Origin: Pseudomonadota bacterium
GTDB taxonomy: Bacteria > Desulfobacterota > Desulfobulbia > Desulfobulbales > Desulfocapsaceae
Assembly (NCBI GenBank): GCA_023412495.1
Contig: JAEYNP010000014.1
Span: 74,872-138,871, forward strand
Reading direction: 5' to 3'
DNA: 64,000 nt
Made by a program: the position numbers and the translations under genes. Below are positions 1 through 64,000 of this stretch, one piece after another. The first letter of the stretch is position 1; each line of letters begins with the position of its first letter. The notes under the pieces are model-generated. The model made no database searches, was not told the origin of the DNA, and worked only from the letters and a program-made list of their open reading frames with translations.

Positions 1-448
1 CGAACTTGCTGGCGGCAAGCGACAGGGCGCTCCCCCACTGTCCGGCGCCGGTCTCAGTGGTCAGGCGTTTGACGCCCTCGCGCTTGTTGTAATAGGCTTG
101 GGGGACGGCGCTGTTTGGTTTATGGGAGCCGACCGGAGAGACGCCTTCATTCTTGAAGAAAATCTTGGCCCGGGTGCCCAGGACCTTCTCCAGGTTGGAG
201 GCCCGCACCAGCGGCGAGGGGCGCCAGATCTTCAGGATTTCCAGCACTTCGTCGGGTATGTTGATGAACCTCTCGGCGGACATCTCCTGTTCGAGCAGCC
301 CCATGGGGAAAACGGCGGCCAGCTTTTCCGGCCCCATCGGCTGTTTCGTCTCCGGGTCGAGCGGCGGCAGGAGCCCGCCCGGCAGATCGGGAACAACGTT
401 ATACCATTGGGTGGGCATCTGATCATCGCGCAAGACGATTTTCTTCAT
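1..448 (-). CDS. trpB: Tryptophan synthase beta chain, TrpB2 type (3' part outside window)
   Basis: PLP-dependent beta subunit, which condenses indole with serine to give tryptophan. The 149 N-terminal codons are visible; the rest lies beyond the left edge. The N-terminus ([20 protein letters not shown]) and the long segment before the catalytic core are typical of the TrpB2 (TrpB-like) subfamily rather than classical TrpB1. The PLP-lysine region is seen as [15 protein letters not shown], followed by [14 protein letters not shown]. The ATG is preceded by GGAGAGA at good spacing. No trpA is adjacent in the visible part. TrpB2 enzymes often act as stand-alone indole-salvage or serine-dependent synthases, so the exact role here is not settled by sequence. 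Confidence 0.92.
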
Positions 449-583
449 CGTGATCTCTCCTTGGTTTGGTAGTCTTATGGCACTGCATAAAAAAAGTTAA
501 GCCGCAAGTTTACAGCATGTTCTTTACCACACAATCAAAGCCGGCGGCAACTGACCTTCGCGTACGCGAAAACTTCATCGCCG

Positions 584-3313
584 TTACTGCCCTTTCCTGC
601 CCTCCGGAACTTGCCCGGGCTGTTCTTGCTTCAGGAGGACGAGATCGGGATTCCAGTCCAGCCACTCCTTTTCGGGTTCGTCGAAGAGGTGGAAAGCCTC
701 GCCGGCCAATGCCTGGGGAGCCGCCTCCCCGGGAGTGGCGAGGGCGATGCCTCCGCGCAGCAAGGCTTCAAGGGATTCCGTGGAAAAGGTGAGCCCGGAG
801 AAAATGCCGCCTTCGATCCTGGTGCCGCTGACCTTCCAGAACCGGGTGTTCTTGCGGATCAGGGTTTTATAGCGGTGGGAAATGTTCAGGAATACGTACA
901 CCTCGCCGAAACCCGGCGAGAGTTCATACCCGGTCACCTGACCGACCTCGACCTGCCGGTAGTAGACCGGCGAGCCGACGCTCAAGGAGCCGAGATGCTT
1001 GGCGACCAGCACGAGCCCCAGCCCTTCCCGCCCGGCGATCTCCGCCCGGGGCGGTTCCGGCAGTACGGTGAAGATCCGGGCGGGCGCGCCGTCTCCCGGC
1101 AGGAAGCTGAGATAGGGGCCGAAAACGACGGTTTCGACATTTTTGACTCCGGAAAGGCCTACCTCCGCCTTTTCCACCCACACCCTGGTATCGGTGCGAA
1201 AAAACGGCTCAACATGTTTTTCCACGCTCACGACGGCGCGGATGGTCTGCAGGTTTTCGGTGAAATTCATCTCGGCAATCCTGCCGACTTCTATGCCCTT
1301 GTAGCGGAGCGGAGAACCCACCTTCAGGCCGCTCGTATCGGTGAGCAGCATCGTCAGCCGCACCTCGTCGGCATGGGTGGCAGCTTCGAGATCGGCGTAG
1401 AGGGGATAGGGCTCCTTGCCCGGAGGTTTTCCGTTTTCCGTTACATTGATGCTGCCGATGCCACCCGCGACCAGGGTCGCAAGCGAACCGGTCTCCACGT
1501 CGATGCCTCCCAGGCCGGCGGAAACCTTGATGCCGCTGAGATTGTAAAAGCGGGTGTTTTCATGGATAAGTTTTTTGTACTCATCCAGAACCATGCATTC
1601 GATGAGCACCGACTGTCCGTCCTTAGCGAGCCGAAAGCCCTCGATTTCGCCGATCTTGATATTCTTGTGGAGGATTGGGGAACCGGTGGCAAGTGACTGC
1701 CCCCCCTCTTTCGCGGCGACGGTGAAGTGGATGCCTGGCGGCTGCAGCTCGGGCACGGCGGCGACGGCGTCCCTATAGCTGTCGTGGAGGGGGAAGGCGA
1801 ATCCCTCCTCCGGCGGATGCTTTCTGTTCGTTTTGGGGTTGTCCGGTGAGGTGAAGCTCACGCCGCCATGGAGGAGTCTTGCCAGCGGACCGGACGATAC
1901 CGCCAGGCCTTCGCTCAGGCTGGCGTTCACCTCGATGCCCGATTGCATCCAGAAGACCGACTTGGAGGTTACCAGATTGAGGTATTTTTCATAAACGAAG
2001 ATCGTGGTGCGAAGCGACTCCCCCGAACCTGTCAGATCCACCCCCACCACCTCGCCCACCTGGATATTTTTATAATGGACCGGAGACTTGACGGCAAGAT
2101 CGGTGGGCGTATCGGAGGTGAGGACAAAGCTCCTTCCCGCCCGCAGCGGAATCTGCGGCGGCGGTTCGGTCAGGATGTCGAAGTGGTTGCGGAAGGGGCC
2201 GTCACCCGGTTGGAAAGTAATATGCGCCCCGGACAGCAACAGGCGAAGGTTGCTGAGCCCGGCCGCAGAGATCTGCGGCTTCACCATCCAGAACTTGGTG
2301 TTCTCCCTGAGGATGAGCTCCGCCCGCGGGTCGAGGAGGATGGTGGCGGTCACGGTGCGCTGGGGGTTGTCGTCGATTTTGATCTCCTTGACATAACCTG
2401 CCTCCAGGCCACGGTACATGACCTTGGTTGCGCCTTCGACAATGTCCTCGCTCGAGGCGAGGGTGAGCGTCATGGGCACTCCGTAACTGGCAGCCTCCCG
2501 GTCAGAATAGAGGTAAAAGACATGGCCGTTTTTTACCGGAGGAGTTTCCTCGAGCGGTTCCGGTGTTTGGAGCAGGATGCCTCCCTTGAGGAGGGCGGCC
2601 AGCGACTCGACCTGAATCTTCAGGTTCGGCAGCTTGCCGCCGATCTGGATGCCGCTGGCGTTCGAAAAGCGGCTCCCTTCCTTGACCAGGTGGCTGAACC
2701 TGGCATCGATGAAAACATCGATGATTACGCCTTCCTCTTCCAGCTGATAGCGCTGGACCTTGCCTATTTCGATATTTCGGTAGTAGATGCCGGTGCCGAC
2801 CTGGATCGAGCCGAGGGCCTCCGCCTGGATGTTGATATGCAGTCCAGGGGTGTCCGGGGAAACCGGCGGGGGATTGGAGAGTCCTTCGAAAAACCGGCTG
2901 GACTCGGCGGAGGCGCCGGGCCGAATACCGATATAGCTGCCGGAGAGGATGGTCTCCAGTCCCTGCACGGTACCGGCCGTAAGCACAGGACGGACGATCC
3001 AGAACAGGGTGTCCTCCACCAGATACTCGGCTGCCTCTCGGTCGATCTTGGCAATCACCTTGACCTGGTTGTTGTGGAGGTCGGGATGGAGCGTCTCGAC
3101 CAGGCCGATGGGAATGCCTCTGGCCATGATCTGGGTCTTGTCGGGCACTATGCCGGTGGCATCCTCGAAGGTGATGATGATTTCCACCCCGGCATTGACA
3201 TAAGCGGAATAAACGAGCCAGCCGCAGATTCCCAAGGCTATCAAGGGTAGTATCCAAATCGGCGAAATCCCACGGGATTTTTTCACAACAGCGGTTTTGG
3301 CCATGACATACAT
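584..3313 (-). CDS. letB: LetB/YebT-like lipid transport protein with seven MCE domains
   Basis: Periplasm-spanning MCE (MlaD) protein thought to form a hydrophobic tunnel for lipids between inner and outer membranes. A single N-terminal membrane anchor (about residues 18-40) is followed by seven consecutive MCE repeats, each with the signature V-x-G-(S/T)-x-(V/I)-x-Y/H-(R/K)-x-(I/V)-x-(V/I)-G (for example VGTGIYYRNIEIGKV, VKSPVHYKNIQVGEV, VGSPVYYRQVEVGQV). Length (909 aa) and repeat number match LetB (877 aa, seven MCE) rather than PqiB (three MCE). It follows letA directly, 2 bases after its stop, so the pair is an operon. A second ATG three codons in (3304) could also be the start. Confidence 0.93.
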   Translation of the reverse strand: MYVMAKTAVVKKSRGISPIWILPLIALGICGWLVYSAYVNAGVEIIITFEDATGIVPDKTQIMARGIPIGLVETLHPDLHNNQVKVIAKIDREAAEYLVEDTLFWIVRPVLTAGTVQGLETILSGSYIGIRPGASAESSRFFEGLSNPPPVSPDTPGLHINIQAEALGSIQVGTGIYYRNIEIGKVQRYQLEEEGVIIDVFIDARFSHLVKEGSRFSNASGIQIGGKLPNLKIQVESLAALLKGGILLQTPEPLEETPPVKNGHVFYLYSDREAASYGVPMTLTLASSEDIVEGATKVMYRGLEAGYVKEIKIDDNPQRTVTATILLDPRAELILRENTKFWMVKPQISAAGLSNLRLLLSGAHITFQPGDGPFRNHFDILTEPPPQIPLRAGRSFVLTSDTPTDLAVKSPVHYKNIQVGEVVGVDLTGSGESLRTTIFVYEKYLNLVTSKSVFWMQSGIEVNASLSEGLAVSSGPLARLLHGGVSFTSPDNPKTNRKHPPEEGFAFPLHDSYRDAVAAVPELQPPGIHFTVAAKEGGQSLATGSPILHKNIKIGEIEGFRLAKDGQSVLIECMVLDEYKKLIHENTRFYNLSGIKVSAGLGGIDVETGSLATLVAGGIGSINVTENGKPPGKEPYPLYADLEAATHADEVRLTMLLTDTSGLKVGSPLRYKGIEVGRIAEMNFTENLQTIRAVVSVEKHVEPFFRTDTRVWVEKAEVGLSGVKNVETVVFGPYLSFLPGDGAPARIFTVLPEPPRAEIAGREGLGLVLVAKHLGSLSVGSPVYYRQVEVGQVTGYELSPGFGEVYVFLNISHRYKTLIRKNTRFWKVSGTRIEGGIFSGLTFSTESLEALLRGGIALATPGEAAPQALAGEAFHLFDEPEKEWLDWNPDLVLLKQEQPGQVPEGRKGQ

Positions 3314-3315
3314 CT

Positions 3316-4620
3316 TTAGGTGGAAGTTGGGATGTCAGCAGCTGTGGGCTCCTCTTCGGCGGTGCAGGTATCCCACATGATCCGCGGATCGAAGGTGATG
3401 GCGGCGAACATGGTCGAGGCCACCACGATACAAAAATACGTGGCGGCCGGGGCGGTGTGGATGGAGGTGAAAAAGCCGAAGTCGACCAGTACGGTGAGGA
3501 GCGCGATGACAAAGATGTCGAGCATCGACCATCTGCCGATGAAGGCGATGAAGCGGTACATCCTGGTTTTCTGCTGAAGCAGCCGCAGATTGCATGGCCA
3601 CCTGGTCAACAGCAGGATGGCGAGTCCAACGATCTTGAAGATCGGGACGAGAATCGAGGCGGTGAAGATGATGAGGCCGATCAGGAAGGAACCGTGCTCG
3701 AAAAAGTAGATAATCCCGTCGAGGATGGTGGAACGGTCCGGGACGCCCAAAAAGTCCACGCGCATGATCGGCAGGAGGTTGGCCGGGACGAAAAAGAGCG
3801 CACTGGTGAGAATCAGCGCCCAGGTCCTTGTATAACTTTCGGGTTTTCGCAGGTGCAGCCGCTCTCCGCAGCGCGGGCAGCCCTGGCCGGCGTGCTCCGC
3901 CGGCGCCAGCAGACGGCAGATGGGGCAGAGGATCAGGCCCAGTCCCGCCGCGGACAGTTCGGCATTTTTCTGCGGGAGAGAGCGCACTCCTGTTGTTTCA
4001 TCGCTGCCGATCATCCGCCAGAACAGCCTCCGGTCTATGACCGTGGAAATGGCCATGGTGATCAGAACCAGCAGCGAGAAACAGAAAACTCCCGGAAGGA
4101 AGTGAATATCCGACGAGTCCCCCATCTTGATGACAGTGATCAGGATTCCCAGGAGATAGACCTCGACCATCGCCCATTCCTCGAGGTGCTCGAAAAGACG
4201 GAAGATCGGGGCGAGCAGCGGGGACTTTCGTTTTTGGTGGAGCGCAAGACTCACAAAGAAGATTCCGGAGAGCAGCACCAGGGGAAAGACCACCGCCGAG
4301 AGCAGGACCATGAGGGAGACGAAATAATAATCATTTCGGTAAAAATTCAGGATCGATTCGAGTATATTGGCGCTATCGCTGAAACCGAAGGACTCCAGCG
4401 TCATGAGCGGCAGAGCTATGGCCGGCGGATACAGGATAAGCCCGGTGCCGCTGAGGGCCAGGGCCTTGGCCACGGAACCTTCGGTCTTTCTGTGGAGGGT
4501 GTTGCGGCAGCGGGGGCACGACACGGTATATCCCGCCGGCGGCTCCTCGGGGACGGAGACCAGCAGATCGCAATCGGAGCAGGCGGTGAGCGACTCTTGT
4601 GTTTCGGTTCTTGAATGCAC
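3316..4620 (-). CDS. letA: LetA/PqiA-family integral membrane partner of LetB
   Basis: Inner-membrane protein of the PqiA family, the usual partner of multi-MCE tunnels. It has two homologous halves, each beginning with a zinc-ribbon (CSDCDLL...CPRC near residues 13-40 and CPICRLL...CPRC near residues 230-255) and followed by several hydrophobic helices. I chose the GTG at 4620 because AGGAAG lies six bases upstream and the resulting 434 aa is close to E. coli LetA (427 aa). An in-frame ATG at 4755 would add 45 residues unlike the family and would overlap the divergent prmA gene. letA and letB are adjacent and probably cotranscribed. Confidence 0.9.
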   Translation of the reverse strand: MHSRTETQESLTACSDCDLLVSVPEEPPAGYTVSCPRCRNTLHRKTEGSVAKALALSGTGLILYPPAIALPLMTLESFGFSDSANILESILNFYRNDYYFVSLMVLLSAVVFPLVLLSGIFFVSLALHQKRKSPLLAPIFRLFEHLEEWAMVEVYLLGILITVIKMGDSSDIHFLPGVFCFSLLVLITMAISTVIDRRLFWRMIGSDETTGVRSLPQKNAELSAAGLGLILCPICRLLAPAEHAGQGCPRCGERLHLRKPESYTRTWALILTSALFFVPANLLPIMRVDFLGVPDRSTILDGIIYFFEHGSFLIGLIIFTASILVPIFKIVGLAILLLTRWPCNLRLLQQKTRMYRFIAFIGRWSMLDIFVIALLTVLVDFGFFTSIHTAPAATYFCIVVASTMFAAITFDPRIMWDTCTAEEEPTAADIPTST

Positions 4621-4757
4621 GAAAACTTCCTGAAGGCAAGTCCGGAAAGGGTAAAATAACGACTTCTTGAAATAATAACTTCGTCGAAGTCGTTTGTCAT
4701 ATGAAAAACGGCCGCCGCCGGGGCAGGAAGGAAGGCGTCGGGCCAGGAAATACAACT

Positions 4758-5672
4758 ATGGACAAAAGCAGTAAAATCAACGAGAACAGATGGTTGAAAC
4801 TGACCATCGTCGCCGACCCCGTGCTCGTCGAGTCCGTCGGCGACTTTCTGGTCGGAGTCATCGACGCGGGCGTCGAAACCGGTGCTCCGGACGAACCCGG
4901 TTACGGCATTGTGACCGGCTACGTGCAAAAGGTCAATCCGACGGAGGAGGAGATCGGCAGGGTCGTTGCTCAAGTCGGTGCGCACCTTGGCGAACTGGCC
5001 AAAATTTTTGCGGCGTCCCAGCCGGAGTTCACCTGGACGCTTATCGGCGAGGAAGACTGGGGGACCAGCTGGAAGATCCATTTCAAGCCCTTTGCCATCG
5101 TCCCCGGCTTGTTCATCGCCCCGACTTGGGAGGAGTACCGGCCGGCGGCCGGCGAGTCGGTCATCGTCATGGATCCCGGCATGGCCTTCGGCACCGGGCA
5201 CCATGCCACCACCTGCCTTTCCCTGCAATTCCTTCAGCGGTCGCTGGCCGGCAGAAAGGGGCTGCGGGTGCTCGACGTCGGCACCGGCACGGGGATCCTC
5301 GGCATGGCCGCCGTCCTGTTCGGGGCGGAGATGGTTCTGGGGCTGGACAACGATCCGGATGCTGTCGCGGCCGCGAGCGAAAATGTGCGGCGAAACGGGC
5401 TTGCGGACCGGATGGAGGTGAGCCTGGCGCCGCTGTCTTCGGTGGCCGAGCCATATGATATCGTGGTAGCCAACATCGTCCATGACGTCCTGATCGTCAT
5501 GGCGGAGGATCTGACCCGGTTGACCGCGGCGGGGGGCAGACTGGTCCTCTCCGGGATCCTCGCGGGCGACCAGGTGGAGAGTATCGTGAGGGTTTTCAGT
5601 AGCCGGGACTTCGTGTTGGTCGAGCGGACAGCTCGGAAGGAATGGGCTGCTTTGATGTTTGGCAAGAGGTGA
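4758..5672 (+). CDS. prmA: Ribosomal protein L11 methyltransferase
   Basis: SAM-dependent methyltransferase that trimethylates ribosomal protein L11. Diagnostic blocks are visible: MDPGMAFGTGHHATT before the Rossmann fold, the SAM-binding VLDVGTGTGILGMAA, the acidic strand GLDNDPDAV, and the NIVHDVL stretch in the place of the NPPY-like motif. The 304 aa length is close to the usual 290-300. I chose the ATG at 4758, which has CAGGAAA about seven bases upstream, over the ATG at 4701, which would add 19 basic residues. The gene is divergent from letA and convergent with the PilZ gene; an inverted repeat lies between prmA and pilZ. Confidence 0.94.
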   Translation: MDKSSKINENRWLKLTIVADPVLVESVGDFLVGVIDAGVETGAPDEPGYGIVTGYVQKVNPTEEEIGRVVAQVGAHLGELAKIFAASQPEFTWTLIGEEDWGTSWKIHFKPFAIVPGLFIAPTWEEYRPAAGESVIVMDPGMAFGTGHHATTCLSLQFLQRSLAGRKGLRVLDVGTGTGILGMAAVLFGAEMVLGLDNDPDAVAAASENVRRNGLADRMEVSLAPLSSVAEPYDIVVANIVHDVLIVMAEDLTRLTAAGGRLVLSGILAGDQVESIVRVFSSRDFVLVERTARKEWAALMFGKR

Positions 5673-5694
5673 GGCGTCGGGCGCTTGAATGGGA

Positions 5695-5742
5695 AGGACT
5701 GAGGACTGAAAAAAATCTCACTCAGTCCCTGTCCTCAGTCCT
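5695..5742. repeat. Inverted repeat built from AGGACTGAGG units (possible bidirectional terminator)
   Basis: AGGACTGAGG at 5695-5704 is the exact reverse complement of CCTCAGTCCT at 5733-5742. The left arm continues as a second GGACTGA unit, giving a 7-bp tandem, and an A7 run follows. It lies between the convergent prmA and PilZ genes, and the PilZ stop codon falls inside the right arm. The same 10-mer occurs twice at 32315-32338. It could act as a terminator, but the 7-bp periodicity also suggests a simple-repeat family. Confidence 0.6.
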
Positions 5743-6106
5743 GGGTTTGTACCGGACCAAGAGGGTGAAGCTGATAATCCGTATCGAAAATGACGGCGAT
5801 GCCGTCCGTTTCCTGGCGGATAACGATGCCGGTCGCCTTCACCCATATGTTTTGGCTGGTGAGCTGCCGCATGCTCTCCACCGAAAGGATGAATTTCAGC
5901 TTTTCCAGATCCTCCACGGACAGGTAAAATTCGATCCCGACTTTTGCCGCCATGGGGAAAGGATGAGAGGTTTTCAGAAAGGCGCCGCCCGCGCTGATAT
6001 TGGCGGCCACCGTTTCCACCACCGGTGCCTCACTGGTATGGCGGGAGGTTACTCTGGCCTGGAGGTTGAGAGTGAATCTTTCCTGTTGTCTTTTTTCCTG
6101 GGACAT
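5735..6106 (-). CDS. PilZ-domain protein, probable c-di-GMP receptor
   Basis: Single-domain 123-aa cytoplasmic protein. The N-terminus carries the RxxxR c-di-GMP loop (KRQQERF, residues 5-11) and the second motif appears as ANISAGGAF (N/D-x-S-x-x-G), both needed for cyclic-di-GMP binding in the PilZ family. The target is not predictable; free-standing PilZ proteins usually act on motility or exopolysaccharide by protein contact. The C-terminal residues (VQTQD) and stop codon are encoded by an AGGACTGAGG-type repeat, so the last few residues may not be conserved. Confidence 0.85.
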   Translation of the reverse strand: MSQEKRQQERFTLNLQARVTSRHTSEAPVVETVAANISAGGAFLKTSHPFPMAAKVGIEFYLSVEDLEKLKFILSVESMRQLTSQNIWVKATGIVIRQETDGIAVIFDTDYQLHPLGPVQTQD

Positions 6107-6247
6107 GTCTTCGGCAATGGTTGCTAGGATATATGATCTACTTTCTTTCTACTTACGGAAAATCTGGAACGATGTCAAATTGAAAAAATGCCGTTGCTGA
6201 TTCCGCAGAACCGACAAAACTGGAAATAACTGGAGTAAAAACACTGG

Positions 6248-6988
6248 ATGCGAAGATTTTATTTCGATCCCGATGCCCGGCAGGGGGATGAGGTGCTGCT
6301 CTCCGAGGAGGAGTCCCGTCATCTCGTCAAGGTCCTGCGGCTGACCACAGGAGAGAGCGTCGAACTGCTCGACGGGCTGGGGACGGTTTACCGGGCCGTG
6401 ATCGCGGGCACAGGGCGGCGGGTGGCCCTGCACCTGGAGGGGGTTGCTGCCACCGCCCCGGAGCGGGAGAAGACCCTCTGGATCGGTCAGGGAATCCTCA
6501 AGGGCGACAAAATGGACACCGTGATGCAGAAATGCACGGAGCTGGGCGTCACCCGGTTTTCCCCTTTCCACAGTTCACGGTGCCAGGGCAGGCTCGATCC
6601 CGCGCTGGGCAGGAAGAAGCAGCAGAGGTGGCAGCGGATCGGCCTTGAGGCCTGCAAGCAGTGCCTGCGACTCCGCCTGCCGCATGTGGACGGGCCGGTG
6701 CAGTACGGTGAGTTGTTGCAGGGCGAGTCACTGTTGGGCGAGGGCATGCTTCGCCTCATGTTCTGGGAGGAGGAAAAAGAGCTGCATCTTCAAGATCTGC
6801 CGGAAGTCGCCGAGGCCGGGTCGGTCATACTCCTTCTCGGCCCCGAAGGGGGCTTCACCGGGCAGGAGGTCGAGGAGGCCCGGCGCGCAGGCTTTCGGAC
6901 CGTGAGCCTCGGCGAGAGGATTCTCCGGGCCGAGACCGCGACGCTTGCAGCAGTAACCGTCGTCCAGTTCCTTGCCGGCAATCTGTGA
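6248..6988 (+). CDS. rsmE: 16S rRNA (uracil-1498-N3)-methyltransferase
   Basis: SPOUT-class methyltransferase that makes m3U1498 in 16S rRNA. The N-terminal PUA-like part (MRRFYFDPDA..., residues 1-70) and the C-terminal trefoil-knot SAM site (LLGPEGGFTGQEVEEA near 196-211, then SLGERILRAETA near 223-234) are intact. The 246 aa length is normal. The stop lies 11 bases before the mnmH start, so the two RNA-modification genes are probably one transcript. Confidence 0.95.
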   Translation: MRRFYFDPDARQGDEVLLSEEESRHLVKVLRLTTGESVELLDGLGTVYRAVIAGTGRRVALHLEGVAATAPEREKTLWIGQGILKGDKMDTVMQKCTELGVTRFSPFHSSRCQGRLDPALGRKKQQRWQRIGLEACKQCLRLRLPHVDGPVQYGELLQGESLLGEGMLRLMFWEEEKELHLQDLPEVAEAGSVILLLGPEGGFTGQEVEEARRAGFRTVSLGERILRAETATLAAVTVVQFLAGNL

Positions 6989-6999
6989 GGGAACCGTTC

Positions 7000-8043
7000 A
7001 TGACGCAAGATCTCTCCTTCTCGGTCGTCCTGAAAAAAGCCGATAAAATAATCTCCTTTGAAGAGGCCCTGGCGGCCGGCCATCAGCTCATTGATGTCCG
7101 CTCGGCGGCGGAATTCGCCGAAGGCTCGCTGCCCGGCGCCGTCAACATCCCCCTGTTCGACGAAGACGAACGGAGTGTGATCGGCACCATCTACAGGCAC
7201 GGCGGCCACGCTCGGGCTGTCGACCAAGGCTTCGCCTACGCCGAGGGCAAGCTCGCCGGATTGCTCGCGGCCTTCGCCCCTTACCAGGGCAGGACGATTG
7301 CGATCTGCTGCGCCCGAGGAGGGATGCGCTCGCTGTCGGTAGTCAATCTCCTGGCCCGGGTGGGTTACACCGCCTGCCAGCTCGCGGGCGGCTATCAGCA
7401 GTACCGCCGCGAGGTCCTCGCCCGCCTGTCCGACTTTCAGCCGCGCCTGATCGTCATCCACGGTCTCACCGGGACGGGCAAGACCAGGCTCCTTAAGCGG
7501 CTCAGCCCGGCCATCGACCTGGAGGGCCTGGCCCGGCACCGCAGCTCCCTGTTCGGGGCCCTCGACCGGCAGCCGAGCAACCAGCGGGACTTCGAGAGCG
7601 GTCTGGCGCAGCTCATCCCGACCCTGGGCGCCGAACCCTATTTCATCGAAGGGGAGAGCCGCAAGATCGGCCGGGTTTTCATCCCAAAACCCCTGGCCAT
7701 GGCCATGAAGAGGGCGGTGATGGTGAGAATCCATTGCAGCCTTCAGACCAGGATCGACCGGATCCTCGAGGATTATCCCGTACCGGATGAGAAGACCCTT
7801 GGTGCGATCGAAAAGATCCTGAGATCCCTGAAACAAAAGATGGGGGCGGCCCGGGTCGAGGAAATGTGCCGGTTGCTGCAAAACGGCCAACTGTCCGAAC
7901 TGGTCCGTATCCTCCTGCTCGACTACTACGACAAGCGCTACGGCAAAAGCATGCAGGATTACACGTATGCCCTCGATCTCTCCGCCGAAGACCTGGACGA
8001 GGCGGCCGCGGTGCTCACCGAGTTCCGGCGCTCGCTGGGGTGA
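7000..8043 (+). CDS. mnmH: tRNA 2-selenouridine synthase (rhodanese plus P-loop ATPase)
   Basis: Converts tRNA wobble 2-thiouridine to 2-selenouridine via a geranylated intermediate, using selenophosphate. The N-terminal rhodanese domain holds the catalytic Cys in CCARGGMRS (about residue 104), and the C-terminal half has a Walker A GLTGTGKT (about 155-162). The 347 aa length matches SelU/MnmH. I chose the ATG at 7000 because GAGGG lies about eight bases upstream; a GTG at 6985 would overlap rsmE. The gene implies that the cell makes selenophosphate, which is relevant to the in-frame TGA gene at 58071. Confidence 0.93.
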   Translation: MTQDLSFSVVLKKADKIISFEEALAAGHQLIDVRSAAEFAEGSLPGAVNIPLFDEDERSVIGTIYRHGGHARAVDQGFAYAEGKLAGLLAAFAPYQGRTIAICCARGGMRSLSVVNLLARVGYTACQLAGGYQQYRREVLARLSDFQPRLIVIHGLTGTGKTRLLKRLSPAIDLEGLARHRSSLFGALDRQPSNQRDFESGLAQLIPTLGAEPYFIEGESRKIGRVFIPKPLAMAMKRAVMVRIHCSLQTRIDRILEDYPVPDEKTLGAIEKILRSLKQKMGAARVEEMCRLLQNGQLSELVRILLLDYYDKRYGKSMQDYTYALDLSAEDLDEAAAVLTEFRRSLG

Positions 8044-8069
8044 AGTCAGCTATTGGAAAAGATTGATCT

Positions 8070-8588
8070 GTGGATGAAGGAGCATCCACCGGCAAAGGGA
8101 TGCGCAATGTGGAATCCCTGCGCTCCATCGGTCTTAATCTCGAAGGCGAGACCCGGGTTTTCTATCCCGACTTCGTGTTGTGGATCATCGATGACAAGCA
8201 CAAAAAGACCACCCTGGCGCTCTTTGACCCAAAAGGGCAGACCGGCATCATCAAGGAGGATGATCTTGGCCTGAAAGGGCCGGATGGCATGAACGACAAG
8301 GTCCGAGTGGCAACAAGTGGTCAACTGGCCGAGCTGGCCCGAGAGATGAGCAAGCGAACCGGCCTGGCCTGGAAGGTACACTCATTTATCCTTTTGCGCG
8401 ATAAATCCCCCCTTGGCCATTTTAAGGGGGCTGCTCCCAACGACCGGGATATGGAGCTTGCCGAGGCGATGATTCAGAAAGGAGTGTTGCGCCTGGACTG
8501 GCACGAGAAGAACGAACAAGGCCAGACTTCTGCGCGGCTAAGGGATGGCAGCAGTTATTTCTGCCGGATATTTGAAAAGTGTTGGTAG
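8070..8588 (+). pseudogene. C-terminal fragment resembling a type III restriction/helicase (Res) subunit
   Basis: The 172 codons begin abruptly and contain FYPDFVLWIID...LALFDPKGQTG, which looks like the PD-(D/E)xK nuclease core found at the C-terminus of type III restriction Res-like DEAD/DEAH proteins. No helicase domain, methyltransferase (Mod) or upstream part of the frame is present; the region starts 26 bases after mnmH. I read it as a decayed remnant. It has no convincing ribosome binding site of its own. The 123 bases after it (8589-8711) contain no gene that I can support. A small stand-alone nuclease-like protein is a less likely alternative. Confidence 0.55.
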
Positions 8589-8711
8589 CGTGCCTCGTTA
8601 TGTTGGGAGCCGGGCTGAGATTATCGACGGCGGCTTTCAGCGTCTTTCATCATTGCCCAAAAAGAAGCGTTCTTCGACCAATCGCTTCGGCTGCCTTCCC
8701 CATGAGTCACC

Positions 8712-9476
8712 TCAAAGAACTACATGTGCGATCGTCTTCCTGGCCAGCCAGCCCTTGCGCCCGGTCTCGTCGGTGACATGGACAAACTCGCCGTGCTCCC
8801 TGTCCGGATAAACCAGCCGGCCTTCCTGGACTGCGCCCACGGAGGCCGCCGAGGCGAAGGGTGAGATAAGCAGACGCCCGTCGGGAGCGACCACCACAGC
8901 GGGATTGAAATGGCGGTGGCGGACAAGCGTTCCGACAGAGCCGAGGATGAGCAGGAACAAACAAAGCGCCGCGACCGGTCCGCTGATCCTGCCGGAAAAG
9001 CGGACCCTCAGCGCGGCCAGCCGGAAGAGGGTGAAGAGGACCAGGCCCAGCAGAACGAGCAGAGCCCACTGGTCGGGATTGAGGAGCCGGAAAAACTTAT
9101 CGTTGAGGCTCGATTCCCCTGCGAAAAGTCCGTTTTCCTTCCTTACCAGCTCGAGGTTGCCGGCGATATCGGCGTCGCCGGGGGCCAGGCGCAGGGCCCG
9201 TTCGTAGTTGAGCACCGCCATGCCGATCTTGCCGGCCCGGGCATAGCTGTTGGCCAGATTGTAGAGCACCGGGGCCGACCATCCCGCCTGGTCGAGCAAC
9301 TCTGCGTAGCTGGCGATCGCCTCCTCATAGCTGCCGCGGCTGTAGTCCTCGTTGCCCTGCAGGAAGAGCTGGTCGGCGCCTTCCCTCGCGGCGGCTGCGG
9401 CCGGCAACCAAAGAATCGCAAAAAGGAAACAGAGACAGGCGAGGAGCATTTGGCGGCGAGTCAGCTGAAATATCAT
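8712..9476 (-). CDS. batE: BatE-like TPR and SH3-like protein
   Basis: Last gene of the Bat operon. An N-terminal signal/anchor (about residues 8-30) is followed by two TPR units (QLFLQGNEDYSRGSYEEA, YNLANSYARAGKIGMA; residues 36-110), two hydrophobic segments around 128-175, and a C-terminal bacterial SH3-like domain (about 190-252). BatE proteins are linked to envelope stress tolerance in Bacteroides and Leptospira, but their molecular role is not settled. The start overlaps the batD stop by 4 bases, so translation is probably coupled. Confidence 0.85.
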   Translation of the reverse strand: MIFQLTRRQMLLACLCFLFAILWLPAAAAAREGADQLFLQGNEDYSRGSYEEAIASYAELLDQAGWSAPVLYNLANSYARAGKIGMAVLNYERALRLAPGDADIAGNLELVRKENGLFAGESSLNDKFFRLLNPDQWALLVLLGLVLFTLFRLAALRVRFSGRISGPVAALCLFLLILGSVGTLVRHRHFNPAVVVAPDGRLLISPFASAASVGAVQEGRLVYPDREHGEFVHVTDETGRKGWLARKTIAHVVL

Positions 9477-11362
9477 GCCGGTTCCTCCATCGCCATGCGC
9501 AGTCTATCCAGATACTCCTGCATCTTGGCCGGCGTTGGCGTCGCCCCTCCATAGGCCGCTGCATCCGCCGCGGCAAAGACATCGATGAGCGGCGAACCCG
9601 GGTCAAGGCGGCCTTTCAGGTCGGCCAGGCTGATGGCGGAAGGAACCATGTTCCAGCGAGAACCGAGGTGGTGCTGGATTGCGGTCCGACACTGGGCGAG
9701 AAAGGCGAGGCCGTCGCCGGCCTTTGCCTCCTCGAGGTGCTGCAGGGCGTGGCTTAGTTCGGCTCTTCTCTGCCGTCCCCGTTCCTTCTCGGGATTCTTT
9801 TCCCGGCTATGCCGCCGGACCCCCTCTATCAGCAGGGCAAGAAGGATGAGGAGGCAGAGACCGCATACCGCCAGGAACCATCCCCTTTGCCAGAGCGGCT
9901 CGAGGCGGTTTACGAAGTCCCCCGTCTGCAGATGGATGGGCGCCAGACCGGCGAGGCCCGGGGCCGGCTGGGGGATGGCCCTCGACTGTGGGGAGTTGAT
10001 TTTTGCCGCAGGGCTCGGCGCTGCCGGGGCCTGCACCGGACCCGTCGCGGGGGCGGCCGCGGCGGCAGAGGCCGCATCGTGTGTCTGGGCGGCACCCCCC
10101 TTGACCTTCACCTTGATCGGGCTGCTGGTCCTCGTGATATATAATTTGCGGTCGGGATCGAAGTAGTTGAAGGAGAGGGCGGGTATTTCCGCCACGGCCT
10201 GATTCCTGGCCACGACCGCCTGCTCGAAACGCTTGATGCCGCTCGTCCCGTGGCCGTCACCGTCATCGGCAAAGGTGGAGGTTGGGCTGTAGGTCTTCCA
10301 GTCGTTGTCATCCGGAAAGCCCGGTGCCTCAACCCGATCGAAATTGCCTGTGCCCGAGATCGCCATGGAGAGCGTCAGCGGTTCCCCGACTTCCACCTCC
10401 TGCCCGTCTGCGGAGACGGTGAGTTCGAAGTCGCCGATGGCTCCGGAAAAATCTTCCGGCTTGCCTTCGGCGGGAAGGGGCACGACATTGAAGACAACCG
10501 ACGGACTGGTCACGGTGATCGGCCTGCGCTGGTAGCCGCCGAAGAAGCTGTCGAAAAAAGGATCGTTGAACCTGGGGTCGTCGAACAGGCTGCCGCCGCC
10601 GAACAGCGACCGGGATCTCTTCTGGGGTACGAGCAGCGAGGCTTCCAGAGAAAAGGTGAGTGTATGCCGCCCCTCCTTGATGCCCGACAGGGTTGTCTCC
10701 CAGGTGAGGACATGGTAGGTCTCACCCCGTACAACCTCCCGGCTCTGAATCGGCTTTTCCCGCAGCGGGGGCATGACCACCCCGTCCCCGGTCATGTTCA
10801 CCAGCGAACTGATGTCGATCCGATACTTTTCCTTGAAATAGGCCTTGATGGTGATGGGGACGATTTCCCCGGGATAGTGGTCGCCGGTCGCCGAGACCCG
10901 GATAAAACCTGCCTCTTCCTCGCGCTGCGGCCGGCCGGGGGAAACGGCGGTGCCCGACCCTCCCTTGCCCGTCGCGGTGACCTCGAAGCTCATCGGCTTG
11001 GTGGTGGCGGTGTCGCTCCCCACCTTCACCTCGATCGGTGGAATGGTGTAGACGCCGGGTTTCTCCGCCTGGACGAAATAGGTGCTGGTCGAGGTGGAGG
11101 AAATGGTGCCGTTGATCACGCTCATCTGGCTGGACTGGCCACGGCCGGTGAAGGTGATCCCCTCGATCTCCGGCAGTTCGATGGCTGCATGCCTCGCCGT
11201 GCCGCCCACGGTGATGCTGAGCAGTGCGCCCTGGTCGATTGGAAAGGCGAGGTGGCTGAGGGAGGCTTCCACCGACAGGTCGGCGGCGGCCTCTTCTCCG
11301 CTCCCGGCGATCAGCGCCAGGCCCACCAAAAATTGTATGAGAATAACCAGAAGTCGCATCAC
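9473..11362 (-). CDS. batD: BatD-like envelope protein
   Basis: 629-aa exported protein with an N-terminal signal peptide (about 1-27), several beta-sandwich (Ig-like) segments, and one C-terminal membrane helix (about 490-510) followed by a cytoplasmic tail of about 110 residues. The central piece contains a Gly/Phe/Asp-rich loop (FGGGSLFDDPRFNDPFFDSF) typical of BatD. An Ala/Pro-rich linker (about residues 410-450) precedes the membrane helix. It overlaps batB/C and batE by 4 bases at each end. Function is inferred from family and operon only. Confidence 0.87.
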   Translation of the reverse strand: MMRLLVILIQFLVGLALIAGSGEEAAADLSVEASLSHLAFPIDQGALLSITVGGTARHAAIELPEIEGITFTGRGQSSQMSVINGTISSTSTSTYFVQAEKPGVYTIPPIEVKVGSDTATTKPMSFEVTATGKGGSGTAVSPGRPQREEEAGFIRVSATGDHYPGEIVPITIKAYFKEKYRIDISSLVNMTGDGVVMPPLREKPIQSREVVRGETYHVLTWETTLSGIKEGRHTLTFSLEASLLVPQKRSRSLFGGGSLFDDPRFNDPFFDSFFGGYQRRPITVTSPSVVFNVVPLPAEGKPEDFSGAIGDFELTVSADGQEVEVGEPLTLSMAISGTGNFDRVEAPGFPDDNDWKTYSPTSTFADDGDGHGTSGIKRFEQAVVARNQAVAEIPALSFNYFDPDRKLYITRTSSPIKVKVKGGAAQTHDAASAAAAAPATGPVQAPAAPSPAAKINSPQSRAIPQPAPGLAGLAPIHLQTGDFVNRLEPLWQRGWFLAVCGLCLLILLALLIEGVRRHSREKNPEKERGRQRRAELSHALQHLEEAKAGDGLAFLAQCRTAIQHHLGSRWNMVPSAISLADLKGRLDPGSPLIDVFAAADAAAYGGATPTPAKMQEYLDRLRMAMEEPA

Positions 11363-13326
11363 CAGTCCTTATCCGCTTTGTCTTTCATGGTACGACTGGA
11401 AGGTACGAAATTCAATTCGCCTTCTTCCTGTTTCAGGGAATTCAGTAGCCGCTCCGCCTCCTCCCTGGTCATCATTCCCTGCTGCCGGCGCTCGGCATCC
11501 CTGACCGACTGCTCCGCAGGCGTCGGTTCTTCCTTCCGTTCGGTCCGGCCTGCATCCGGGCCAGCCTCTTCCTGCTGTCCGGCGCCTTCTGTTTCCTCGT
11601 CCTTTTCTTCACCTTCAGCTCTTGAGGTATCCTGCGGTCTGTCTTGCTTCCCCGACTGTTCCTCTGCCTTGCCGGCCGCCTTCTCCTCGGGTTGCTCCTC
11701 TTGCGCCGAATCTTCCTGGGCCTGGCCGGGATCGGGCTGCTGTTTGTCCCCCTGATCCTGCTCTTCGCTGCCTTCTTCCGATTTTTCGCCCTGTTGCTGG
11801 CTTTCCCTCTCCGCCTGCTGTTTCTGCTCTTGCAGCTCGTTTTCCAGCTGGGCGAGCTGTTTCTCGACAATCTCCTTGTTGTGCCTGGCATCCTGGTCGT
11901 CGGGGTTCAGCTCCAGCACCGACTTCAGGGAGGCAAGCGCCTGCCGCCACTGCTCGGCCGCAGCCTTGGGATCGGCCTGGCGCATTTCCTCGCCCTTTCG
12001 GTACTGGCTGTTGCCGCGGTTGAAATAGGCCTTCTTCTGCAGCTCGATATCCTCGCTCTGCAGCGCTTCGGTGAAGGCCTCGATGGCGTCGTCGTACAGA
12101 TGGTTTTTATAGGCGGCCGTGCCGTAATTGTACTGGAGCCGGGTATCGTTCGGCGACTTCTCCAAGAGCTTCGCGTAGTACTCCGAGGCCGCCAGAAAAT
12201 CGCCCCGCCCGTAGGCATCCTCGCCTGCCGATCCGTAGCTTCTCTCGGCCGCCGGCAGGAGCAGGAGGAGCAGGACGAGAACCCGGCCTCTTCGCGACAG
12301 GCGGCAGAAGAGCTCGTTGAACGAGAGAGACCGGGTGATTTTGCGTTCGCCGACCAGCAGTTCCGCGACCAGCAGGATAGCCGCAAGGGCCAGCGGCCAT
12401 TCGAAGCGCTCGATGGGGACCTTATGCCGCCGTTCGGCCAGCTCCTCCTTGGGGATGAGGGCGAGTTTCTGCCGGTAAATGGCCTCGAGACCCTCGCCGG
12501 CCCCCAGGGGGGCATAGAGGCCTTGGGTCTTCTCGGCAATGGCGGTGAGCGTTGCTTCGTCAAGCCTGGAGGTAACGAAATTACCCTCTTCGTCCTTGAC
12601 GAAGCCCTTGGCGCCGCCGGCAAGGGGAATGAGCTCCCCCTGGGCGGTGCCGACGCCGACCGCATGGATGGTGAATCCATTCGCCGCCGCCTTGGCCGCC
12701 GCCTCGAGCGCGTCGCCTTCCAGGTTTTCGCCGTCGGTGACGATAATGAGGATCTTGTGATTCGCCGCATTGTCCAGGACTTCCATGGCCTTGGCAATGA
12801 CCCCGGCGATATTGGTGCCGCCCTGGGGAATGAGATCGGTGGTCACCGCCGCCAGCGACTGCTCGAAGGCGTCGTAATCAAGGGTCAGCGGGCACATGAG
12901 ATAGGCGGTGCCGGCAAAGGGCAGAAGCCCGACCCGGTCACCGTCGAGCTGGCGGACGAAATCGAGGATGGCGAGGTGCGCCCGCTTCAGGCGGTTGGGT
13001 TTCACGTCCTCGGCCAGCATGGACTTCGAGGTGTCCAGGGCAAAGAGCAGGTCGATCCCCTTGCGCTTCACATCCACCCACTGTTCGCCGTACTGCGGCC
13101 GGGCCAGGGCCGCGAAGGCGAGGAAAACGGCGAAAATGACCAGCAGGTTCTTTATCCGTCGTCTGGCGGGCGAGATATTGCCGGTCAGCCTGCCGATGAG
13201 CTGGTGGGCGGCGAAACGCTCCAGGGCTGCCAGCCGCTGCCCATTGAGAAAGCGGAAGAAGAGGGCCAGGCCGATGCCGGCGGCGAGTCCCGCGAGTAAC
13301 CAGAGCGGTTGGGCGAAAGAAATCAT
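11359..13326 (-). CDS. batB: Fused BatB/BatC: VWA domain plus TPR with charged tail
   Basis: The N-terminal half is a BatB-type von Willebrand A domain with membrane helices at both ends (about 7-25 and 310-325) and a MIDAS motif DTSKSM (D98). The second half is BatC-like: a new hydrophobic segment, then TPR units (about 360-495), then a tail of about 140 residues almost entirely E, Q, K, D and A. BatB and BatC are separate genes in many genomes; here they are one ORF. I chose the ATG at 13326, preceded by GGAGGGAGC, over an upstream in-frame start. The MIDAS suggests metal-dependent protein contact at the membrane. Confidence 0.87.
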   Translation of the reverse strand: MISFAQPLWLLAGLAAGIGLALFFRFLNGQRLAALERFAAHQLIGRLTGNISPARRRIKNLLVIFAVFLAFAALARPQYGEQWVDVKRKGIDLLFALDTSKSMLAEDVKPNRLKRAHLAILDFVRQLDGDRVGLLPFAGTAYLMCPLTLDYDAFEQSLAAVTTDLIPQGGTNIAGVIAKAMEVLDNAANHKILIIVTDGENLEGDALEAAAKAAANGFTIHAVGVGTAQGELIPLAGGAKGFVKDEEGNFVTSRLDEATLTAIAEKTQGLYAPLGAGEGLEAIYRQKLALIPKEELAERRHKVPIERFEWPLALAAILLVAELLVGERKITRSLSFNELFCRLSRRGRVLVLLLLLLPAAERSYGSAGEDAYGRGDFLAASEYYAKLLEKSPNDTRLQYNYGTAAYKNHLYDDAIEAFTEALQSEDIELQKKAYFNRGNSQYRKGEEMRQADPKAAAEQWRQALASLKSVLELNPDDQDARHNKEIVEKQLAQLENELQEQKQQAERESQQQGEKSEEGSEEQDQGDKQQPDPGQAQEDSAQEEQPEEKAAGKAEEQSGKQDRPQDTSRAEGEEKDEETEGAGQQEEAGPDAGRTERKEEPTPAEQSVRDAERRQQGMMTREEAERLLNSLKQEEGELNFVPSSRTMKDKADKDW

Positions 13327-13339
13327 GCTCCCTCCATCG

Positions 13340-14322
<983 letters not shown>

Positions 14323-14326
<4 letters not shown>

Positions 14327-14955
14327 GGCCGGCCTTTCCTCGAGCCAGGCGGCGGTCCCGGTGACGGCTCGGTCTTTTTGACGAACTCGGCTGCCGCCCG
14401 CTCCATCTCCGCCATATGGTCGGGACCGGGAACGAGGCGGGCGAATTTGGCCAGATCCGCCTGTTCGAGCCAGATTTGGAGTTCCTGCCGGAAGGGAGCA
14501 AGAGGGCTGTGCCCCCCGGACTGGCCGAGTTCGGCGAGAAACTCCCTGGTAGTCTGGCGGGTCGAGCGGATGGCGAAGCGCGATTCGATGTAGCGGCGCA
14601 GGATCTCGCTCACCCGCTCCACATAAAGCAGGGCCTGGTGCTGCAGCTCCCTGGCCGCGGCCAGCTCGGCCAGGGCCGTCTCCCAGGGCGCGGGGAGCGG
14701 TGCCGATGTCTTTTGTCTCCTTTTCAGGAAGAGGACAACCAAGGCGAAGAGGACCAGCACGATGGCAATGATGCCGCCGATCACCCACCAGGGCGGCTGC
14801 CCGGCCAGGGGGACCGGGCCGTGGATATCGCGCAGACCGATGTCGGAAACCAGAAGCCACAAGCCAGAGTGTCCAGGCGCTTCGCGCTCCGACAGACCGG
14901 GCGCAAAGCGCCATAATGGTCTGTCTTCTGTCCTCTGTCCTCTGACTTCCGTCAT
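14323..14955 (-). CDS. DUF4381 membrane protein of the Bat operon, with repeat-derived N-terminus
   Basis: Small membrane protein usually found between DUF58 and batA genes. The family signature starts around residue 41 (GLRDIHGPVPLAG) and is followed by one membrane helix (about 57-77) and a helical cytoplasmic domain with YVERVSEILRRYIESRF. The first 40 residues are odd: they are encoded by five 7-bp tandem units (14920-14954) beginning at the start codon and then by a hairpin (14891-14925). They look like an inserted repeat that stayed in frame. The ATG overlaps the DUF58 stop by 4 bases. Confidence 0.8.
14891..14954. repeat. 7-bp tandem repeats and hairpin inside the 5' end of the DUF4381 gene
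   Basis: Read on the plus strand, 14920-14954 consists of five heptamers: TCTGTCT, TCTGTCC, TCTGTCC, TCTGACT, TCCGTCA, the last including the start-codon complement. Directly beside it GACAGACC (14891-14898) and GGTCTGTC (14918-14925) are perfect inverted arms around a second palindrome GGCGC-AAA-GCGCC (14900-14912). Gain or loss of one heptamer would shift the reading frame. Confidence 0.75.
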
Positions 14956-15863
14956 GCCGCCCTCCCTTGCCTTTCCTTGAAAAAGCTGAGCAGAACAGGG
15001 AGATACTGTTTACCGGTCTGCAGATCGAGCATGTCTATGCCGGTCGATCGCAGTGCCTTCTCAAGAATTTTCCGCCGCTCTTTCGCCATCTCGCTGTAGC
15101 GCCTTCTCATCTCGGGGTCGCCGGTATTCAGTTCCACCTGCTCGCCGCTCTCCGCATCCTCGAGCGTCAACCAGCCCACGTCGGGCAGCTCGAATTCCCT
15201 CGAGTCGGAGACGATCAGCCCGATCAGGTCATGCCGGCGGTTGCAGACCCGGAGCTTCGGCCGCAATTCGGCGAGCGCCGTCTCGTAGGTGCCGGGCAGG
15301 CAGAAATCGGAGATGAGAAAGGCCACGCATTTCCTTTTCACCACACGATTGGTGAAATCCATGACCACCTGCAGGTCGGTCTTCCTGCCCCGGGGCTCGT
15401 AGTAAAGGATCTCGCGGATGATGCGGAGAATATGGCTCCGGCCCTTTTTCGGCGGGATGTAGAGCTCGACGAAGTCGGTGAACAGCACCAGCCCCACCTT
15501 ATCGTTGTTGCGCACCGCGGAGAAGGCCAGCACCGAGCCCACCTCGGCCATCAGCTCGCGCTTCGAGCCGATGGCCGACCCGAAGTCTCCCGACCCGCTG
15601 ATGTCGATCATCAGCATGATGGTGAGTTCCCGCTCCTCGGTGAATTTCTTGATGTGCGGTGTCCCGGTGCGGGCGGTGACGTTCCAGTCGATGGCCCGGA
15701 TGTCGTCGCCGGCCACGTATTCGCGAACCTCGTCGAAGTTCATGCCACGGCCCTTGAAGACCGAATGGTAGCTGCCGGCCAGGCTGTCGTTGACCAGCCG
15801 CTTGGTGCGGACCTCGATCTGCCGGACCTTCTTCAGGATTTCTCGGGTGAGCCGGATATCCAT
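14952..15863 (-). CDS. DUF58 domain protein of the Bat/MoxR operon
   Basis: 303-aa cytoplasmic protein. The DUF58 signature is clear: the region SVFKGRGMNFDEVREYVAGD (about 35-54) followed by IRAIDWNVTARTG, then a VWA-like fold with MLMIDISGSGDFGS. DUF58 proteins are nearly always next to a MoxR ATPase and are thought to be its partner in chaperone-like or metal-insertion tasks. It starts 9 bases after the moxR stop and overlaps the DUF4381 gene by 4 bases. Confidence 0.9.
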   Translation of the reverse strand: MDIRLTREILKKVRQIEVRTKRLVNDSLAGSYHSVFKGRGMNFDEVREYVAGDDIRAIDWNVTARTGTPHIKKFTEERELTIMLMIDISGSGDFGSAIGSKRELMAEVGSVLAFSAVRNNDKVGLVLFTDFVELYIPPKKGRSHILRIIREILYYEPRGRKTDLQVVMDFTNRVVKRKCVAFLISDFCLPGTYETALAELRPKLRVCNRRHDLIGLIVSDSREFELPDVGWLTLEDAESGEQVELNTGDPEMRRRYSEMAKERRKILEKALRSTGIDMLDLQTGKQYLPVLLSFFKERQGRAA

Positions 15864-15872
15864 GGCGCAGCC

Positions 15873-16934
15873 TCAGGGTACGGGGACGGTGTCGAGGATC
15901 TTGCGGATGATGTCCTCGCTGCCGATGCCCTCGGCCTCCGCCTCGTAACTGAGCCGCAGCCGGTGGCGCATGACGTCCATGGCCGCCGCCTTGACATCGT
16001 CCGGCGTCACGTAGCCCCGGCCGGCGAGGTAGGCAAGGCAGCGGGCGGCGATCTTCAGGTTCAGGCTCGCCCTCGGCGAGGCACCCGTCTCGATATATTC
16101 CTTCAGCTGGAGCTGAAAGCTTTCCGGTTCCCGCGTGGCGTAGACCAGAGCGACGATGTAGTCCTTGATCTTGCCGTCCATATAAACGCTGTTCACCACC
16201 TGGCGGGCGCCGAGGATGTCGGCGGGGGTAGTCACCGGTGCCACCTCGATATTCTCGTCCAGCCTGTCGTAGCGGTCGAGTATCCGCCGTTCCTCGTCCC
16301 GGCTCGGGTAGTCGATCACCACCTTCAGCATGAAGCGGTCGACCTGGGCCTCGGGCAGGGGGTAGGTGCCCTCCTGCTCGATGGGGTTCTGCGTGGCGAG
16401 CACCAGGAAGAGTTCCGGCAGCTTGAAACTCTGTTCGCCGATGGTCACCTGTTTTTCCTGCATGGCCTCGAGCAGGGCCGACTGGACCTTGGCCGGGGCC
16501 CGGTTGATCTCGTCGGCAAGGATGAGCGATGAGAAGATCGGTCCATGCTTGACCTCGAAGCTTGTCTGCTGCGGCTTGTAGATCTCGGTGCCGATGATGT
16601 CGGCGGGCAGCATGTCCGGGGTGAACTGGATCCGCCGGAAGTCGGTCTGAATGGCGCGGGCGAGGGTTTTGACCGCCAGGGTCTTGGCCAGGCCCGGCAG
16701 CCCTTCCAGGAGGATGTGGCCGCCCGACAGCAGGCCGACCAGGAGGCGCTCAACGAGATGGTCCTGGCCGACGATCACCTTTTTCAACTCGTAGCGGAGC
16801 GGTGCGAGCCAGCCGGAGCTTTGAGCAACCGCCTCTCCCACCCGCTGTATGGAAGAATAGGTGTCCGCCGGCGATGCGCCGGCCATTCCGGGCGGAGAGA
16901 GGGGCGGCAGCGGATTCGGTGGGGGATGTATCAT
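15873..16934 (-). CDS. moxR: MoxR-family AAA+ ATPase
   Basis: First gene of the seven-gene Bat operon. It has Walker A GLPGLAKT (about 78-85), Walker B ILADEINRAP (about 134-143), sensor-1 ATQNPIEQEGTYPLPEAQVDRF (about 180-200) and the C-terminal AAA lid. The N-terminal 20 residues are Pro-rich. The ATG follows GAGGAACAGAC. MoxR ATPases act with VWA proteins (here DUF58, BatA, BatB/C) in assembly or stress functions at the envelope; the client here is unknown. Confidence 0.93.
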   Translation of the reverse strand: MIHPPPNPLPPLSPPGMAGASPADTYSSIQRVGEAVAQSSGWLAPLRYELKKVIVGQDHLVERLLVGLLSGGHILLEGLPGLAKTLAVKTLARAIQTDFRRIQFTPDMLPADIIGTEIYKPQQTSFEVKHGPIFSSLILADEINRAPAKVQSALLEAMQEKQVTIGEQSFKLPELFLVLATQNPIEQEGTYPLPEAQVDRFMLKVVIDYPSRDEERRILDRYDRLDENIEVAPVTTPADILGARQVVNSVYMDGKIKDYIVALVYATREPESFQLQLKEYIETGASPRASLNLKIAARCLAYLAGRGYVTPDDVKAAAMDVMRHRLRLSYEAEAEGIGSEDIIRKILDTVPVP

Positions 16935-17277
16935 GTCTGTTCCTCGAAAAAGGGATTTTCATCTAAAAAGAGAGTCCCTGGCAATGTATTCCCGAAACAT
17001 TGCCGAAGTCTTTCGACAACATTACAAAGTCGTAATGTTGCCGAGAGGGACAATCTGCGGCCGAAGCCGCCGGGCCCCCTTTCTTCCTGCTGGCAAACTG
17101 CTAATGCTGGCTGTCGCCCGCAACCAAAGGGGGTTGTTATCCCCTCCCAAAGCAGAGGGGATAAGTACTTCACGAGATGATTTTCTGCAAAAACGCGCAG
17201 AAAATTATTTCCAAGGTACTACTGTCTTATCCAGACGATTCCGGCGGTTTTCTTGACCATACATCATGGAGAAGGCT
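16935..17277. other. Intergenic region with a 24-bp dyad and one dispersed repeat copy
   Basis: This 343-base gap separates divergent moxR and the thioesterase gene. It holds a perfect 9-bp inverted repeat CAACATTAC/GTAATGTTG (17017-17025 and 17032-17040, 6-base loop), placed where a moxR-operon operator or hairpin could lie, and a repeat copy at 17101-17220. No ORF in it has coding character. Confidence 0.6.
17101..17220 (-). repeat. Copy of a dispersed repeat (family copy B)
   Basis: Read on the minus strand it begins AGTACCTTGGAAATAATTTT, has an 8-bp hairpin TTTTCTGC/GCAGAAAA, then GTGAAGTACTTATCCCCTCTG, GGGAGGGGATAACAACCC and GGTTGCGGGCGACAGCC. The same blocks in the same order occur at 57929-58063; partial copies are at 33173, 44036 and 47024. 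Confidence 0.75.
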
Positions 17278-17739
17278 ATGTTTGAAAAAATACTGTATGC
17301 CGGCTGGGGCGATATGGACTTCAATTCCCATATGAAAAATACCGCATATCTCGACAAGTCCGCCGATGTCAGGATGATGTTCTTTGCCGAGCACGGTTTT
17401 CCGATGCAGGAATTCCTGCGGATCGGCATAGGCCCGGTCGTCATGAAGGACGAAATTGTCTATTACAAGGAAATCGGTCTGTTGGAGGAGATTACCGTCT
17501 CCCTCCTGCTGGCCGGCCTGGCTGACGACGGCACGAGGTTCATTTTGCGCAACGATTTTCGCAAAAAAGACGGCAAACCGGCCGCGACCGTGATCAGCAC
17601 CGGGGGCTGGCTCGATCTGAAGGCCCGGCAACTGACCGCGCCGCCGCCGGAGCTTCTTGCCGCCTTGGGGGCCACACCGCAAACCGAGGATTTCCGGATT
17701 CTGCCGTCGAGCCTGAAACCGGGTGCAAACAATACATGA
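17278..17739 (+). CDS. Acyl-CoA thioesterase, hotdog fold (YbgC/4HBT-like)
   Basis: About 153 aa with the 4HBT signature GWGDMDFNSHMKNTAYLD near the N-terminus (catalytic Asp in the D-x-N/H region) and a single hotdog domain. It probably hydrolyses an acyl-CoA thioester; the substrate cannot be read from the sequence. The ATG at 17278 is preceded by GGAGAAGG; an ATG four codons upstream (17266) lies just before that site and is less likely. A DUF488 gene follows after 13 bases, probably on the same transcript. Confidence 0.8.
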   Translation: MFEKILYAGWGDMDFNSHMKNTAYLDKSADVRMMFFAEHGFPMQEFLRIGIGPVVMKDEIVYYKEIGLLEEITVSLLLAGLADDGTRFILRNDFRKKDGKPAATVISTGGWLDLKARQLTAPPPELLAALGATPQTEDFRILPSSLKPGANNT

Positions 17740-17752
17740 AGGAGGAAAACAG

Positions 17753-18139
17753 ATGGCCATTCGCATTGTCCAGCTTGGCAAGCCACGGCATCCTGAAGAA
17801 GGCCTGCGCATCGGTACGGTCCGCAGGCCGCCCCGGGGGGTGCCGAAAACCGAATACGCCGCCCGGGACTACTACGACGTCTGGCTGCCGATTCTCTCGC
17901 CGGACCCGGAGCTGATGAAGGAAGCCAGGGCGGCGGCGGATGACAGGAGCTGGGCGTCCTTTGTCAGGAAATTCAGGGCGGAAATGAACGGTCCGGAAGC
18001 AGCACGGACGCTGGACCTCCTGGCCGCCCTCTCCCGGCAGACCAATTTCGCCGTCGGCTGCTACTGCGAGGACGAGGCCAGATGCCATCGCTCAGTCCTG
18101 CGGGAACTTCTTCTGGCGCGTGGAGCCGAGATCCTCTGA
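17753..18139 (+). CDS. DUF488 family protein
   Basis: Small cytoplasmic protein of 128 aa. The N-terminus IVQLGKPR..EGLRIGTVRRPPRGV and the C-terminal Cys-containing stretch GCYCEDEARCHRSVLRE match the DUF488 (YeaO-like) pattern, where the CxCE...CHR block is conserved. Biochemical role unknown. The start has a strong AAGGAGG site. It lies 13 bases after the thioesterase gene. Confidence 0.8.
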   Translation: MAIRIVQLGKPRHPEEGLRIGTVRRPPRGVPKTEYAARDYYDVWLPILSPDPELMKEARAAADDRSWASFVRKFRAEMNGPEAARTLDLLAALSRQTNFAVGCYCEDEARCHRSVLRELLLARGAEIL

Positions 18140-18307
18140 GATGGGGTAAGGAAGTAAAATTGATCTTTTGCTTTCACAAAACAGGGAAATCGGTCATTTT
18201 AGGGGCGGTATGCGGAAAGCTTACCCCTTTTCCCCCGGACGGTTCCGCCGGTGCTTTACCCGGGAAAATCGAACCTTCAACCCGAGCCGATCGTCCAAAG
18301 AAACCCA

Positions 18308-19324
18308 ATGCCGCAACTCTATCTCCAGCAATATGCGCAACATCTGGCCGGTCGCCGGGTGGGCATCGCCTGCCGGGAAGGCATCCTGCGCGATCACTTT
18401 CAGGAGATTGTGGCCGATATCAAGTTTCTCGCTCGAAAAAGCATCCCCACCACGCTCCTGCATAATCTACCCAACCGCTTCGCCAACCAGAAGTTACTGA
18501 AAGAACTGGAAAGGAAGCTGCCCACGACGAACCTCGTGCGAATTGCCCCGGAGGCAGATTTCTATGCCGAGGTCCTCGGCCATACAGGCGTCATGCACAA
18601 GCTCATCTTTCTCGAGCGCCGCTTTCTCATCGATAGGCAGGGCAACAAAATTAATGCCTTGACCACCAGCCGGGTGCGGGAGACGCTGGCGGACTTCGCC
18701 GAGGCCATCGGCAACGTCAATTTCAAGGATACCATGAAGCGGATCTGCGAAAGGATCGAGGCGGGCGCTGTGGAGCGGGTGCATATCCTGCCGGCGGGCA
18801 GGGATGCCATCAAACACGAGCTGTTCACGGTGGAGGGGACGGGGACGATGATCGCCAACAACTTCACCGAGGAGTTTCGCCAGGTGAAGACCGACGAGGA
18901 TGTGGCCATCGTCTTTCGCATCCTTACCAGCTACAAGCGCACCGGCTTCCTGAAGCCCCGGAGCAGGGAGTACCTCAGCCGCAACCGGGAGCGGTTCTTC
19001 GTTACCGCCATCGACGGGATCGTCGTGGGCTGCGTGGAGCAGAAGGTGATCGACCACCGGACGGTGGAGCTGGGGGCGCTGGCCATCTCCACCCGTTTCC
19101 GCAACCAGCGTGTCGGGGTCTACACGGTCAACGCCTTCATCGGCGCAATGCAGGCACAGGGTTATTGCCGATTCATTTCGCTGACCCGAAACCCCCGCCT
19201 TCAGGCCCTCTTCCGGCAGCTGGGCTTCGTCGAAGAGAGCCGGAACGAGTATGCCGCTCGGCAGGCGGAAAGCCCCGAAGTCGCCATGTTCTTCAAGGCG
19301 GTGGACGACGACCGGCAGTCCTGA
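18308..19324 (+). CDS. ArgA-like protein: degenerate amino-acid-kinase domain plus GNAT acetyltransferase
   Basis: The C-terminal about 140 residues are a GNAT fold (FVTAIDGIVVGCVEQKVI, ELGALAISTRFRNQRVGVYTV, and near the end LFRQLGFVEES). The middle segment ERVHILPAGRDAIKHELFTVEGTGTMI closely resembles the end of the amino-acid-kinase domain in N-acetylglutamate synthase (ArgA/ArgB). The N-terminal part is shorter and diverged from ArgA (443 aa in E. coli), with no clear nucleotide-binding GG loop. I infer a non-classical N-acetylglutamate synthase, or a paralogue using another amino acid. The start is uncertain: the ATG at 18308 lacks a good ribosome site and a GTG at 18251 is possible. No arg genes are nearby. 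Confidence 0.7.
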   Translation: MPQLYLQQYAQHLAGRRVGIACREGILRDHFQEIVADIKFLARKSIPTTLLHNLPNRFANQKLLKELERKLPTTNLVRIAPEADFYAEVLGHTGVMHKLIFLERRFLIDRQGNKINALTTSRVRETLADFAEAIGNVNFKDTMKRICERIEAGAVERVHILPAGRDAIKHELFTVEGTGTMIANNFTEEFRQVKTDEDVAIVFRILTSYKRTGFLKPRSREYLSRNRERFFVTAIDGIVVGCVEQKVIDHRTVELGALAISTRFRNQRVGVYTVNAFIGAMQAQGYCRFISLTRNPRLQALFRQLGFVEESRNEYAARQAESPEVAMFFKAVDDDRQS

Positions 19325-19339
19325 ACCCGAAGGATCGCC

Positions 19340-19873
19340 CTACTTCTTTTTAATCACCCCGCAGGCGATGCGGTCGCCGGCATCTCCGGCGGGATCGGTC
19401 CGGTAATCGTCGGGCTTGGCGTGAACCATCACTGCCGTGCCGTCGCTGTCCAAAAGCTGGGTTTCACCGGTGGCGATGGTTACCTCCGGCAGGAAAAATT
19501 CGAAGGTCAGTGCGCCCGAAGCCGGCACATGGATATTGGGCATGTCGCCCAGATGGGCACCTTCCTTAGCCATGAATCCGTGCTTCTTCCCGGTGGGATT
19601 GAAATGGCCGCCGGCGGCCTTGAAGTCCGGCGTGCATGAGCCGACGGTGTGGAGATGAAAACCATGAGTGCCGGCCGGAATATCGTGTAGCTCGGCGTGC
19701 AGGAGCACTCCGTTCGGGCTTTCAGTAAGGGAAACCTTGCCTACCTCGTGGCCCTCGCTGTTGATGAGTGTAGCCCCGGCGGAAGGATCCTCGGCAATGG
19801 CCGGCCCCCCGGCCAGCATGGCGGCTATCCCGAACAGGTTGGCAACAAGCAGTTGCATGGAAGATCTTCTCAT
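19340..19873 (-). CDS. sodC: Periplasmic Cu/Zn superoxide dismutase
   Basis: 177 aa with a signal peptide cleaved near AIA-ED (about residue 27). Metal ligands and loops are present in order: HGFHLHTVGSC (Cu His pair and the disulfide Cys), AAGGHFNP, HGF...GAHLGDMPN (Zn site), VMVHAKPDD, and the final GDRIACGVI with the second Cys. It dismutates superoxide in the periplasm. The ATG follows AAGGAGGATAG. It is convergent with the ArgA-like gene. Confidence 0.95.
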   Translation of the reverse strand: MRRSSMQLLVANLFGIAAMLAGGPAIAEDPSAGATLINSEGHEVGKVSLTESPNGVLLHAELHDIPAGTHGFHLHTVGSCTPDFKAAGGHFNPTGKKHGFMAKEGAHLGDMPNIHVPASGALTFEFFLPEVTIATGETQLLDSDGTAVMVHAKPDDYRTDPAGDAGDRIACGVIKKK

Positions 19874-20203
19874 TGGCCTATCCTCCTTCTACACATAATT
19901 TGATTTCGATTATTTTTTATGGAACCTAACCATCATGTGTCTTTAAGCAAGTGTTTCGTGTCATTTGTCGCATTATCTCTGTATAAAAAGGGGGGGGTGG
20001 ACGAAATTGGCGAAATGCTCCGTAAGGTGCGGCCACCAAAGAGGAGTAGTCGCAGGAAAAGGCTTGCGAAAACAAGGAGAAGAGGATAGGTTGGTCGCGT
20101 GATTCGTTTAGGTTGGAGCTTCTTTTACATGCGAGGAAAAAACTGCAGCCATTTCCCTTGCCGAAGCCTCCTCTCATCAACCACAGCCGATACTTTACGC
20201 GCC
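19874..20203. other. Intergenic region, no gene recognised
   Basis: 330 bases between divergent sodC and an exported-protein gene. The sodC-proximal part is AT-rich and should hold the sodC promoter. The segment 20000-20090 is G/A-rich with several GAGGAG-like stretches; I looked for a known riboswitch and could not match one. Confidence 0.4.
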
Positions 20204-20797
20204 ATGATCAATCGAATCTTCAAAGTTGTTCTGCCCGTTGTCCTGATGGTCGTCGCCTTCGCCCGGCCTTGCAGCCTGTCGGCTGCAGAGAGAGGGTACC
20301 TTGCCGCGGTCGAAAACGACAAAATCCCCGTCGCCGGTCAGGAGTACTACGTCCGACACACCTTCATGTACGAAAAAGGCGTACATCTCGCCACCAACTA
20401 CTGGCGCGGAATGCTGGTGCCGATCAATGCCATGGTCCATCTCATTTCCATTGGCGATAAGTCCATGATCCTCCGCCTCGAATCCGGCGAGACGGTGAAA
20501 GTTGAGAATGTGACGGAATATACCCGCTGCGACATATCCACCATCGCCAGGCGTATGCTTTCCCGGAAGCCGGTGCCGATCGAGAGGTTCGACAAAGCCA
20601 CAACCGATGCAATACGCAATGGGGTATTGCGCTTCGGCATGACCAAGGAACAGGTCATCATGGCCCGCGGATACCCGCCGGCCCACGAAACCCCCTCCCT
20701 CGATTTCGATACCTGGAAGTACTGGTCTAACCGGTTCGCCTTCCATACCATAGTTTTCGAAAACGGGACTCTCGCTCGAGGCCGCGGGGTGCAGTAG
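20204..20797 (+). CDS. Exported protein with BamE/SmpA-like C-terminal domain
   Basis: About 197 aa with an N-terminal signal peptide (VVLPVVLMVVAFARPCSLSA). The middle portion is unrecognised and contains QEYYVRHTFMYEKG. The C-terminal 60 residues (IRNGVLRFGMTKEQVIMARGYPP ... FDTWKYWSNRFAFHTIVFENG) have the BamE/SmpA pattern of G-M-T-K-x-Q-V then G-x-P then W-x-Y-W. No lipobox Cys sits at the cleavage site, so a soluble periplasmic protein is more likely than a lipoprotein. The start is my choice of the ATG giving a clean signal peptide; there is no strong ribosome site. Confidence 0.65.
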   Translation: MINRIFKVVLPVVLMVVAFARPCSLSAAERGYLAAVENDKIPVAGQEYYVRHTFMYEKGVHLATNYWRGMLVPINAMVHLISIGDKSMILRLESGETVKVENVTEYTRCDISTIARRMLSRKPVPIERFDKATTDAIRNGVLRFGMTKEQVIMARGYPPAHETPSLDFDTWKYWSNRFAFHTIVFENGTLARGRGVQ

Positions 20798-20923
20798 TAA
20801 ATTTACTTCCGGCCTCGCAACAATCTGTCGTCCCGGGCGTTACGACCGGAGAACCCCGGTCAGGTGCCTGTGGCGGCAGACTTATAATTACACCCCGTTA
20901 CCGTGAGCTACTTTCCTTAGCGC

Positions 20924-22774
20924 TCACCTGCTCCTGGGCATGGTGAAATAGAATGTAGCTCCTTCATTCGGTTGGGATTCAACCCAGATGATCCCGCCGT
21001 GCCGTTCCACGATCTTCTTGCAAAGGGCAAGCCCCATGCCTGATCCGGGATATTCCCGCTCGGTGTGCAGCCGTTGAAAGATAAGGAAGATCCTTTCATG
21101 GAATTTGGGCGAGATGCCTATCCCGTTGTCGCGGACAAAGAACCTACAGAATCGATCATCGATCACGCAGCCGATTTCGACCGTCGGCCTGGCATCGACA
21201 TTGTATTTCAAGCCGTTCAGGATCAGGTTTCGGAAAAGGCTCTGCATCTGCCCCGAGTCGGCATCCAGACTCGGAAGGCCGCCGCAGACGATATCGCCGT
21301 TTTTCTCATGGATGATCCTTTGCAGATCGTCCCGGATGTTCCTCACCACCTGGTTAAGATCCACCTCTGCGAACTTTGCCCCCCTGTTGCTCACCCTTGA
21401 CAGGTTCAACAGACCCTGAATCATTTCCTGCATTCGATTGCCTGCCTTCATGGTCCGTTCGATGTAACGCCGACCCCTCTCGTCGAGCTGATCGCCACAT
21501 TTGTCCCTGAGGAGCTGAAGGAAGCCGACGATGGCTCGCAGCGGCTCCTGAAGATCGTGGGAGGCGACATAGGCGAACTGCTGCAGCTCTTGATTGGAGC
21601 GCTTGAGTTCTTCCTCCGCCTTCTTGATGACGGTGATATCTGCGCCGGTGGTGATGAAATGGTCCCCGAGCGGGACGCTGGTGAATCGGAAGTATTTGTC
21701 GAGGTGCGGAAAATAGTCTTCGAAGGAATGGGGAGCACCTTCATCCATGATTTTCTGCACGATCGGCAGGTAATGTTGCGTCGCTCCCGGACCGAAGATT
21801 TCATCCGTGGTCCTGCCCTTGATCTCCTCGACCTTACTCCTGCCCCAGCTTCTGAGGGCAGGAGGATTGACGTCCACCAGCCGCCAGGTCTTGATGGTGC
21901 CATCCTCGTTGCGGACGACCTGCCAGAAATGCACCTCCTCGGTCATGTTCATGAACAGGTTCCTGTACTTCGCCTCGCTCTCCTTGAGGGCTTGCTCGAC
22001 CTTTATGCGCTGGAGGATTTCCCTTTCCAGATCCGCCTTGGAGGCGGTGACCGACCTCAAGTCAGCGGTCATCCGGTTGAAAGCCCGGGTGAGGTCGCCG
22101 ATTTCATCGGCGCGGGTCTCTTCGATGACCAGCTCCAGATTGCCGGAGCCGATAATCGCGGTTTTTTCCTGGAGATTTGCAAGAGAGCGCAACATACGCC
22201 TGTTGACCGTGACGAAGTTGAGGATCAGAAAGGTGCCGAATATGGTGACAAGGGCGAAAAGCAGGATGATTTTCCTTTGCTGCAGGACATTTCCCTGCTT
22301 TTCCAGCAGGAGGGAAATCTGGGTGGCGCTGAAGGCTATGTCCTGGTTCTGCACCTCCATCCTGCTCCATGACACCCGGATCATGTTCAATAAGGTTTCG
22401 CCTGCAGAGGCGGCAGGGAGTTCCCGGGCCGAGGCGACCTCGGCGAATATAGACTCGAGGAGTGTCCGGTTTATGCCGATTCTCTGGATGAGACTGGCAA
22501 CTTCCTGATCCTCTGAGGAAAAGTCGGCCAGATGATGTGAAAACTCGACGAATTTCTTTTCCCAGCGGAGCCGTTGGTGGCTTTCGCCGTGAAGGAGGAA
22601 ATCGTTGGACAGGTAGCTCAATTCCCTGGCCCCCAGTTCGAGGGTGTGGGCGAGACCTTTCTGGCGCTGAAGGAGTTCGGTCTGCCAGATGGTGACCACA
22701 AGGGAGCCGCCGACGATAACGAGAATGACGGTGAAGAGTGTGACGGTTGCGGTAAGCTGAGTCCTGATCTTCAT
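20924..22774 (-). CDS. Transmembrane sensor histidine kinase (HAMP-PAS-HisKA-HATPase)
   Basis: 616 aa. TM1 at about 8-29, a periplasmic helical domain (30-168), TM2 (169-190), HAMP (190-245), PAS with PAC (265-388), HisKA with phospho-acceptor H406 in VASHDLQEPLRA, and HATPase_c (about 500-613) with DNGIGI and GSGMGLALCKKI. No receiver domain and no adjacent response regulator. The gene starts 49 bases after the substrate-binding-protein gene on the same strand, so the lipoprotein could feed ligand information to this sensor. The first transmembrane segment starts right at the N-terminus, which supports this ATG. Confidence 0.92.
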   Translation of the reverse strand: MKIRTQLTATVTLFTVILVIVGGSLVVTIWQTELLQRQKGLAHTLELGARELSYLSNDFLLHGESHQRLRWEKKFVEFSHHLADFSSEDQEVASLIQRIGINRTLLESIFAEVASARELPAASAGETLLNMIRVSWSRMEVQNQDIAFSATQISLLLEKQGNVLQQRKIILLFALVTIFGTFLILNFVTVNRRMLRSLANLQEKTAIIGSGNLELVIEETRADEIGDLTRAFNRMTADLRSVTASKADLEREILQRIKVEQALKESEAKYRNLFMNMTEEVHFWQVVRNEDGTIKTWRLVDVNPPALRSWGRSKVEEIKGRTTDEIFGPGATQHYLPIVQKIMDEGAPHSFEDYFPHLDKYFRFTSVPLGDHFITTGADITVIKKAEEELKRSNQELQQFAYVASHDLQEPLRAIVGFLQLLRDKCGDQLDERGRRYIERTMKAGNRMQEMIQGLLNLSRVSNRGAKFAEVDLNQVVRNIRDDLQRIIHEKNGDIVCGGLPSLDADSGQMQSLFRNLILNGLKYNVDARPTVEIGCVIDDRFCRFFVRDNGIGISPKFHERIFLIFQRLHTEREYPGSGMGLALCKKIVERHGGIIWVESQPNEGATFYFTMPRSR

Positions 22775-22823
22775 GATGTTTCCTTATGCGGGAGAGGCAC
22801 TCTCCTGTCCCCGCAGTCGCTTT

Positions 22824-23849
22824 TCAGCGGATTATGGAGACGGCCCGAGGTTTGACCGCCAGCAGACCGTCGTCATGCAGGTAATCGAGGAAATCCGGGA
22901 AATTATCGGCAGTGGCATACCCCTTTTCCAGCAGCCACCGAGCCTGGTCCTCCATGGCCAGGATGAGCGACTGGTCCAGCCGTAGTGAAAACTGGTGTTG
23001 AGTCCAGATGGTTTTGACGTACCTGTCGTCGTATTCCAGCCGGGCGCGGATGATCTCCCTGGCCTGGTCGCCGTTTCGGATCAGGTATTCCTCGGCCTGA
23101 AGCAGCGCGGCCAGAAACTTGTTCCTCTGCTCGGGATGCCTGGAGGCCCAGTCGTCGCTCGTCATGAGTACGCAGTACATCGGCTGGCCGCTTTGCACCT
23201 CCCAGACGACGGCGTTGTCGCCCAGCAGGTCTTCGAGAGTCATGACATTCGGCTGCCAGGTGACCAGCGCATCGACGTCTCCGTCGATCAAGGCCTCCAC
23301 AGCCCGAGGGGCCTGGACATCGACAATGGTGACGGCATCTCCGTCAATCCCGTGCAGATCGAAGAAGCGCCCGAGCTTGAAATCCGCTGCGGTCTTGACC
23401 GGCACCCCGATTTTCTTGCCCACGAGATCGGAGACGGTCTTTATTCCCAAGTCTTTTCTGCCGATCAGCTTCATATGCATGAACATATCGATGCTGCCGA
23501 GAGCGAGGGCTTTCTGTCCGGCCAAGGCATATCTGACGATGGCCAGTTCGGCGGTGGTGGAAATATCCCCTTCTCCCGTCAGCATCCGGTCGGTTGCGGC
23601 CGCTCCCGAAGGATAGCTGTCATTGATCACGACCTCCAGCCCGTTGCCGGCAAAGTAGCGAAGCTCCTGGGCGAGATAGATCAAACTGTTGACAGCGGTC
23701 GCCTCCATGTTGACGGTGATGACCGCGAGCTCCCGCCGGGAATCTTCGCGTGAGCAGGCTCCCAAAAACAAGGTCGCCAGCAGGACCAGGGAAATTGCCC
23801 CTGCCGGTTCGAACCGAACAGATCGTTTTGCGGCGCGGTTTTTCAGCAT
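22824..23849 (-). CDS. NMT1/SsuA-type substrate-binding lipoprotein without a transporter
   Basis: 341 aa with a lipobox FLGAC at about residues 28-32. The fold signature is of the NMT1/TauA/SsuA group: AVNSLIYLAQELRYFAGNGLEVVI, then a phosphate- or anion-type loop SGAAATDRMLTGEGDIST, then VQAPRAVEALIDGDVDALVTWQPN. These proteins bind nitrate/sulfonate/thiamine-precursor-like molecules for ABC importers. No permease or ATPase gene is nearby; instead a histidine kinase follows. I infer a sensory role in ligand detection. Substrate not predictable. Confidence 0.85.
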   Translation of the reverse strand: MLKNRAAKRSVRFEPAGAISLVLLATLFLGACSREDSRRELAVITVNMEATAVNSLIYLAQELRYFAGNGLEVVINDSYPSGAAATDRMLTGEGDISTTAELAIVRYALAGQKALALGSIDMFMHMKLIGRKDLGIKTVSDLVGKKIGVPVKTAADFKLGRFFDLHGIDGDAVTIVDVQAPRAVEALIDGDVDALVTWQPNVMTLEDLLGDNAVVWEVQSGQPMYCVLMTSDDWASRHPEQRNKFLAALLQAEEYLIRNGDQAREIIRARLEYDDRYVKTIWTQHQFSLRLDQSLILAMEDQARWLLEKGYATADNFPDFLDYLHDDGLLAVKPRAVSIIR

Positions 23850-24108
23850 GTTATTTCTCCGCGGCTTGAGGCTTCAACAGGGGACAGGCTGAAGCTTCCG
23901 AATACGGACAGCGACAGCTCATTGCCAATATCGCCGACTATATCAAGATTGGAAAGGGAGATCAACGGGAGGGACGAGCACCGTGGAAAAAAGCTCTTGT
24001 TTTGACGGTAACTTGGCAAATATGGGTGTTGCGGGGGGTTCGCGCTGCTCAGCCGCTTGACCATTGATTAATTCGACAGTGGTCATATGCTAGTAGGAGG
24101 ATATTCTC

Positions 24109-24177
24109 ATGAAATCCGTTTGGATCGTTTCCCCTTTCAGCCGGCTTGCAAGTCCTGGCCGGCAGGTTCCAGGATAG
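24109..24177 (+). CDS. Short leader ORF (22 codons) just upstream of purF
   Basis: ATG at 24109 is preceded by TAGGAGGATATTCTC, a stronger ribosome site than that of purF. The peptide [20 protein letters not shown]... ends at TAG 24175-24177, 10 bases before the purF ATG and in a different frame. This spacing fits translational coupling of purF to a leader. It is too short for coding statistics, so the call rests on the ribosome site and position. Confidence 0.45.
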
Positions 24178-24187
24178 AGGTCTTGCC

Positions 24188-25609
24188 ATGTGCGGGATTT
24201 TTGCCATTGCGGGATATTCTCCCGTCTCACCGAGTCTTTATGAAGCCTTGTCGGTTCTCCAGCACCGAGGCCAGGATGCGGCCGGCATGGCCACTTGCCA
24301 CCTGCACAAGATGTTCTTTCACAAGAAAACCGGTCTGGTGCGGGATGTTTTCAGGCCCCGCGACCTGGAACGGCTGATCGGCACCATGGGGATCGGCCAC
24401 GTCCGCTATCCCACGGCCGGCAGCCATTCGGTTCTTGAAGCCCAGCCCTTCTACGTCAACTCGCCCTATGGGATAGCGCTTGCCCACAACGGCAACCTGA
24501 CCAACGCCCATCAGCTGAAACGGGAACTCTTCCAGGTGGATCGGCGCCATATCAACACGGATTCCGATTCGGAGGTCCTGCTCAACATCTTCGCCCACGA
24601 ACTGCAGAGGACGAGCGATTCGCCCTTCACCGCGGAGACCGTTTTTGCGGCGGTGAGTGGCGTGCACCGCCGCTGCCGGGGCGGCTACGCGGTAGTCGCC
24701 ATGATCAACGGCCACGGGCTGGTGGCTTTCCGCGATCCCCATGGCATCCGCCCTGCGGTGATCGGGGAGAGGAGCGGCAAGTCCGGGCCGGAATACATGA
24801 TCGCCTCGGAAAGCTGCGTCCTCGATGTGCTGGGCTTTCGTCTGGTCGGCGACCTCGAGGAGGGGGAGGCGGTCTTCATCGATATGCACAATACCCTGCA
24901 TCGGAGGAGGTGCAGCGATGAGACGCGGCTTTCGCCCTGCATCTTTGAGTACGTCTATCTCGCGCGGCCGGATTCGATCATCGACGGCACCTCCGTCTAT
25001 CAGGCGAGACTGCGGATGGGCCGGCAGCTGGCGGCGAAAATCAAGCGGGAATGGGCGGACCACGACATCGACGTGGTCATTCCGATCCCCGATACCAGCC
25101 TGACAGCGGGTTTCGAACTTGCCGGCCGGCTGGAGGTTTCCTACCGGGAGGCCTTCGTCAAGAACCGATACGTCAACCGCACCTTCATCATGCCCACCCA
25201 GCACGAGCGGGAAATCTCGGTCCGGCGCAAGCTGAATCCGATCGCGCAGGAATTCGCCGGGAAAAAGGTGCTGCTGGTGGATGACTCAATTGTCCGGGGA
25301 ACGACCAGCCGCCAGATCATCCAGCTTGCCCGGGCGGCAGGGGCTGCCAAAGTCTATTTCGCCTCCGCGGCCCCACCGGTGCGTTATCCGAATGTCTACG
25401 GCATCGATATGCCACGGGCGGGAGAACTCATCGCCCACGGCCGGGAGGAATCGGAGGTCGCGGCCCTTATCGGCGCCGACCGCCTTATCTACCAGGATCT
25501 CGAGGATCTCGCCGCCTGCGTAAGGGAAGACAATTCCAGGCTGCGGGACTTCGAGTGTTCGATATTCAACGGAGCGTATATCGCCGGGAGAATGGAGGAG
25601 CCGGAGTAA
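24188..25609 (+). CDS. purF: Amidophosphoribosyltransferase (first step of purine synthesis)
   Basis: Transfers the amide N of glutamine to PRPP. The start is fixed by the [11 protein letters not shown]-terminus, in which Cys2 is the Ntn-hydrolase nucleophile (no propeptide is apparent at this ATG). The glutaminase domain spans about 1-230 ([18 protein letters not shown]) and the PRTase domain has the PRPP loop [13 protein letters not shown] (about 360-372). 474 aa is within the usual range. A short ORF with a strong ribosome site precedes it. Confidence 0.95.
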
Positions 25610-25818
25610 GCTCCGGCGGCGCATGCCCCGCGGCGCACCGCTTTGTTGGCCAATCCCTACAACCGGTTCCTGTAGATGCCCTTTTCCAGTTCCATTTGTG
25701 ATTCTCCTCCTGTTTTCGGCATCGTGACGATGCCCTGTACGGCAGAAAAGATGCAGAATACGTGCCATGCGCCGGGAAGCGGAAGGCGCTGGTCCGCAAT
25801 TTGCAAAAAACCATGTAA

Positions 25819-26790
<972 letters not shown>

Positions 26791-26822
26791 GGGCGGGGCT
26801 TATCCGATGCAAGGAGCATAAG

Positions 26823-27566
26823 ATGCCGAACGCCGACAGTATCCATATCGGAACCTCGGGCTGGTCCTATGAACACTGGCTGGGGCCGTTCTACCCGCAG
26901 GAGCTGGGCGCCTCCCGGATGCTCGCCTATTACGCCGAGCGCTTTCGGACGGTCGAGATCAACAACTCCTTCTATCATCTCCCCTCGGAGAAAAGTCTGC
27001 GGGCCTGGAGTGAGACGGTGGGGAAGGATTTCATCTTCGCCGTCAAGGCGAGCCGCTACATCACCCACATGAAGAAGCTGAAAGATCCGGAGGCGCCGGT
27101 GTCGACCTTCCTGGAACGGATAGAGACCCTGGATCCCCGGCAGACCGGCCCCATTCTCTTTCAGCTGCCGCCCAAGTGGCGCTGCAATCCGGACCGACTG
27201 CGGAAATTCCTCGATTATCTGCCCGATACCCACCGATACGCCTTCGAATTCCGCAGCACCAGCTGGTTTACCGAGGAGATCTACAGCATGCTGGCGGGCG
27301 CGGGGGCCGCCTTCTGCATCTACGAAATCGCCGGCACCCTTTCACCCAGGGCGGTGACGGCGGACTTCGTCTATATCCGGCTGCACGGCCCGGACGGGGC
27401 CTATGCGGGGTCGTATCCCACCGAGACCCTCTCCGACTGGGCGGCGACCATAGCCGGTTGGACCGCCGAAGGCAAGGAGGTCTTCTGTTATTTCGACAAC
27501 GATCAGCTGGGTTATGCGGCCCGGAATGCGGGTCAGCTGCAGGAGATGCTCGCGAGCCGGGAGTGA
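26823..27566 (+). CDS. DUF72 family protein (YecE-like)
   Basis: 247-aa TIM-barrel protein of unknown function. The family blocks are HIGTSGWSYEHW at the N-terminus, FRTVEINNSFYHLP, FAVKASRYITHMKKL, ILFQLPPKWR, YAFEFRSTSWF and the C-terminal CYFDNDQLGYAARNA. AAGGAG precedes the ATG at 26823. It starts 32 bases after ldh and may share its transcript. Confidence 0.9.
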   Translation: MPNADSIHIGTSGWSYEHWLGPFYPQELGASRMLAYYAERFRTVEINNSFYHLPSEKSLRAWSETVGKDFIFAVKASRYITHMKKLKDPEAPVSTFLERIETLDPRQTGPILFQLPPKWRCNPDRLRKFLDYLPDTHRYAFEFRSTSWFTEEIYSMLAGAGAAFCIYEIAGTLSPRAVTADFVYIRLHGPDGAYAGSYPTETLSDWAATIAGWTAEGKEVFCYFDNDQLGYAARNAGQLQEMLASRE

Positions 27567-27708
27567 CGCAAGTTCTCCGCCCTTGGCAGGGCCGTCCGCG
27601 CATTTTTGCACATGGATTGCCGTCAGGCGCAAAAAATGATAAAATTGTTTGTCAGGAAAATGCGCGTTCTGCTATTTCCCCTCCTTTAACTTCTGAGAGG
27701 TGCCGATA

Positions 27709-31281
<3,573 letters not shown>

Positions 31282-31312
31282 AAATTTTCGTTTTCACCGG
31301 AAGGAGATCGCC

Positions 31313-32305
31313 ATGGACCTGTCAACCACCTATCTCGGTTTTTCCCTGCCCCACCCCCTGATGCCGGGGGCCTCTCCGTTTGCCGAGAACCTCGATACTG
31401 TGAAACGGCTGGAGGATGCCGGGGCGGCCGCCATCGTCATGGACTCACTGTTCGAGGAGCAGATCATCGCCGAACAGGAGCGGGAGGTCAGGGAAATCGA
31501 GGTGCCGGAGAATACCTATGCCGAGGCCCTGACCTACCACCCGCTGACCGACGAGATGCGTCTCGGCTCGGAACTCTACCTGGAGAAGCTCTCGGCCATC
31601 AAGCAGGCCGTGGCGGTCCCTGTGATCGGGTCGCTGAACGGCGCGAGCGAGGGCGGCTGGATGCGTTACGCCCGCCTCATCGAACATGCCGGGGCCGATG
31701 CCCTGGAGCTTAACATCTATACTCTGGCCGACGACCCTGCGATTTCCGGGGCGGCCGTGGAGGAACGGCTGCTGAGCGTGGTGAGACAGGTGAGGCGGCA
31801 GGTTACTATTCCGCTGGCGGTGAAGATATCGCCCTTTTTTTCCTCGCTGCCCCATTTCTGCAAAGGGCTGGAGGAGGCAGGAGCCAACGCAATCCTGCTG
31901 TTCAACCGTTTCTATCAGCCGGACATCGATCCGGAGAACCTGGAAGTCGTCTCGAAACTGAAACTTTCCACTCGGGACGAATTGCTCCTGCGCCTGCGGT
32001 GGATGGCGATCCTGTCGGGCAATCTTAAGGTGTCGCTCGGCATCACCGGCGGGGTGCACACCGGCATCGATGTGGTGAAGGCGGTGATGTGCGGGGCTCA
32101 TGTGGTCCAGATGGTCTCGGCCCTGCTCAGGAACCGGCCGGAATATCTGGCGACGGTGCGGGAGGAGCTGAGAGTCTGGCTGGAAAAGCACCAGTACGAA
32201 TCGCTCCGGCAGATGCGCGGCAGCATGGCCAAGGAACATACCTCCGACCGGGCCATGCTCGAACGGGTCAATTACATCCGGGTGTTGCTGGGCGGGCCGG
32301 GATGA
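31313..32305 (+). CDS. Dihydroorotate dehydrogenase-like flavoprotein
   Basis: 330-aa FMN-binding TIM barrel. FSLPHPLMPGASP replaces the usual N-terminal PyrD motif, and SLNGASEGGWMRYARLIEHAGADALELN, LAVKISPFFSS, ITGGVHTGIDVVKAVMCGAHVVQMVSALL are the DHODH-type flavin and phosphate segments. Such genes are often found directly after PFOR genes, so a role beside pyrimidine synthesis is likely but unproven. The ATG follows a strong GGAAGGAGATCG. Confidence 0.88.
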   Translation: MDLSTTYLGFSLPHPLMPGASPFAENLDTVKRLEDAGAAAIVMDSLFEEQIIAEQEREVREIEVPENTYAEALTYHPLTDEMRLGSELYLEKLSAIKQAVAVPVIGSLNGASEGGWMRYARLIEHAGADALELNIYTLADDPAISGAAVEERLLSVVRQVRRQVTIPLAVKISPFFSSLPHFCKGLEEAGANAILLFNRFYQPDIDPENLEVVSKLKLSTRDELLLRLRWMAILSGNLKVSLGITGGVHTGIDVVKAVMCGAHVVQMVSALLRNRPEYLATVREELRVWLEKHQYESLRQMRGSMAKEHTSDRAMLERVNYIRVLLGGPG

Positions 32306-32314
32306 GCCACCGTC

Positions 32315-32338
32315 AGGACTGAGGCGAAAGGACTGAGG
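32315..32338 (+). repeat. Direct repeat of AGGACTGAGG
   Basis: Two copies at 32315-32324 and 32329-32338, starts 14 bases (two heptads) apart. The same 10-mer occurs at 5695-5704 and as an inverted copy at 5733-5742. Confidence 0.6.
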
Positions 32339-32397
32339 AATGAGTGTAGGGGGAAGATTTCGCCCCGCTGCCCGAATGAGTCCGCCCGAGCATGTAA

Positions 32398-33159
32398 TCA
32401 GACCAGCTTTCCCTCAAAAAGCGGCTTGGTCGCCTTCCCGCTCTTCTCCAGATGGAGTTCCTTAAAGATATCCGCGCTGTAGCGGGTTTCTTCGTCGGTG
32501 TCCAGGGTGATGTCCAACTCGTCCTGCACGTCGTGGGCGGCTGAGATGAGGAGAAACTCCACCCCCGGGTGATCGAGCAGCCTCGGTTCGGGATCGGCGA
32601 AGCGGCGGTCGCCGAAAATCTTCTGCAGGGACTGCGGCAGCTCGGCCTTCTGCTCCGAGGAGAGCCTGGTCTGCCGGGGAGAACCCTTGGCCGGATTCTT
32701 GATCGAGATTATATAGCTGGCCTGGTCCAGAATCCCCAGCTCCTCCTGGGCCTCGCCGGTTTTCTTGGGCAACTCCAGGGCATAGACAAGATGGGTGTGA
32801 TTGCCGTGGGAGAGTATCCTGTAGATGCCTTCCCCCGCGGGTCTCGCCGCCGGTTCCTTGCGTTCGCCACGGGTCTTGGTCCGGTAATTTCTCTCCCCCA
32901 TTTCCTTTTTCACGGTATTGGGGCTGCCGGTCACGGTCTCTATGAAGCCCCAGAAGCGCTCCCGGCCGCCGGCGTCGGGGGCGGGGAGTTTCTTGCGGCC
33001 GATCACAGCGATGCGGAACCGCTTCTTGCCCTCCGGGCTGAGGATCATATAGAAGCGCTGGATGTCGCTCAGATCCTCGGGTTCTTCGATGCCCAGTCGC
33101 GGCCGGTACAGGAAGTAAATATTACCCTGCTCCAGGGTTTCTGTGTTTTCACTGCTCAT
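32398..33159 (-). CDS. Conserved hypothetical protein
   Basis: 253 aa, no recognised domain, signal peptide or membrane helix. The N-terminus (IYFLYRPRLGIEEPEDLSDI) is followed by RFYMILSPEGKKRFRIAVIGRKKLPAP, and later by YRILSHGNHTHLVYALELPKKTGEAQEELGI, then SYIISIKNP. The pattern is of a soluble, probably alpha/beta protein. It lies between the DHODH-like gene (convergent) and the end of the sugar cluster and is probably not part of either operon. Confidence 0.7.
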   Translation of the reverse strand: MSSENTETLEQGNIYFLYRPRLGIEEPEDLSDIQRFYMILSPEGKKRFRIAVIGRKKLPAPDAGGRERFWGFIETVTGSPNTVKKEMGERNYRTKTRGERKEPAARPAGEGIYRILSHGNHTHLVYALELPKKTGEAQEELGILDQASYIISIKNPAKGSPRQTRLSSEQKAELPQSLQKIFGDRRFADPEPRLLDHPGVEFLLISAAHDVQDELDITLDTDEETRYSADIFKELHLEKSGKATKPLFEGKLV

Positions 33160-33172
33160 ACTCAGCTCCTTT

Positions 33173-33220
33173 AGTACCTCAAGTGGGCACTGAAAAGAGT
33201 CCGCCCTTGTGGGGGGTCAG
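33173..33220 (+). repeat. Partial copy of the dispersed repeat (copy D)
   Basis: CTCAAG(T)GGGCACTGAAAAGAGTCC matches the core CTCAAGGGGGTACTGAAAAGAGTCC of the copy at 57929-58063. The copy starts with AGTACC and lacks the 5' hairpin part. Confidence 0.55.
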
Positions 33221-33294
33221 GTTGTCCGGCTGCCCGACGACGTCCAAATTGTCAGGATTCTTTCCTGCTGGATCGGAATATTTCTCAGCGGCCT

Positions 33295-34053
33295 TCAGTA
33301 CTCGGGGAACACCGATTCGAGTTCCAGTGCGGCCAGAGAGGAGGGGGACGAGAGAGCCTCGCAGGAGTATATCTCATGGGCGATGCGCCTGATCGAGGTA
33401 AAGCCCGCCGAGCGCAACAGCGCTTCCACTCCGGCATGATTGGTGACCCACCAGTTGGTGGGATCCCCCGAAATACGATGCTCGATGAAGGCCATCTTCG
33501 GCCAGCCGGGATGGTTCATCACTTCACGCTGCTGCAAATCGTAATCCGTCTCGACCGGAAAAACCTCTTCGCCGGGCAGGGTCATGGTCTGGAAGATCAT
33601 CTGCCCCCCGCAGCACCGGCGGACGATATCGAGCGCCAGCAAGGGGTAGCGCAGGTGATAGAGGACGCCCATGAACCACACCAGGTCGTACATCTCCGAC
33701 TCTCTGGCCAGCTGGTAGACAGAGAGCTGCCGGAACTCGATGCGGTGGTGGAGATCCATGAGCCTGGCCGCCCAGCGGGCCTGACCGAGGTAGTGTCCAT
33801 TGTTGTCGATGGCCGTCACCTTGGCGCCTCGCCTGGCCAGCTCGAAGCTGTAGTAGCCGGCGTTGCAGCCGATGTCGAGCGCCCGGACCCCGGTCAGGTC
33901 CTGCGGCAGGAAGGGCAGGATCTCCCGCCACTTGTAGGCGGGGAAATCGCCCAGGAAGTGATCGGGGGCGGTCTGCGTGCCGTCCGGCAGGTGCAGATTG
34001 TGAAACCACGGCCCCAGTTCCTCGATTCGGCGTCTGATATGCGCTGAAGGCAT
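33295..34053 (-). CDS. SAM-dependent methyltransferase of the CmoB/DUF1698-like group
   Basis: 252 aa. The N-terminus WFHNLHLPDGTQTAPDHFLGDFP resembles the CmoB-type entry, followed by the SAM motif VRALDIGCNAGYYSFELARRG (about 55-74) and VTAIDNN. The substrate in this context is probably a sugar or a glycolipid intermediate rather than tRNA, because the gene ends the nine-gene sugar cluster and is 36 bases downstream of a CgeB-type glycosyltransferase. The family match (TIGR04290-like) is from memory of the sequence pattern. Confidence 0.75.
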   Translation of the reverse strand: MPSAHIRRRIEELGPWFHNLHLPDGTQTAPDHFLGDFPAYKWREILPFLPQDLTGVRALDIGCNAGYYSFELARRGAKVTAIDNNGHYLGQARWAARLMDLHHRIEFRQLSVYQLARESEMYDLVWFMGVLYHLRYPLLALDIVRRCCGGQMIFQTMTLPGEEVFPVETDYDLQQREVMNHPGWPKMAFIEHRISGDPTNWWVTNHAGVEALLRSAGFTSIRRIAHEIYSCEALSSPSSLAALELESVFPEY

Positions 34054-34089
34054 AATTTCTCCCCTGTGCTTTTCCTTCCCTCTTGTGCG

Positions 34090-35172
34090 CTACTCCCGAT
34101 CGAAATGTTCCTGCAGGTAATGCTCAACCTGCAGGGCGCGGTGGCCGGCGGTATGACAGCTCAGAACCTTGTGGCGGAATCGCTCGGCGATTTTCCGGCG
34201 TTCTTCCTCTCCCATGGCGAGAAAGTCGAGCACGTCGCGGCTGTTGCGGGCTACCAGGATTTCGCCTCCGACCTGGAAGAAGTAATCCAGGCCGGGCCAG
34301 AAATCGCTGATCACCGGGGTGCCGCAGGCCCCGGCCTCGAACAGTCGCACGCTCGGAGAGAAGCCGGCATCGATCATGTCGCGGCGGGTCACGTTCAGGG
34401 TGAAGCGCTGCGAGGTGTAGAACCTGCGGTGCTGCCCGGCCGGAATGTGACTGACCACCTCCACATTGTCCGGCCATTCGATATCAACCGGATACTGGGC
34501 TCCCGCCACACAGAACCTTGCCTCGTGGAGGGCTCGGGCGGTTTTGGCCAGCAGTTCGTCCACCGTCGGCTGACGGTCGGCGCTGTAGGTCCCCAGATAG
34601 CCAAGGGCAAAAGGATGGGCCTCGCCGGCTCCGCCCGGATCAGGCTGGTAGAGGTCGGGATCGACCGAACAGTAGAGGGGCAGGGCCCGCCGCGCCCCGT
34701 ACCTCGTCTCGAGCCGCACCAGGATTGGTCCGCCGGTGAAGGACCAGTACATGTCGAAGATCGGGATCATCCGCGGATGGAGATATTCGTAATCACCTTG
34801 GGCGAGCTTGGTCAGCGTCACCGGAGTGTCAATGTCGTAAAAGACGAAACAACCTTCCGTCAGGCGCTTGACGATGGTGGTAATGACTTCGGCGTCCGAC
34901 ACATAGGAACCGAGGATCACCAGGTCGGCTGCACCGATCTCCGGCTGGTGGGCTTCCAGTTCACCAACCGCCTTGTACAGGACGGTCCGGCAGTAGGGTG
35001 GCTCGGGGAGGTCCCGGTTGGCGGCATACCAGGGCGCATCTTTCTCGAAGAAGGTGATCTTGTGCCCGCGATTTGCCAGGGCTTTGGCGAGGCTTCGGAA
35101 GGTGGTGGCGTGGCCGTTGCCCCAGGACGATGTGATGGAGAGGCCGAAGATGACGATCTTGAGATTTTTCAT
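34090..35172 (-). CDS. CgeB-like glycosyltransferase
   Basis: 360 aa. The N-terminus IVIFGLSITSSWGNGHATTFRSLAKALANRGHKITFFEKDAPWYA and the C-terminal GFSPSVRLFEAGACGTPVISDFWPGLDYFF match the CgeB (GT-B) pattern. It is one of three neighbouring genes with related N-termini (35169 and 36352). The start overlaps the preceding gene by 4 bases. Donor and acceptor are unknown. Confidence 0.8.
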   Translation of the reverse strand: MKNLKIVIFGLSITSSWGNGHATTFRSLAKALANRGHKITFFEKDAPWYAANRDLPEPPYCRTVLYKAVGELEAHQPEIGAADLVILGSYVSDAEVITTIVKRLTEGCFVFYDIDTPVTLTKLAQGDYEYLHPRMIPIFDMYWSFTGGPILVRLETRYGARRALPLYCSVDPDLYQPDPGGAGEAHPFALGYLGTYSADRQPTVDELLAKTARALHEARFCVAGAQYPVDIEWPDNVEVVSHIPAGQHRRFYTSQRFTLNVTRRDMIDAGFSPSVRLFEAGACGTPVISDFWPGLDYFFQVGGEILVARNSRDVLDFLAMGEEERRKIAERFRHKVLSCHTAGHRALQVEHYLQEHFDRE

Positions 35173-36326
35173 TGCTGCACCTTCGATGGAATTATCCGGG
35201 CTGCGGCGCGGCCGCCGATCCCGAGATGGGCGGGGAAACGGGAGACCAGCAGCTCTTCGAACTGCAAGGCCCGGTGCCGGTAGGTATGTTCGGCCAGCAC
35301 CCGCCGCCGCGCCGCCGCCCCGATTTCCCGGGCCGCCTCGTAGGTCAGCTCCCGCAGCCGAAGGATCACCTCATCGCCGCTGGCGGCGGTAAGCACTTCC
35401 TCGCCTGGTCGGAGAAAATGCGGCAGCCCCTCCCACAGGTCGGAGATCAGGCAGGCGCCAGCCCCGGCCGCCTCGAAGACCCTCGTCGGCGGGGAGAAGC
35501 CGATGCGGGCCATGCTGTCGCGGTTGATGTTGAGGACTGCAAGTGGCGTGCAGTTGAAGGCGTTGTGGTCGCCGGTGTAGACATGGCCGAGATACTTGAG
35601 GTTGTCGAAGCGGGGGACATGTTCGTGCCAGCCGCTGCCGCCGAGGATGAAGCTTGCCTCTGGCATTACCTCGACCGGCATGAAGAAAAATTCGTGAACC
35701 CTGCCTTCGCGGTCGGGCAGGCGGTTGCCCAAAAACCCGAGCGTGGCGTGGAACCTGGGGTCCGGTGGTGTCGGATGGTGGGTCTCCGGATCGAGGGCGT
35801 TGTAGACCGGTTCGCAGATCCTTGCTCCCAAGGCTGAATAGGCATCCACCACCGGCCCGCCGCCGCCGTAGGTGAGGATGGCGTCGTAGCGGGGTATCAG
35901 CGCCCGGAAAGGATCATTCGGGTCGCGTTGCACCCGGGCGAGTGTTGCCGGCGCGTCGACATCCCAGAAGATCCTCAGGTTTTTTTTGCCGTGGCTGCCT
36001 CGGTTCTCCAGCACTTCCTTCTCCAGCCAGTCGTCCAGGACCCCGACGCCGCTCGCCTTGATCAGGATATCCGCTTCGCTCGCGGCGAGCAGACAACGTC
36101 CCGCCTCGTGACGGTTGGCGGCATAGACCACGACTCTGGCCCACTCCGGGTCGGCCATATCCCGGTGGCTCTGCCGGTCGTAGGCATCCGGTTCGAAGAA
36201 GGTGACCCGGTGGCCGCGCTCGGCCAGGGCCTTGACCATACCGCGATAATAGGTGGCTGCCCCGTTCCAGTAGGAGGAAACGAGGCTCGAGCCGAAAAAG
36301 GCGATGTTAAGGCTTGGCAGTGGCAT
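35169..36326 (-). CDS. CgeB-like glycosyltransferase
   Basis: About 385 aa. The N-terminus IAFFGSSLVSSYWNGAATYYRGMVKALAERGHRVTFFEPDAYDRQ and the C-terminal GFSPPTRVFEAAGAGACLISDLWEGLPHFL are of the same family as the next gene. I chose the ATG at 36326, preceded by AAAGGAGATCG; the longer in-frame extension to 36722 is a shadow of the next gene upstream. A gap of 25 bases separates it from the preceding gene in the operon, and its stop overlaps the following start. Confidence 0.8.
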   Translation of the reverse strand: MPLPSLNIAFFGSSLVSSYWNGAATYYRGMVKALAERGHRVTFFEPDAYDRQSHRDMADPEWARVVVYAANRHEAGRCLLAASEADILIKASGVGVLDDWLEKEVLENRGSHGKKNLRIFWDVDAPATLARVQRDPNDPFRALIPRYDAILTYGGGGPVVDAYSALGARICEPVYNALDPETHHPTPPDPRFHATLGFLGNRLPDREGRVHEFFFMPVEVMPEASFILGGSGWHEHVPRFDNLKYLGHVYTGDHNAFNCTPLAVLNINRDSMARIGFSPPTRVFEAAGAGACLISDLWEGLPHFLRPGEEVLTAASGDEVILRLRELTYEAAREIGAAARRRVLAEHTYRHRALQFEELLVSRFPAHLGIGGRAAARIIPSKVQQ

Positions 36327-36351
36327 GGGGCGATCTCCTTTTCCTGTGATT

Positions 36352-37512
36352 TTAATACGTCTTTTCTGGAATGGCGGGCGTAATCGGCTTCCGCTCGCGG
36401 GCCTCCAGCGCGGCGAGGATCTCCAGCAGCTGGTCGACCCGATGGGCGCAGGTGTGACGTACCCGAATGGTGGCCAGGGCATGGGCGGCGAGATGCCGGG
36501 CGAAGACGCGGTCGCGGAGGAGGGTGGCGAGATGCTCCTGCATTTCTTTTCTGTTGCGGGCGACGAGGTAGTCCTTGTCCTCCCGGAACAAACCCTCGCT
36601 GTCCCGCCAGGGGGAGGTGACGAGGGGAATCCCGCAGGCCATGGCCTCGAAGGGCCGGATGGTCGGGATGCCGGGCAGGGTCTCGACGTAATGGTGCCGC
36701 GGCACGTGGATAGTGACGGCATGGTTGGCGAAGGCCTCGGGCACCCGGTAGTTCGCTATCCAGCCGCAGTAGCGGATGCCCCTTTCGTCGAGGGATTTCA
36801 GCACTACCTCCGGATATCGCACGCCGTAGAGATGGCAGGTGAGTCCCAAAGCCTGCACCGGCTGGAAGAGGAATTCCTCCAGCTCCCGGCTGCGCTCGTC
36901 GTCCCCCCAGTTGCCGACCCAGACCAGATCGCCGGAGGGCGCCCCGGGATCCGGCTCGCGGGGGCGGAAGCGGCGGATGTCGGCTGCCTCGTGCCAGCTC
37001 CAGACGGAATCGTTGAATCCGTTTTTCCGGTAAACTTCGGCGAGGACCTTGCCGAAGGCGAGAATGCCGTCGTATGATTCGAGCCGGAAGCGTCTCATCC
37101 AGGGGGGATCGCTGATCAGGCGGTGGTGAGTGTCGTGGAAGAGCAGTCTGAAGCGGTGCCTCTGCCGGCCTTTGTTCCGCCACCTCTCGCGCAGTTCGGC
37201 GAGGCCGTTGACAAGCCAGGGCTCGTTCCACTCGTGGACCAGGATCACGTCGGCCTCGGCAGCGACTTTGGCAAGGTTCAAGGTGCGGTCATAACAGATG
37301 CTGGTGAGCTCCGGGTACCGCTCCTGAAACTCCCGGAGGGCGGACGGGCCGTATTCCCGGATCAGGTTATCCCGGCTCCAGCCGTCGACCGGCTCGAAGA
37401 CCCGGACCCGGTGGCCCCGCGCGAGCAGCTCGCTTACCACACCGCGGAGGAAGTGGGCGTTGCCGTGGTTCCAGTCGGAGACCAGGGAGTGGTAGAAGAA
37501 TGCGAAATCCAT
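36352..37512 (-). CDS. Glycosyltransferase, GT-B type related to the CgeB group
   Basis: About 386 aa. The start FAFFYHSLVSDWNHGNAHFLRGVVSELLARGHRVRVFEPVDGWSRDN is related to the two following genes, and the C-terminal part IPTIRPFEAMACGIPLVTSPW is the usual GT-B donor-binding segment. I chose the ATG at 37512, preceded by GGGGGACGGAAC, over one at 37530. Gap of 21 bases from the previous gene. Linkage is unknown. Confidence 0.78.
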   Translation of the reverse strand: MDFAFFYHSLVSDWNHGNAHFLRGVVSELLARGHRVRVFEPVDGWSRDNLIREYGPSALREFQERYPELTSICYDRTLNLAKVAAEADVILVHEWNEPWLVNGLAELRERWRNKGRQRHRFRLLFHDTHHRLISDPPWMRRFRLESYDGILAFGKVLAEVYRKNGFNDSVWSWHEAADIRRFRPREPDPGAPSGDLVWVGNWGDDERSRELEEFLFQPVQALGLTCHLYGVRYPEVVLKSLDERGIRYCGWIANYRVPEAFANHAVTIHVPRHHYVETLPGIPTIRPFEAMACGIPLVTSPWRDSEGLFREDKDYLVARNRKEMQEHLATLLRDRVFARHLAAHALATIRVRHTCAHRVDQLLEILAALEARERKPITPAIPEKTY

Positions 37513-37533
37513 GTTCCGTCCCCCGTTCAACTT

Positions 37534-38634
37534 TTATCTTGTTCTCGAAATGTTCTTCGCCAAAAGGCTGTGATAGCAGTCCATGTAACCGGCAGTCATC
37601 CGGCTGCCGGTAAACCACTGCGCCTGCCGCCGGGATCGTGTCGCCAGCCGCAACCGCCTTTCGGGGTGGCGGATGAGTTCGCTGAGAGCCAGCCGCAGCT
37701 CCTCCGGCCGGTCCGGATCCACATAGACAGCACCGTCGCCCCAGATCTCCATGAGGCTGTCGATCCCGCCCAGAACAAGGGCGCAGCCGGCGCGCGCCGC
37801 TTCGAGGATGGAGAGGCCGAAGGGTTCGTAACGCGAGGGGGCTGCGAATATGGCGGCGCGGGTGAGCCAGTCGGCCAGCTCCTCCGGGGTGAGAAATCCG
37901 AGATGGCGGAGGCCTGTAACCGGTGTCCGGCCGGAATCGGCAAATTGCTCTTCCCCCGCTACACAGACCGGCCAATCGAGCTGTTCGGCGATAGTCGCCA
38001 GCTGGGCGATATTCTTGGCCCGGTCCCACAGTCTGCCGGCGGCGAGGATCAGGTCCTGGCCGCGTGCGGCTTTTGTCCCGGGGGATACCACGGGAGGATA
38101 ATCGAGGCCGTTGGCGATGACCCGGGAAGCCGGCAGGGGCCCGTAATGGCGATTGAGGGCGGCAAGCATGGCGGGGGAAGGGGCAACGACCAGATCGGCA
38201 TGTCGGATGCTCTCCTGTACCACAGTTCGGTAGCGCTTCCACTTGGCGGGGGCCGGCTCGCCGTGTACCGCCTGCCACCACGAAAGGACGCAGGAGTGGC
38301 CGACCAGGAGCACCGGCGCGGGCCATCTGAGGCTGCCGTGGGCGATATCGTTCAGATGTACGATATCCGGGCAGAATTCCTCCGCCACCGTCAGCAGCCA
38401 GCCGCCGGCGGCGGCCACATCCTCCCAGGGATCCTCCATCCAGCACAGGCGGTAGCGGCTCTCGTAGAGACGCACATGGGAGAGCTTCGCCACAGCGGCG
38501 CGCTGGTCGATGGAGAGTTCCCGGCCCATGGTGGCGAGAGCGATCCGAACTCCGAAGTGCTGCAGGTTGCGGCACAGCGTCAGAGCAAACGTCCACACCC
38601 CTCCGATGGGGTCGGCGGTCAGCAGGAGTTTCAT
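37534..38634 (-). CDS. Family 4 (GT4) glycosyltransferase
   Basis: 366 aa. N-terminal half TADPIGGVWTFALTLCRNLQHFG, and C-terminal GT4 segment APSRYEPFGLSILEAARAGCALVLGGIDSL with the conserved E-(x)7-E spacing (EPFGLSILEA). ILAAGRLWDRAKNI is the nucleotide-donor region. Translation is probably coupled to the Gfo/Idh/MocA gene because the start overlaps its stop by 4 bases. Sugar donor unknown. Confidence 0.85.
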   Translation of the reverse strand: MKLLLTADPIGGVWTFALTLCRNLQHFGVRIALATMGRELSIDQRAAVAKLSHVRLYESRYRLCWMEDPWEDVAAAGGWLLTVAEEFCPDIVHLNDIAHGSLRWPAPVLLVGHSCVLSWWQAVHGEPAPAKWKRYRTVVQESIRHADLVVAPSPAMLAALNRHYGPLPASRVIANGLDYPPVVSPGTKAARGQDLILAAGRLWDRAKNIAQLATIAEQLDWPVCVAGEEQFADSGRTPVTGLRHLGFLTPEELADWLTRAAIFAAPSRYEPFGLSILEAARAGCALVLGGIDSLMEIWGDGAVYVDPDRPEELRLALSELIRHPERRLRLATRSRRQAQWFTGSRMTAGYMDCYHSLLAKNISRTR

Positions 38635-39665
38635 CGGTGGTAGATCCGGTCGATCAGTTCCGCCACCTGCACCGCCTGCGCGACCTCCAGGTCGAAGACG
38701 TTGCCTGCGGCAAGTTTTCCGGCCCAGTCGATCAGCGCCCGGCCGCCCCAGGCGTCGGGGTACCAGGCCAGCTGCTTACGAGAGGTGCCGCAGAACCGGA
38801 AAATCTCGAAGTCGTAGAAGGAACCGGCAACATTGGTGAGCGCGGCTCCGCCGCGGGTGCCGTGGAAGTGGGCCTCGATCACCGCGTCCCGGCCGACATG
38901 GAGATTCCACGAGCAGCACAGGCGAAGGTGGCATCCGTTCAACAGGAACTCGGCTGTGGCATAGTCCTCGACTCCGGTAAAGGGCGGCTGAAGGAGCTTT
39001 CCTCCGGCGAAGAGCCTGCTGGTCACTCCTTGCACCTCCCCCGGACCGAGCAACCACAGCGCCAGATCGGCCAGATGGATGCCGAGATCCATAATGCAGC
39101 CGCCGCCCGCCGAAGAGATCTCGTAGAACCAGGCCTTATCCGGACCGTAGGCGTTATGGAAGATCAGGTCGGCGGCAAAAATCTCCCCGAGTGCGCCGGC
39201 CCGGATCTCGTCGCGCAACTGGGCCATGCCCGCCAGATGGCGGTAGGAGAAATCGACTCCCAGCAGTTTGCCTTCGGCCCTGGCGGCTTCCACCACCCGG
39301 ATCGTCTCCGCCCTGGTGCGGGCCAGCGGCTTTTGGCAGAATACCGCCTTGCCGCGGGAAAGGGCGGCAAGGCATTGATCGGCGTGGAGGGCGCTGGGGG
39401 TGGCGATGACGACGCCGTCGAGATCATCTTCCAGGAGTTCGGTAAACGATCGGGCCACCGCGGCGCCGCTCGACAGCGACACCGCCGCGGCAGCCGCCTC
39501 AGGGGAGGTGTCGAAGACGGAGCCGAGTTCCGCGACGCCGGACTCGAGGAGGGCCTGCAGACGCATTCGGCCGATCCAGCCGGTGCCGACGAATCCCAGC
39601 CGTGGCCGCCGATCGAGGGACTGATGCTTGGCAGCCGGATCAAGGACGGGAACGTTATTCTTCAT
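38631..39665 (-). CDS. Gfo/Idh/MocA-family oxidoreductase
   Basis: About 344 aa. Rossmann motif GFVGTGWIGRM (residues about 25-35), then the EKP-type segment VFCQKPLARTRAETIRVV, and a C-terminal beta-sheet domain with GGGCIMDLGIHLADLALWLLG. The family oxidises or isomerises sugars and inositols, often on nucleotide sugars. Its ATG overlaps the stop of the alcohol dehydrogenase gene by 4 bases (ATGA), so the two are probably coupled and may form a redox pair on the same sugar. Confidence 0.87.
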   Translation of the reverse strand: MKNNVPVLDPAAKHQSLDRRPRLGFVGTGWIGRMRLQALLESGVAELGSVFDTSPEAAAAAVSLSSGAAVARSFTELLEDDLDGVVIATPSALHADQCLAALSRGKAVFCQKPLARTRAETIRVVEAARAEGKLLGVDFSYRHLAGMAQLRDEIRAGALGEIFAADLIFHNAYGPDKAWFYEISSAGGGCIMDLGIHLADLALWLLGPGEVQGVTSRLFAGGKLLQPPFTGVEDYATAEFLLNGCHLRLCCSWNLHVGRDAVIEAHFHGTRGGAALTNVAGSFYDFEIFRFCGTSRKQLAWYPDAWGGRALIDWAGKLAAGNVFDLEVAQAVQVAELIDRIYHR

Positions 39666-40684
39666 AGCTGCACCCAACCCTTGATGAAGCCGTCCGGGCG
39701 GTCGACCAGCATCTTGAATCCGTCGTTCAGCCGGTCGAGGTGGAAACGGTGTGTCAACAGCTCGGTAACCCGTAGACGGCCGTCCAGGATGGCGGCGATG
39801 CCGTCGGCGATCCCCTGGATGACGCGACGCCGGTCACGCTCATGGGCGTTGACTACCTCGATGGCACGCCAATTCCACTTCTGCATGTTGATCTGGCGCG
39901 GGCCGTCCTGGTGGTAGCCGGCGATGGCCATCCTACCGTATTCTGCGATTATTTCGGTGGCGAGATCGAGGGCGAACTGCAGCCCCGTCGCCTCCACAAC
40001 ACGAGAGCAGCCGCGGCCGCCGGTTATCTCCATAACCTTCTTGCTGTTGCCCCACCAGTCTTCGGTATCAAAAGTTGCCTCGGCGCCAAAGCTTTCCGCA
40101 AGCTCTCGGGCGCTTTCCCGCCGGGTGAGGACAATGACCCGGGCGCCGGCGGCAGCGGAGAGCTGCGTGAGAAGCAGGCCTAAAAAACCGGCGCCGATGA
40201 TGGCCGTGTACTGCCCCTCGCGGATATCGGCCCGGCGGAAGATATTCATGGCGCAGCCCACGGCTTCGCCGGGGAAGGGCTGGCCGGCGAACGACTCCGG
40301 CAGCGGCACCACATCCCGCACGGAGGCGGTGATATAGCCGGCAAAGGCCCGGTCGTGCAGCACGGTGACCTTCTGCCCGCAGCGCAGGTCGGGGAGCAGG
40401 CGGCGCAGCCGGTGGCCGATCTCGACGATCTCGCCCCACCCTTCATGCCCCGGGGCGCCGGCCGGCAGCGGATAATCGAACCAGGGCCTGCCCTCCCAGA
40501 CCGGCAGGCTCGAGGCGCAGATTCCGCACCCCTCCAGGCGGAGCATCAGTTCCGAGGGTTTCATGGCCGGGAGTGGCTGTTCCTGCAGCTCGAAATCTTT
40601 CGGCCCGCGGAGCACGGCGGCCAGGGCTGGGAGCGACGCTGCCCGGGGACGGCAGTGAGATGCGGGCTTAGCGGATATTGGCAT
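39662..40684 (-). CDS. Zinc-type alcohol dehydrogenase (MDR superfamily)
   Basis: 340 aa. The catalytic zinc region is LEGCGICASSLPVWEG and PGHEGWGEI, and the cofactor site is AIIGAGFLGLLLTQLSAAAGARVI. The structural zinc loop with four Cys is absent. The family contains sorbitol- and threonine-dehydrogenase-like enzymes and 2-deoxy-scyllo-inosamine dehydrogenases; this position in the cluster suggests oxidation of a sugar hydroxyl. The start overlaps the fused hydrolase-epimerase gene by 17 bases. Confidence 0.85.
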   Translation of the reverse strand: MPISAKPASHCRPRAASLPALAAVLRGPKDFELQEQPLPAMKPSELMLRLEGCGICASSLPVWEGRPWFDYPLPAGAPGHEGWGEIVEIGHRLRRLLPDLRCGQKVTVLHDRAFAGYITASVRDVVPLPESFAGQPFPGEAVGCAMNIFRRADIREGQYTAIIGAGFLGLLLTQLSAAAGARVIVLTRRESARELAESFGAEATFDTEDWWGNSKKVMEITGGRGCSRVVEATGLQFALDLATEIIAEYGRMAIAGYHQDGPRQINMQKWNWRAIEVVNAHERDRRRVIQGIADGIAAILDGRLRVTELLTHRFHLDRLNDGFKMLVDRPDGFIKGWVQL

Positions 40685-42809
40685 TGTGCAGGTCTCCTTT
40701 GGTGGCGGATATCGGGGAAAGGGGAACGGATTGCTGAGTGAAGATGTGCATGATCACCCACTCGGAGAGCTTGCGCAAACCGGTGTCGATGGTGGTGGTT
40801 GGCTGCCAGCCGGTGAGACTGCGGAACCGGCCGTGGTCGGTAATGTAATATTTCTGGTCGCCCTGCCGCCAGTCGGCGAAGGAATACCGGCAGCGCCTGC
40901 CGGACATCGCCTCGATCCGTGGCAGCAGTTCGAGCAGGCTGATGCTGTTGGCGGCCCCGCCGCCGATATTGAAAGCCCGGCCGGCCAGGCGGTCCATGTC
41001 GGCGAAGGCGGCTAGCATGGCTCCGACCAGATCCTCCACGAAAAGAATGTCGCGGACCTGCCGCCCGTCGCCATAGAGTGTGAGGGGCTGGTTCTGCAGG
41101 GCCCGGATCAAAAAGTGGGCGACCCAGCCCTGATCTTCGTTGCCGAACTGATGGGGGCCATAGATGCAGCTCATGCGGAAGACCACCGCCCGGATGCCGT
41201 AGGTGCGGGCGTAATCGAGGACGTACTGGTCCGCCGCGCCTTTGGAGCAGCCGTAGGGACTGTGGAAATCCAGCCGATGGCTCTCGTCGACGCCCTCGGT
41301 GTAGCGGCGCTTGACCGGGTGGTAGCGGGTGGTGTTCGCTTTCAGGGCCACTTCCTCCAGGGCTCCATAGACCTTGTTGGTGGAGGTGAAGAGGAGCGGT
41401 GGCGGGTTTGGCATGTCCCGAATGGACTCCAGGAGGTTCAAAGTGCCGCGCACGTTGGTGTCGAAATCCAGCTGGGGAAAATCGATGCTGGTGGTCACCG
41501 CGACCTGGGCGGCGAGGTGGAAAATGCGCGAGGCCCTGTGCACGGCGTCCCGAACCAGATGGCTGTTGCGCATGTCGGCGATCTCCACCTGCACCTTGTC
41601 GCCGTAGGTCTCGCAAAGGTATTCCAGGTTGCGTTCAACTCCGGGGCGGGCGAGGTTGTCGAAGATCAGCACCGACTCGCCCTGCCTGAGGAGCCGCTCG
41701 GCCACGTTGGTGCCGATAAAGCCGGCTCCACCTGTGATGAGCGCCACCTTCTTTCCAGCCTTTTTCTTCGCCTTTCGGTCGTTGCGGGCGGAGGCGGCGA
41801 AACTCTTCCGGCCGCCCACTACTACCAGCGGCTTCCGGCTCAGTTCAGCGCCGCTCTGGGTGACGCTGTCGACGAGGTCGTGCAGGCCGGCCAGCCCGCT
41901 CTCCTGCCACACCCGACAAATAAGCTTGGGGGTGCCGTCGGCCGACTTCAGGCCGAAGTGGTAGTGACGCTCGTCCTCGTGAAAGCCGTCCTGATGATTC
42001 TCATGGGGGTGCAGGTCGAAGGCCGAATACCAGTAGACCCGGTCGAGCGGCGCCGCCAGTGCCTCTATCAGCACCTTGACCTGATTGATCTCATCGTGCC
42101 GCCAGGTGGAATATCCCACTTCGGTCAGCCAGAGCTCGGGCTTCAGACGATATGACGAAAGCACCGCCCGAACCCTGTCGATCTTATCACCCCAGCTCTC
42201 ACCGCTGAACTCCCAGGTTCCCGGAAAGCCGTGCAATCCCAGGGCATCGATCCAGTCGACGGTGCCGCGCGAGCACATCAGGTTGAGCCAGTTGGGGTCT
42301 GTCGGGCACATGCCGCCCAGCACCGTCTTCTTGCCGCGCTGCCTCGCCCAGTGGGCGGCCATGCCGATCATCTCGGAGAAAATTCGCCAGTCCGGATCGA
42401 GGGTCCAGTCCCAGTCGTTGAGGTTGTTGGGTTCGTTCCACAGCTCGAGCCACTCGAAATGGCGGCCGTAGTCGGTGATCATGATATCGATGAAATCGGC
42501 GTAATCCTTCGGGTTGCGCGGCGGCGAGGAGGTCTTGGGCTCTATCCCCAGGGAGGGAGGGGTATAGGTGAAGCAGGGCAGCAGCTCGGCCTCGCGGGCG
42601 ATCCTGGGGATAAGCCAGTCGAACCACTTCTTTCCATCCTGCGTATGCCAATCGGCCCAGGACAGGCCGGTCCGAAGGCTCCCTATGCCCAGCTCGCGCA
42701 TGAGCTGCAGCGTTTCCTCGGCATGTTCGTATTCGCCGGGGCGCAGCCATTCCAGGACGCCGATCCGTCTTGCCGCCAGTTGGCGGGGCTGGTGCTTTTT
42801 CTCCGTCAT
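40668..42809 (-). CDS. Fusion: glycoside-hydrolase-like (clan A) domain plus NAD-dependent epimerase
   Basis: 713 aa. The N-terminal about 315 residues look like a clan-A TIM-barrel glycosidase (GH5/GH39-like): LELWNEPNN with the acid/base E126 and LTEVGYSTW with the nucleophile E230, and no signal peptide. After an Ala/Lys-rich linker (about 325-352) comes a complete extended SDR: GGAGFIGTN (360-368), catalytic YGCSK (Y518, K522), and SCIYGPHQFGNEDQGWV, the segment typical of CDP-paratose 2-epimerase-like enzymes. I know of no common enzyme with this pairing. The ATG overlaps the preceding epimerase stop by 4 bases. The function of the pair is inference. Confidence 0.85.
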   Translation of the reverse strand: MTEKKHQPRQLAARRIGVLEWLRPGEYEHAEETLQLMRELGIGSLRTGLSWADWHTQDGKKWFDWLIPRIAREAELLPCFTYTPPSLGIEPKTSSPPRNPKDYADFIDIMITDYGRHFEWLELWNEPNNLNDWDWTLDPDWRIFSEMIGMAAHWARQRGKKTVLGGMCPTDPNWLNLMCSRGTVDWIDALGLHGFPGTWEFSGESWGDKIDRVRAVLSSYRLKPELWLTEVGYSTWRHDEINQVKVLIEALAAPLDRVYWYSAFDLHPHENHQDGFHEDERHYHFGLKSADGTPKLICRVWQESGLAGLHDLVDSVTQSGAELSRKPLVVVGGRKSFAASARNDRKAKKKAGKKVALITGGAGFIGTNVAERLLRQGESVLIFDNLARPGVERNLEYLCETYGDKVQVEIADMRNSHLVRDAVHRASRIFHLAAQVAVTTSIDFPQLDFDTNVRGTLNLLESIRDMPNPPPLLFTSTNKVYGALEEVALKANTTRYHPVKRRYTEGVDESHRLDFHSPYGCSKGAADQYVLDYARTYGIRAVVFRMSCIYGPHQFGNEDQGWVAHFLIRALQNQPLTLYGDGRQVRDILFVEDLVGAMLAAFADMDRLAGRAFNIGGGAANSISLLELLPRIEAMSGRRCRYSFADWRQGDQKYYITDHGRFRSLTGWQPTTTIDTGLRKLSEWVIMHIFTQQSVPLSPISATKGDLHNANIR

Positions 42810-43918
42810 AGGCTCAACCCCCTGCTCGCCAATTCCTGGCGCATGGTTTCCACACGGTCGACCGCCTCTTGATTCTGCAGCCACTGGGCCAGTTCCTCCA
42901 GGCCATCCGACAGACTTACCCGGGGGAGGTACCCGAGCAGTTCCCTCGCCTTACCGATATCGGCGAAACAGTGGCGGATGTCCCCCACCCGGTATTCCCC
43001 GGTAATCTGCGGCAATAGTTCCGGACAGGCCAGGACATCGGCGATCTTCGACGCGATCTCGAGTACGGTGTAGTTGCTGCCGCTGCCGATATTGAAGACT
43101 TCGCCGGCCGCCTTGTCGCTTTCCAGCGCCAGCAGACATGCCTCGCAGACGTCGTGGACGCTCACGAAATCGCGGCGCTGCCGGCCGTCCTCGAAGATTA
43201 TCGGCGGCCGTCCGTTCAGGAAGCGGGAGGAGAAGATCGCCAGCACCCCGGTATAGGGGTTGGACAGGGACTGATGGGGGCCGTAGATATTGAAGAACCG
43301 CAAGGCGGTGGTGGGGATGGCGTAGGCGGCCCCGACTATCAGGCCCATACATTCCTGGTCGAACTTGGACAGGGCGTAGATCGATGACGGGGACGGTTTC
43401 TTGGTTTCCGGGGTCGGCATCGGATCCAGCTCTTCCTGGTCGTGGTACAGTTCCCAGAGGCCGGCCCGGAGCATATCGCCTTCGCGTTCGGCCGGACAGT
43501 GGACATTGCCTTGGCGGTCCCGGTAGCAGCCCTCGCCGTAGACGCTCATGCTGGAGGCGATGACCAGCTTCCTCACCGGCTGCTTGGTCAGGCTTTCCAG
43601 CAGGATGGCGGTACCGCGGTTGTTGACGTCGGTGTAGTAATTGATTTTGTACATGGACTGGCCGACGCCCACCGCCGCGGCGAGATGGAAAACCGCGTCG
43701 ACGCCTTGCAGGGCCTCCCTGACCTGGCTGAAGTTCCGAATGTCGCCATGAACCCGTTCAACACTCTCAGGAAGATACGGCGGCCATCCGGTTCGGCCGT
43801 GTACCTGTTCGGTCAGATTATCGAGCACTCTGACCCGATAACCCTCCCGCACCAGCCGGACCGCGAGATGGGATCCGAGAAAACCGGCGCCGCCGGTGAT
43901 GAGAATTCGATCACGCAT
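42806..43918 (-). CDS. NAD-dependent epimerase/dehydratase (extended SDR)
   Basis: 370 aa, first gene of the nine-gene sugar operon. NAD loop ITGGAGFLGSHL, FHLAAAVGVGQSM, catalytic triad region IASSMSVYGEG and SSIYALSKFDQE (YxxxK), then RFFNIYGPHQ and ISVHDVCEACLLAL-type segment. The family converts UDP- or dTDP-sugars (4-epimerases, 4,6-dehydratases). The substrate cannot be read. The upstream gap (43919-44171) holds no gene that I can support. Confidence 0.88.
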   Translation of the reverse strand: MRDRILITGGAGFLGSHLAVRLVREGYRVRVLDNLTEQVHGRTGWPPYLPESVERVHGDIRNFSQVREALQGVDAVFHLAAAVGVGQSMYKINYYTDVNNRGTAILLESLTKQPVRKLVIASSMSVYGEGCYRDRQGNVHCPAEREGDMLRAGLWELYHDQEELDPMPTPETKKPSPSSIYALSKFDQECMGLIVGAAYAIPTTALRFFNIYGPHQSLSNPYTGVLAIFSSRFLNGRPPIIFEDGRQRRDFVSVHDVCEACLLALESDKAAGEVFNIGSGSNYTVLEIASKIADVLACPELLPQITGEYRVGDIRHCFADIGKARELLGYLPRVSLSDGLEELAQWLQNQEAVDRVETMRQELASRGLSL

Positions 43919-44035
43919 AAAGCACCTCCCGGCTATTGCCGGAGTGTTTATTTGATTGAGCTTGGCGGCACCGAGTCGTGGTGCCGCGATCCGTCCAACG
44001 TTGCCGCCGATCGACGGCTTGAGAAATAACTGCTG

Positions 44036-44056
44036 AGTACCTTAGAAATTCATTTC
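44036..44056 (+). repeat. Partial copy of the dispersed repeat (copy E)
   Basis: AGTACCTTAGAAATTCATTT plus one C is identical over 21 bases to 57929-57949. It lies in the gap downstream of ftsH. Confidence 0.55.
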
Positions 44057-44171
44057 TTGTGCCAGCGTCGGCCTGGCACCGCCGGAAAACGGGAGTAGTG
44101 ATTTTTTAGGTTAGGGGCACCCGCCGGGTTTTGGCACGTTGCCGCGAATGTCCCAAGGCAGCAGGGACCTC

Positions 44172-46064
44172 TTATTCCTTGCTCTCCCCCTCGAGAGGGA
44201 TGAGTTCCCGGATCTGCGCCAGGGTAAGGGTCTCCCTGTTGATCAACTCCCCGGCGAGCAGATCGAGTTTTTCCCGGTTTTCCGTGAGGATCGCCGTCGC
44301 CTTCTGGTAAGATCCCTCGAGAATGGCTTTCACTTCCGCATCGATCAATTCCGCGGTCGCCTCGCCGTAATCCTTTTCTTCGGTGAGTTCCCGGCCCAGA
44401 AAAGGGTGCGGTTCGCCCTTGCGGAAAACCATCAGCCCCAGCTTCTCGCTCATGCCCCACTGGCAGACCATCCGTCTCGCCATCTGGGTGGCTTTTTTCA
44501 GATCGTCCCCGGCGCCGGAAGTGATTTCGCCGAAAACCACCTGTTCCGCCGCCCGCCCGCCGACCATGACTGCAATGCGGTTCATCAGGTAGGTCTTGCC
44601 GTAATTGTGCCGGTCCTCCTTGGGTACCTGCTCGGTCGCCCCGAGGGATCTGCCCCGGGGAATGATGGTCACCTTGTTGAGCGGGTCGGTGCCCGGAAGC
44701 ATGAGCGCGATCATGGCATGTCCCGACTCGTGGTAGGCGACCATCCTCTTTTCTTCTTCGGACAGCTGTTCTTCCCGCTTGACCCCCATGATGATCTTGT
44801 CCCGGCTTTCATGGAAGTCTTCGGTTTCGACCTGCTGCTTGCCCTTTCGTGCGGCGAGAAGCGCCGCTTCGTTCACCAGATTCTTGAGATCGGCCCCGGA
44901 AAAGCCGACGGTGGCCCCGGCAATGAGGTCGAAATCGACATCCCCCGCCATCGCCAGTTTTTTCGCGTGCACAGCCAGGATATCCCGGCGCGCTTTTCTC
45001 TGCGGCATATCCAGGGTGATCTGGCGGTCGAACCGGCCCGGGCGGATCAGGGCGGGATCGAGCACATCCGGGCGGTTGGTCGCCCCCAGCACGATGACCG
45101 ACTCGTTGGGGGAAAAGCCGTCGATCTCGGAGAGGATCTGGTTGAGCGTCTGTTCCCGCTCGTCATGGCCGCCGCCGATGCCGGTCCCGCGGACCCTGCC
45201 GATGGAATCCAGCTCGTCGATGAATATCAGCGAGGGCGCGGTCTCCTTGGCGGTCTTGAACATATCCCTCACCCGCGACGCCCCGACTCCGACGAACATC
45301 TCGATGAATTCCGAGCCGCTGATGCTGTAGTAGGGGACTCCGGCTTCCCCGGCCATGGCCCGGGCCATGAGCGTCTTGCCGGTCCCCGGCGGACCCGCCA
45401 GCAGTACCCCTTTGGGGAGCTCGGCCCCGAGGAGCCGGAATTTCTCCGGCGACTTCAGGTACTCGACCATCTCTTCCAACTCGGACTTGACGTTTTCGAG
45501 GCCCGCCACGTCCTTGAAGGTGACCTTGATCTCTTCCGGTTTGACCCGCCTGGCCTTGGATTTCCCGAAGCCGAAGGGGCCGCCCCCCCCGCCCATTTGT
45601 TCACTGATTTTCCTGTTCATCACCACGAAAAGGCTGATGATCAGCAGCCAGGGGAGCATCACGATCAGCAAGGTGAAAAGCCACGATCTTTCGCTCGATT
45701 GGGCACGGACGGCGACGTTATTGTTCTCGAGCAGCGCCATGAGTTCAGGGTCGTCGAAGGGAGGAAGTACGGTCTTGAAGAATTGGGCCCGTGATTGGCC
45801 TTTATCCTGATCTTCCGCAGTATTTCCGACTACGTATTTGCCGTTAACCTCCTGGCCCTTCACCTCTACTTCCGCCACCTCTCCGCCCATCACCTTCGCC
45901 TTGAAGTCGGTGTAGGAAATCTCGTCTACCTGCTTCGCCGACCAGAAATAGAGGTATCCGTATGTTATAAATAACCATATAACAAAAAACAAGAGCAATC
46001 TTAACCAGACAGGATACTGATCATATTCAAACAGCTTTTTATCTGGTTTTTTTATTTCTGACAT
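44172..46064 (-). CDS. ftsH: ATP-dependent zinc metalloprotease FtsH
   Basis: Membrane-anchored AAA+ protease. TM1 at about 21-40, a periplasmic FtsH_ext domain, TM2 at about 128-148, Walker A AGPPGTGK (223-230), Walker B FIDELDSI, SRH region ATNRPDVLDPALIRPGRFDRQ, and the protease zinc site HESGH (445-449). 630 aa is normal. AAAGGACG precedes the ATG. It is encoded on its own strand next to the sugar operon but separated by 253 bases. Confidence 0.96.
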   Translation of the reverse strand: MSEIKKPDKKLFEYDQYPVWLRLLLFFVIWLFITYGYLYFWSAKQVDEISYTDFKAKVMGGEVAEVEVKGQEVNGKYVVGNTAEDQDKGQSRAQFFKTVLPPFDDPELMALLENNNVAVRAQSSERSWLFTLLIVMLPWLLIISLFVVMNRKISEQMGGGGGPFGFGKSKARRVKPEEIKVTFKDVAGLENVKSELEEMVEYLKSPEKFRLLGAELPKGVLLAGPPGTGKTLMARAMAGEAGVPYYSISGSEFIEMFVGVGASRVRDMFKTAKETAPSLIFIDELDSIGRVRGTGIGGGHDEREQTLNQILSEIDGFSPNESVIVLGATNRPDVLDPALIRPGRFDRQITLDMPQRKARRDILAVHAKKLAMAGDVDFDLIAGATVGFSGADLKNLVNEAALLAARKGKQQVETEDFHESRDKIIMGVKREEQLSEEEKRMVAYHESGHAMIALMLPGTDPLNKVTIIPRGRSLGATEQVPKEDRHNYGKTYLMNRIAVMVGGRAAEQVVFGEITSGAGDDLKKATQMARRMVCQWGMSEKLGLMVFRKGEPHPFLGRELTEEKDYGEATAELIDAEVKAILEGSYQKATAILTENREKLDLLAGELINRETLTLAQIRELIPLEGESKE

Positions 46065-46362
46065 ATTGGATCGTCCTTTATCAGTTCAATCCAGGCGTAT
46101 GTATTATCTGCCTAAATCAGGTCATTAAGTGGTGTTGATCGGCTTGCATGCGATGCGATATACGTTGATGTACTACAGAGATATTAAAGAAATTAAGGAT
46201 GATATCCTCACGTTTAATAAGTGCATCTTTGATTAATATGCAATATTGTGTATAAGGAAAATAGGTAAAGGAATGTATTCCGGTCAATTGAAGGCTCTAC
46301 CCAGTCACTCGGGAACAGCAGGGCCGGATATTATAGATCAATGATATTCATGTATTGTTTCT
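46065..46362. other. AT-rich intergenic region between divergent ftsH and response-regulator genes
   Basis: 298 bases, clearly AT-richer than its surroundings. It should hold both promoters. A TATTATAGATC stretch lies about 30 bases before the response-regulator start, but no clear -35 goes with it. No ORF or RNA gene seen. Confidence 0.5.
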
Positions 46363-47025
46363 ATGTCCAAGAAATGCCGAATCCTGATCGTCGAGGATCA
46401 TCAGCTGTTTCGGGAAGGTTTGAAGTCCATGCTCGACAGCCGCAGCGATATCGAGATCGTCGGCGAAGCCGAGGATGGCCTCGAGGCGGTCCGTATGATC
46501 AGGCGGGTGAAGCCGGCCATGGTGCTGCTCGACCTCTCCCTGCCGAGGATCAGCGGCATCTCTGTGATGAAGGAGATAAAACGGGACCTGCCCGAAACAA
46601 AGATCCTGGCCTTGACCATCCATGAATCCGATCAGTACGTCTTCGACGCCTTCGAAGCCGGAGTGGATGGCTATTGCGTCAAGGACGTGAGCCGTCAGGA
46701 ACTGATGGTCGCCATCGACAGCGTCATGCAGGGCAAGCCCTTCATCAGCTCCGGTATTTCCGTGCAGGTCATCGAAGGTTATCTGAGCGGAAGAAAACTG
46801 CTGAAGGACGAAAGCGTCTGGGACACCGTCACGCAGAGGGAGAAGGAAGTCCTCAAGCTTTTAGCGGAAGGATACACCAACAAGCACATCGCCTCATTTT
46901 TGCACATCAGTGTGAAAACCGTGGAAAAGCACCGGTCCAACCTCATCAGCAAGCTCGATCTGCACAATGTGGCTCAACTGACGACCTACGCAATTCAAAA
47001 AAGGCTTGTCGAGCCGAAAACCTGA
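46363..47025 (+). CDS. NarL/FixJ-type response regulator
   Basis: 220 aa. The receiver domain (1-125) has acidic E11/D12, phospho-acceptor D57 in VLLDLSLP, and the conserved K near 106 (YCVKDVS). The C-terminal LuxR HTH (about 150-215) has TQREKEVLKLLAEGYTNKHIA and KTVEKHRSNLI. No cognate kinase is adjacent; the histidine kinase at 20924-22774 lacks a partner but a link is only speculative. A hairpin-containing repeat follows the stop directly. Confidence 0.93.
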   Translation: MSKKCRILIVEDHQLFREGLKSMLDSRSDIEIVGEAEDGLEAVRMIRRVKPAMVLLDLSLPRISGISVMKEIKRDLPETKILALTIHESDQYVFDAFEAGVDGYCVKDVSRQELMVAIDSVMQGKPFISSGISVQVIEGYLSGRKLLKDESVWDTVTQREKEVLKLLAEGYTNKHIASFLHISVKTVEKHRSNLISKLDLHNVAQLTTYAIQKRLVEPKT

Positions 47026-47108
47026 TTAGGGGCGTAACGAAATGACAAAAACAATCTTTCCCATTTCGTTACGGCCCCTTATACCCCTCAAGGGGGTACT
47101 GAACAGAG
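47024..47108 (+). repeat. Dispersed repeat copy C with a long perfect hairpin
   Basis: CGTAACGAAATG and CATTTCGTTACG are perfect 12-bp arms just after the response-regulator stop, followed by the shared core CCTCAAGGGGGTACTGAACAGAG (47086-47108). It lies between convergent genes and may serve as a terminator. Confidence 0.6.
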
Positions 47109-47153
47109 GCCGATCCGCTGTGTCAAATGTTACCTTGATTGTTTTACAACGGC

Positions 47154-48602
47154 CTATGAATCGATGTACTTTTTTACGGTCCTCCGGTCGAGACCGGCAG
47201 CCCGGGCCACGGCCTCGTACGTGCCGAGGCGACGATGGAGCAGCCGGCAGTAGTCGGAGAGGATCTCCTGGGCTGTCATCGAGCCCTGCTCTATCCCTCG
47301 GGCCAGCCGCCTCCCGGCATCGCCGGCGGCCTCCCGGCCTTGCCAGTCGTAACTGTTCTTGAGGAGTATGCTTCTCACGCACTGTTCCAGTTCCCGGACA
47401 TTGCCGGGCCAGGGATAGTCTTTCGGCATGCCCGCCTTGAGCGCCCCCTTCACCCTCCCTGCAACCTCGGGGGCATTGCGCCCCAGAATCCGAGACACGA
47501 AATGTCCTAAAATCTCATCGATCTCCCGGGGGTCTTCCGCCAGGCGCTGGCGCAGGGGCGGGACCTCGATGATGTCGGAGCAGAGACGATAGTAGAAGTC
47601 GTCGCGGAAAGTGCCGGCCTCGCGCAGCCTGCGGATATCCCTGTTGGTGGCGGCGATGATTCGGCCCTGGAACCTTTCCCGCTTGTGGCTGCCGACGGGG
47701 GTGAAAAACCTCTCCTGCAAAACCTGCAGGAGTTTGATCTGCACCGGGACCGCCACATCGCCGATCTCGTCGAGGAAGATGGCGCCGCAGGGGCTGCACC
47801 TGGCGAGGACGCCGTGATGGGTCTCGATGGCCCCGGTGAAGGCCCCCTTCTTGTGGCCGAACAGCTCAGACTCGATGAGCTGTTCCTGGTATTGGGAAAG
47901 GTTGATGGAGACGAAGGCCTGGGCGAAGCTCTCGCTGAAGGCGCCCTGCTTCTCGTTGAAAGGGATGAAGCCCGACCGGCCGATGGCAGAGGCCGCCAGG
48001 CCCTTGCCGGTGCCCGTCTCGCCCAGGAGCATGGTCGAGAAGTCCTCCATCCGGTTCCACAGATGGCTGTTGTAGAGGGCGATGTCCCTGGTGAAGATAT
48101 TGTCCCACAGGCTGCGCCGGAGCTCGCGGACGCACCGGCTCCGGCCGGCGATGGCGTTAATGAAGTAGTAGGCCCGCCGCATCTGGAAGAAGAGGGCGAA
48201 GTAGTGCAGCGCCTCCGTCCGGGGAAAACCATAGCCGGCGAACCGGCGCAGGGCCTCTTCGGCAAAGACGACCCGGCAGGGCGAGGCGCCGCTGGCGATC
48301 TGTTCCTCGATCAGCCGGTCGAAGGCATCACAGTAGGCATGGAAAAGGGCGAAGAGGATCCCGTACTCGAGGAGCATCCGGTCATCGCCTGTGAGCCCGT
48401 CGATACCCGACGGGTATCTCGCCGATACCGCCTCCACTTTTTCCGTGACCTTGGCCAAGAGAACGGCGAGAATCCGATGGTTCGGCGACTCCGCTGCGAG
48501 TTCGGAGAGGTCGAGGTCGACCTGCTGCCGTTCCGGGCCGAAAGGATTGGAGAAGGCGGCGAGTTTCAGTTTGGCGAAAAAAATTCTTTCTTCCGGGGTC
48601 AT
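47154..48602 (-). CDS. Sigma-54-dependent transcriptional activator with unknown N-terminal domain
   Basis: 482 aa. Central AAA+ domain with Walker A GETGTGKG (about 186-193), the sigma-54 contact loop GAFTGA in ELFGHKKGAFTGAIETHHG, Walker B AIFLDEIGD, and RDDFYYRLCSDIIEVPPLRQR. A C-terminal Fis-like HTH reads TYEAVARAAGLDRRTVKKYI. The N-terminal about 170 residues are helical and not a receiver, GAF or PAS domain that I recognise. It is divergent from the four-domain lipid gene whose promoter has a -24/-12 element, so it is the likely activator of that gene. Confidence 0.9.
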   Translation of the reverse strand: MTPEERIFFAKLKLAAFSNPFGPERQQVDLDLSELAAESPNHRILAVLLAKVTEKVEAVSARYPSGIDGLTGDDRMLLEYGILFALFHAYCDAFDRLIEEQIASGASPCRVVFAEEALRRFAGYGFPRTEALHYFALFFQMRRAYYFINAIAGRSRCVRELRRSLWDNIFTRDIALYNSHLWNRMEDFSTMLLGETGTGKGLAASAIGRSGFIPFNEKQGAFSESFAQAFVSINLSQYQEQLIESELFGHKKGAFTGAIETHHGVLARCSPCGAIFLDEIGDVAVPVQIKLLQVLQERFFTPVGSHKRERFQGRIIAATNRDIRRLREAGTFRDDFYYRLCSDIIEVPPLRQRLAEDPREIDEILGHFVSRILGRNAPEVAGRVKGALKAGMPKDYPWPGNVRELEQCVRSILLKNSYDWQGREAAGDAGRRLARGIEQGSMTAQEILSDYCRLLHRRLGTYEAVARAAGLDRRTVKKYIDS

Positions 48603-48628
48603 ATTTTCTCTCCTATGCTGTCATTTTA

Positions 48629-48645
48629 TGTATACAATGAGTACA
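48629..48645. promoter_or_regulatory. Candidate activator site (TGTA-N9-TACA dyad)
   Basis: TGTATACAATGAGTACA is an inverted repeat about 85 bases upstream of the -24 element, the usual distance range for a sigma-54 activator site. It also lies just upstream of the activator gene start, so autoregulation is possible. Confidence 0.45.
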
Positions 48646-48729
48646 GAAAATGTCAATTTGTTCCAGTGCTGAATCGGGTTTGACAATATAAATTAAATGA
48701 AATAAAAAAGTTACCTTTCCGGCCTTCGA

Positions 48730-48745
48730 TGGCATTCCACGTGCT
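48730..48745 (+). promoter_or_regulatory. Candidate sigma-54 promoter (-24/-12)
   Basis: TGGCATTCCACGTGCT: GG and GC are separated by exactly 10 bases, with TGGCA at -24 and (G)TGCT at -12 against consensus TGGCAY-N5-TTGCW. It lies about 56 bases before the ATG at 48801 and opposite a sigma-54 activator gene. Confidence 0.65.
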
Positions 48746-48800
48746 GTGGGTTTCTTCGAAAAGCTGTTCATCTCGAACCCGAAGAAATCAAGGAGCGGAT

Positions 48801-51800
48801 ATGGATACCACACAAGAGATACGATCGGCCCGGGGTAAATTCATGGCGATGGCGGCCGCCTATTGCCTTGGGGTCTTCAACGACAACTATTTCAAGCAGG
48901 CGGCCCTGCTGATGGCGGTCTCGGCAGGCCTGAGCGAGCTGCAGGGCACCGCCACCGTGCTCTTTGCCCTGCCCTTCATCCTTTTCTCCTCCTGGGCGGG
49001 CTGGCTGGCCGACCGGTACGTGAAGAGAAACGTGGTCATCTGGGCCAAGGCCCTGGAACTGGCCGCCATGCTCTGCGGGGCGGCGGGGGTCCTCACCGGG
49101 CAGTGGCCTTTGATCCTCGCCATGGTCTTTCTGATGGGGCTGCAGTCGGCAATCTTCAGTCCGGCCTTGAACGGCTCGATTCCGGAACTCTATCCTGCCG
49201 CCCATATCCCCAGGGCCAACGCCATCCTCAAGCTGGCCACGACGCTGTCGATCCTGGCCGGTATTGCACTCGCCGGGGTGTCGCTCGACCAGCGGAGCGT
49301 GGCATTCGGCGGGTTCGAGCCGGGGGCGGCGATGGTCGCTGTTGTGGTCGTCGCCGTGGCCGCCCTGGGTCTTGCAGCGAGCATCGGGGTGGTCCGCCGG
49401 CCGGCGGCCGCCGCCGGCAAACCTTTCCCCCGGCTCGGTCCGCTCGGCTCGGTGAAGGACCTGTTCTCGCTCTGCGGCGAGCGGCAGATGCTGACGGCCT
49501 TCTTCGCCGACAACTTTTTCTATTTCCTGGCGACCATCGTCGTCCTGACCATTAATGTCCTGGGCGTGAAACAGCTCCATTTCTCCCAGACGGCGACGAG
49601 CCTGCTGTCGATGGCGCTGATGCTCGGGATATGCCTCGGGTCGTTCATGGCCGCGAGGCTGGTGAAGATGGAAAGTTGGTCGCGCCTGCTCTTCCCCTCG
49701 GCCCTGGGAATGGCGGCTGGACTCTGTGCGGCCGGGCTGACCGTTCATCTGCCGGCCTCGCTGCAGTACGCGGTCCTTGCTACGGCGCTCACCGCAACCG
49801 GGATTTTCGGGGGGCTTTTTCTCATTCCGGTGACGAGTTTTCTCCAGGTGCATCCGGCGCCGTCCGAGAAGGGCAGGGTGCTGGCGACGGTCAACTTCAG
49901 CGGCTTTGCCGCCATTCTCATGGCCGGAGTCGTCTTCAGCCGGCTCGACGCCCACTGGTCGGCAGGAGCCGTAATGGTGATTCTCTCCTCTTTCACTCTT
50001 TTTGCCGCGGGCCTGCTGCGGCTTCTGGGCAGCCCCAAGTTCAATCCGGCAAAGACAATACTTCTGCCTCTCTTCCGGATGCTGATCAGCCTGCGTTACC
50101 GAGTGGAGGTGATCGGACTGGACAAGATAGCACCGGCCGCGGGCCAGGGGATCCTCTTTCTGCCGAACCATCCCGCGCTCATCGACCCGGTGATCGTGAT
50201 GTCCGTGCTCTATTCCCGCTTCCGGCCGCGCCCGCTGTCCGACGCCGATCAGGCCGACATGGCCGGCAACCGATGGGTCATGCGCCACATTCACCCGATC
50301 ACTCTGCCGAGCGTCCAGAAAAACGGCCGGAGCGCGGCCGGTCGGATAAAGACAGCCCTTGAGGAGGTGGCAAAGGCCCTGGCAGCCTGCGACAACATTC
50401 TGCTCTACCCCGCGGGCCGGTTGAGCCGAAAGGCGCAGGAGGACCTGGCCGGCAACTCCGGGGTTGAATACCTGATGAGAAGCGTCCCCGGCGTCCGCAC
50501 CGTTCTCGTCCGGACCAGCGGCCTGTGGGGCAGTAGTTTCGGCTGGGGCCGCGGCACCGAGCCGTCGCTCCTCAAGAACCCCGGCCGTTTCTTACGCTTT
50601 CTGCTGGCCAACGGCGTCTTTTTCGGCCCCCGCCGCAAGGTAACGATCGAACTCGTCGAGGATCCTGTGCTGCCCGGGCTGCAGGACCGGCAAGCCATCA
50701 ACGCTCGTCTCGAGAATTTTTACAACACTCGACATGAGACCAACACCCACGTGCCCTATTTCTGGTGGCAGGGCGGCAAACCCGTGGAATTGCCGGAGCC
50801 CGGCGAGGGCAGAATCCAGGGCGATCCCTCCCGAGTCTCCGCAGCCACCAGAAAGCTGGTGACAGAGAAGATCAGCCAGTTGACCGGCCAGCAGGTGCAG
50901 GGCGGCGAGCGCCTTGCGGGCGATCTGGCCATGGACAGCCTGACCCTGATGGAACTGGCCGTCTGGCTGGAGAGCGAGTTCGGCATGCCGGTCAACGATC
51001 TCTCGGCGCTTATCACCGTCGATGACTGCATTCTGGCGGCGGCGGGGCAGGTCATGAATGCCTCACCGGCCCCGGTAAAACAAGTGCCCGCGGAATGGTT
51101 CCGGGATGCGCACGAGCCGCTCGTTCCGGGCGATGAAAAAACCGTGACGGGCCTCTTCCTCGCCCGGGCGCGCCTCCACCCGAAGAAGATCGTGATCGCC
51201 GACCAGCTGTCGGGGGCCAAGACCTACCGGCAGATTCTGACCGCGATCCTGGTCCTGAAGCCGATATTCGAGAAGGTCTCCGGCGAGCGCATCGGCATCA
51301 TGATGCCCGCCTCGGTCAGCGCATCCATCCTCTACCTTGCGGCCCTGTTTGCCGGCAAGACCCCGGTGATGATCAACTGGACGGTGGGGGTCGGCAACGT
51401 CCGGCATGGCCTGGAACTCACCGGCGTGACCGCTGTGGTCACCGCGCGGGCCCTCTACCGCAGGCTGATGGGCCAGGGCGTGGACCTGTCGGCTTTCGAG
51501 ACCGGCTGGCTGTTTGTCGACGAAGTAGCGGCGACAATCCCTCTCCGTAAAAAGCTCGGCGCCCTTCTCAAGGCTGTGCTGGGGGCCAGGGCCCTTGGCC
51601 GGGCGAAGGTACCGGAGACGGCTGCCATCCTCTTCACCAGCGGCTCCGAGTCGCGCCCCAAGGCGGTGCCGCTCACCCACGCCAACATCGTCGCCAACCT
51701 GCGGGATTTCTCGGCCGTCGTCTCCTTTAAGGGCGACAACAGGCTCCTCGGCATGCTGCCGCCTTTCCACTCTCTCGGCCTGGCGGGGACGATCATCCTG

Positions 51801-52664
51801 CCGCTCTGCCTGGGGCTGCGGACGGTTTACCACGCCAACCCCACCGAGGCGGCCGTCCTCGCCGGACTGATCGAGCGCTACCGGGCCTCCATCGTCATCG
51901 GCACCCCGACCTTTCTGCTCGGCATCCTCAAGGCGGGCTCCAGGGATAAGCTGCGAAGCCTCTCTTTGGTCTTCACCGGGGCGGAGAAATGCCCGGAATC
52001 GACCTACGAGGCCCTGCGCCAGGTCAACCCCGGGGCTACCCTCTGCGAGGGTTACGGGATCACCGAATGCTCGCCCCTGGTCAGCATCAACCGGGTCGAA
52101 GATGTCCGGCCGGGCACCATCGGCCGGGTCATGCCCTCGATGGAGTATGGGATCATCGATCCGGAGACGGAGCAACCGGCGGAGAAGGGCTGCCAGGGAC
52201 TTCTCCTGGTGCGCGGACCAAACATCTTCGGCGGCTACTACCGGGACGGGAGCGGCAGCGGCTTCTCCGACTTCGCCGGCAAGCGCTGGTACAACACCGG
52301 GGATTTCGTGAGGGAAGACGGGGAAGGCAACCTCACCTTCTGCGGCCGCAAGAAGAGGTTCATCAAGCTGGGCGGAGAGATGATCTCGCTGCCGGCCATC
52401 GAGAACGTCCTGCTTTCTCATTTTCCGACGGCAGGCGATAACGGTCCGGCGCTGGCGGTGGAGGCCACCCCCACCGACGAGCGGCCCGAGATCGTGCTCT
52501 TCACCACGCTGAGCTTCACCCGAGAGGAGGCGAATCTCGCCATCAAAGAGAGCGGTCTCTCGCCCCTGCACAACATCAGGATCTTGCGGGAGATCGAGAC
52601 CATCCCGGTGCTCGGCACCGGGAAGACCGATTACAAACAGCTGAAGGAGCTGATCGCCGCCTGA
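48801..52664 (+). CDS. Four-domain phospholipid enzyme: MFS transporter, acyltransferase, acyl carrier, AMP-ligase
   Basis: 1287 aa. Residues about 10-410 are an MFS/LplT-like lysophospholipid transporter; about 420-650 a PlsC-type acyltransferase with the NHPALID (HX4D) motif at 456-462; about 675-755 an acyl-carrier domain with the phosphopantetheine serine S713 in LAMDSLTL; about 770-1285 an AMP-forming acyl-ligase with TAAILFTSGSESRPKAVPLTH and YGITECSPLV. This resembles an LplT-Aas fusion with an extra carrier domain, and could import and reacylate lysophospholipids using in-situ activated fatty acids. I chose the ATG at 48801 with AAGGAGCGGAT upstream; an upstream ATG at 48729 overlaps the promoter candidate. 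Confidence 0.88.
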   Translation: MDTTQEIRSARGKFMAMAAAYCLGVFNDNYFKQAALLMAVSAGLSELQGTATVLFALPFILFSSWAGWLADRYVKRNVVIWAKALELAAMLCGAAGVLTGQWPLILAMVFLMGLQSAIFSPALNGSIPELYPAAHIPRANAILKLATTLSILAGIALAGVSLDQRSVAFGGFEPGAAMVAVVVVAVAALGLAASIGVVRRPAAAAGKPFPRLGPLGSVKDLFSLCGERQMLTAFFADNFFYFLATIVVLTINVLGVKQLHFSQTATSLLSMALMLGICLGSFMAARLVKMESWSRLLFPSALGMAAGLCAAGLTVHLPASLQYAVLATALTATGIFGGLFLIPVTSFLQVHPAPSEKGRVLATVNFSGFAAILMAGVVFSRLDAHWSAGAVMVILSSFTLFAAGLLRLLGSPKFNPAKTILLPLFRMLISLRYRVEVIGLDKIAPAAGQGILFLPNHPALIDPVIVMSVLYSRFRPRPLSDADQADMAGNRWVMRHIHPITLPSVQKNGRSAAGRIKTALEEVAKALAACDNILLYPAGRLSRKAQEDLAGNSGVEYLMRSVPGVRTVLVRTSGLWGSSFGWGRGTEPSLLKNPGRFLRFLLANGVFFGPRRKVTIELVEDPVLPGLQDRQAINARLENFYNTRHETNTHVPYFWWQGGKPVELPEPGEGRIQGDPSRVSAATRKLVTEKISQLTGQQVQGGERLAGDLAMDSLTLMELAVWLESEFGMPVNDLSALITVDDCILAAAGQVMNASPAPVKQVPAEWFRDAHEPLVPGDEKTVTGLFLARARLHPKKIVIADQLSGAKTYRQILTAILVLKPIFEKVSGERIGIMMPASVSASILYLAALFAGKTPVMINWTVGVGNVRHGLELTGVTAVVTARALYRRLMGQGVDLSAFETGWLFVDEVAATIPLRKKLGALLKAVLGARALGRAKVPETAAILFTSGSESRPKAVPLTHANIVANLRDFSAVVSFKGDNRLLGMLPPFHSLGLAGTIILPLCLGLRTVYHANPTEAAVLAGLIERYRASIVIGTPTFLLGILKAGSRDKLRSLSLVFTGAEKCPESTYEALRQVNPGATLCEGYGITECSPLVSINRVEDVRPGTIGRVMPSMEYGIIDPETEQPAEKGCQGLLLVRGPNIFGGYYRDGSGSGFSDFAGKRWYNTGDFVREDGEGNLTFCGRKKRFIKLGGEMISLPAIENVLLSHFPTAGDNGPALAVEATPTDERPEIVLFTTLSFTREEANLAIKESGLSPLHNIRILREIETIPVLGTGKTDYKQLKELIAA

Positions 52665-52691
52665 TGTTTGGGAGGGCGGCCAGGAAAAACA

Positions 52692-52720
52692 TTGACCGAC
52701 CGGCGACGTACATGCTATTT
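52692..52720 (+). promoter_or_regulatory. Weak candidate sigma-70 promoter for the trp leader
   Basis: TTGACC at 52692-52697 and CTATTT at 52715-52720 are spaced by 17 bases. The -10 is poor. It lies about 40 bases before the leader peptide start. Confidence 0.35.
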
Positions 52721-52758
52721 CTCCTGTGAATAAGTTCAATAATTACAGGTAAGGTACT

Positions 52759-52854
52759 ATGACTCAAGACAACCGACTCAATCCGCCGGGCACCTTTTCG
52801 TGGTGTGGCTGGGGCATCTGGCGCAGCTTGCGCACAGGATTCCGGAGTCGGTAG
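52759..52854 (+). CDS. trpL: Trp-rich leader peptide (trpL-like)
   Basis: 31 codons with AGGTAAGG upstream of the ATG. Three Trp codons lie within seven codons (SWCGWGIW, 52801-52821) followed by an Arg/Ser-rich end and TAG. Coupled with a strong terminator before trpEG, this is the layout of a transcription-attenuation leader. A hairpin (about 52816-52840, CTGGCGCA/TGCGC-CAG) overlaps the last Trp codons. I could not define a clean antiterminator by eye. Confidence 0.7.
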   Translation: MTQDNRLNPPGTFSWCGWGIWRSLRTGFRSR

Positions 52855-52883
52855 CGATTCAGGCTGAACCCCCCCTTTTTTCA

Positions 52884-52923
52884 AGCCCCGCAGACCTTCT
52901 CCAGGTTTGCGGGGCTTTTTTTG
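52884..52923 (+). terminator. Rho-independent terminator / attenuator before trpEG
   Basis: AGCCCCGCAGACC pairs with GGTTTGCGGGGCT (one G-U) around a 7-base loop, directly followed by T7. It lies between the leader peptide and trpEG. Confidence 0.85.
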
Positions 52924-52994
52924 TTTTCCGACCGTCGGATCGAATCCCGCAAAACCTGGTTGGCCGGCCGGGCACAACTCGAGGAGAACGACCG

Positions 52995-54878
52995 ATGAAC
53001 AGGAAGATTGAGGCTATCCTTTCGGGAAACCAACCCTTCTGCCTGATCCAGAAACAGGACGGCGAGGAGATCCTTCTTTTGCTGGGCGAGGCCCGGCAGT
53101 ACGAGTATCTGCAGGATATTCCGAGAAAACATGGGCCAGCCGGCGACACGCGCCGCTTCGACACGATCAGCATGATCCCCTTCTGCCAGATCAAGGAACG
53201 GGGCTATCCTGTCCATGACGAGGGGGAGAAGATCCGGACCATCCTGGTGGAGGAGCAGGCGGCGATCCGCATATCCGATCTGCTCGCCCGCCTGCCGAGC
53301 AGCCCGGTCCGCCTTGAAGGCCACCTGCGGTACGACACCAGCGAGGCGCTATACCCGGATATCATCCAAAAAATCGTGACCGAGGAGATCGGCGAGGGTG
53401 AAGGGGCCAATTTCGTCATTCCACGCAACGGCACCGGCCGCATCAAGGATTTCACCGTCGCCTCCGCCTGCAGTCTCTTCTCGTCCCTGGTACGGCAGGA
53501 TTACGGCACCTACTGGAAATTTCTCTTCTACGACACCTCGCGCTGTTTCGTCGGCTCGACCCCCGAGCGGCACCTGCTGGTCGAGGGGGGACGGGTGAAG
53601 ATGAACCCGATCAGCGGCACCTTCCGGAAAGAGGCGGCCTACGAATGCCGGCAGCACTTCAAGGACGAGCTGCTGCAATTTCTGACCGACAGAAAGGAGA
53701 TCAACGAGCTCTTCATGGTGGTGGACGAGGAGTTGAAGATGATGGCCCGGATGTGCCGGTCGGGCGGCGCCGTCGTCGGGCCGCTGTTGAAGGAGATGTC
53801 CCAGCTGATCCATTCCGAGTACCTGCTGACGGGCAAGAGCGGCCTGGACATCATCGAGCTCTTCCGGGAATCGATGTTCGCCGCGACCGTGGTCGGCAGC
53901 CCGGTGGAAAACGCCTGCCGGGTCATCAAAAAATACTCGCGCTCCTCCCGGCGCTATTACGGCAGCGGCCTGATGCTGGTGGGCCGCGACCCCGACGGCT
54001 GCGACTATCTCGATTCGCCGATCACCATCCGCACGCTCGAGATCGAAAACGACGGGGTCTTTCACTTCAGCACCGGCGCGACCTTGGTCAAGGACTCGGT
54101 CCCGGCGGAAGAGGTGCGGGAGACCCTGGCCAAGAGCCGGGCCATTCTGCGGCCTTTCGATATGGCGGAGCCGGCGGTTCGGCCTCCGCTTTTGCCGCGG
54201 CTGGCAGGCGATGACGACCTCGCCGAGACCCTCGCCGGGCGCAATCAGAGCCTGTCGGATTTCTGGTTCTTTCAGCAGGATGAATACCTTGCGGCGAAGA
54301 CCGGGTATGCCGGACTCACCCTTACCCTCATCGATAATCGGGACGACTTCATCTGCATGCTCCGCCATATTTTCTGTGCCCTGGGCTTTCGTACGCGGAT
54401 CGTCGGCTATGGAGTCTACGATTTCGCAAGCGACACGGCCGACATTACGCTGCTCGGGCCGGGGCCGGGCAACCCGAACAACGACGGGGACGACAAGATC
54501 CGGCGCAACATGGTCATCGCGCGCTCGCTGCTCGATTCCGGACGCAAGTCGCTGTTCGTCTGTCTCGGCCATCAGATCCTCTGCCGATGTCTCGGTTATC
54601 CGGTGCACCGCAAGGCCAAGCCTCTGCAGGGTTCGCAACTGGAGATCGATCTTTTCGGGACGCGGGAGAAGGTCGGTTTTTACAACACCTTCGCCGCCGG
54701 GATTCCGGAAGACTGCGGCGCCTATGAGATGGCGACAATTTCGGAACTGGGGGAAGTGGCGGGAATCAGGGGAAAGACCTTCGTCGGCTATCAGTTTCAC
54801 CCGGAATCGATCCTGACCCGCAACGGCTTCGCCATCCTGCAGCGGACCATAGACCATCTGCTGGGGTGCGGCGACTGA
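52995..54878 (+). CDS. trpEG: Fused anthranilate synthase (TrpE-TrpG, PhzE-like architecture)
   Basis: 627 aa. Residues 1-400 are a chorismate-utilising domain (MNPISGTFRK near 203-212, GSPVENACRVI and SRRYYGSGL near 300-327). Residues about 440-625 are a class I glutamine amidotransferase: GPGPGNPNN, catalytic C523 in FVCLGHQILC, and the His/Glu pair in YQFHPESIL. The fused order matches single-chain anthranilate synthases and also PhzE (amino-deoxyisochorismate synthase); the Trp leader and terminator upstream argue for tryptophan synthesis. I chose the ATG at 52995 with GAGGAGAACG upstream; a longer frame from 52800 overlaps the leader. Confidence 0.9.
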   Translation: MNRKIEAILSGNQPFCLIQKQDGEEILLLLGEARQYEYLQDIPRKHGPAGDTRRFDTISMIPFCQIKERGYPVHDEGEKIRTILVEEQAAIRISDLLARLPSSPVRLEGHLRYDTSEALYPDIIQKIVTEEIGEGEGANFVIPRNGTGRIKDFTVASACSLFSSLVRQDYGTYWKFLFYDTSRCFVGSTPERHLLVEGGRVKMNPISGTFRKEAAYECRQHFKDELLQFLTDRKEINELFMVVDEELKMMARMCRSGGAVVGPLLKEMSQLIHSEYLLTGKSGLDIIELFRESMFAATVVGSPVENACRVIKKYSRSSRRYYGSGLMLVGRDPDGCDYLDSPITIRTLEIENDGVFHFSTGATLVKDSVPAEEVRETLAKSRAILRPFDMAEPAVRPPLLPRLAGDDDLAETLAGRNQSLSDFWFFQQDEYLAAKTGYAGLTLTLIDNRDDFICMLRHIFCALGFRTRIVGYGVYDFASDTADITLLGPGPGNPNNDGDDKIRRNMVIARSLLDSGRKSLFVCLGHQILCRCLGYPVHRKAKPLQGSQLEIDLFGTREKVGFYNTFAAGIPEDCGAYEMATISELGEVAGIRGKTFVGYQFHPESILTRNGFAILQRTIDHLLGCGD

Positions 54879-55036
54879 AAAAAGACTGGCGGAGGCCTGC
54901 CGGCGGCGTTATCCTGATGTCAGGATATATGCACCAAATCCGAAAGAGCGTTTTGACTGCAGTTCATTATGTCGCAGGATCATTTCATCGGCGGTTTGAA
55001 ACCAGGAGCGGGCCCGGAATAATGGAGGGTAATGAA

Positions 55037-56722
55037 GTGAACGGGGATGCATTCGATCATGCCACGCTGCTGGCGACACTTCGTCAGGCCAGCCCCGAGG
55101 AATTGGCCGAAAAGCTGGACAGCCTCGTGCAGCTTCTGGGCGAGCGGCAATTCTGCAGGATGGCCGCCTCGCACCTGGTGCTTTTCGCCAGACCGGAGAT
55201 CGCCATCCCGAAAAGCCTGCACCGTTTCGTGCCGCTGGTGCGGGACGGGATCGAGTTTTTCCTGGCGCAGATGTCCTACCCGAGGCTGCGCCGGGTGCTG
55301 CTCAGCCGATATCTGCTGCGGGAGGGCGGGGAGCCGGGCGAGCGGCTGCTGAACCTTGCTCTCTTTTTCCCGACTCTGCACAAGCTGGGACAGGTCATCG
55401 CCCGCAACCCCCACATCGATCCGGAAGTAAAAAAATGGCTGGTGGGTCTCGAGCACGGCGACTACGGCTCCGACCCTGAGCTTCAGATCGTGGCCATCCG
55501 AGACCAGCTGGCCTTGCTTGATGCGCCGCCGGAAATCGAGATCGCGCCGCGGATTGTCGGCGAGGCGAGTGTCGCGACAGTCCTGCCTTTCCATTGTTCG
55601 CCCTCCGCTCCCGACCGGCAGGAGAAGGGGGTGTTCAAGATCCTGAAGCCGGGGGTCCAGGAAGATCTGCTCGAGGAATTGGACATCCTGGCGGATACCT
55701 TTGCCTTCCTCGAAGAAAACCGGGATCGCTACAGCCTTGAAGAGATGAAGCTGACGAGTATCTTCCGGGAGATTCGCGGCGATATGGCGCGCGAAGTCGA
55801 CCTGGCCGCCGAGCAGCGGCATCTCTCGGAGGCGGTGAAGATCTACGAGAAGGTCCCCGGAGTTCGCATCCCGCGGCCTATGCCCTACAGCACCGCCACC
55901 ATGACCGCCATGGAATACATTCACGGCAAAAAGATCGGCGACATCGTTTTTTCCCCTCGGCAGAGGAAGGCGCTGGCCCGCAGGATCTTCGAGACGGTCC
56001 TCTGCGTGCCGCTCTTTGCCGAGCAGGATAAGGCCCTGTTCCATGGCGACCCCCATGCCGGCAATATCATGGTTTTGCCGGGGGACGACCGGCAAGGCTT
56101 TCAGGTGGCCCTGCTCGACTGGACCCTGGCGGGTTACATGTCGAAGCGGCTTCGGGAGTTGGTCATGACCTTGCTGCTCGGGATCATGAAGAATGACAGC
56201 CGGACCCTTGCGGGAGTGGTCGAATCGCTGGTCATCGAGCCTGAGCAGGCAGGGATCGACCGGGAATATCTGGCGGGAAAGATAAGGGTCCTGCTTGGCT
56301 CACCGGAGTACCTGTCCGCCGATCCGTTGCGCAAGTCTTTCCTGTTGTTGGAAAAAATGACCCTCGACGGGATAGTCTTCCCCTCCGAGCTCATCCTTTT
56401 TCGCAAGGCGTTCTTCACCCTGGAAGGAGTGCTGCACGACATCCATCCGAGGTTCGCCATGGGCGAGGCCATGGAGGTCTATCTGGCCCGGCTCCTCATG
56501 AAGGAGTTGCCCCTGCGCCTTTCCACCTCGATCTTCCCCGTGGCCGACCGTGCGGCCAATTACCGATCCCTGCTGTCCAACAAGGCTCTGAAAGAGCTCT
56601 CGCTGTATCAGTCCCTCGCCCTCTGGCGTCAGTCCATGGGGCTGGCTTCTTCTTTTTTTGGAACACAGTTGAAGCTGCTGGACGACTTCTATCTCTATTA
56701 TTCCTGGAAAAGGCCCGGTTGA
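55037..56722 (+). CDS. ABC1/UbiB-family atypical protein kinase
   Basis: About 561 aa. Seen are KLGQVIA, an Ala-rich ASVATVLPF loop, GVFKILKPGVQ with the conserved Lys, HGDPHAGNIMV and LLDWTLAG with the metal Asp, and a C-terminal hydrophobic region. UbiB-like proteins support quinone synthesis or lipid handling. I chose GTG 55037 because GGAGGG lies seven bases upstream; ATG 55022 is in frame but lacks a site. It starts about 160 bases after trpEG; shared transcription is uncertain. Confidence 0.85.
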   Translation: MNGDAFDHATLLATLRQASPEELAEKLDSLVQLLGERQFCRMAASHLVLFARPEIAIPKSLHRFVPLVRDGIEFFLAQMSYPRLRRVLLSRYLLREGGEPGERLLNLALFFPTLHKLGQVIARNPHIDPEVKKWLVGLEHGDYGSDPELQIVAIRDQLALLDAPPEIEIAPRIVGEASVATVLPFHCSPSAPDRQEKGVFKILKPGVQEDLLEELDILADTFAFLEENRDRYSLEEMKLTSIFREIRGDMAREVDLAAEQRHLSEAVKIYEKVPGVRIPRPMPYSTATMTAMEYIHGKKIGDIVFSPRQRKALARRIFETVLCVPLFAEQDKALFHGDPHAGNIMVLPGDDRQGFQVALLDWTLAGYMSKRLRELVMTLLLGIMKNDSRTLAGVVESLVIEPEQAGIDREYLAGKIRVLLGSPEYLSADPLRKSFLLLEKMTLDGIVFPSELILFRKAFFTLEGVLHDIHPRFAMGEAMEVYLARLLMKELPLRLSTSIFPVADRAANYRSLLSNKALKELSLYQSLALWRQSMGLASSFFGTQLKLLDDFYLYYSWKRPG

Positions 56723-56807
56723 AAATCCGGAGAATTGTGGTAGGTAACAGAGGTGGTGATAGCTCGGGATAATCCCGGAAAAGCGATTCTGGCCAGACGG
56801 AGACAGC

Positions 56808-57344
56808 GTGCAGGAACATAGAATTACCAAGATACTGGTGAGTGAAGAGGAGATTCGGGCGATAGTGCAGCGCCTCGGCATGGAAATCACCCGGCATTAC
56901 CAGGGGCTCGACAGCCCCCTGATGGTGGTCGGACTGCTGCGCGGGTCCTTCATCTTTATGGCCGATCTGGTGCGGCAGATCAAGGTGCCGCTGGTGGTCG
57001 ATTTCATGACCCTGTCCAGCTACGGCGACGGGACGGTGAGCAGCGGGGATATTAAGGTTGTGATGGATCTCGACTCCTCCATCGAGGATCGGGACGTTCT
57101 GCTGGTCGAGGACATCGTCGATACCGGCCGAACCTTCAGCAAGGTCATCCGGATGCTCCGCAATCGGCGGCCCCGCTCCCTGAAGGTCTGCACCTTCCTG
57201 AACAAGCCGGAAGCGAGGCTGGTGGATATCCCGATCGACTTTTGCGGAATAAATATCCCCAATGAGTTTGCAGTAGGGTATGGCCTGGACTACGCCCAGA
57301 TGTACCGCAACCTGCCTTATGTGGGGGTTCTCAGCCCCGAGTGA
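56808..57344 (+). CDS. hpt: Hypoxanthine phosphoribosyltransferase
   Basis: 178 aa purine-salvage enzyme. PRPP-binding loop VLLVEDIVDTGRTF (about 101-114), VVGLLRGSFIFMADLVRQI, and PNEFAVGYGLDYAQMYRNLPYVGVL at the C-terminus. The start is GTG at 56808 with GGAG upstream. The stop abuts the convergent C_GCAxxG_C_C gene with no spacer. Confidence 0.93.
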   Translation: MQEHRITKILVSEEEIRAIVQRLGMEITRHYQGLDSPLMVVGLLRGSFIFMADLVRQIKVPLVVDFMTLSSYGDGTVSSGDIKVVMDLDSSIEDRDVLLVEDIVDTGRTFSKVIRMLRNRRPRSLKVCTFLNKPEARLVDIPIDFCGINIPNEFAVGYGLDYAQMYRNLPYVGVLSPE

Positions 57345-57803
57345 TCAGTCGAAGGCAGCGCGTTCCCGGTGCATCCGGAGCAGCGCGACCGTCCCCTCTC
57401 GCACCAGCTTGCGGCATTGGGCCATCTGGTTTTCCTCGCCGAAACGCTCACGCAGGATGCCGCAGTTGGTGGTGTCGTAGCTGTCGATGAACCACTGCCG
57501 AATCGCCGCTCCGAATTCTGCCGGGCGATCCCAGCCCTCGCCCCGCCGGCGGCGGCCGCAGACGTGACCGATGGCGATCAGGCATCCCGACAGCACCCCG
57601 CAGGCCTCACCGAAGGTCCTGCCGAAACCGCCGCCGAAGGGGGTGGCATGGGCCACGGCCTCGGTGGGATCGTCGCCGAGACTCTCCAAGAAGGCTGCAA
57701 CCACCGCCTCCGCACAATGGTACCCCTCGCCGAAATAGCCGGCCGCCTTCTCCCCCGCCTCCTGCAGGTCAATCTTCTCTTGCACGTCGAACTGTGTCGT
57801 CAT
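57345..57803 (-). CDS. C_GCAxxG_C_C family putative redox protein
   Basis: 152 aa with Cys30, Cys68, Cys74, Cys82, Cys114 and Cys130. The pattern GYHCAEAV, then GEACGVLSGCLIAIG, then TNCGILRE, then QCRKLV matches the C_GCAxxG_C_C family, a group of cysteine-rich proteins of unknown, probably redox, function common in anaerobes. It is divergent from the LysR-type gene with the in-frame TGA; a strong dyad lies between them, so it is the most likely target of that regulator. Confidence 0.87.
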   Translation of the reverse strand: MTTQFDVQEKIDLQEAGEKAAGYFGEGYHCAEAVVAAFLESLGDDPTEAVAHATPFGGGFGRTFGEACGVLSGCLIAIGHVCGRRRRGEGWDRPAEFGAAIRQWFIDSYDTTNCGILRERFGEENQMAQCRKLVREGTVALLRMHRERAAFD

Positions 57804-57873
57804 TTTCCGAAACTCCTCTCGTTTTCGTAGTTGGCTTGAAAATCATTTACAAAAACGATTAATCGAGATTTAG

Positions 57874-57900
57874 TATCGTTACAAACGATTTATAACGATA
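57874..57900. promoter_or_regulatory. Operator-like dyad between the C_GCAxxG gene and the LysR gene
   Basis: ATCGTTACAAACGAT (57875-57889) is a perfect ATC-N9-GAT palindrome of the LysR T-N11-A type, inside a wider TATCGTTA/TAACGATA dyad (57874-57900). AACGATTAATCG just upstream repeats the same half-site. Confidence 0.6.
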
Positions 57901-57928
57901 GTGATGATCGTCCCAGGCGATGGGTTTT

Positions 57929-58063
57929 AGTACCTTAGAAATTCATTTCGTGTTTTTTGAAATGAACTTCGTGAAGGTACTTATACCTCTCAAGGGGGTA
58001 CTGAAAAGAGTCCCCTCTGCTGTGGGAGGGGATAACAACCCTTGGTTGCGGGCGTCAGCCCGC
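57929..58063 (+). repeat. Dispersed repeat, most complete copy (A)
   Basis: Parts in order: AGTACCTTAGAAA, hairpin TTCATTTC/GAAATGAA, GTGAAGGTACTTAT, core CTCAAGGGGGTACTGAAAAGAG, GGGAGGGGATAACAACCC and GGTTGCGGGCGTCAGCC. It lies directly before the LysR start, between it and the operator-like dyad. Confidence 0.75.
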
Positions 58064-58070
58064 TTAGGTT

Positions 58071-58946
58071 ATGGAGTTTCGACAACTCAAAACCTTTCGG
58101 ATAGTCGCCGAGTTGGAGAGCTTCACCCGCGCGGCGGAACAGCTCCATCTGGCCCAATCCTCCGTGTCCGCCCAGATCAGAGGGCTGGAGGAGGAACTGC
58201 GGGTCATGCTCTTCGACCGGATCGGCCGCCGGGTGCTGCTCACCGAGGCTGGCCGGAAACTCTACGATTACGCCCGCCGCATCGAAGGGATCGCCGAGGA
58301 GCTGCGGTCCGAGGTCGCAGGTGAGCGGTATGCCAGGGGGAGCCTCACCATCCGCATGCCGGAGACCCTGGCGAGCGTCTACATGGTGGAGGTGATCGAG
58401 GAATTTTACCGGGAATTTCCGGAGGTGCGGCTGATCTTCATCAACTGCGCGGATAGGCAGTTGGCGCGGGAATTCCAGGCGGGGACCATCGATCTGGCCT
58501 TTCTGATGACCGATGAACTGCAGATGCAGGATGTGAAGGTGGTGGCGTTGAAGGAGGAAGAGCTGGTGCTGGCGGCCGCGCCGGACCATCCCCTGGCATT
58601 GCGGCGGAGCCTCGCGCCTGCCGATCTCACCGGCCAGACCATCCTCTACCCCAGGACCGACTGAAGTTATCGCCGCATGTTCGAGCGGTCGCTCGAAGAG
58701 CAGCGGATAGAGCACCGGGCTATCGAATTCTCGAGCGGCAATTCCCTGCGCGGATGCCTGCAGCGTGGGATCGGCCTATCCTTCTGCCCCAGGATCTCCA
58801 TTACCCGCGAGATGCGGGCAGGCTCCCTGGAGGTGCTCGACTGGCCGGAGACCTTCACTTCAGTGATCATGATCCGCCATGCCGACAAGTGGTGCTCGCC
58901 GCTCCTGACCCGGTTCATGGAGATCGCCCGGGCAAGGATCAGCTGA
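58071..58946 (+). CDS. LysR-type regulator with in-frame TGA at codon 198 (candidate selenoprotein)
   Basis: The frame codes for 291 residues, the usual LysR length, if the TGA at 58662-58664 is read through. The N-terminal HTH is intact (FRIVAELESFTRAAEQLHLAQSSVSAQI...EEELRVMLFDR). Before the TGA is LTGQTILYPRTD and after it SYRRMFERSLEE; LysR proteins commonly have a Cys in this D/G-C-S-Y-R motif, the OxyR Cys199 region. The 93 codons after the TGA show normal LysR features (SGNSLRGCLQRGIGLSFCP). A hairpin follows the TGA. Alternatives are a nonsense pseudogene or a sequencing error. Its own ribosome site is weak. Confidence 0.75.
58662..58709 (+). promoter_or_regulatory. In-frame TGA with SECIS-like hairpin
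   Basis: TGA at 58662-58664. UUCGAGC (58680-58686) and GCUCGAA (58691-58697) pair perfectly around the loop GGUC, which starts 22 bases after the TGA. Lower pairings CCGC/GCGG and UAU/AUA extend it to 58668-58709. A G at the loop start, a stem of this length and a 16-37 base distance fit known bacterial SECIS features. Confidence 0.6.
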
Positions 58947-58973
58947 CGTTCCCCAGCCTCTTCTAAGCTTATT

Positions 58974-59990
58974 TTACCGACGATAGGCAAAGGTATACCG
59001 GAAACCTTTCGGATCGAGCCAGTCCAGGGCCTTGCCGCCCACCTCCGCGTACGGATAGCCGAAGGTGTTGAGGGGGGCGCCCTCCTGGCGCGGATTGAGC
59101 AACAGGTCCCGGCCCATTGCCAGCTTCACCCGATAGGAATCCCAGGCACCCCAGAAATACTCGCGGTATTCCTTCGCCCTGGCGTCCTCCGGCGCAAGGT
59201 TTTCCGTCAGCATCGCCTTGAGGACATCTGCAGGATCGACGGGCACCCAACCGAAGCCTGGCAGAAAAAATTCAGCCCAGCAGTGCTGCCCGGCGGAGAT
59301 GTCGGCCACGGCCTCCTTGCCCATGCGGATCCCGAAGACCTCCCGGGCCGGCACCCCTGCCGCCCGGCAGAGGGCGACGAAGACCGAATGGATGTCGGTG
59401 CACTTGCCGCCGGGCGTCAGGAGCAGCAGACAGACATCGCCAGCGCCGCAGCCTCTGGTGGACGGGTCGCGGTGCATGTTGTCGCAGATCCAGTCGTAGA
59501 TCGCCCTGGCCTTGGCGAGGACGGTGGTCTTGCCGACGGTGATCTCATCGGCCAGGGCCTTCACCGGCCCGTCGACGGGCCCCAGGCGGGTGGGCGCCAG
59601 GTACCGCGCGTGATCGGCAGGGTTCCAGGCATCTTCCCGGGTAGGAAAATCCTTTTTCACCACTTCCCGGCGGACGGCATGAAAGCTGAGCGTCAGCCTG
59701 CGTTCGGAAGCTCCCTTGTCCCAGCGGGCATAGAGGATGGGGGTCGAGTAGGTCCGGTCGGTATAAACACCGGATTCGGCAAAATCACCCGACACGGAGA
59801 TGTCGGTGATCAGCTGGTCCTGATCGGAAACGGGGTAGGGAATCCACAGCCGCGCTTCCTGGTCGGCGGGATGGGCGGACAGGTCGAATTCCATGACGAT
59901 CGTCCCGGCGGTCTGCGACTGGGCCATGACGACCGGCGGCTGGATCAGGGCCATCAATGCCCCGATCAGGTAAGCAATCGTTCTCATCAT
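58974..59990 (-). CDS. Exported transglutaminase-like protease
   Basis: 338 aa with a signal peptide ending near AQSQ (about residue 24). The transglutaminase core has catalytic C197 in GGKCTDIHSVFVALCRAAGVPAR, H236 in GQHCWAEFF and D252 in VPVDPAD. Typical of periplasmic transglutaminase-like peptidases or amidases; substrate unknown. It is convergent with the LysR gene and 164 bases from dctM, so probably transcribed separately. Confidence 0.88.
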   Translation of the reverse strand: MMRTIAYLIGALMALIQPPVVMAQSQTAGTIVMEFDLSAHPADQEARLWIPYPVSDQDQLITDISVSGDFAESGVYTDRTYSTPILYARWDKGASERRLTLSFHAVRREVVKKDFPTREDAWNPADHARYLAPTRLGPVDGPVKALADEITVGKTTVLAKARAIYDWICDNMHRDPSTRGCGAGDVCLLLLTPGGKCTDIHSVFVALCRAAGVPAREVFGIRMGKEAVADISAGQHCWAEFFLPGFGWVPVDPADVLKAMLTENLAPEDARAKEYREYFWGAWDSYRVKLAMGRDLLLNPRQEGAPLNTFGYPYAEVGGKALDWLDPKGFRYTFAYRR

Positions 59991-60154
59991 AATCTCCTGG
60001 AAGGAAAGTCGTTGCTGCTACAATGTGGGAGAATGTACGACAAATTCCATATCGGGTACAATCCTTTGTTCCTATGGATCAGCCGCATGCGATCGGCAAA
60101 TGCAATGATGCAGGGCACCGGCGGCAAGCTTCATCGAACCTGCAGAGAATGACG

Positions 60155-61417
60155 TTATCCGAGGAACCGGATCAGGACGGTACTCAGCCAGGGCAGGTAG
60201 GTGATAATCAACAGGGTGACGAGCAACATGCCGAGGAAAGGAAGGGTGGCGTGGTAGAGCTCGGTTATCGGGCGCTCGAAGCGATAGGAGGCGAGAAACA
60301 GGTTCAGGCCGACAGGCGGTGTGCAGTAGCCGATCTGCAGGTTGGTCAGGAAAATGATCCCCAGATGGATGGGATCGACACCGTAGCCCGTGGCTATAGG
60401 CAGGATGAGGGGGACGATGAGAACCAGCGCAGAGAAGATGTCGAGCATCGCCCCGACGATGAGCAGGAAGATATTCAGCAGCAACAGAAAGGAGTACTTG
60501 TCGTGGATGTACTTCTGAATGAATTCAAAGAGCCTGGTCGGCACCTGCTGATCGATGAGGTAATTGGTTGATGCCATGGAGGCGGCGAGGATAACCAGAA
60601 TGCCGCCGAACAGCACCATCGACTTGCTCATCACCGCCGGCAGCTGTCTCAGCGGGATATCACGGTGTACGACCATCTCGACGATCAGGACATAGAAGGC
60701 GGTCACCGCCGCCGCCTCCCCGGGCACAAAGACGCCCCCGTAGATCCCGCCCAGCAGAATGACCGGCAGGGGTAGTTCCCAGGCGATGACCCGCAGGCCT
60801 CCCAGGATCTCCGCGACGGTGTAGGACGGTCTTCCCTGTCGTGCCGGACTCCTCGCCAGAGAAAAGGCGATGAGCAGGAGCAGCATGAGGATGCCGGGCA
60901 GGATCCCGGCGAGAAAAAGGTGGTCTATCCGCGTTTCGGCGATGACGCCGAAGAGGATGAGGGGCAGGCTGGGCGGAAAGAGCAGACCGAGACTGCCGCA
61001 GGTGGTAATGAGCCCTATTGAAAAACGTTCCGGGTAACCCTCCTTCAAGAGCGCCGGCAGGAGCAGTCCGCCGAGGGCGAAGATAGTGATTCCGGAAGCC
61101 CCGGTAAAGGCTGTGAAAACGGCACAGACCAGGAGGGTGATGACGGCGACCCCGCCCGGCAGCCAGCCGAGGAAGATCCGGGAGAAGTGGAGCATCCGCA
61201 TCGGGGCCTTGCCTTCCGAGAGCAGGATGCCGGTGAAGATGAAGAGCGGCAGGGACACCAGGAGCGGTGTGTCGGCCAGCCGGGACATCTCGATGATCAC
61301 CACCGAGACGTCGATATCGGCATGGTAAAAGGACAGCAGCGCCAGCGCCCCGATGACCAGAAAGAGCGGCGACCTGAGCAGGGCGAGGCAGAGGATGACG
61401 AGCTTCAGGATATTCAT
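60155..61417 (-). CDS. dctM: TRAP transporter large permease (DctM)
   Basis: 420 aa with about 12 hydrophobic helices. The DctM signature is seen in LLFPPSLPLILFGVIAE and PPVGLNLFLAS (a conserved NLF-like segment). I chose the ATG at 61417 with GAAGG upstream; it overlaps the dctQ stop in the ATGA manner. Longer extensions upstream lie over dctQ. It carries a carboxylate or related solute using the sodium or proton gradient. Confidence 0.92.
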   Translation of the reverse strand: MNILKLVILCLALLRSPLFLVIGALALLSFYHADIDVSVVIIEMSRLADTPLLVSLPLFIFTGILLSEGKAPMRMLHFSRIFLGWLPGGVAVITLLVCAVFTAFTGASGITIFALGGLLLPALLKEGYPERFSIGLITTCGSLGLLFPPSLPLILFGVIAETRIDHLFLAGILPGILMLLLLIAFSLARSPARQGRPSYTVAEILGGLRVIAWELPLPVILLGGIYGGVFVPGEAAAVTAFYVLIVEMVVHRDIPLRQLPAVMSKSMVLFGGILVILAASMASTNYLIDQQVPTRLFEFIQKYIHDKYSFLLLLNIFLLIVGAMLDIFSALVLIVPLILPIATGYGVDPIHLGIIFLTNLQIGYCTPPVGLNLFLASYRFERPITELYHATLPFLGMLLVTLLIITYLPWLSTVLIRFLG

Positions 61418-61929
61418 CTGCCTTCTATCTCTTTCCCGAGAATTTGTCTCGCCTGCCTGGCGAGGAGCAGGAGATATTTCACGGCCATGAGCCCGAAGAC
61501 CAGCGGGAAGATGCCGTTCCAGAACCACAGGGGCAGGGCCAGTGGGCCGACGCCCCCGCCCTCGATCTCCCCGCGGAGAAAGAGCCAGCCAGCCCAGGCC
61601 AGCCCCGCGGAAGCAAAGGTGCAGAAGAGGTGGATGACCAGAGCGAGCCATGGCTCGATGGCCGGCGGCAGGCGGCCGGCGGTCAGGTCGAGGGCGATAT
61701 GCTTGCCCCGGGAGGTGGCGGACAAGGCGCCGATCAGGCCGCACCACAGTACCAGATAGCGCAGCAGCGGATCTATCCACAACAGGCCTCCGGAGTAGAC
61801 GTAGCGCAGGAAGATCTGCAGACAGGCGAGGACGATCATCGCCGCCAGCATCAGGCAGAGCAGCTGTTCCTCGACCCGGTCAAGGAACTGGAGTATTCCT
61901 CCGGGAGGTTGCGTCTCAGGGCCGATCAA
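61414..61929 (-). CDS. dctQ: TRAP transporter small permease (DctQ)
   Basis: 171 aa with four hydrophobic helices and the DctQ-like N-terminal stretch VEEQLLCLMLAAMIVLACLQIFLRYVYSGG, then W-x-D-x-LLRYLVLWCGLIGA. Overlaps dctP by 4 bases upstream and dctM by 4 bases downstream. Confidence 0.9.
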   Translation of the reverse strand: MIGPETQPPGGILQFLDRVEEQLLCLMLAAMIVLACLQIFLRYVYSGGLLWIDPLLRYLVLWCGLIGALSATSRGKHIALDLTAGRLPPAIEPWLALVIHLFCTFASAGLAWAGWLFLRGEIEGGGVGPLALPLWFWNGIFPLVFGLMAVKYLLLLARQARQILGKEIEGR

Positions 61930-62954
61930 TTAGTTTTCCCCCCGGTGGATTTGCTGCGGAATTCCTGAAGCAGGTCTGTGGTCCGGTCATAGATGTCTCC
62001 GGACAAGGCTTCGGGAACGAGGGTCTTTACCGATTCATCCCTCTTTGCCTGCAGCAGTTGCACCGTCTGCCGGTCGATCTTGAGGAACTCCGTACCTCTT
62101 TCCGCCATGACCCTGCGTGAATCCTCGTTGCTTTCGCGGGTCTTCTTCAGAAGCACCGGGAAATGACGGGCCGCCGCAGCATCGATTGCCTGTTGATGGG
62201 CCTCGGGCAGGCCTATGAACTTTCTGCGATCGAGGGCGAAGACGCCGTAGGCATAGCCGTAGGGCGTATCGACGATATACCGGGCCTTGGTGAACCACTG
62301 CAGGACGATTGAGCCGTACAGGGAGTTGTAGACGGTTTCGATCAAACCGCTCTGCAGGGAGGAGAGAACATCGGGAATCGCCAGCTGGACCGGAGTGATG
62401 CCCAGGGCGGTCATGTAGGCTTCCGAGACGGGGTCGCCGGCCGGGCTCCAGTTCTTCGACTTCTGCAGGTCCTCCAGGGTCTGGATGGATTTGGTCGACA
62501 TGGCGTAGATGAAGCCTACCTCTGTCAGGGCGATGAGTTCCAGGTCTTTTTCCCGGAACCGTTCCTCGAAGGCGGTGAGCAGCCCTTCCTTTACATAATC
62601 GACTTCATCGTAGGATTCGAAGAGAAAAGGGATGGCCATGACCCGGAAATCCGGGACCGCGGCGGAAATGCCGGTCATAGTGAAGCCGCCGCCGTGCAGC
62701 TGTCCGACCCGCATCTTGCGGAGCATCGCCTGGTCGTCGCCCATCACCCCTCCCGGATAGACCCGGAATCCGACCTCGCCGCCGGTTTTCTCTTCCACTT
62801 CCCTGGCGAAATTTTCGAACTGTTCGATCCAGACGGAGCCCGCAGGAGCGAGACTGGCGATCTTGAAAAGATGCTTGGGGGCAGCCTGGAGCGCCGGAGG
62901 ATCGAGGATCGCCAGGAGCAGAAAGAGGCTGAACAGTTTGGTGAGTTGTCGCAT
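61926..62954 (-). CDS. dctP: TRAP substrate-binding protein (DctP)
   Basis: 342 aa with an N-terminal signal peptide (SLFLLLAILDPPALQA). DctP features: FKIASLAPAGSVWIEQFENFAREVEEKTGGEVGFRVYPGGVMGDDQAMLRKMRVGQLHGGGF near residues 30-95. It captures the solute in the periplasm for DctQM. The C-terminal half has IPDVLSSLQSGLIETVYN. Substrate not predictable. Confidence 0.92.
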   Translation of the reverse strand: MRQLTKLFSLFLLLAILDPPALQAAPKHLFKIASLAPAGSVWIEQFENFAREVEEKTGGEVGFRVYPGGVMGDDQAMLRKMRVGQLHGGGFTMTGISAAVPDFRVMAIPFLFESYDEVDYVKEGLLTAFEERFREKDLELIALTEVGFIYAMSTKSIQTLEDLQKSKNWSPAGDPVSEAYMTALGITPVQLAIPDVLSSLQSGLIETVYNSLYGSIVLQWFTKARYIVDTPYGYAYGVFALDRRKFIGLPEAHQQAIDAAAARHFPVLLKKTRESNEDSRRVMAERGTEFLKIDRQTVQLLQAKRDESVKTLVPEALSGDIYDRTTDLLQEFRSKSTGGKTN

Positions 62955-62992
62955 ACGTTCTCCCGTAAAAAATTCAGGTGGGCCGGTGAGAG

Positions 62993-63856
62993 CTATTCTG
63001 CGAAATAGTCTTCCGCCAGCAGCTTCTCGGCTCGATTTTTGGCTATGCGGTTGCTGAGACCGAATTCGGGCGCCTTTTCCAATGGGAATGCCAGAACCTC
63101 GTGCAGCAAACTGTCATGGAGTTCCCTGTTCATCGTCATTCTGGCCGTTTTTTCGGCATAGGTGAGCTGGGTTAAAAGAAACTTTCGTTCCGAGATGGCC
63201 AGTGCCCGCTCGAAATGATCGGCGCTCAGCCGCAGGTTGCCGCCGAACATCTCGGGCTTGGCGGCGTGATAGGCGCCGAAAAAGAGGTGGATGCTACCTC
63301 CCTGATAGGACTCGTCCAGTTCCAGGAGCCTCGCCATGATTTTCTCGATATAGACAATGTCGGCGGCGGCCTCCGGCGAACCCTGCTCCCGGAGAATCGA
63401 GGTCAGCCAGCCGGTGGCGCCCCAGAAGACAGAGGGGACATCGCCTTTGTCGAGTCCTGCGAGCTTCTTTTCGAAAAGGGCCATATCCGTACGGCGGCCG
63501 GAGGGCATCAGGGGGGACAGGAGCTTCTGCCCGTAAATCTCGGCCTTTTCGGCGATGGCGTCCATCCTGTCGGTCGTGCCGCCGCATTCTTCGAGGGCGG
63601 TGACGTAGGCGCTGTAGGATTGGGTGGCGATCATGAGCAGGTCGCGGTTGTCGGGGGAGGAGACGAGCATGCTGTCGAGCATCAGCAGATAGGAGGGAGC
63701 ACCTTCACAGACAAGCTCTATATCGGTCTGCTGCTGGAGATTGCCCATTGCCGGTTTGATGACCGTGCCGGTGATCAGACGGGAACAGGAGGCAAGGCCG
63801 CAACAGAGCAGGAGAAGCACAGGCAGAAGACCAAAGGAAGATTGTCGCGCTGGCAT
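62993..63856 (-). CDS. tatT: TRAP-associated TatT lipoprotein
   Basis: 287 aa lipoprotein (lipobox GLASC at about 20-24). Helical TPR-like fold with SPDNRDLLMIATQSYSAYVTALEE and LHLFFGAYHAAKPEMFGGN-type segment (IHLFFGAYHAAKPEMFGGN near 198). Matches the TatT component found with DctPQM (TPAT systems), thought to assist ligand loading. It is the first gene of the tatT-dctP-dctQ-dctM operon; the gap to dctP is 38 bases. Upstream 63857-64000 has no gene that I can support. Confidence 0.88.
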   Translation of the reverse strand: MPARQSSFGLLPVLLLLCCGLASCSRLITGTVIKPAMGNLQQQTDIELVCEGAPSYLLMLDSMLVSSPDNRDLLMIATQSYSAYVTALEECGGTTDRMDAIAEKAEIYGQKLLSPLMPSGRRTDMALFEKKLAGLDKGDVPSVFWGATGWLTSILREQGSPEAAADIVYIEKIMARLLELDESYQGGSIHLFFGAYHAAKPEMFGGNLRLSADHFERALAISERKFLLTQLTYAEKTARMTMNRELHDSLLHEVLAFPLEKAPEFGLSNRIAKNRAEKLLAEDYFAE

Positions 63857-64000
63857 GCTGCATTCCCCGACAGGGCTAAATTAAAAGAGAAAGTGCAAAA
63901 GGACCGGGATCTTGCACGATTGTAATTATCAGGCAGCAGTTTGGCAATCAGAACTTTTGGGGAGGAGGGAGAGGCCGACTGCCGCCCGATTGTGTCGGAC

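Follow-up and report, generated by a model that had tools for sequence, protein, structure and literature searches.

Results

The lysR-U gene and its surroundings

The window, by which we mean the whole stretch of 64,000 nucleotides that was analysed, contains a LysR-type regulator gene, lysR-U, with one in-frame TGA (Table 1). Its translation has a single internal stop, at codon 198, followed by 93 codons up to the terminal TGA, and the product would have 291 amino acids if the internal TGA specifies selenocysteine (Sec). When read through, this product matched the Pfam models HTH_1 (residues 3-62, 78.7 bits) and LysR_substrate (residues 88-289, 135.6 bits), both above cut-off. The original prediction, made from the DNA letters alone, had described the TGA as the sole break in a full-length LysR gene and the 93 codons behind it as LysR sequence; the translation and both domains agree with the first point, and the second is borne out by the LysR_substrate match, which crosses the TGA. 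A transglutaminase-like gene lies downstream on the opposite strand. The closest copy that we found, with 86% identity, is locus L001 of Desulfobacterales bacterium GWB2_56_26, where the gene order, judged by eye, matches that of the window.

Table 1. Features of the lysR-U locus, in positions of the window
Feature	Positions	Strand	Remark
Divergent C_GCAxxG_C_C gene (PF09719 / TIGR01909), likely regulated target	57345..57803	-	Pfam 3.2e-21
Putative operator ATCGT-N5-ACGATTTAT, T-N11-A palindrome	57875..57893		divergent intergenic region
Repeat-like insertion between operator and lysR-U start	57929..58070		not seen there in relatives compared
lysR-U, LysR-type regulator gene with one in-frame TGA	58071..58946	+	HTH_1 and LysR_substrate across the TGA
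Codon 198, TGA, predicted selenocysteine	58662..58664	+	TGA in 23/23 close copies aligned
Bacterial SECIS hairpin, 7 bp stem, loop GGUC	58680..58697	+	22 nt from TGA to loop

Another in-frame TGA candidate, at 15875 on the minus strand (14952-16934) and one of ten crude candidates from a scan of the window, was rejected because the interval holds two ordinary adjoining genes, a MoxR-type AAA gene and a DUF58 gene, in the same frame.

Codon 198 in related genes

A protein search for homologues of lysR-U returned 761 matches, 120 of which were listed and counted from their protein sequences, not their DNA. Among the matches listed, 37 products end exactly before codon 198, including the window's own product P0001, and the remaining 83 reach past this codon and have Cys there without exception (83/83), as expected from the earlier remark that the TGA stands at a position where LysR proteins often have Cys. 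Many members of the family are therefore found in databases as truncated proteins of 197 residues.

A scan of the genome DNA in our collection gave 16 loci, with TGA in L001, L002, L003 and L012. Whole-genome searches gave 16 matches in 257 genomes and 44 matches in 389 genomes; a single TGA was present in 6 and 16 of these, respectively (22/60), 37 matches had no stop, and one had TAG. All whole-genome matches with at least 51% identity to lysR-U have the TGA and all those with 48% or less are without it, but nine full-length Cys proteins with 51-59% identity among the protein matches listed (P0003, P0004, P0009, P0010, P0011, P0019, P0033, P0034 and P0035) run against such a clean division by identity. 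The TGA copies of 22 other genomes span 51-86% identity to the window's gene.

Taken over 62 loci, codon 198 is TGA in 25 (22 distinct, as L001, L002 and L003 are the same copies as L033, L053 and L054 and were dropped before the counts below), TGC or TGT in 33 and another codon in three; it could not be placed in L012 owing to a deletion. The more distant loci have TGC or TGT in 33 of 36 cases, the rest being GAG, CAC and TGG in genes of 28-30% identity. When the 23 distinct TGA copies, that of the window among them, were aligned by codon, all had TGA at codon 198, and neither TAA nor TAG occurs at this codon in the window or the 22 other genomes with a TGA copy. L013, L014 and L016 (GAG, CAC and TGG) and L015 (TGT, frame broken) were kept out of the codon alignment, so that Cys at this codon was a condition for entry into the set of 32 Cys copies referred to below; without selection the counts are 33/36 and 83/83. 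The start of L064 was set too short by the script (224 codons), which also shifted its operator distance. L012 (5001-5519), a metagenomic TGA copy with an internal deletion and a shifted frame in which TGA and hairpin are intact, entered neither the trees nor the codon and hairpin alignments.

An identical TGA in 23 distinct copies makes a read error most unlikely, and the very long contigs on which some copies stand, with matches at 2.65 and 4.1 Mb, speak against an assembly error. The alignment of homologues proposed with the original prediction thus gave TGA in the close copies and Cys in the others, and the homologues with Cys continue beyond codon 198 instead of ending there. Its recurrence as the single TGA, at the identical codon, in 22 other genomes also upholds the view that the TGA is not a random nonsense mutation.

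Selection on the codons after the TGA

We compared nonsynonymous and synonymous change over codons 211-291, a range chosen to avoid the hairpin. dN was lower than dS in all 11 pairs tested, with saturated synonymous change in some pairs, a sign of purifying selection downstream of the TGA. For the pair formed by the window and L033, to take one example, the divergence is 0.133 at nonsynonymous and 0.907 at synonymous sites.

The SECIS hairpin

The hairpin with loop GGUC that had been noted 22 bases downstream of the TGA was located with arms at 58680-58686 and 58691-58697 and the loop at 58687-58690. The bacterial SECIS model, as described in passages of a 2026 review (PMC13188914), has a loop of 3-9 nt with G in the first two loop positions, a stem of 4-16 bp, a spacing of 16-37 nt and an energy of -7.5 kcal/mol or lower. 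The hairpin of the window has -9.0 kcal/mol as a bare stem and -12.2 kcal/mol in a 40-nt piece. The fold calculation suggested at the outset came out in favour of the hairpin for the 49-nt piece that starts at the TGA (-18.7 kcal/mol, z = -2.38, 3 of 200 shuffles equally good) but less so for three other cuts of this piece, whose z scores were only -0.73 to -1.21. A loose SECIS model accepts 135 of the window's 1694 TGA triplets as well. Judged from the window sequence alone the hairpin is therefore weak evidence, and it is conservation that makes it strong. Rfam gave nothing at the gathering threshold over the window, with one chance-level match at the hairpin.

The geometry of the model is present in 22 of the 23 TGA copies, which have a 4-nt loop, a spacing of 22 nt and a stem of 6-8 bp; L064 deviates. 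When the -7.5 kcal/mol rule is applied to an uninterrupted stem, 14/23 TGA copies pass, and 2/32 Cys copies pass with other hairpins. Synonymous identity among the TGA copies, calculated in six-codon windows, peaks at codons 205-210, where it reaches 0.88 against a gene mean of 0.40 (SD 0.09); the Cys copies have 0.38 at these codons. In the hairpin alignment 97.5% of the cells are paired and four of the seven pairs have changed on both sides, a result that none of 500 shuffles equalled, and partners slid out of register pair at 30-46%. RNAalifold recovered the same hairpin de novo. A covariance model built from the 23 copies gave 60.2 bits for L012, a TGA copy held out of the model, and at most 10.5 bits for Cys loci at the homologous site. 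Elsewhere in the Cys loci its best scores were 21.5 bits (L009) and 12.6 bits (L065); the former match, at 1868-1894 in a Bacillota MAG and away from the regulator, could be either chance or another selenoprotein. What had been called SECIS-like can accordingly be put more firmly, for the hairpin is conserved and covarying in the TGA copies and is not kept in the Cys copies.

Selenium genes in the window and in relatives

The mnmH gene (tRNA 2-selenouridine synthase) that had been recognised in the window was confirmed at 6985-8043 on the plus strand, with a score of 328.7 bits (cut-off 241). A search with ARAGORN gave no tRNA anywhere in the window. All four genomes of the first TGA relatives (G001-G004) have a full-length selB and a tRNA-Sec match above the cut-offs, one of the tRNA-Sec matches being partial. 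When 19 others were included, selB was above cut-off in 21 of the 23 genomes with a TGA copy and tRNA-Sec likewise in 21. The gaps are selB in G135 and G521 and tRNA-Sec in G521 and G617; selA, which was searched in these three genomes only, was found in each. Because 217 of the 257 genomes searched from the class have selB (the same threshold matches 2 of 14 control genomes), its co-occurrence with TGA copies proves little; its presence in the relatives is necessary for Sec insertion but is no proof of it.

The divergent gene, the operator and the insertion

The divergent gene scored 51.4 bits with TIGR01909 (cut-off 47.4). Passages of the 2026 review (PMC13188914) list two Sec-containing forms of the C_GCAxxG_C_C family, and a member is described as acetone-inducible in a sulfate reducer in the part available of PMC4103992. 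An upstream gene of this family stands at 13 of the 23 TGA loci, and also at L012, and at 12 of the 32 Cys loci; for some of the Cys loci only a short stretch of flanking sequence was available. It was not found at the other 10 of the 23 TGA loci, some of which have another small protein in the divergent position. No TGA-interrupted C_GCAxxG_C_C partner was seen at these ten loci with a crude motif filter, a weak check because the filter also missed the true gene of L034.

The divergent gene of L063 (982-1374, minus strand) encodes a DGC-domain protein (PF08859) instead of a C_GCAxxG_C_C protein. Those of L056 (2288-2785), L057 (1021-1377) and L052 encode small proteins in which motifs resembling PDIVILDxFP occur and which, on inspection, may be receiver-like; Pfam gave no match for the proteins of L056 and L057.

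The putative operator, ATCGT-N5-ACGATTTAT, is the sole match of the window with one mismatch or none (0.03 expected). The 23 TGA loci have it exactly in 11 cases, with one mismatch in eight, with two in three and with four in one; L049 is without a good match. Shuffled sequences (100 per locus) had about five mismatches on average and never fewer than two; since the pattern was read off 17 of the same loci, these counts are a description and not an independent test. For L034, the intergenic length used with the pattern came from a wrong reading frame, and this locus is outside the 11 gaps measured below. A site within two mismatches is present in 10 of 31 Cys loci. A slightly loosened pattern gave 17 matches in 14 of the 23 TGA genomes, and the reversed pattern gave two, both in one genome. 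As 15 of the 17 matches are at the lysR-U locus itself, the regulon looks local. In G003 a second operator-like site (L085, about 1519, minus strand) precedes a gene whose product, on visual inspection, looks like a BON-domain protein. From the palindrome and its place in the divergent region, the lysR-U protein is likely to regulate the divergent gene through the T-N11-A site.

The first 21 bases of the insertion recur exactly at 44036-44056 and with three mismatches at 17200-17220 (0.00 expected). Copies of this repeat-like element have AGTACCTT ends, and the longer copies are partly similar; a search for repeats within the intergenic region alone gave nothing. The gap between lysR-U and the divergent gene is 267 nt in the window and 108-137 nt in the 11 relatives measured. 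Because the insertion parts the operator from the start of lysR-U, expression of the window's copy may be altered.

TGA and Cys forms in one lineage

Maximum likelihood on 55 rows groups the 23 TGA copies into a single clade (support 100/100). A second tree, of the first 197 residues in 90 rows, included 23 of the 37 truncated proteins, 18 of 81 full-length proteins and the loci except L064, L046, L007 and L009-L011. In it the Cys-type P0003 falls inside the group of TGA and truncated members (98/88), so that there is good support for one switch or more between Sec and Cys. Switches of this kind are usual for selenoproteins. P0004, P0009, P0010, P0011 and P0019 stand beside L037, L051 and L052 (89/86), a placement that is not firm, and P0033 and P0034 branch just outside the TGA clade.

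Cys126 and Cys229 are common to TGA and Cys copies. Cys239 is present in 22/23 TGA copies and 0/32 Cys loci, all 32 of which have Leu or Ile there, and Cys275 in 21/23 and 2/32, respectively. Both are found in P0033 and in the nested Cys proteins, and neither is found in P0034 or P0035. The presence of these cysteines in Cys-type kin such as P0033 means that they are not tied to Sec, and the pattern suggests that Cys239 and Cys275 arose before Sec or together with it. The natural Sec and Cys versions within one clade are available for comparison.

Predicted structure

AlphaFold2 on 84 sequences (an alignment without L064 and L046) predicted a LysR fold with pLDDT 87.8 and pTM 0.73, in which residue 198 immediately precedes the effector-domain helix 199-210. 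Among solved structures, the nearest are those of LysR regulators, OxyR and YeiE included. Against OxyR of E. coli K-12, residue 198 falls on His198 when R201 is in register, and hhalign puts it on Cys199.

Discussion

lysR-U almost certainly encodes Sec at residue 198, to judge from the conserved TGA, the selection on the codons behind it and the hairpin. It is very probable that several bacteria, including sulfate reducers, carry a LysR regulator with Sec in place of Cys, and this points to a gene switch that works with selenium. We conclude that lysR-U represents a new selenoprotein family, probably a regulator with Sec as its sensor residue.

The UGA at codon 198 would be read as Sec under the direction of the SECIS hairpin immediately downstream. 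The arrangement of the locus and its conservation suggest that the protein binds the T-N11-A palindrome, which in a typical copy precedes the start of lysR-U by about 59 nt, and may thereby control both itself and the divergent gene, in most cases the gene of a C_GCAxxG_C_C redox protein. The selenol of Sec198 would be the sensor: it may react with an oxidant or another electrophile and then form a reversible bond with a nearby thiol, which could alter the tetramer on the DNA. The best candidate for this thiol is Cys239, because it is peculiar to the TGA clade and its closest Cys kin. We regard this explanation, in its core of a full-length regulator with SECIS-directed Sec198, operator control and a selenol sensor, as likely, a grade that does not extend to every step. 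A role of residue 198 in sensing redox state or electrophiles is a hypothesis to which we give a somewhat better than even chance. More speculatively, the protein might be a dual-input factor that responds to selenium supply, through the Sec-tRNA required for full length, and to the level of oxidant or electrophile, through the Sec198-Cys239 bond. Such a regulator would have evolved from a Cys-type LysR that already had the extra cysteines.

Residue 198 could instead bind a ligand or metal such as sulfite, a persulfide or a soft metal and serve effector recognition with no redox cycling. In other LysR regulators this region is near the effector site, the sulfite-sensing YeiE is among the closest folds, and the neighbouring genes include possible metal or redox partners (PF09719, and DGC in L063). 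The extra cysteines at 239 and 275, on the other hand, suit a reversible bond, and most uncharacterised selenoproteins are thought likely to have redox functions in the passages seen of PMC13188914, so that we consider simple binding unlikely.

Alternatively, the signal could be the supply of selenium, to which a gene that depends on a SECIS should be sensitive. A shortage of Sec-tRNA would leave a truncated product, inactive or dominant-negative, with the chemistry of residue 198 secondary. The best NCBIfam match of lysR-U is NF040786, and the LysR relatives HrsM/LysR_Se govern selenium genes according to the part of PMC5322559 available. However, 20 of the 23 TGA genomes encode an NF040786 regulator, above cut-off, in addition to their lysR-U copy, Cys members inside the clade sit badly with a pure supply switch, and Cys is the residue at codon 198 in all 83 of the listed matches that reach that far. 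We therefore hold supply as the main signal to be rather improbable.

Three further readings were ruled out by the conserved TGA, the selection, the terminal TGAs and the hairpin. If the TGA were a true stop, a regulator of 197 residues would be in use, and the frame behind it would be idle or translated from a restart. Gene callers do end 37 of the 120 listed homologues here, and an ATG follows at 58677 (codon 203). This ATG is present in only 4 of the 23 TGA copies, the downstream codons are under purifying selection, their homology with Cys proteins runs through to the last codon, and a conserved hairpin of the SECIS type would be useless; this reading is highly improbable. If lysR-U were simply a Cys-type gene disrupted by a nonsense mutation, a pseudogene or the result of a sequencing error, the single TGA as the only break and the repeat-like insertion upstream of the window's copy would fit. 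This is barely credible, as the same codon is TGA in 22 further genomes, at identities as low as 51% and in some cases on very long contigs, with purifying selection beyond it and never TAA or TAG in its place. A changed genetic code, with TGA as an amino acid throughout the organism, would account for one gene with an internal TGA but is next to impossible, as TGA is the commonest terminal stop (22 of 42 in a crude set of ORFs of the window) and ends lysR-U itself, and the hairpin accompanies the TGA copies.

The preferred reading, a regulator with an encoded Sec198, extends a list that is overwhelmingly made up of enzymes and of redox or metal-handling proteins, as far as the passages seen of the 2026 review go, which counts 119 prokaryotic selenoprotein families (PMC13188914). 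Its Table 1 has no LysR, and the sole entry called regulatory there is a "putative regulatory protein, FmdB family". The word LysR is absent from the main texts of this review, the deep-Sep paper, a study of marine Deltaproteobacteria and an older read-through survey. Our literature search, mostly confined to papers outside subscription, found, among the papers listed, no report linking selenoproteins or selenocysteine to LysR, OxyR, transcriptional regulators or transcription factors, and there was no Sec-LysR model among the best 25 of the 55 matches of lysR-U in NCBIfam release 20.0. We know of no earlier DNA-binding regulator in bacteria with an encoded Sec as the sensing residue. LysR is one of the largest bacterial regulator families, and Sec within it would place selenium chemistry directly in gene control. 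This raises the question why a sensor, probably of low abundance, needs Sec over Cys, be it for speed, for resistance to over-oxidation or for sensing of supply.

Comparison with known systems

OxyR of E. coli (b3961) forms a sulfenic acid at Cys199 and a disulfide with Cys208, as stated in passages of PMC3953959. lysR-U, with 28% identity, has the LysR fold and the place of the sensing residue in common with it, but with Sec where OxyR has Cys. The proximity to Cys199 put forward in the original prediction holds to within one position, Sec198 adjoining the Cys199 column; the resolving Cys208 has no counterpart, being Leu208 here in the alignment with R201 in register, so lysR-U is without the OxyR pair and the analogy covers the place of the residue and not the resolving residue. 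Membership of lysR-U in OxyR was rejected for the same Leu and for a score of 101.9 bits with the NCBIfam OxyR model (cut-off 329). YeiE, the sulfite-sensing LysR regulator (PDB 7erq), has 19% identity to lysR-U and is to our knowledge not a selenoprotein.

With NF040786 (LysR_Se/HrsM) the likeness is the link with selenium-using organisms, and passages of PMC5322559 describe LysR_Se/HrsM as a regulator of selenium genes. These passages do not describe Sec in it, unlike what is predicted for lysR-U, and at 137.9 bits against a cut-off of 250 lysR-U was rejected as a member.

The Cys-type LysR genes L004, L006, L008, L068 and L069 have 43-47% identity, the same kind of neighbour (C_GCAxxG_C_C) and, as in the TGA loci, an operator at a similar distance, here within two to three mismatches, but they differ from lysR-U in having Cys at 198, no comparable hairpin and Leu or Ile at 239. 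With the prokaryotic selenoprotein families, as portrayed in passages of PMC13188914, lysR-U has in common the pair of Cys and Sec forms, a SECIS element downstream and, in its relatives, the Sec machinery.
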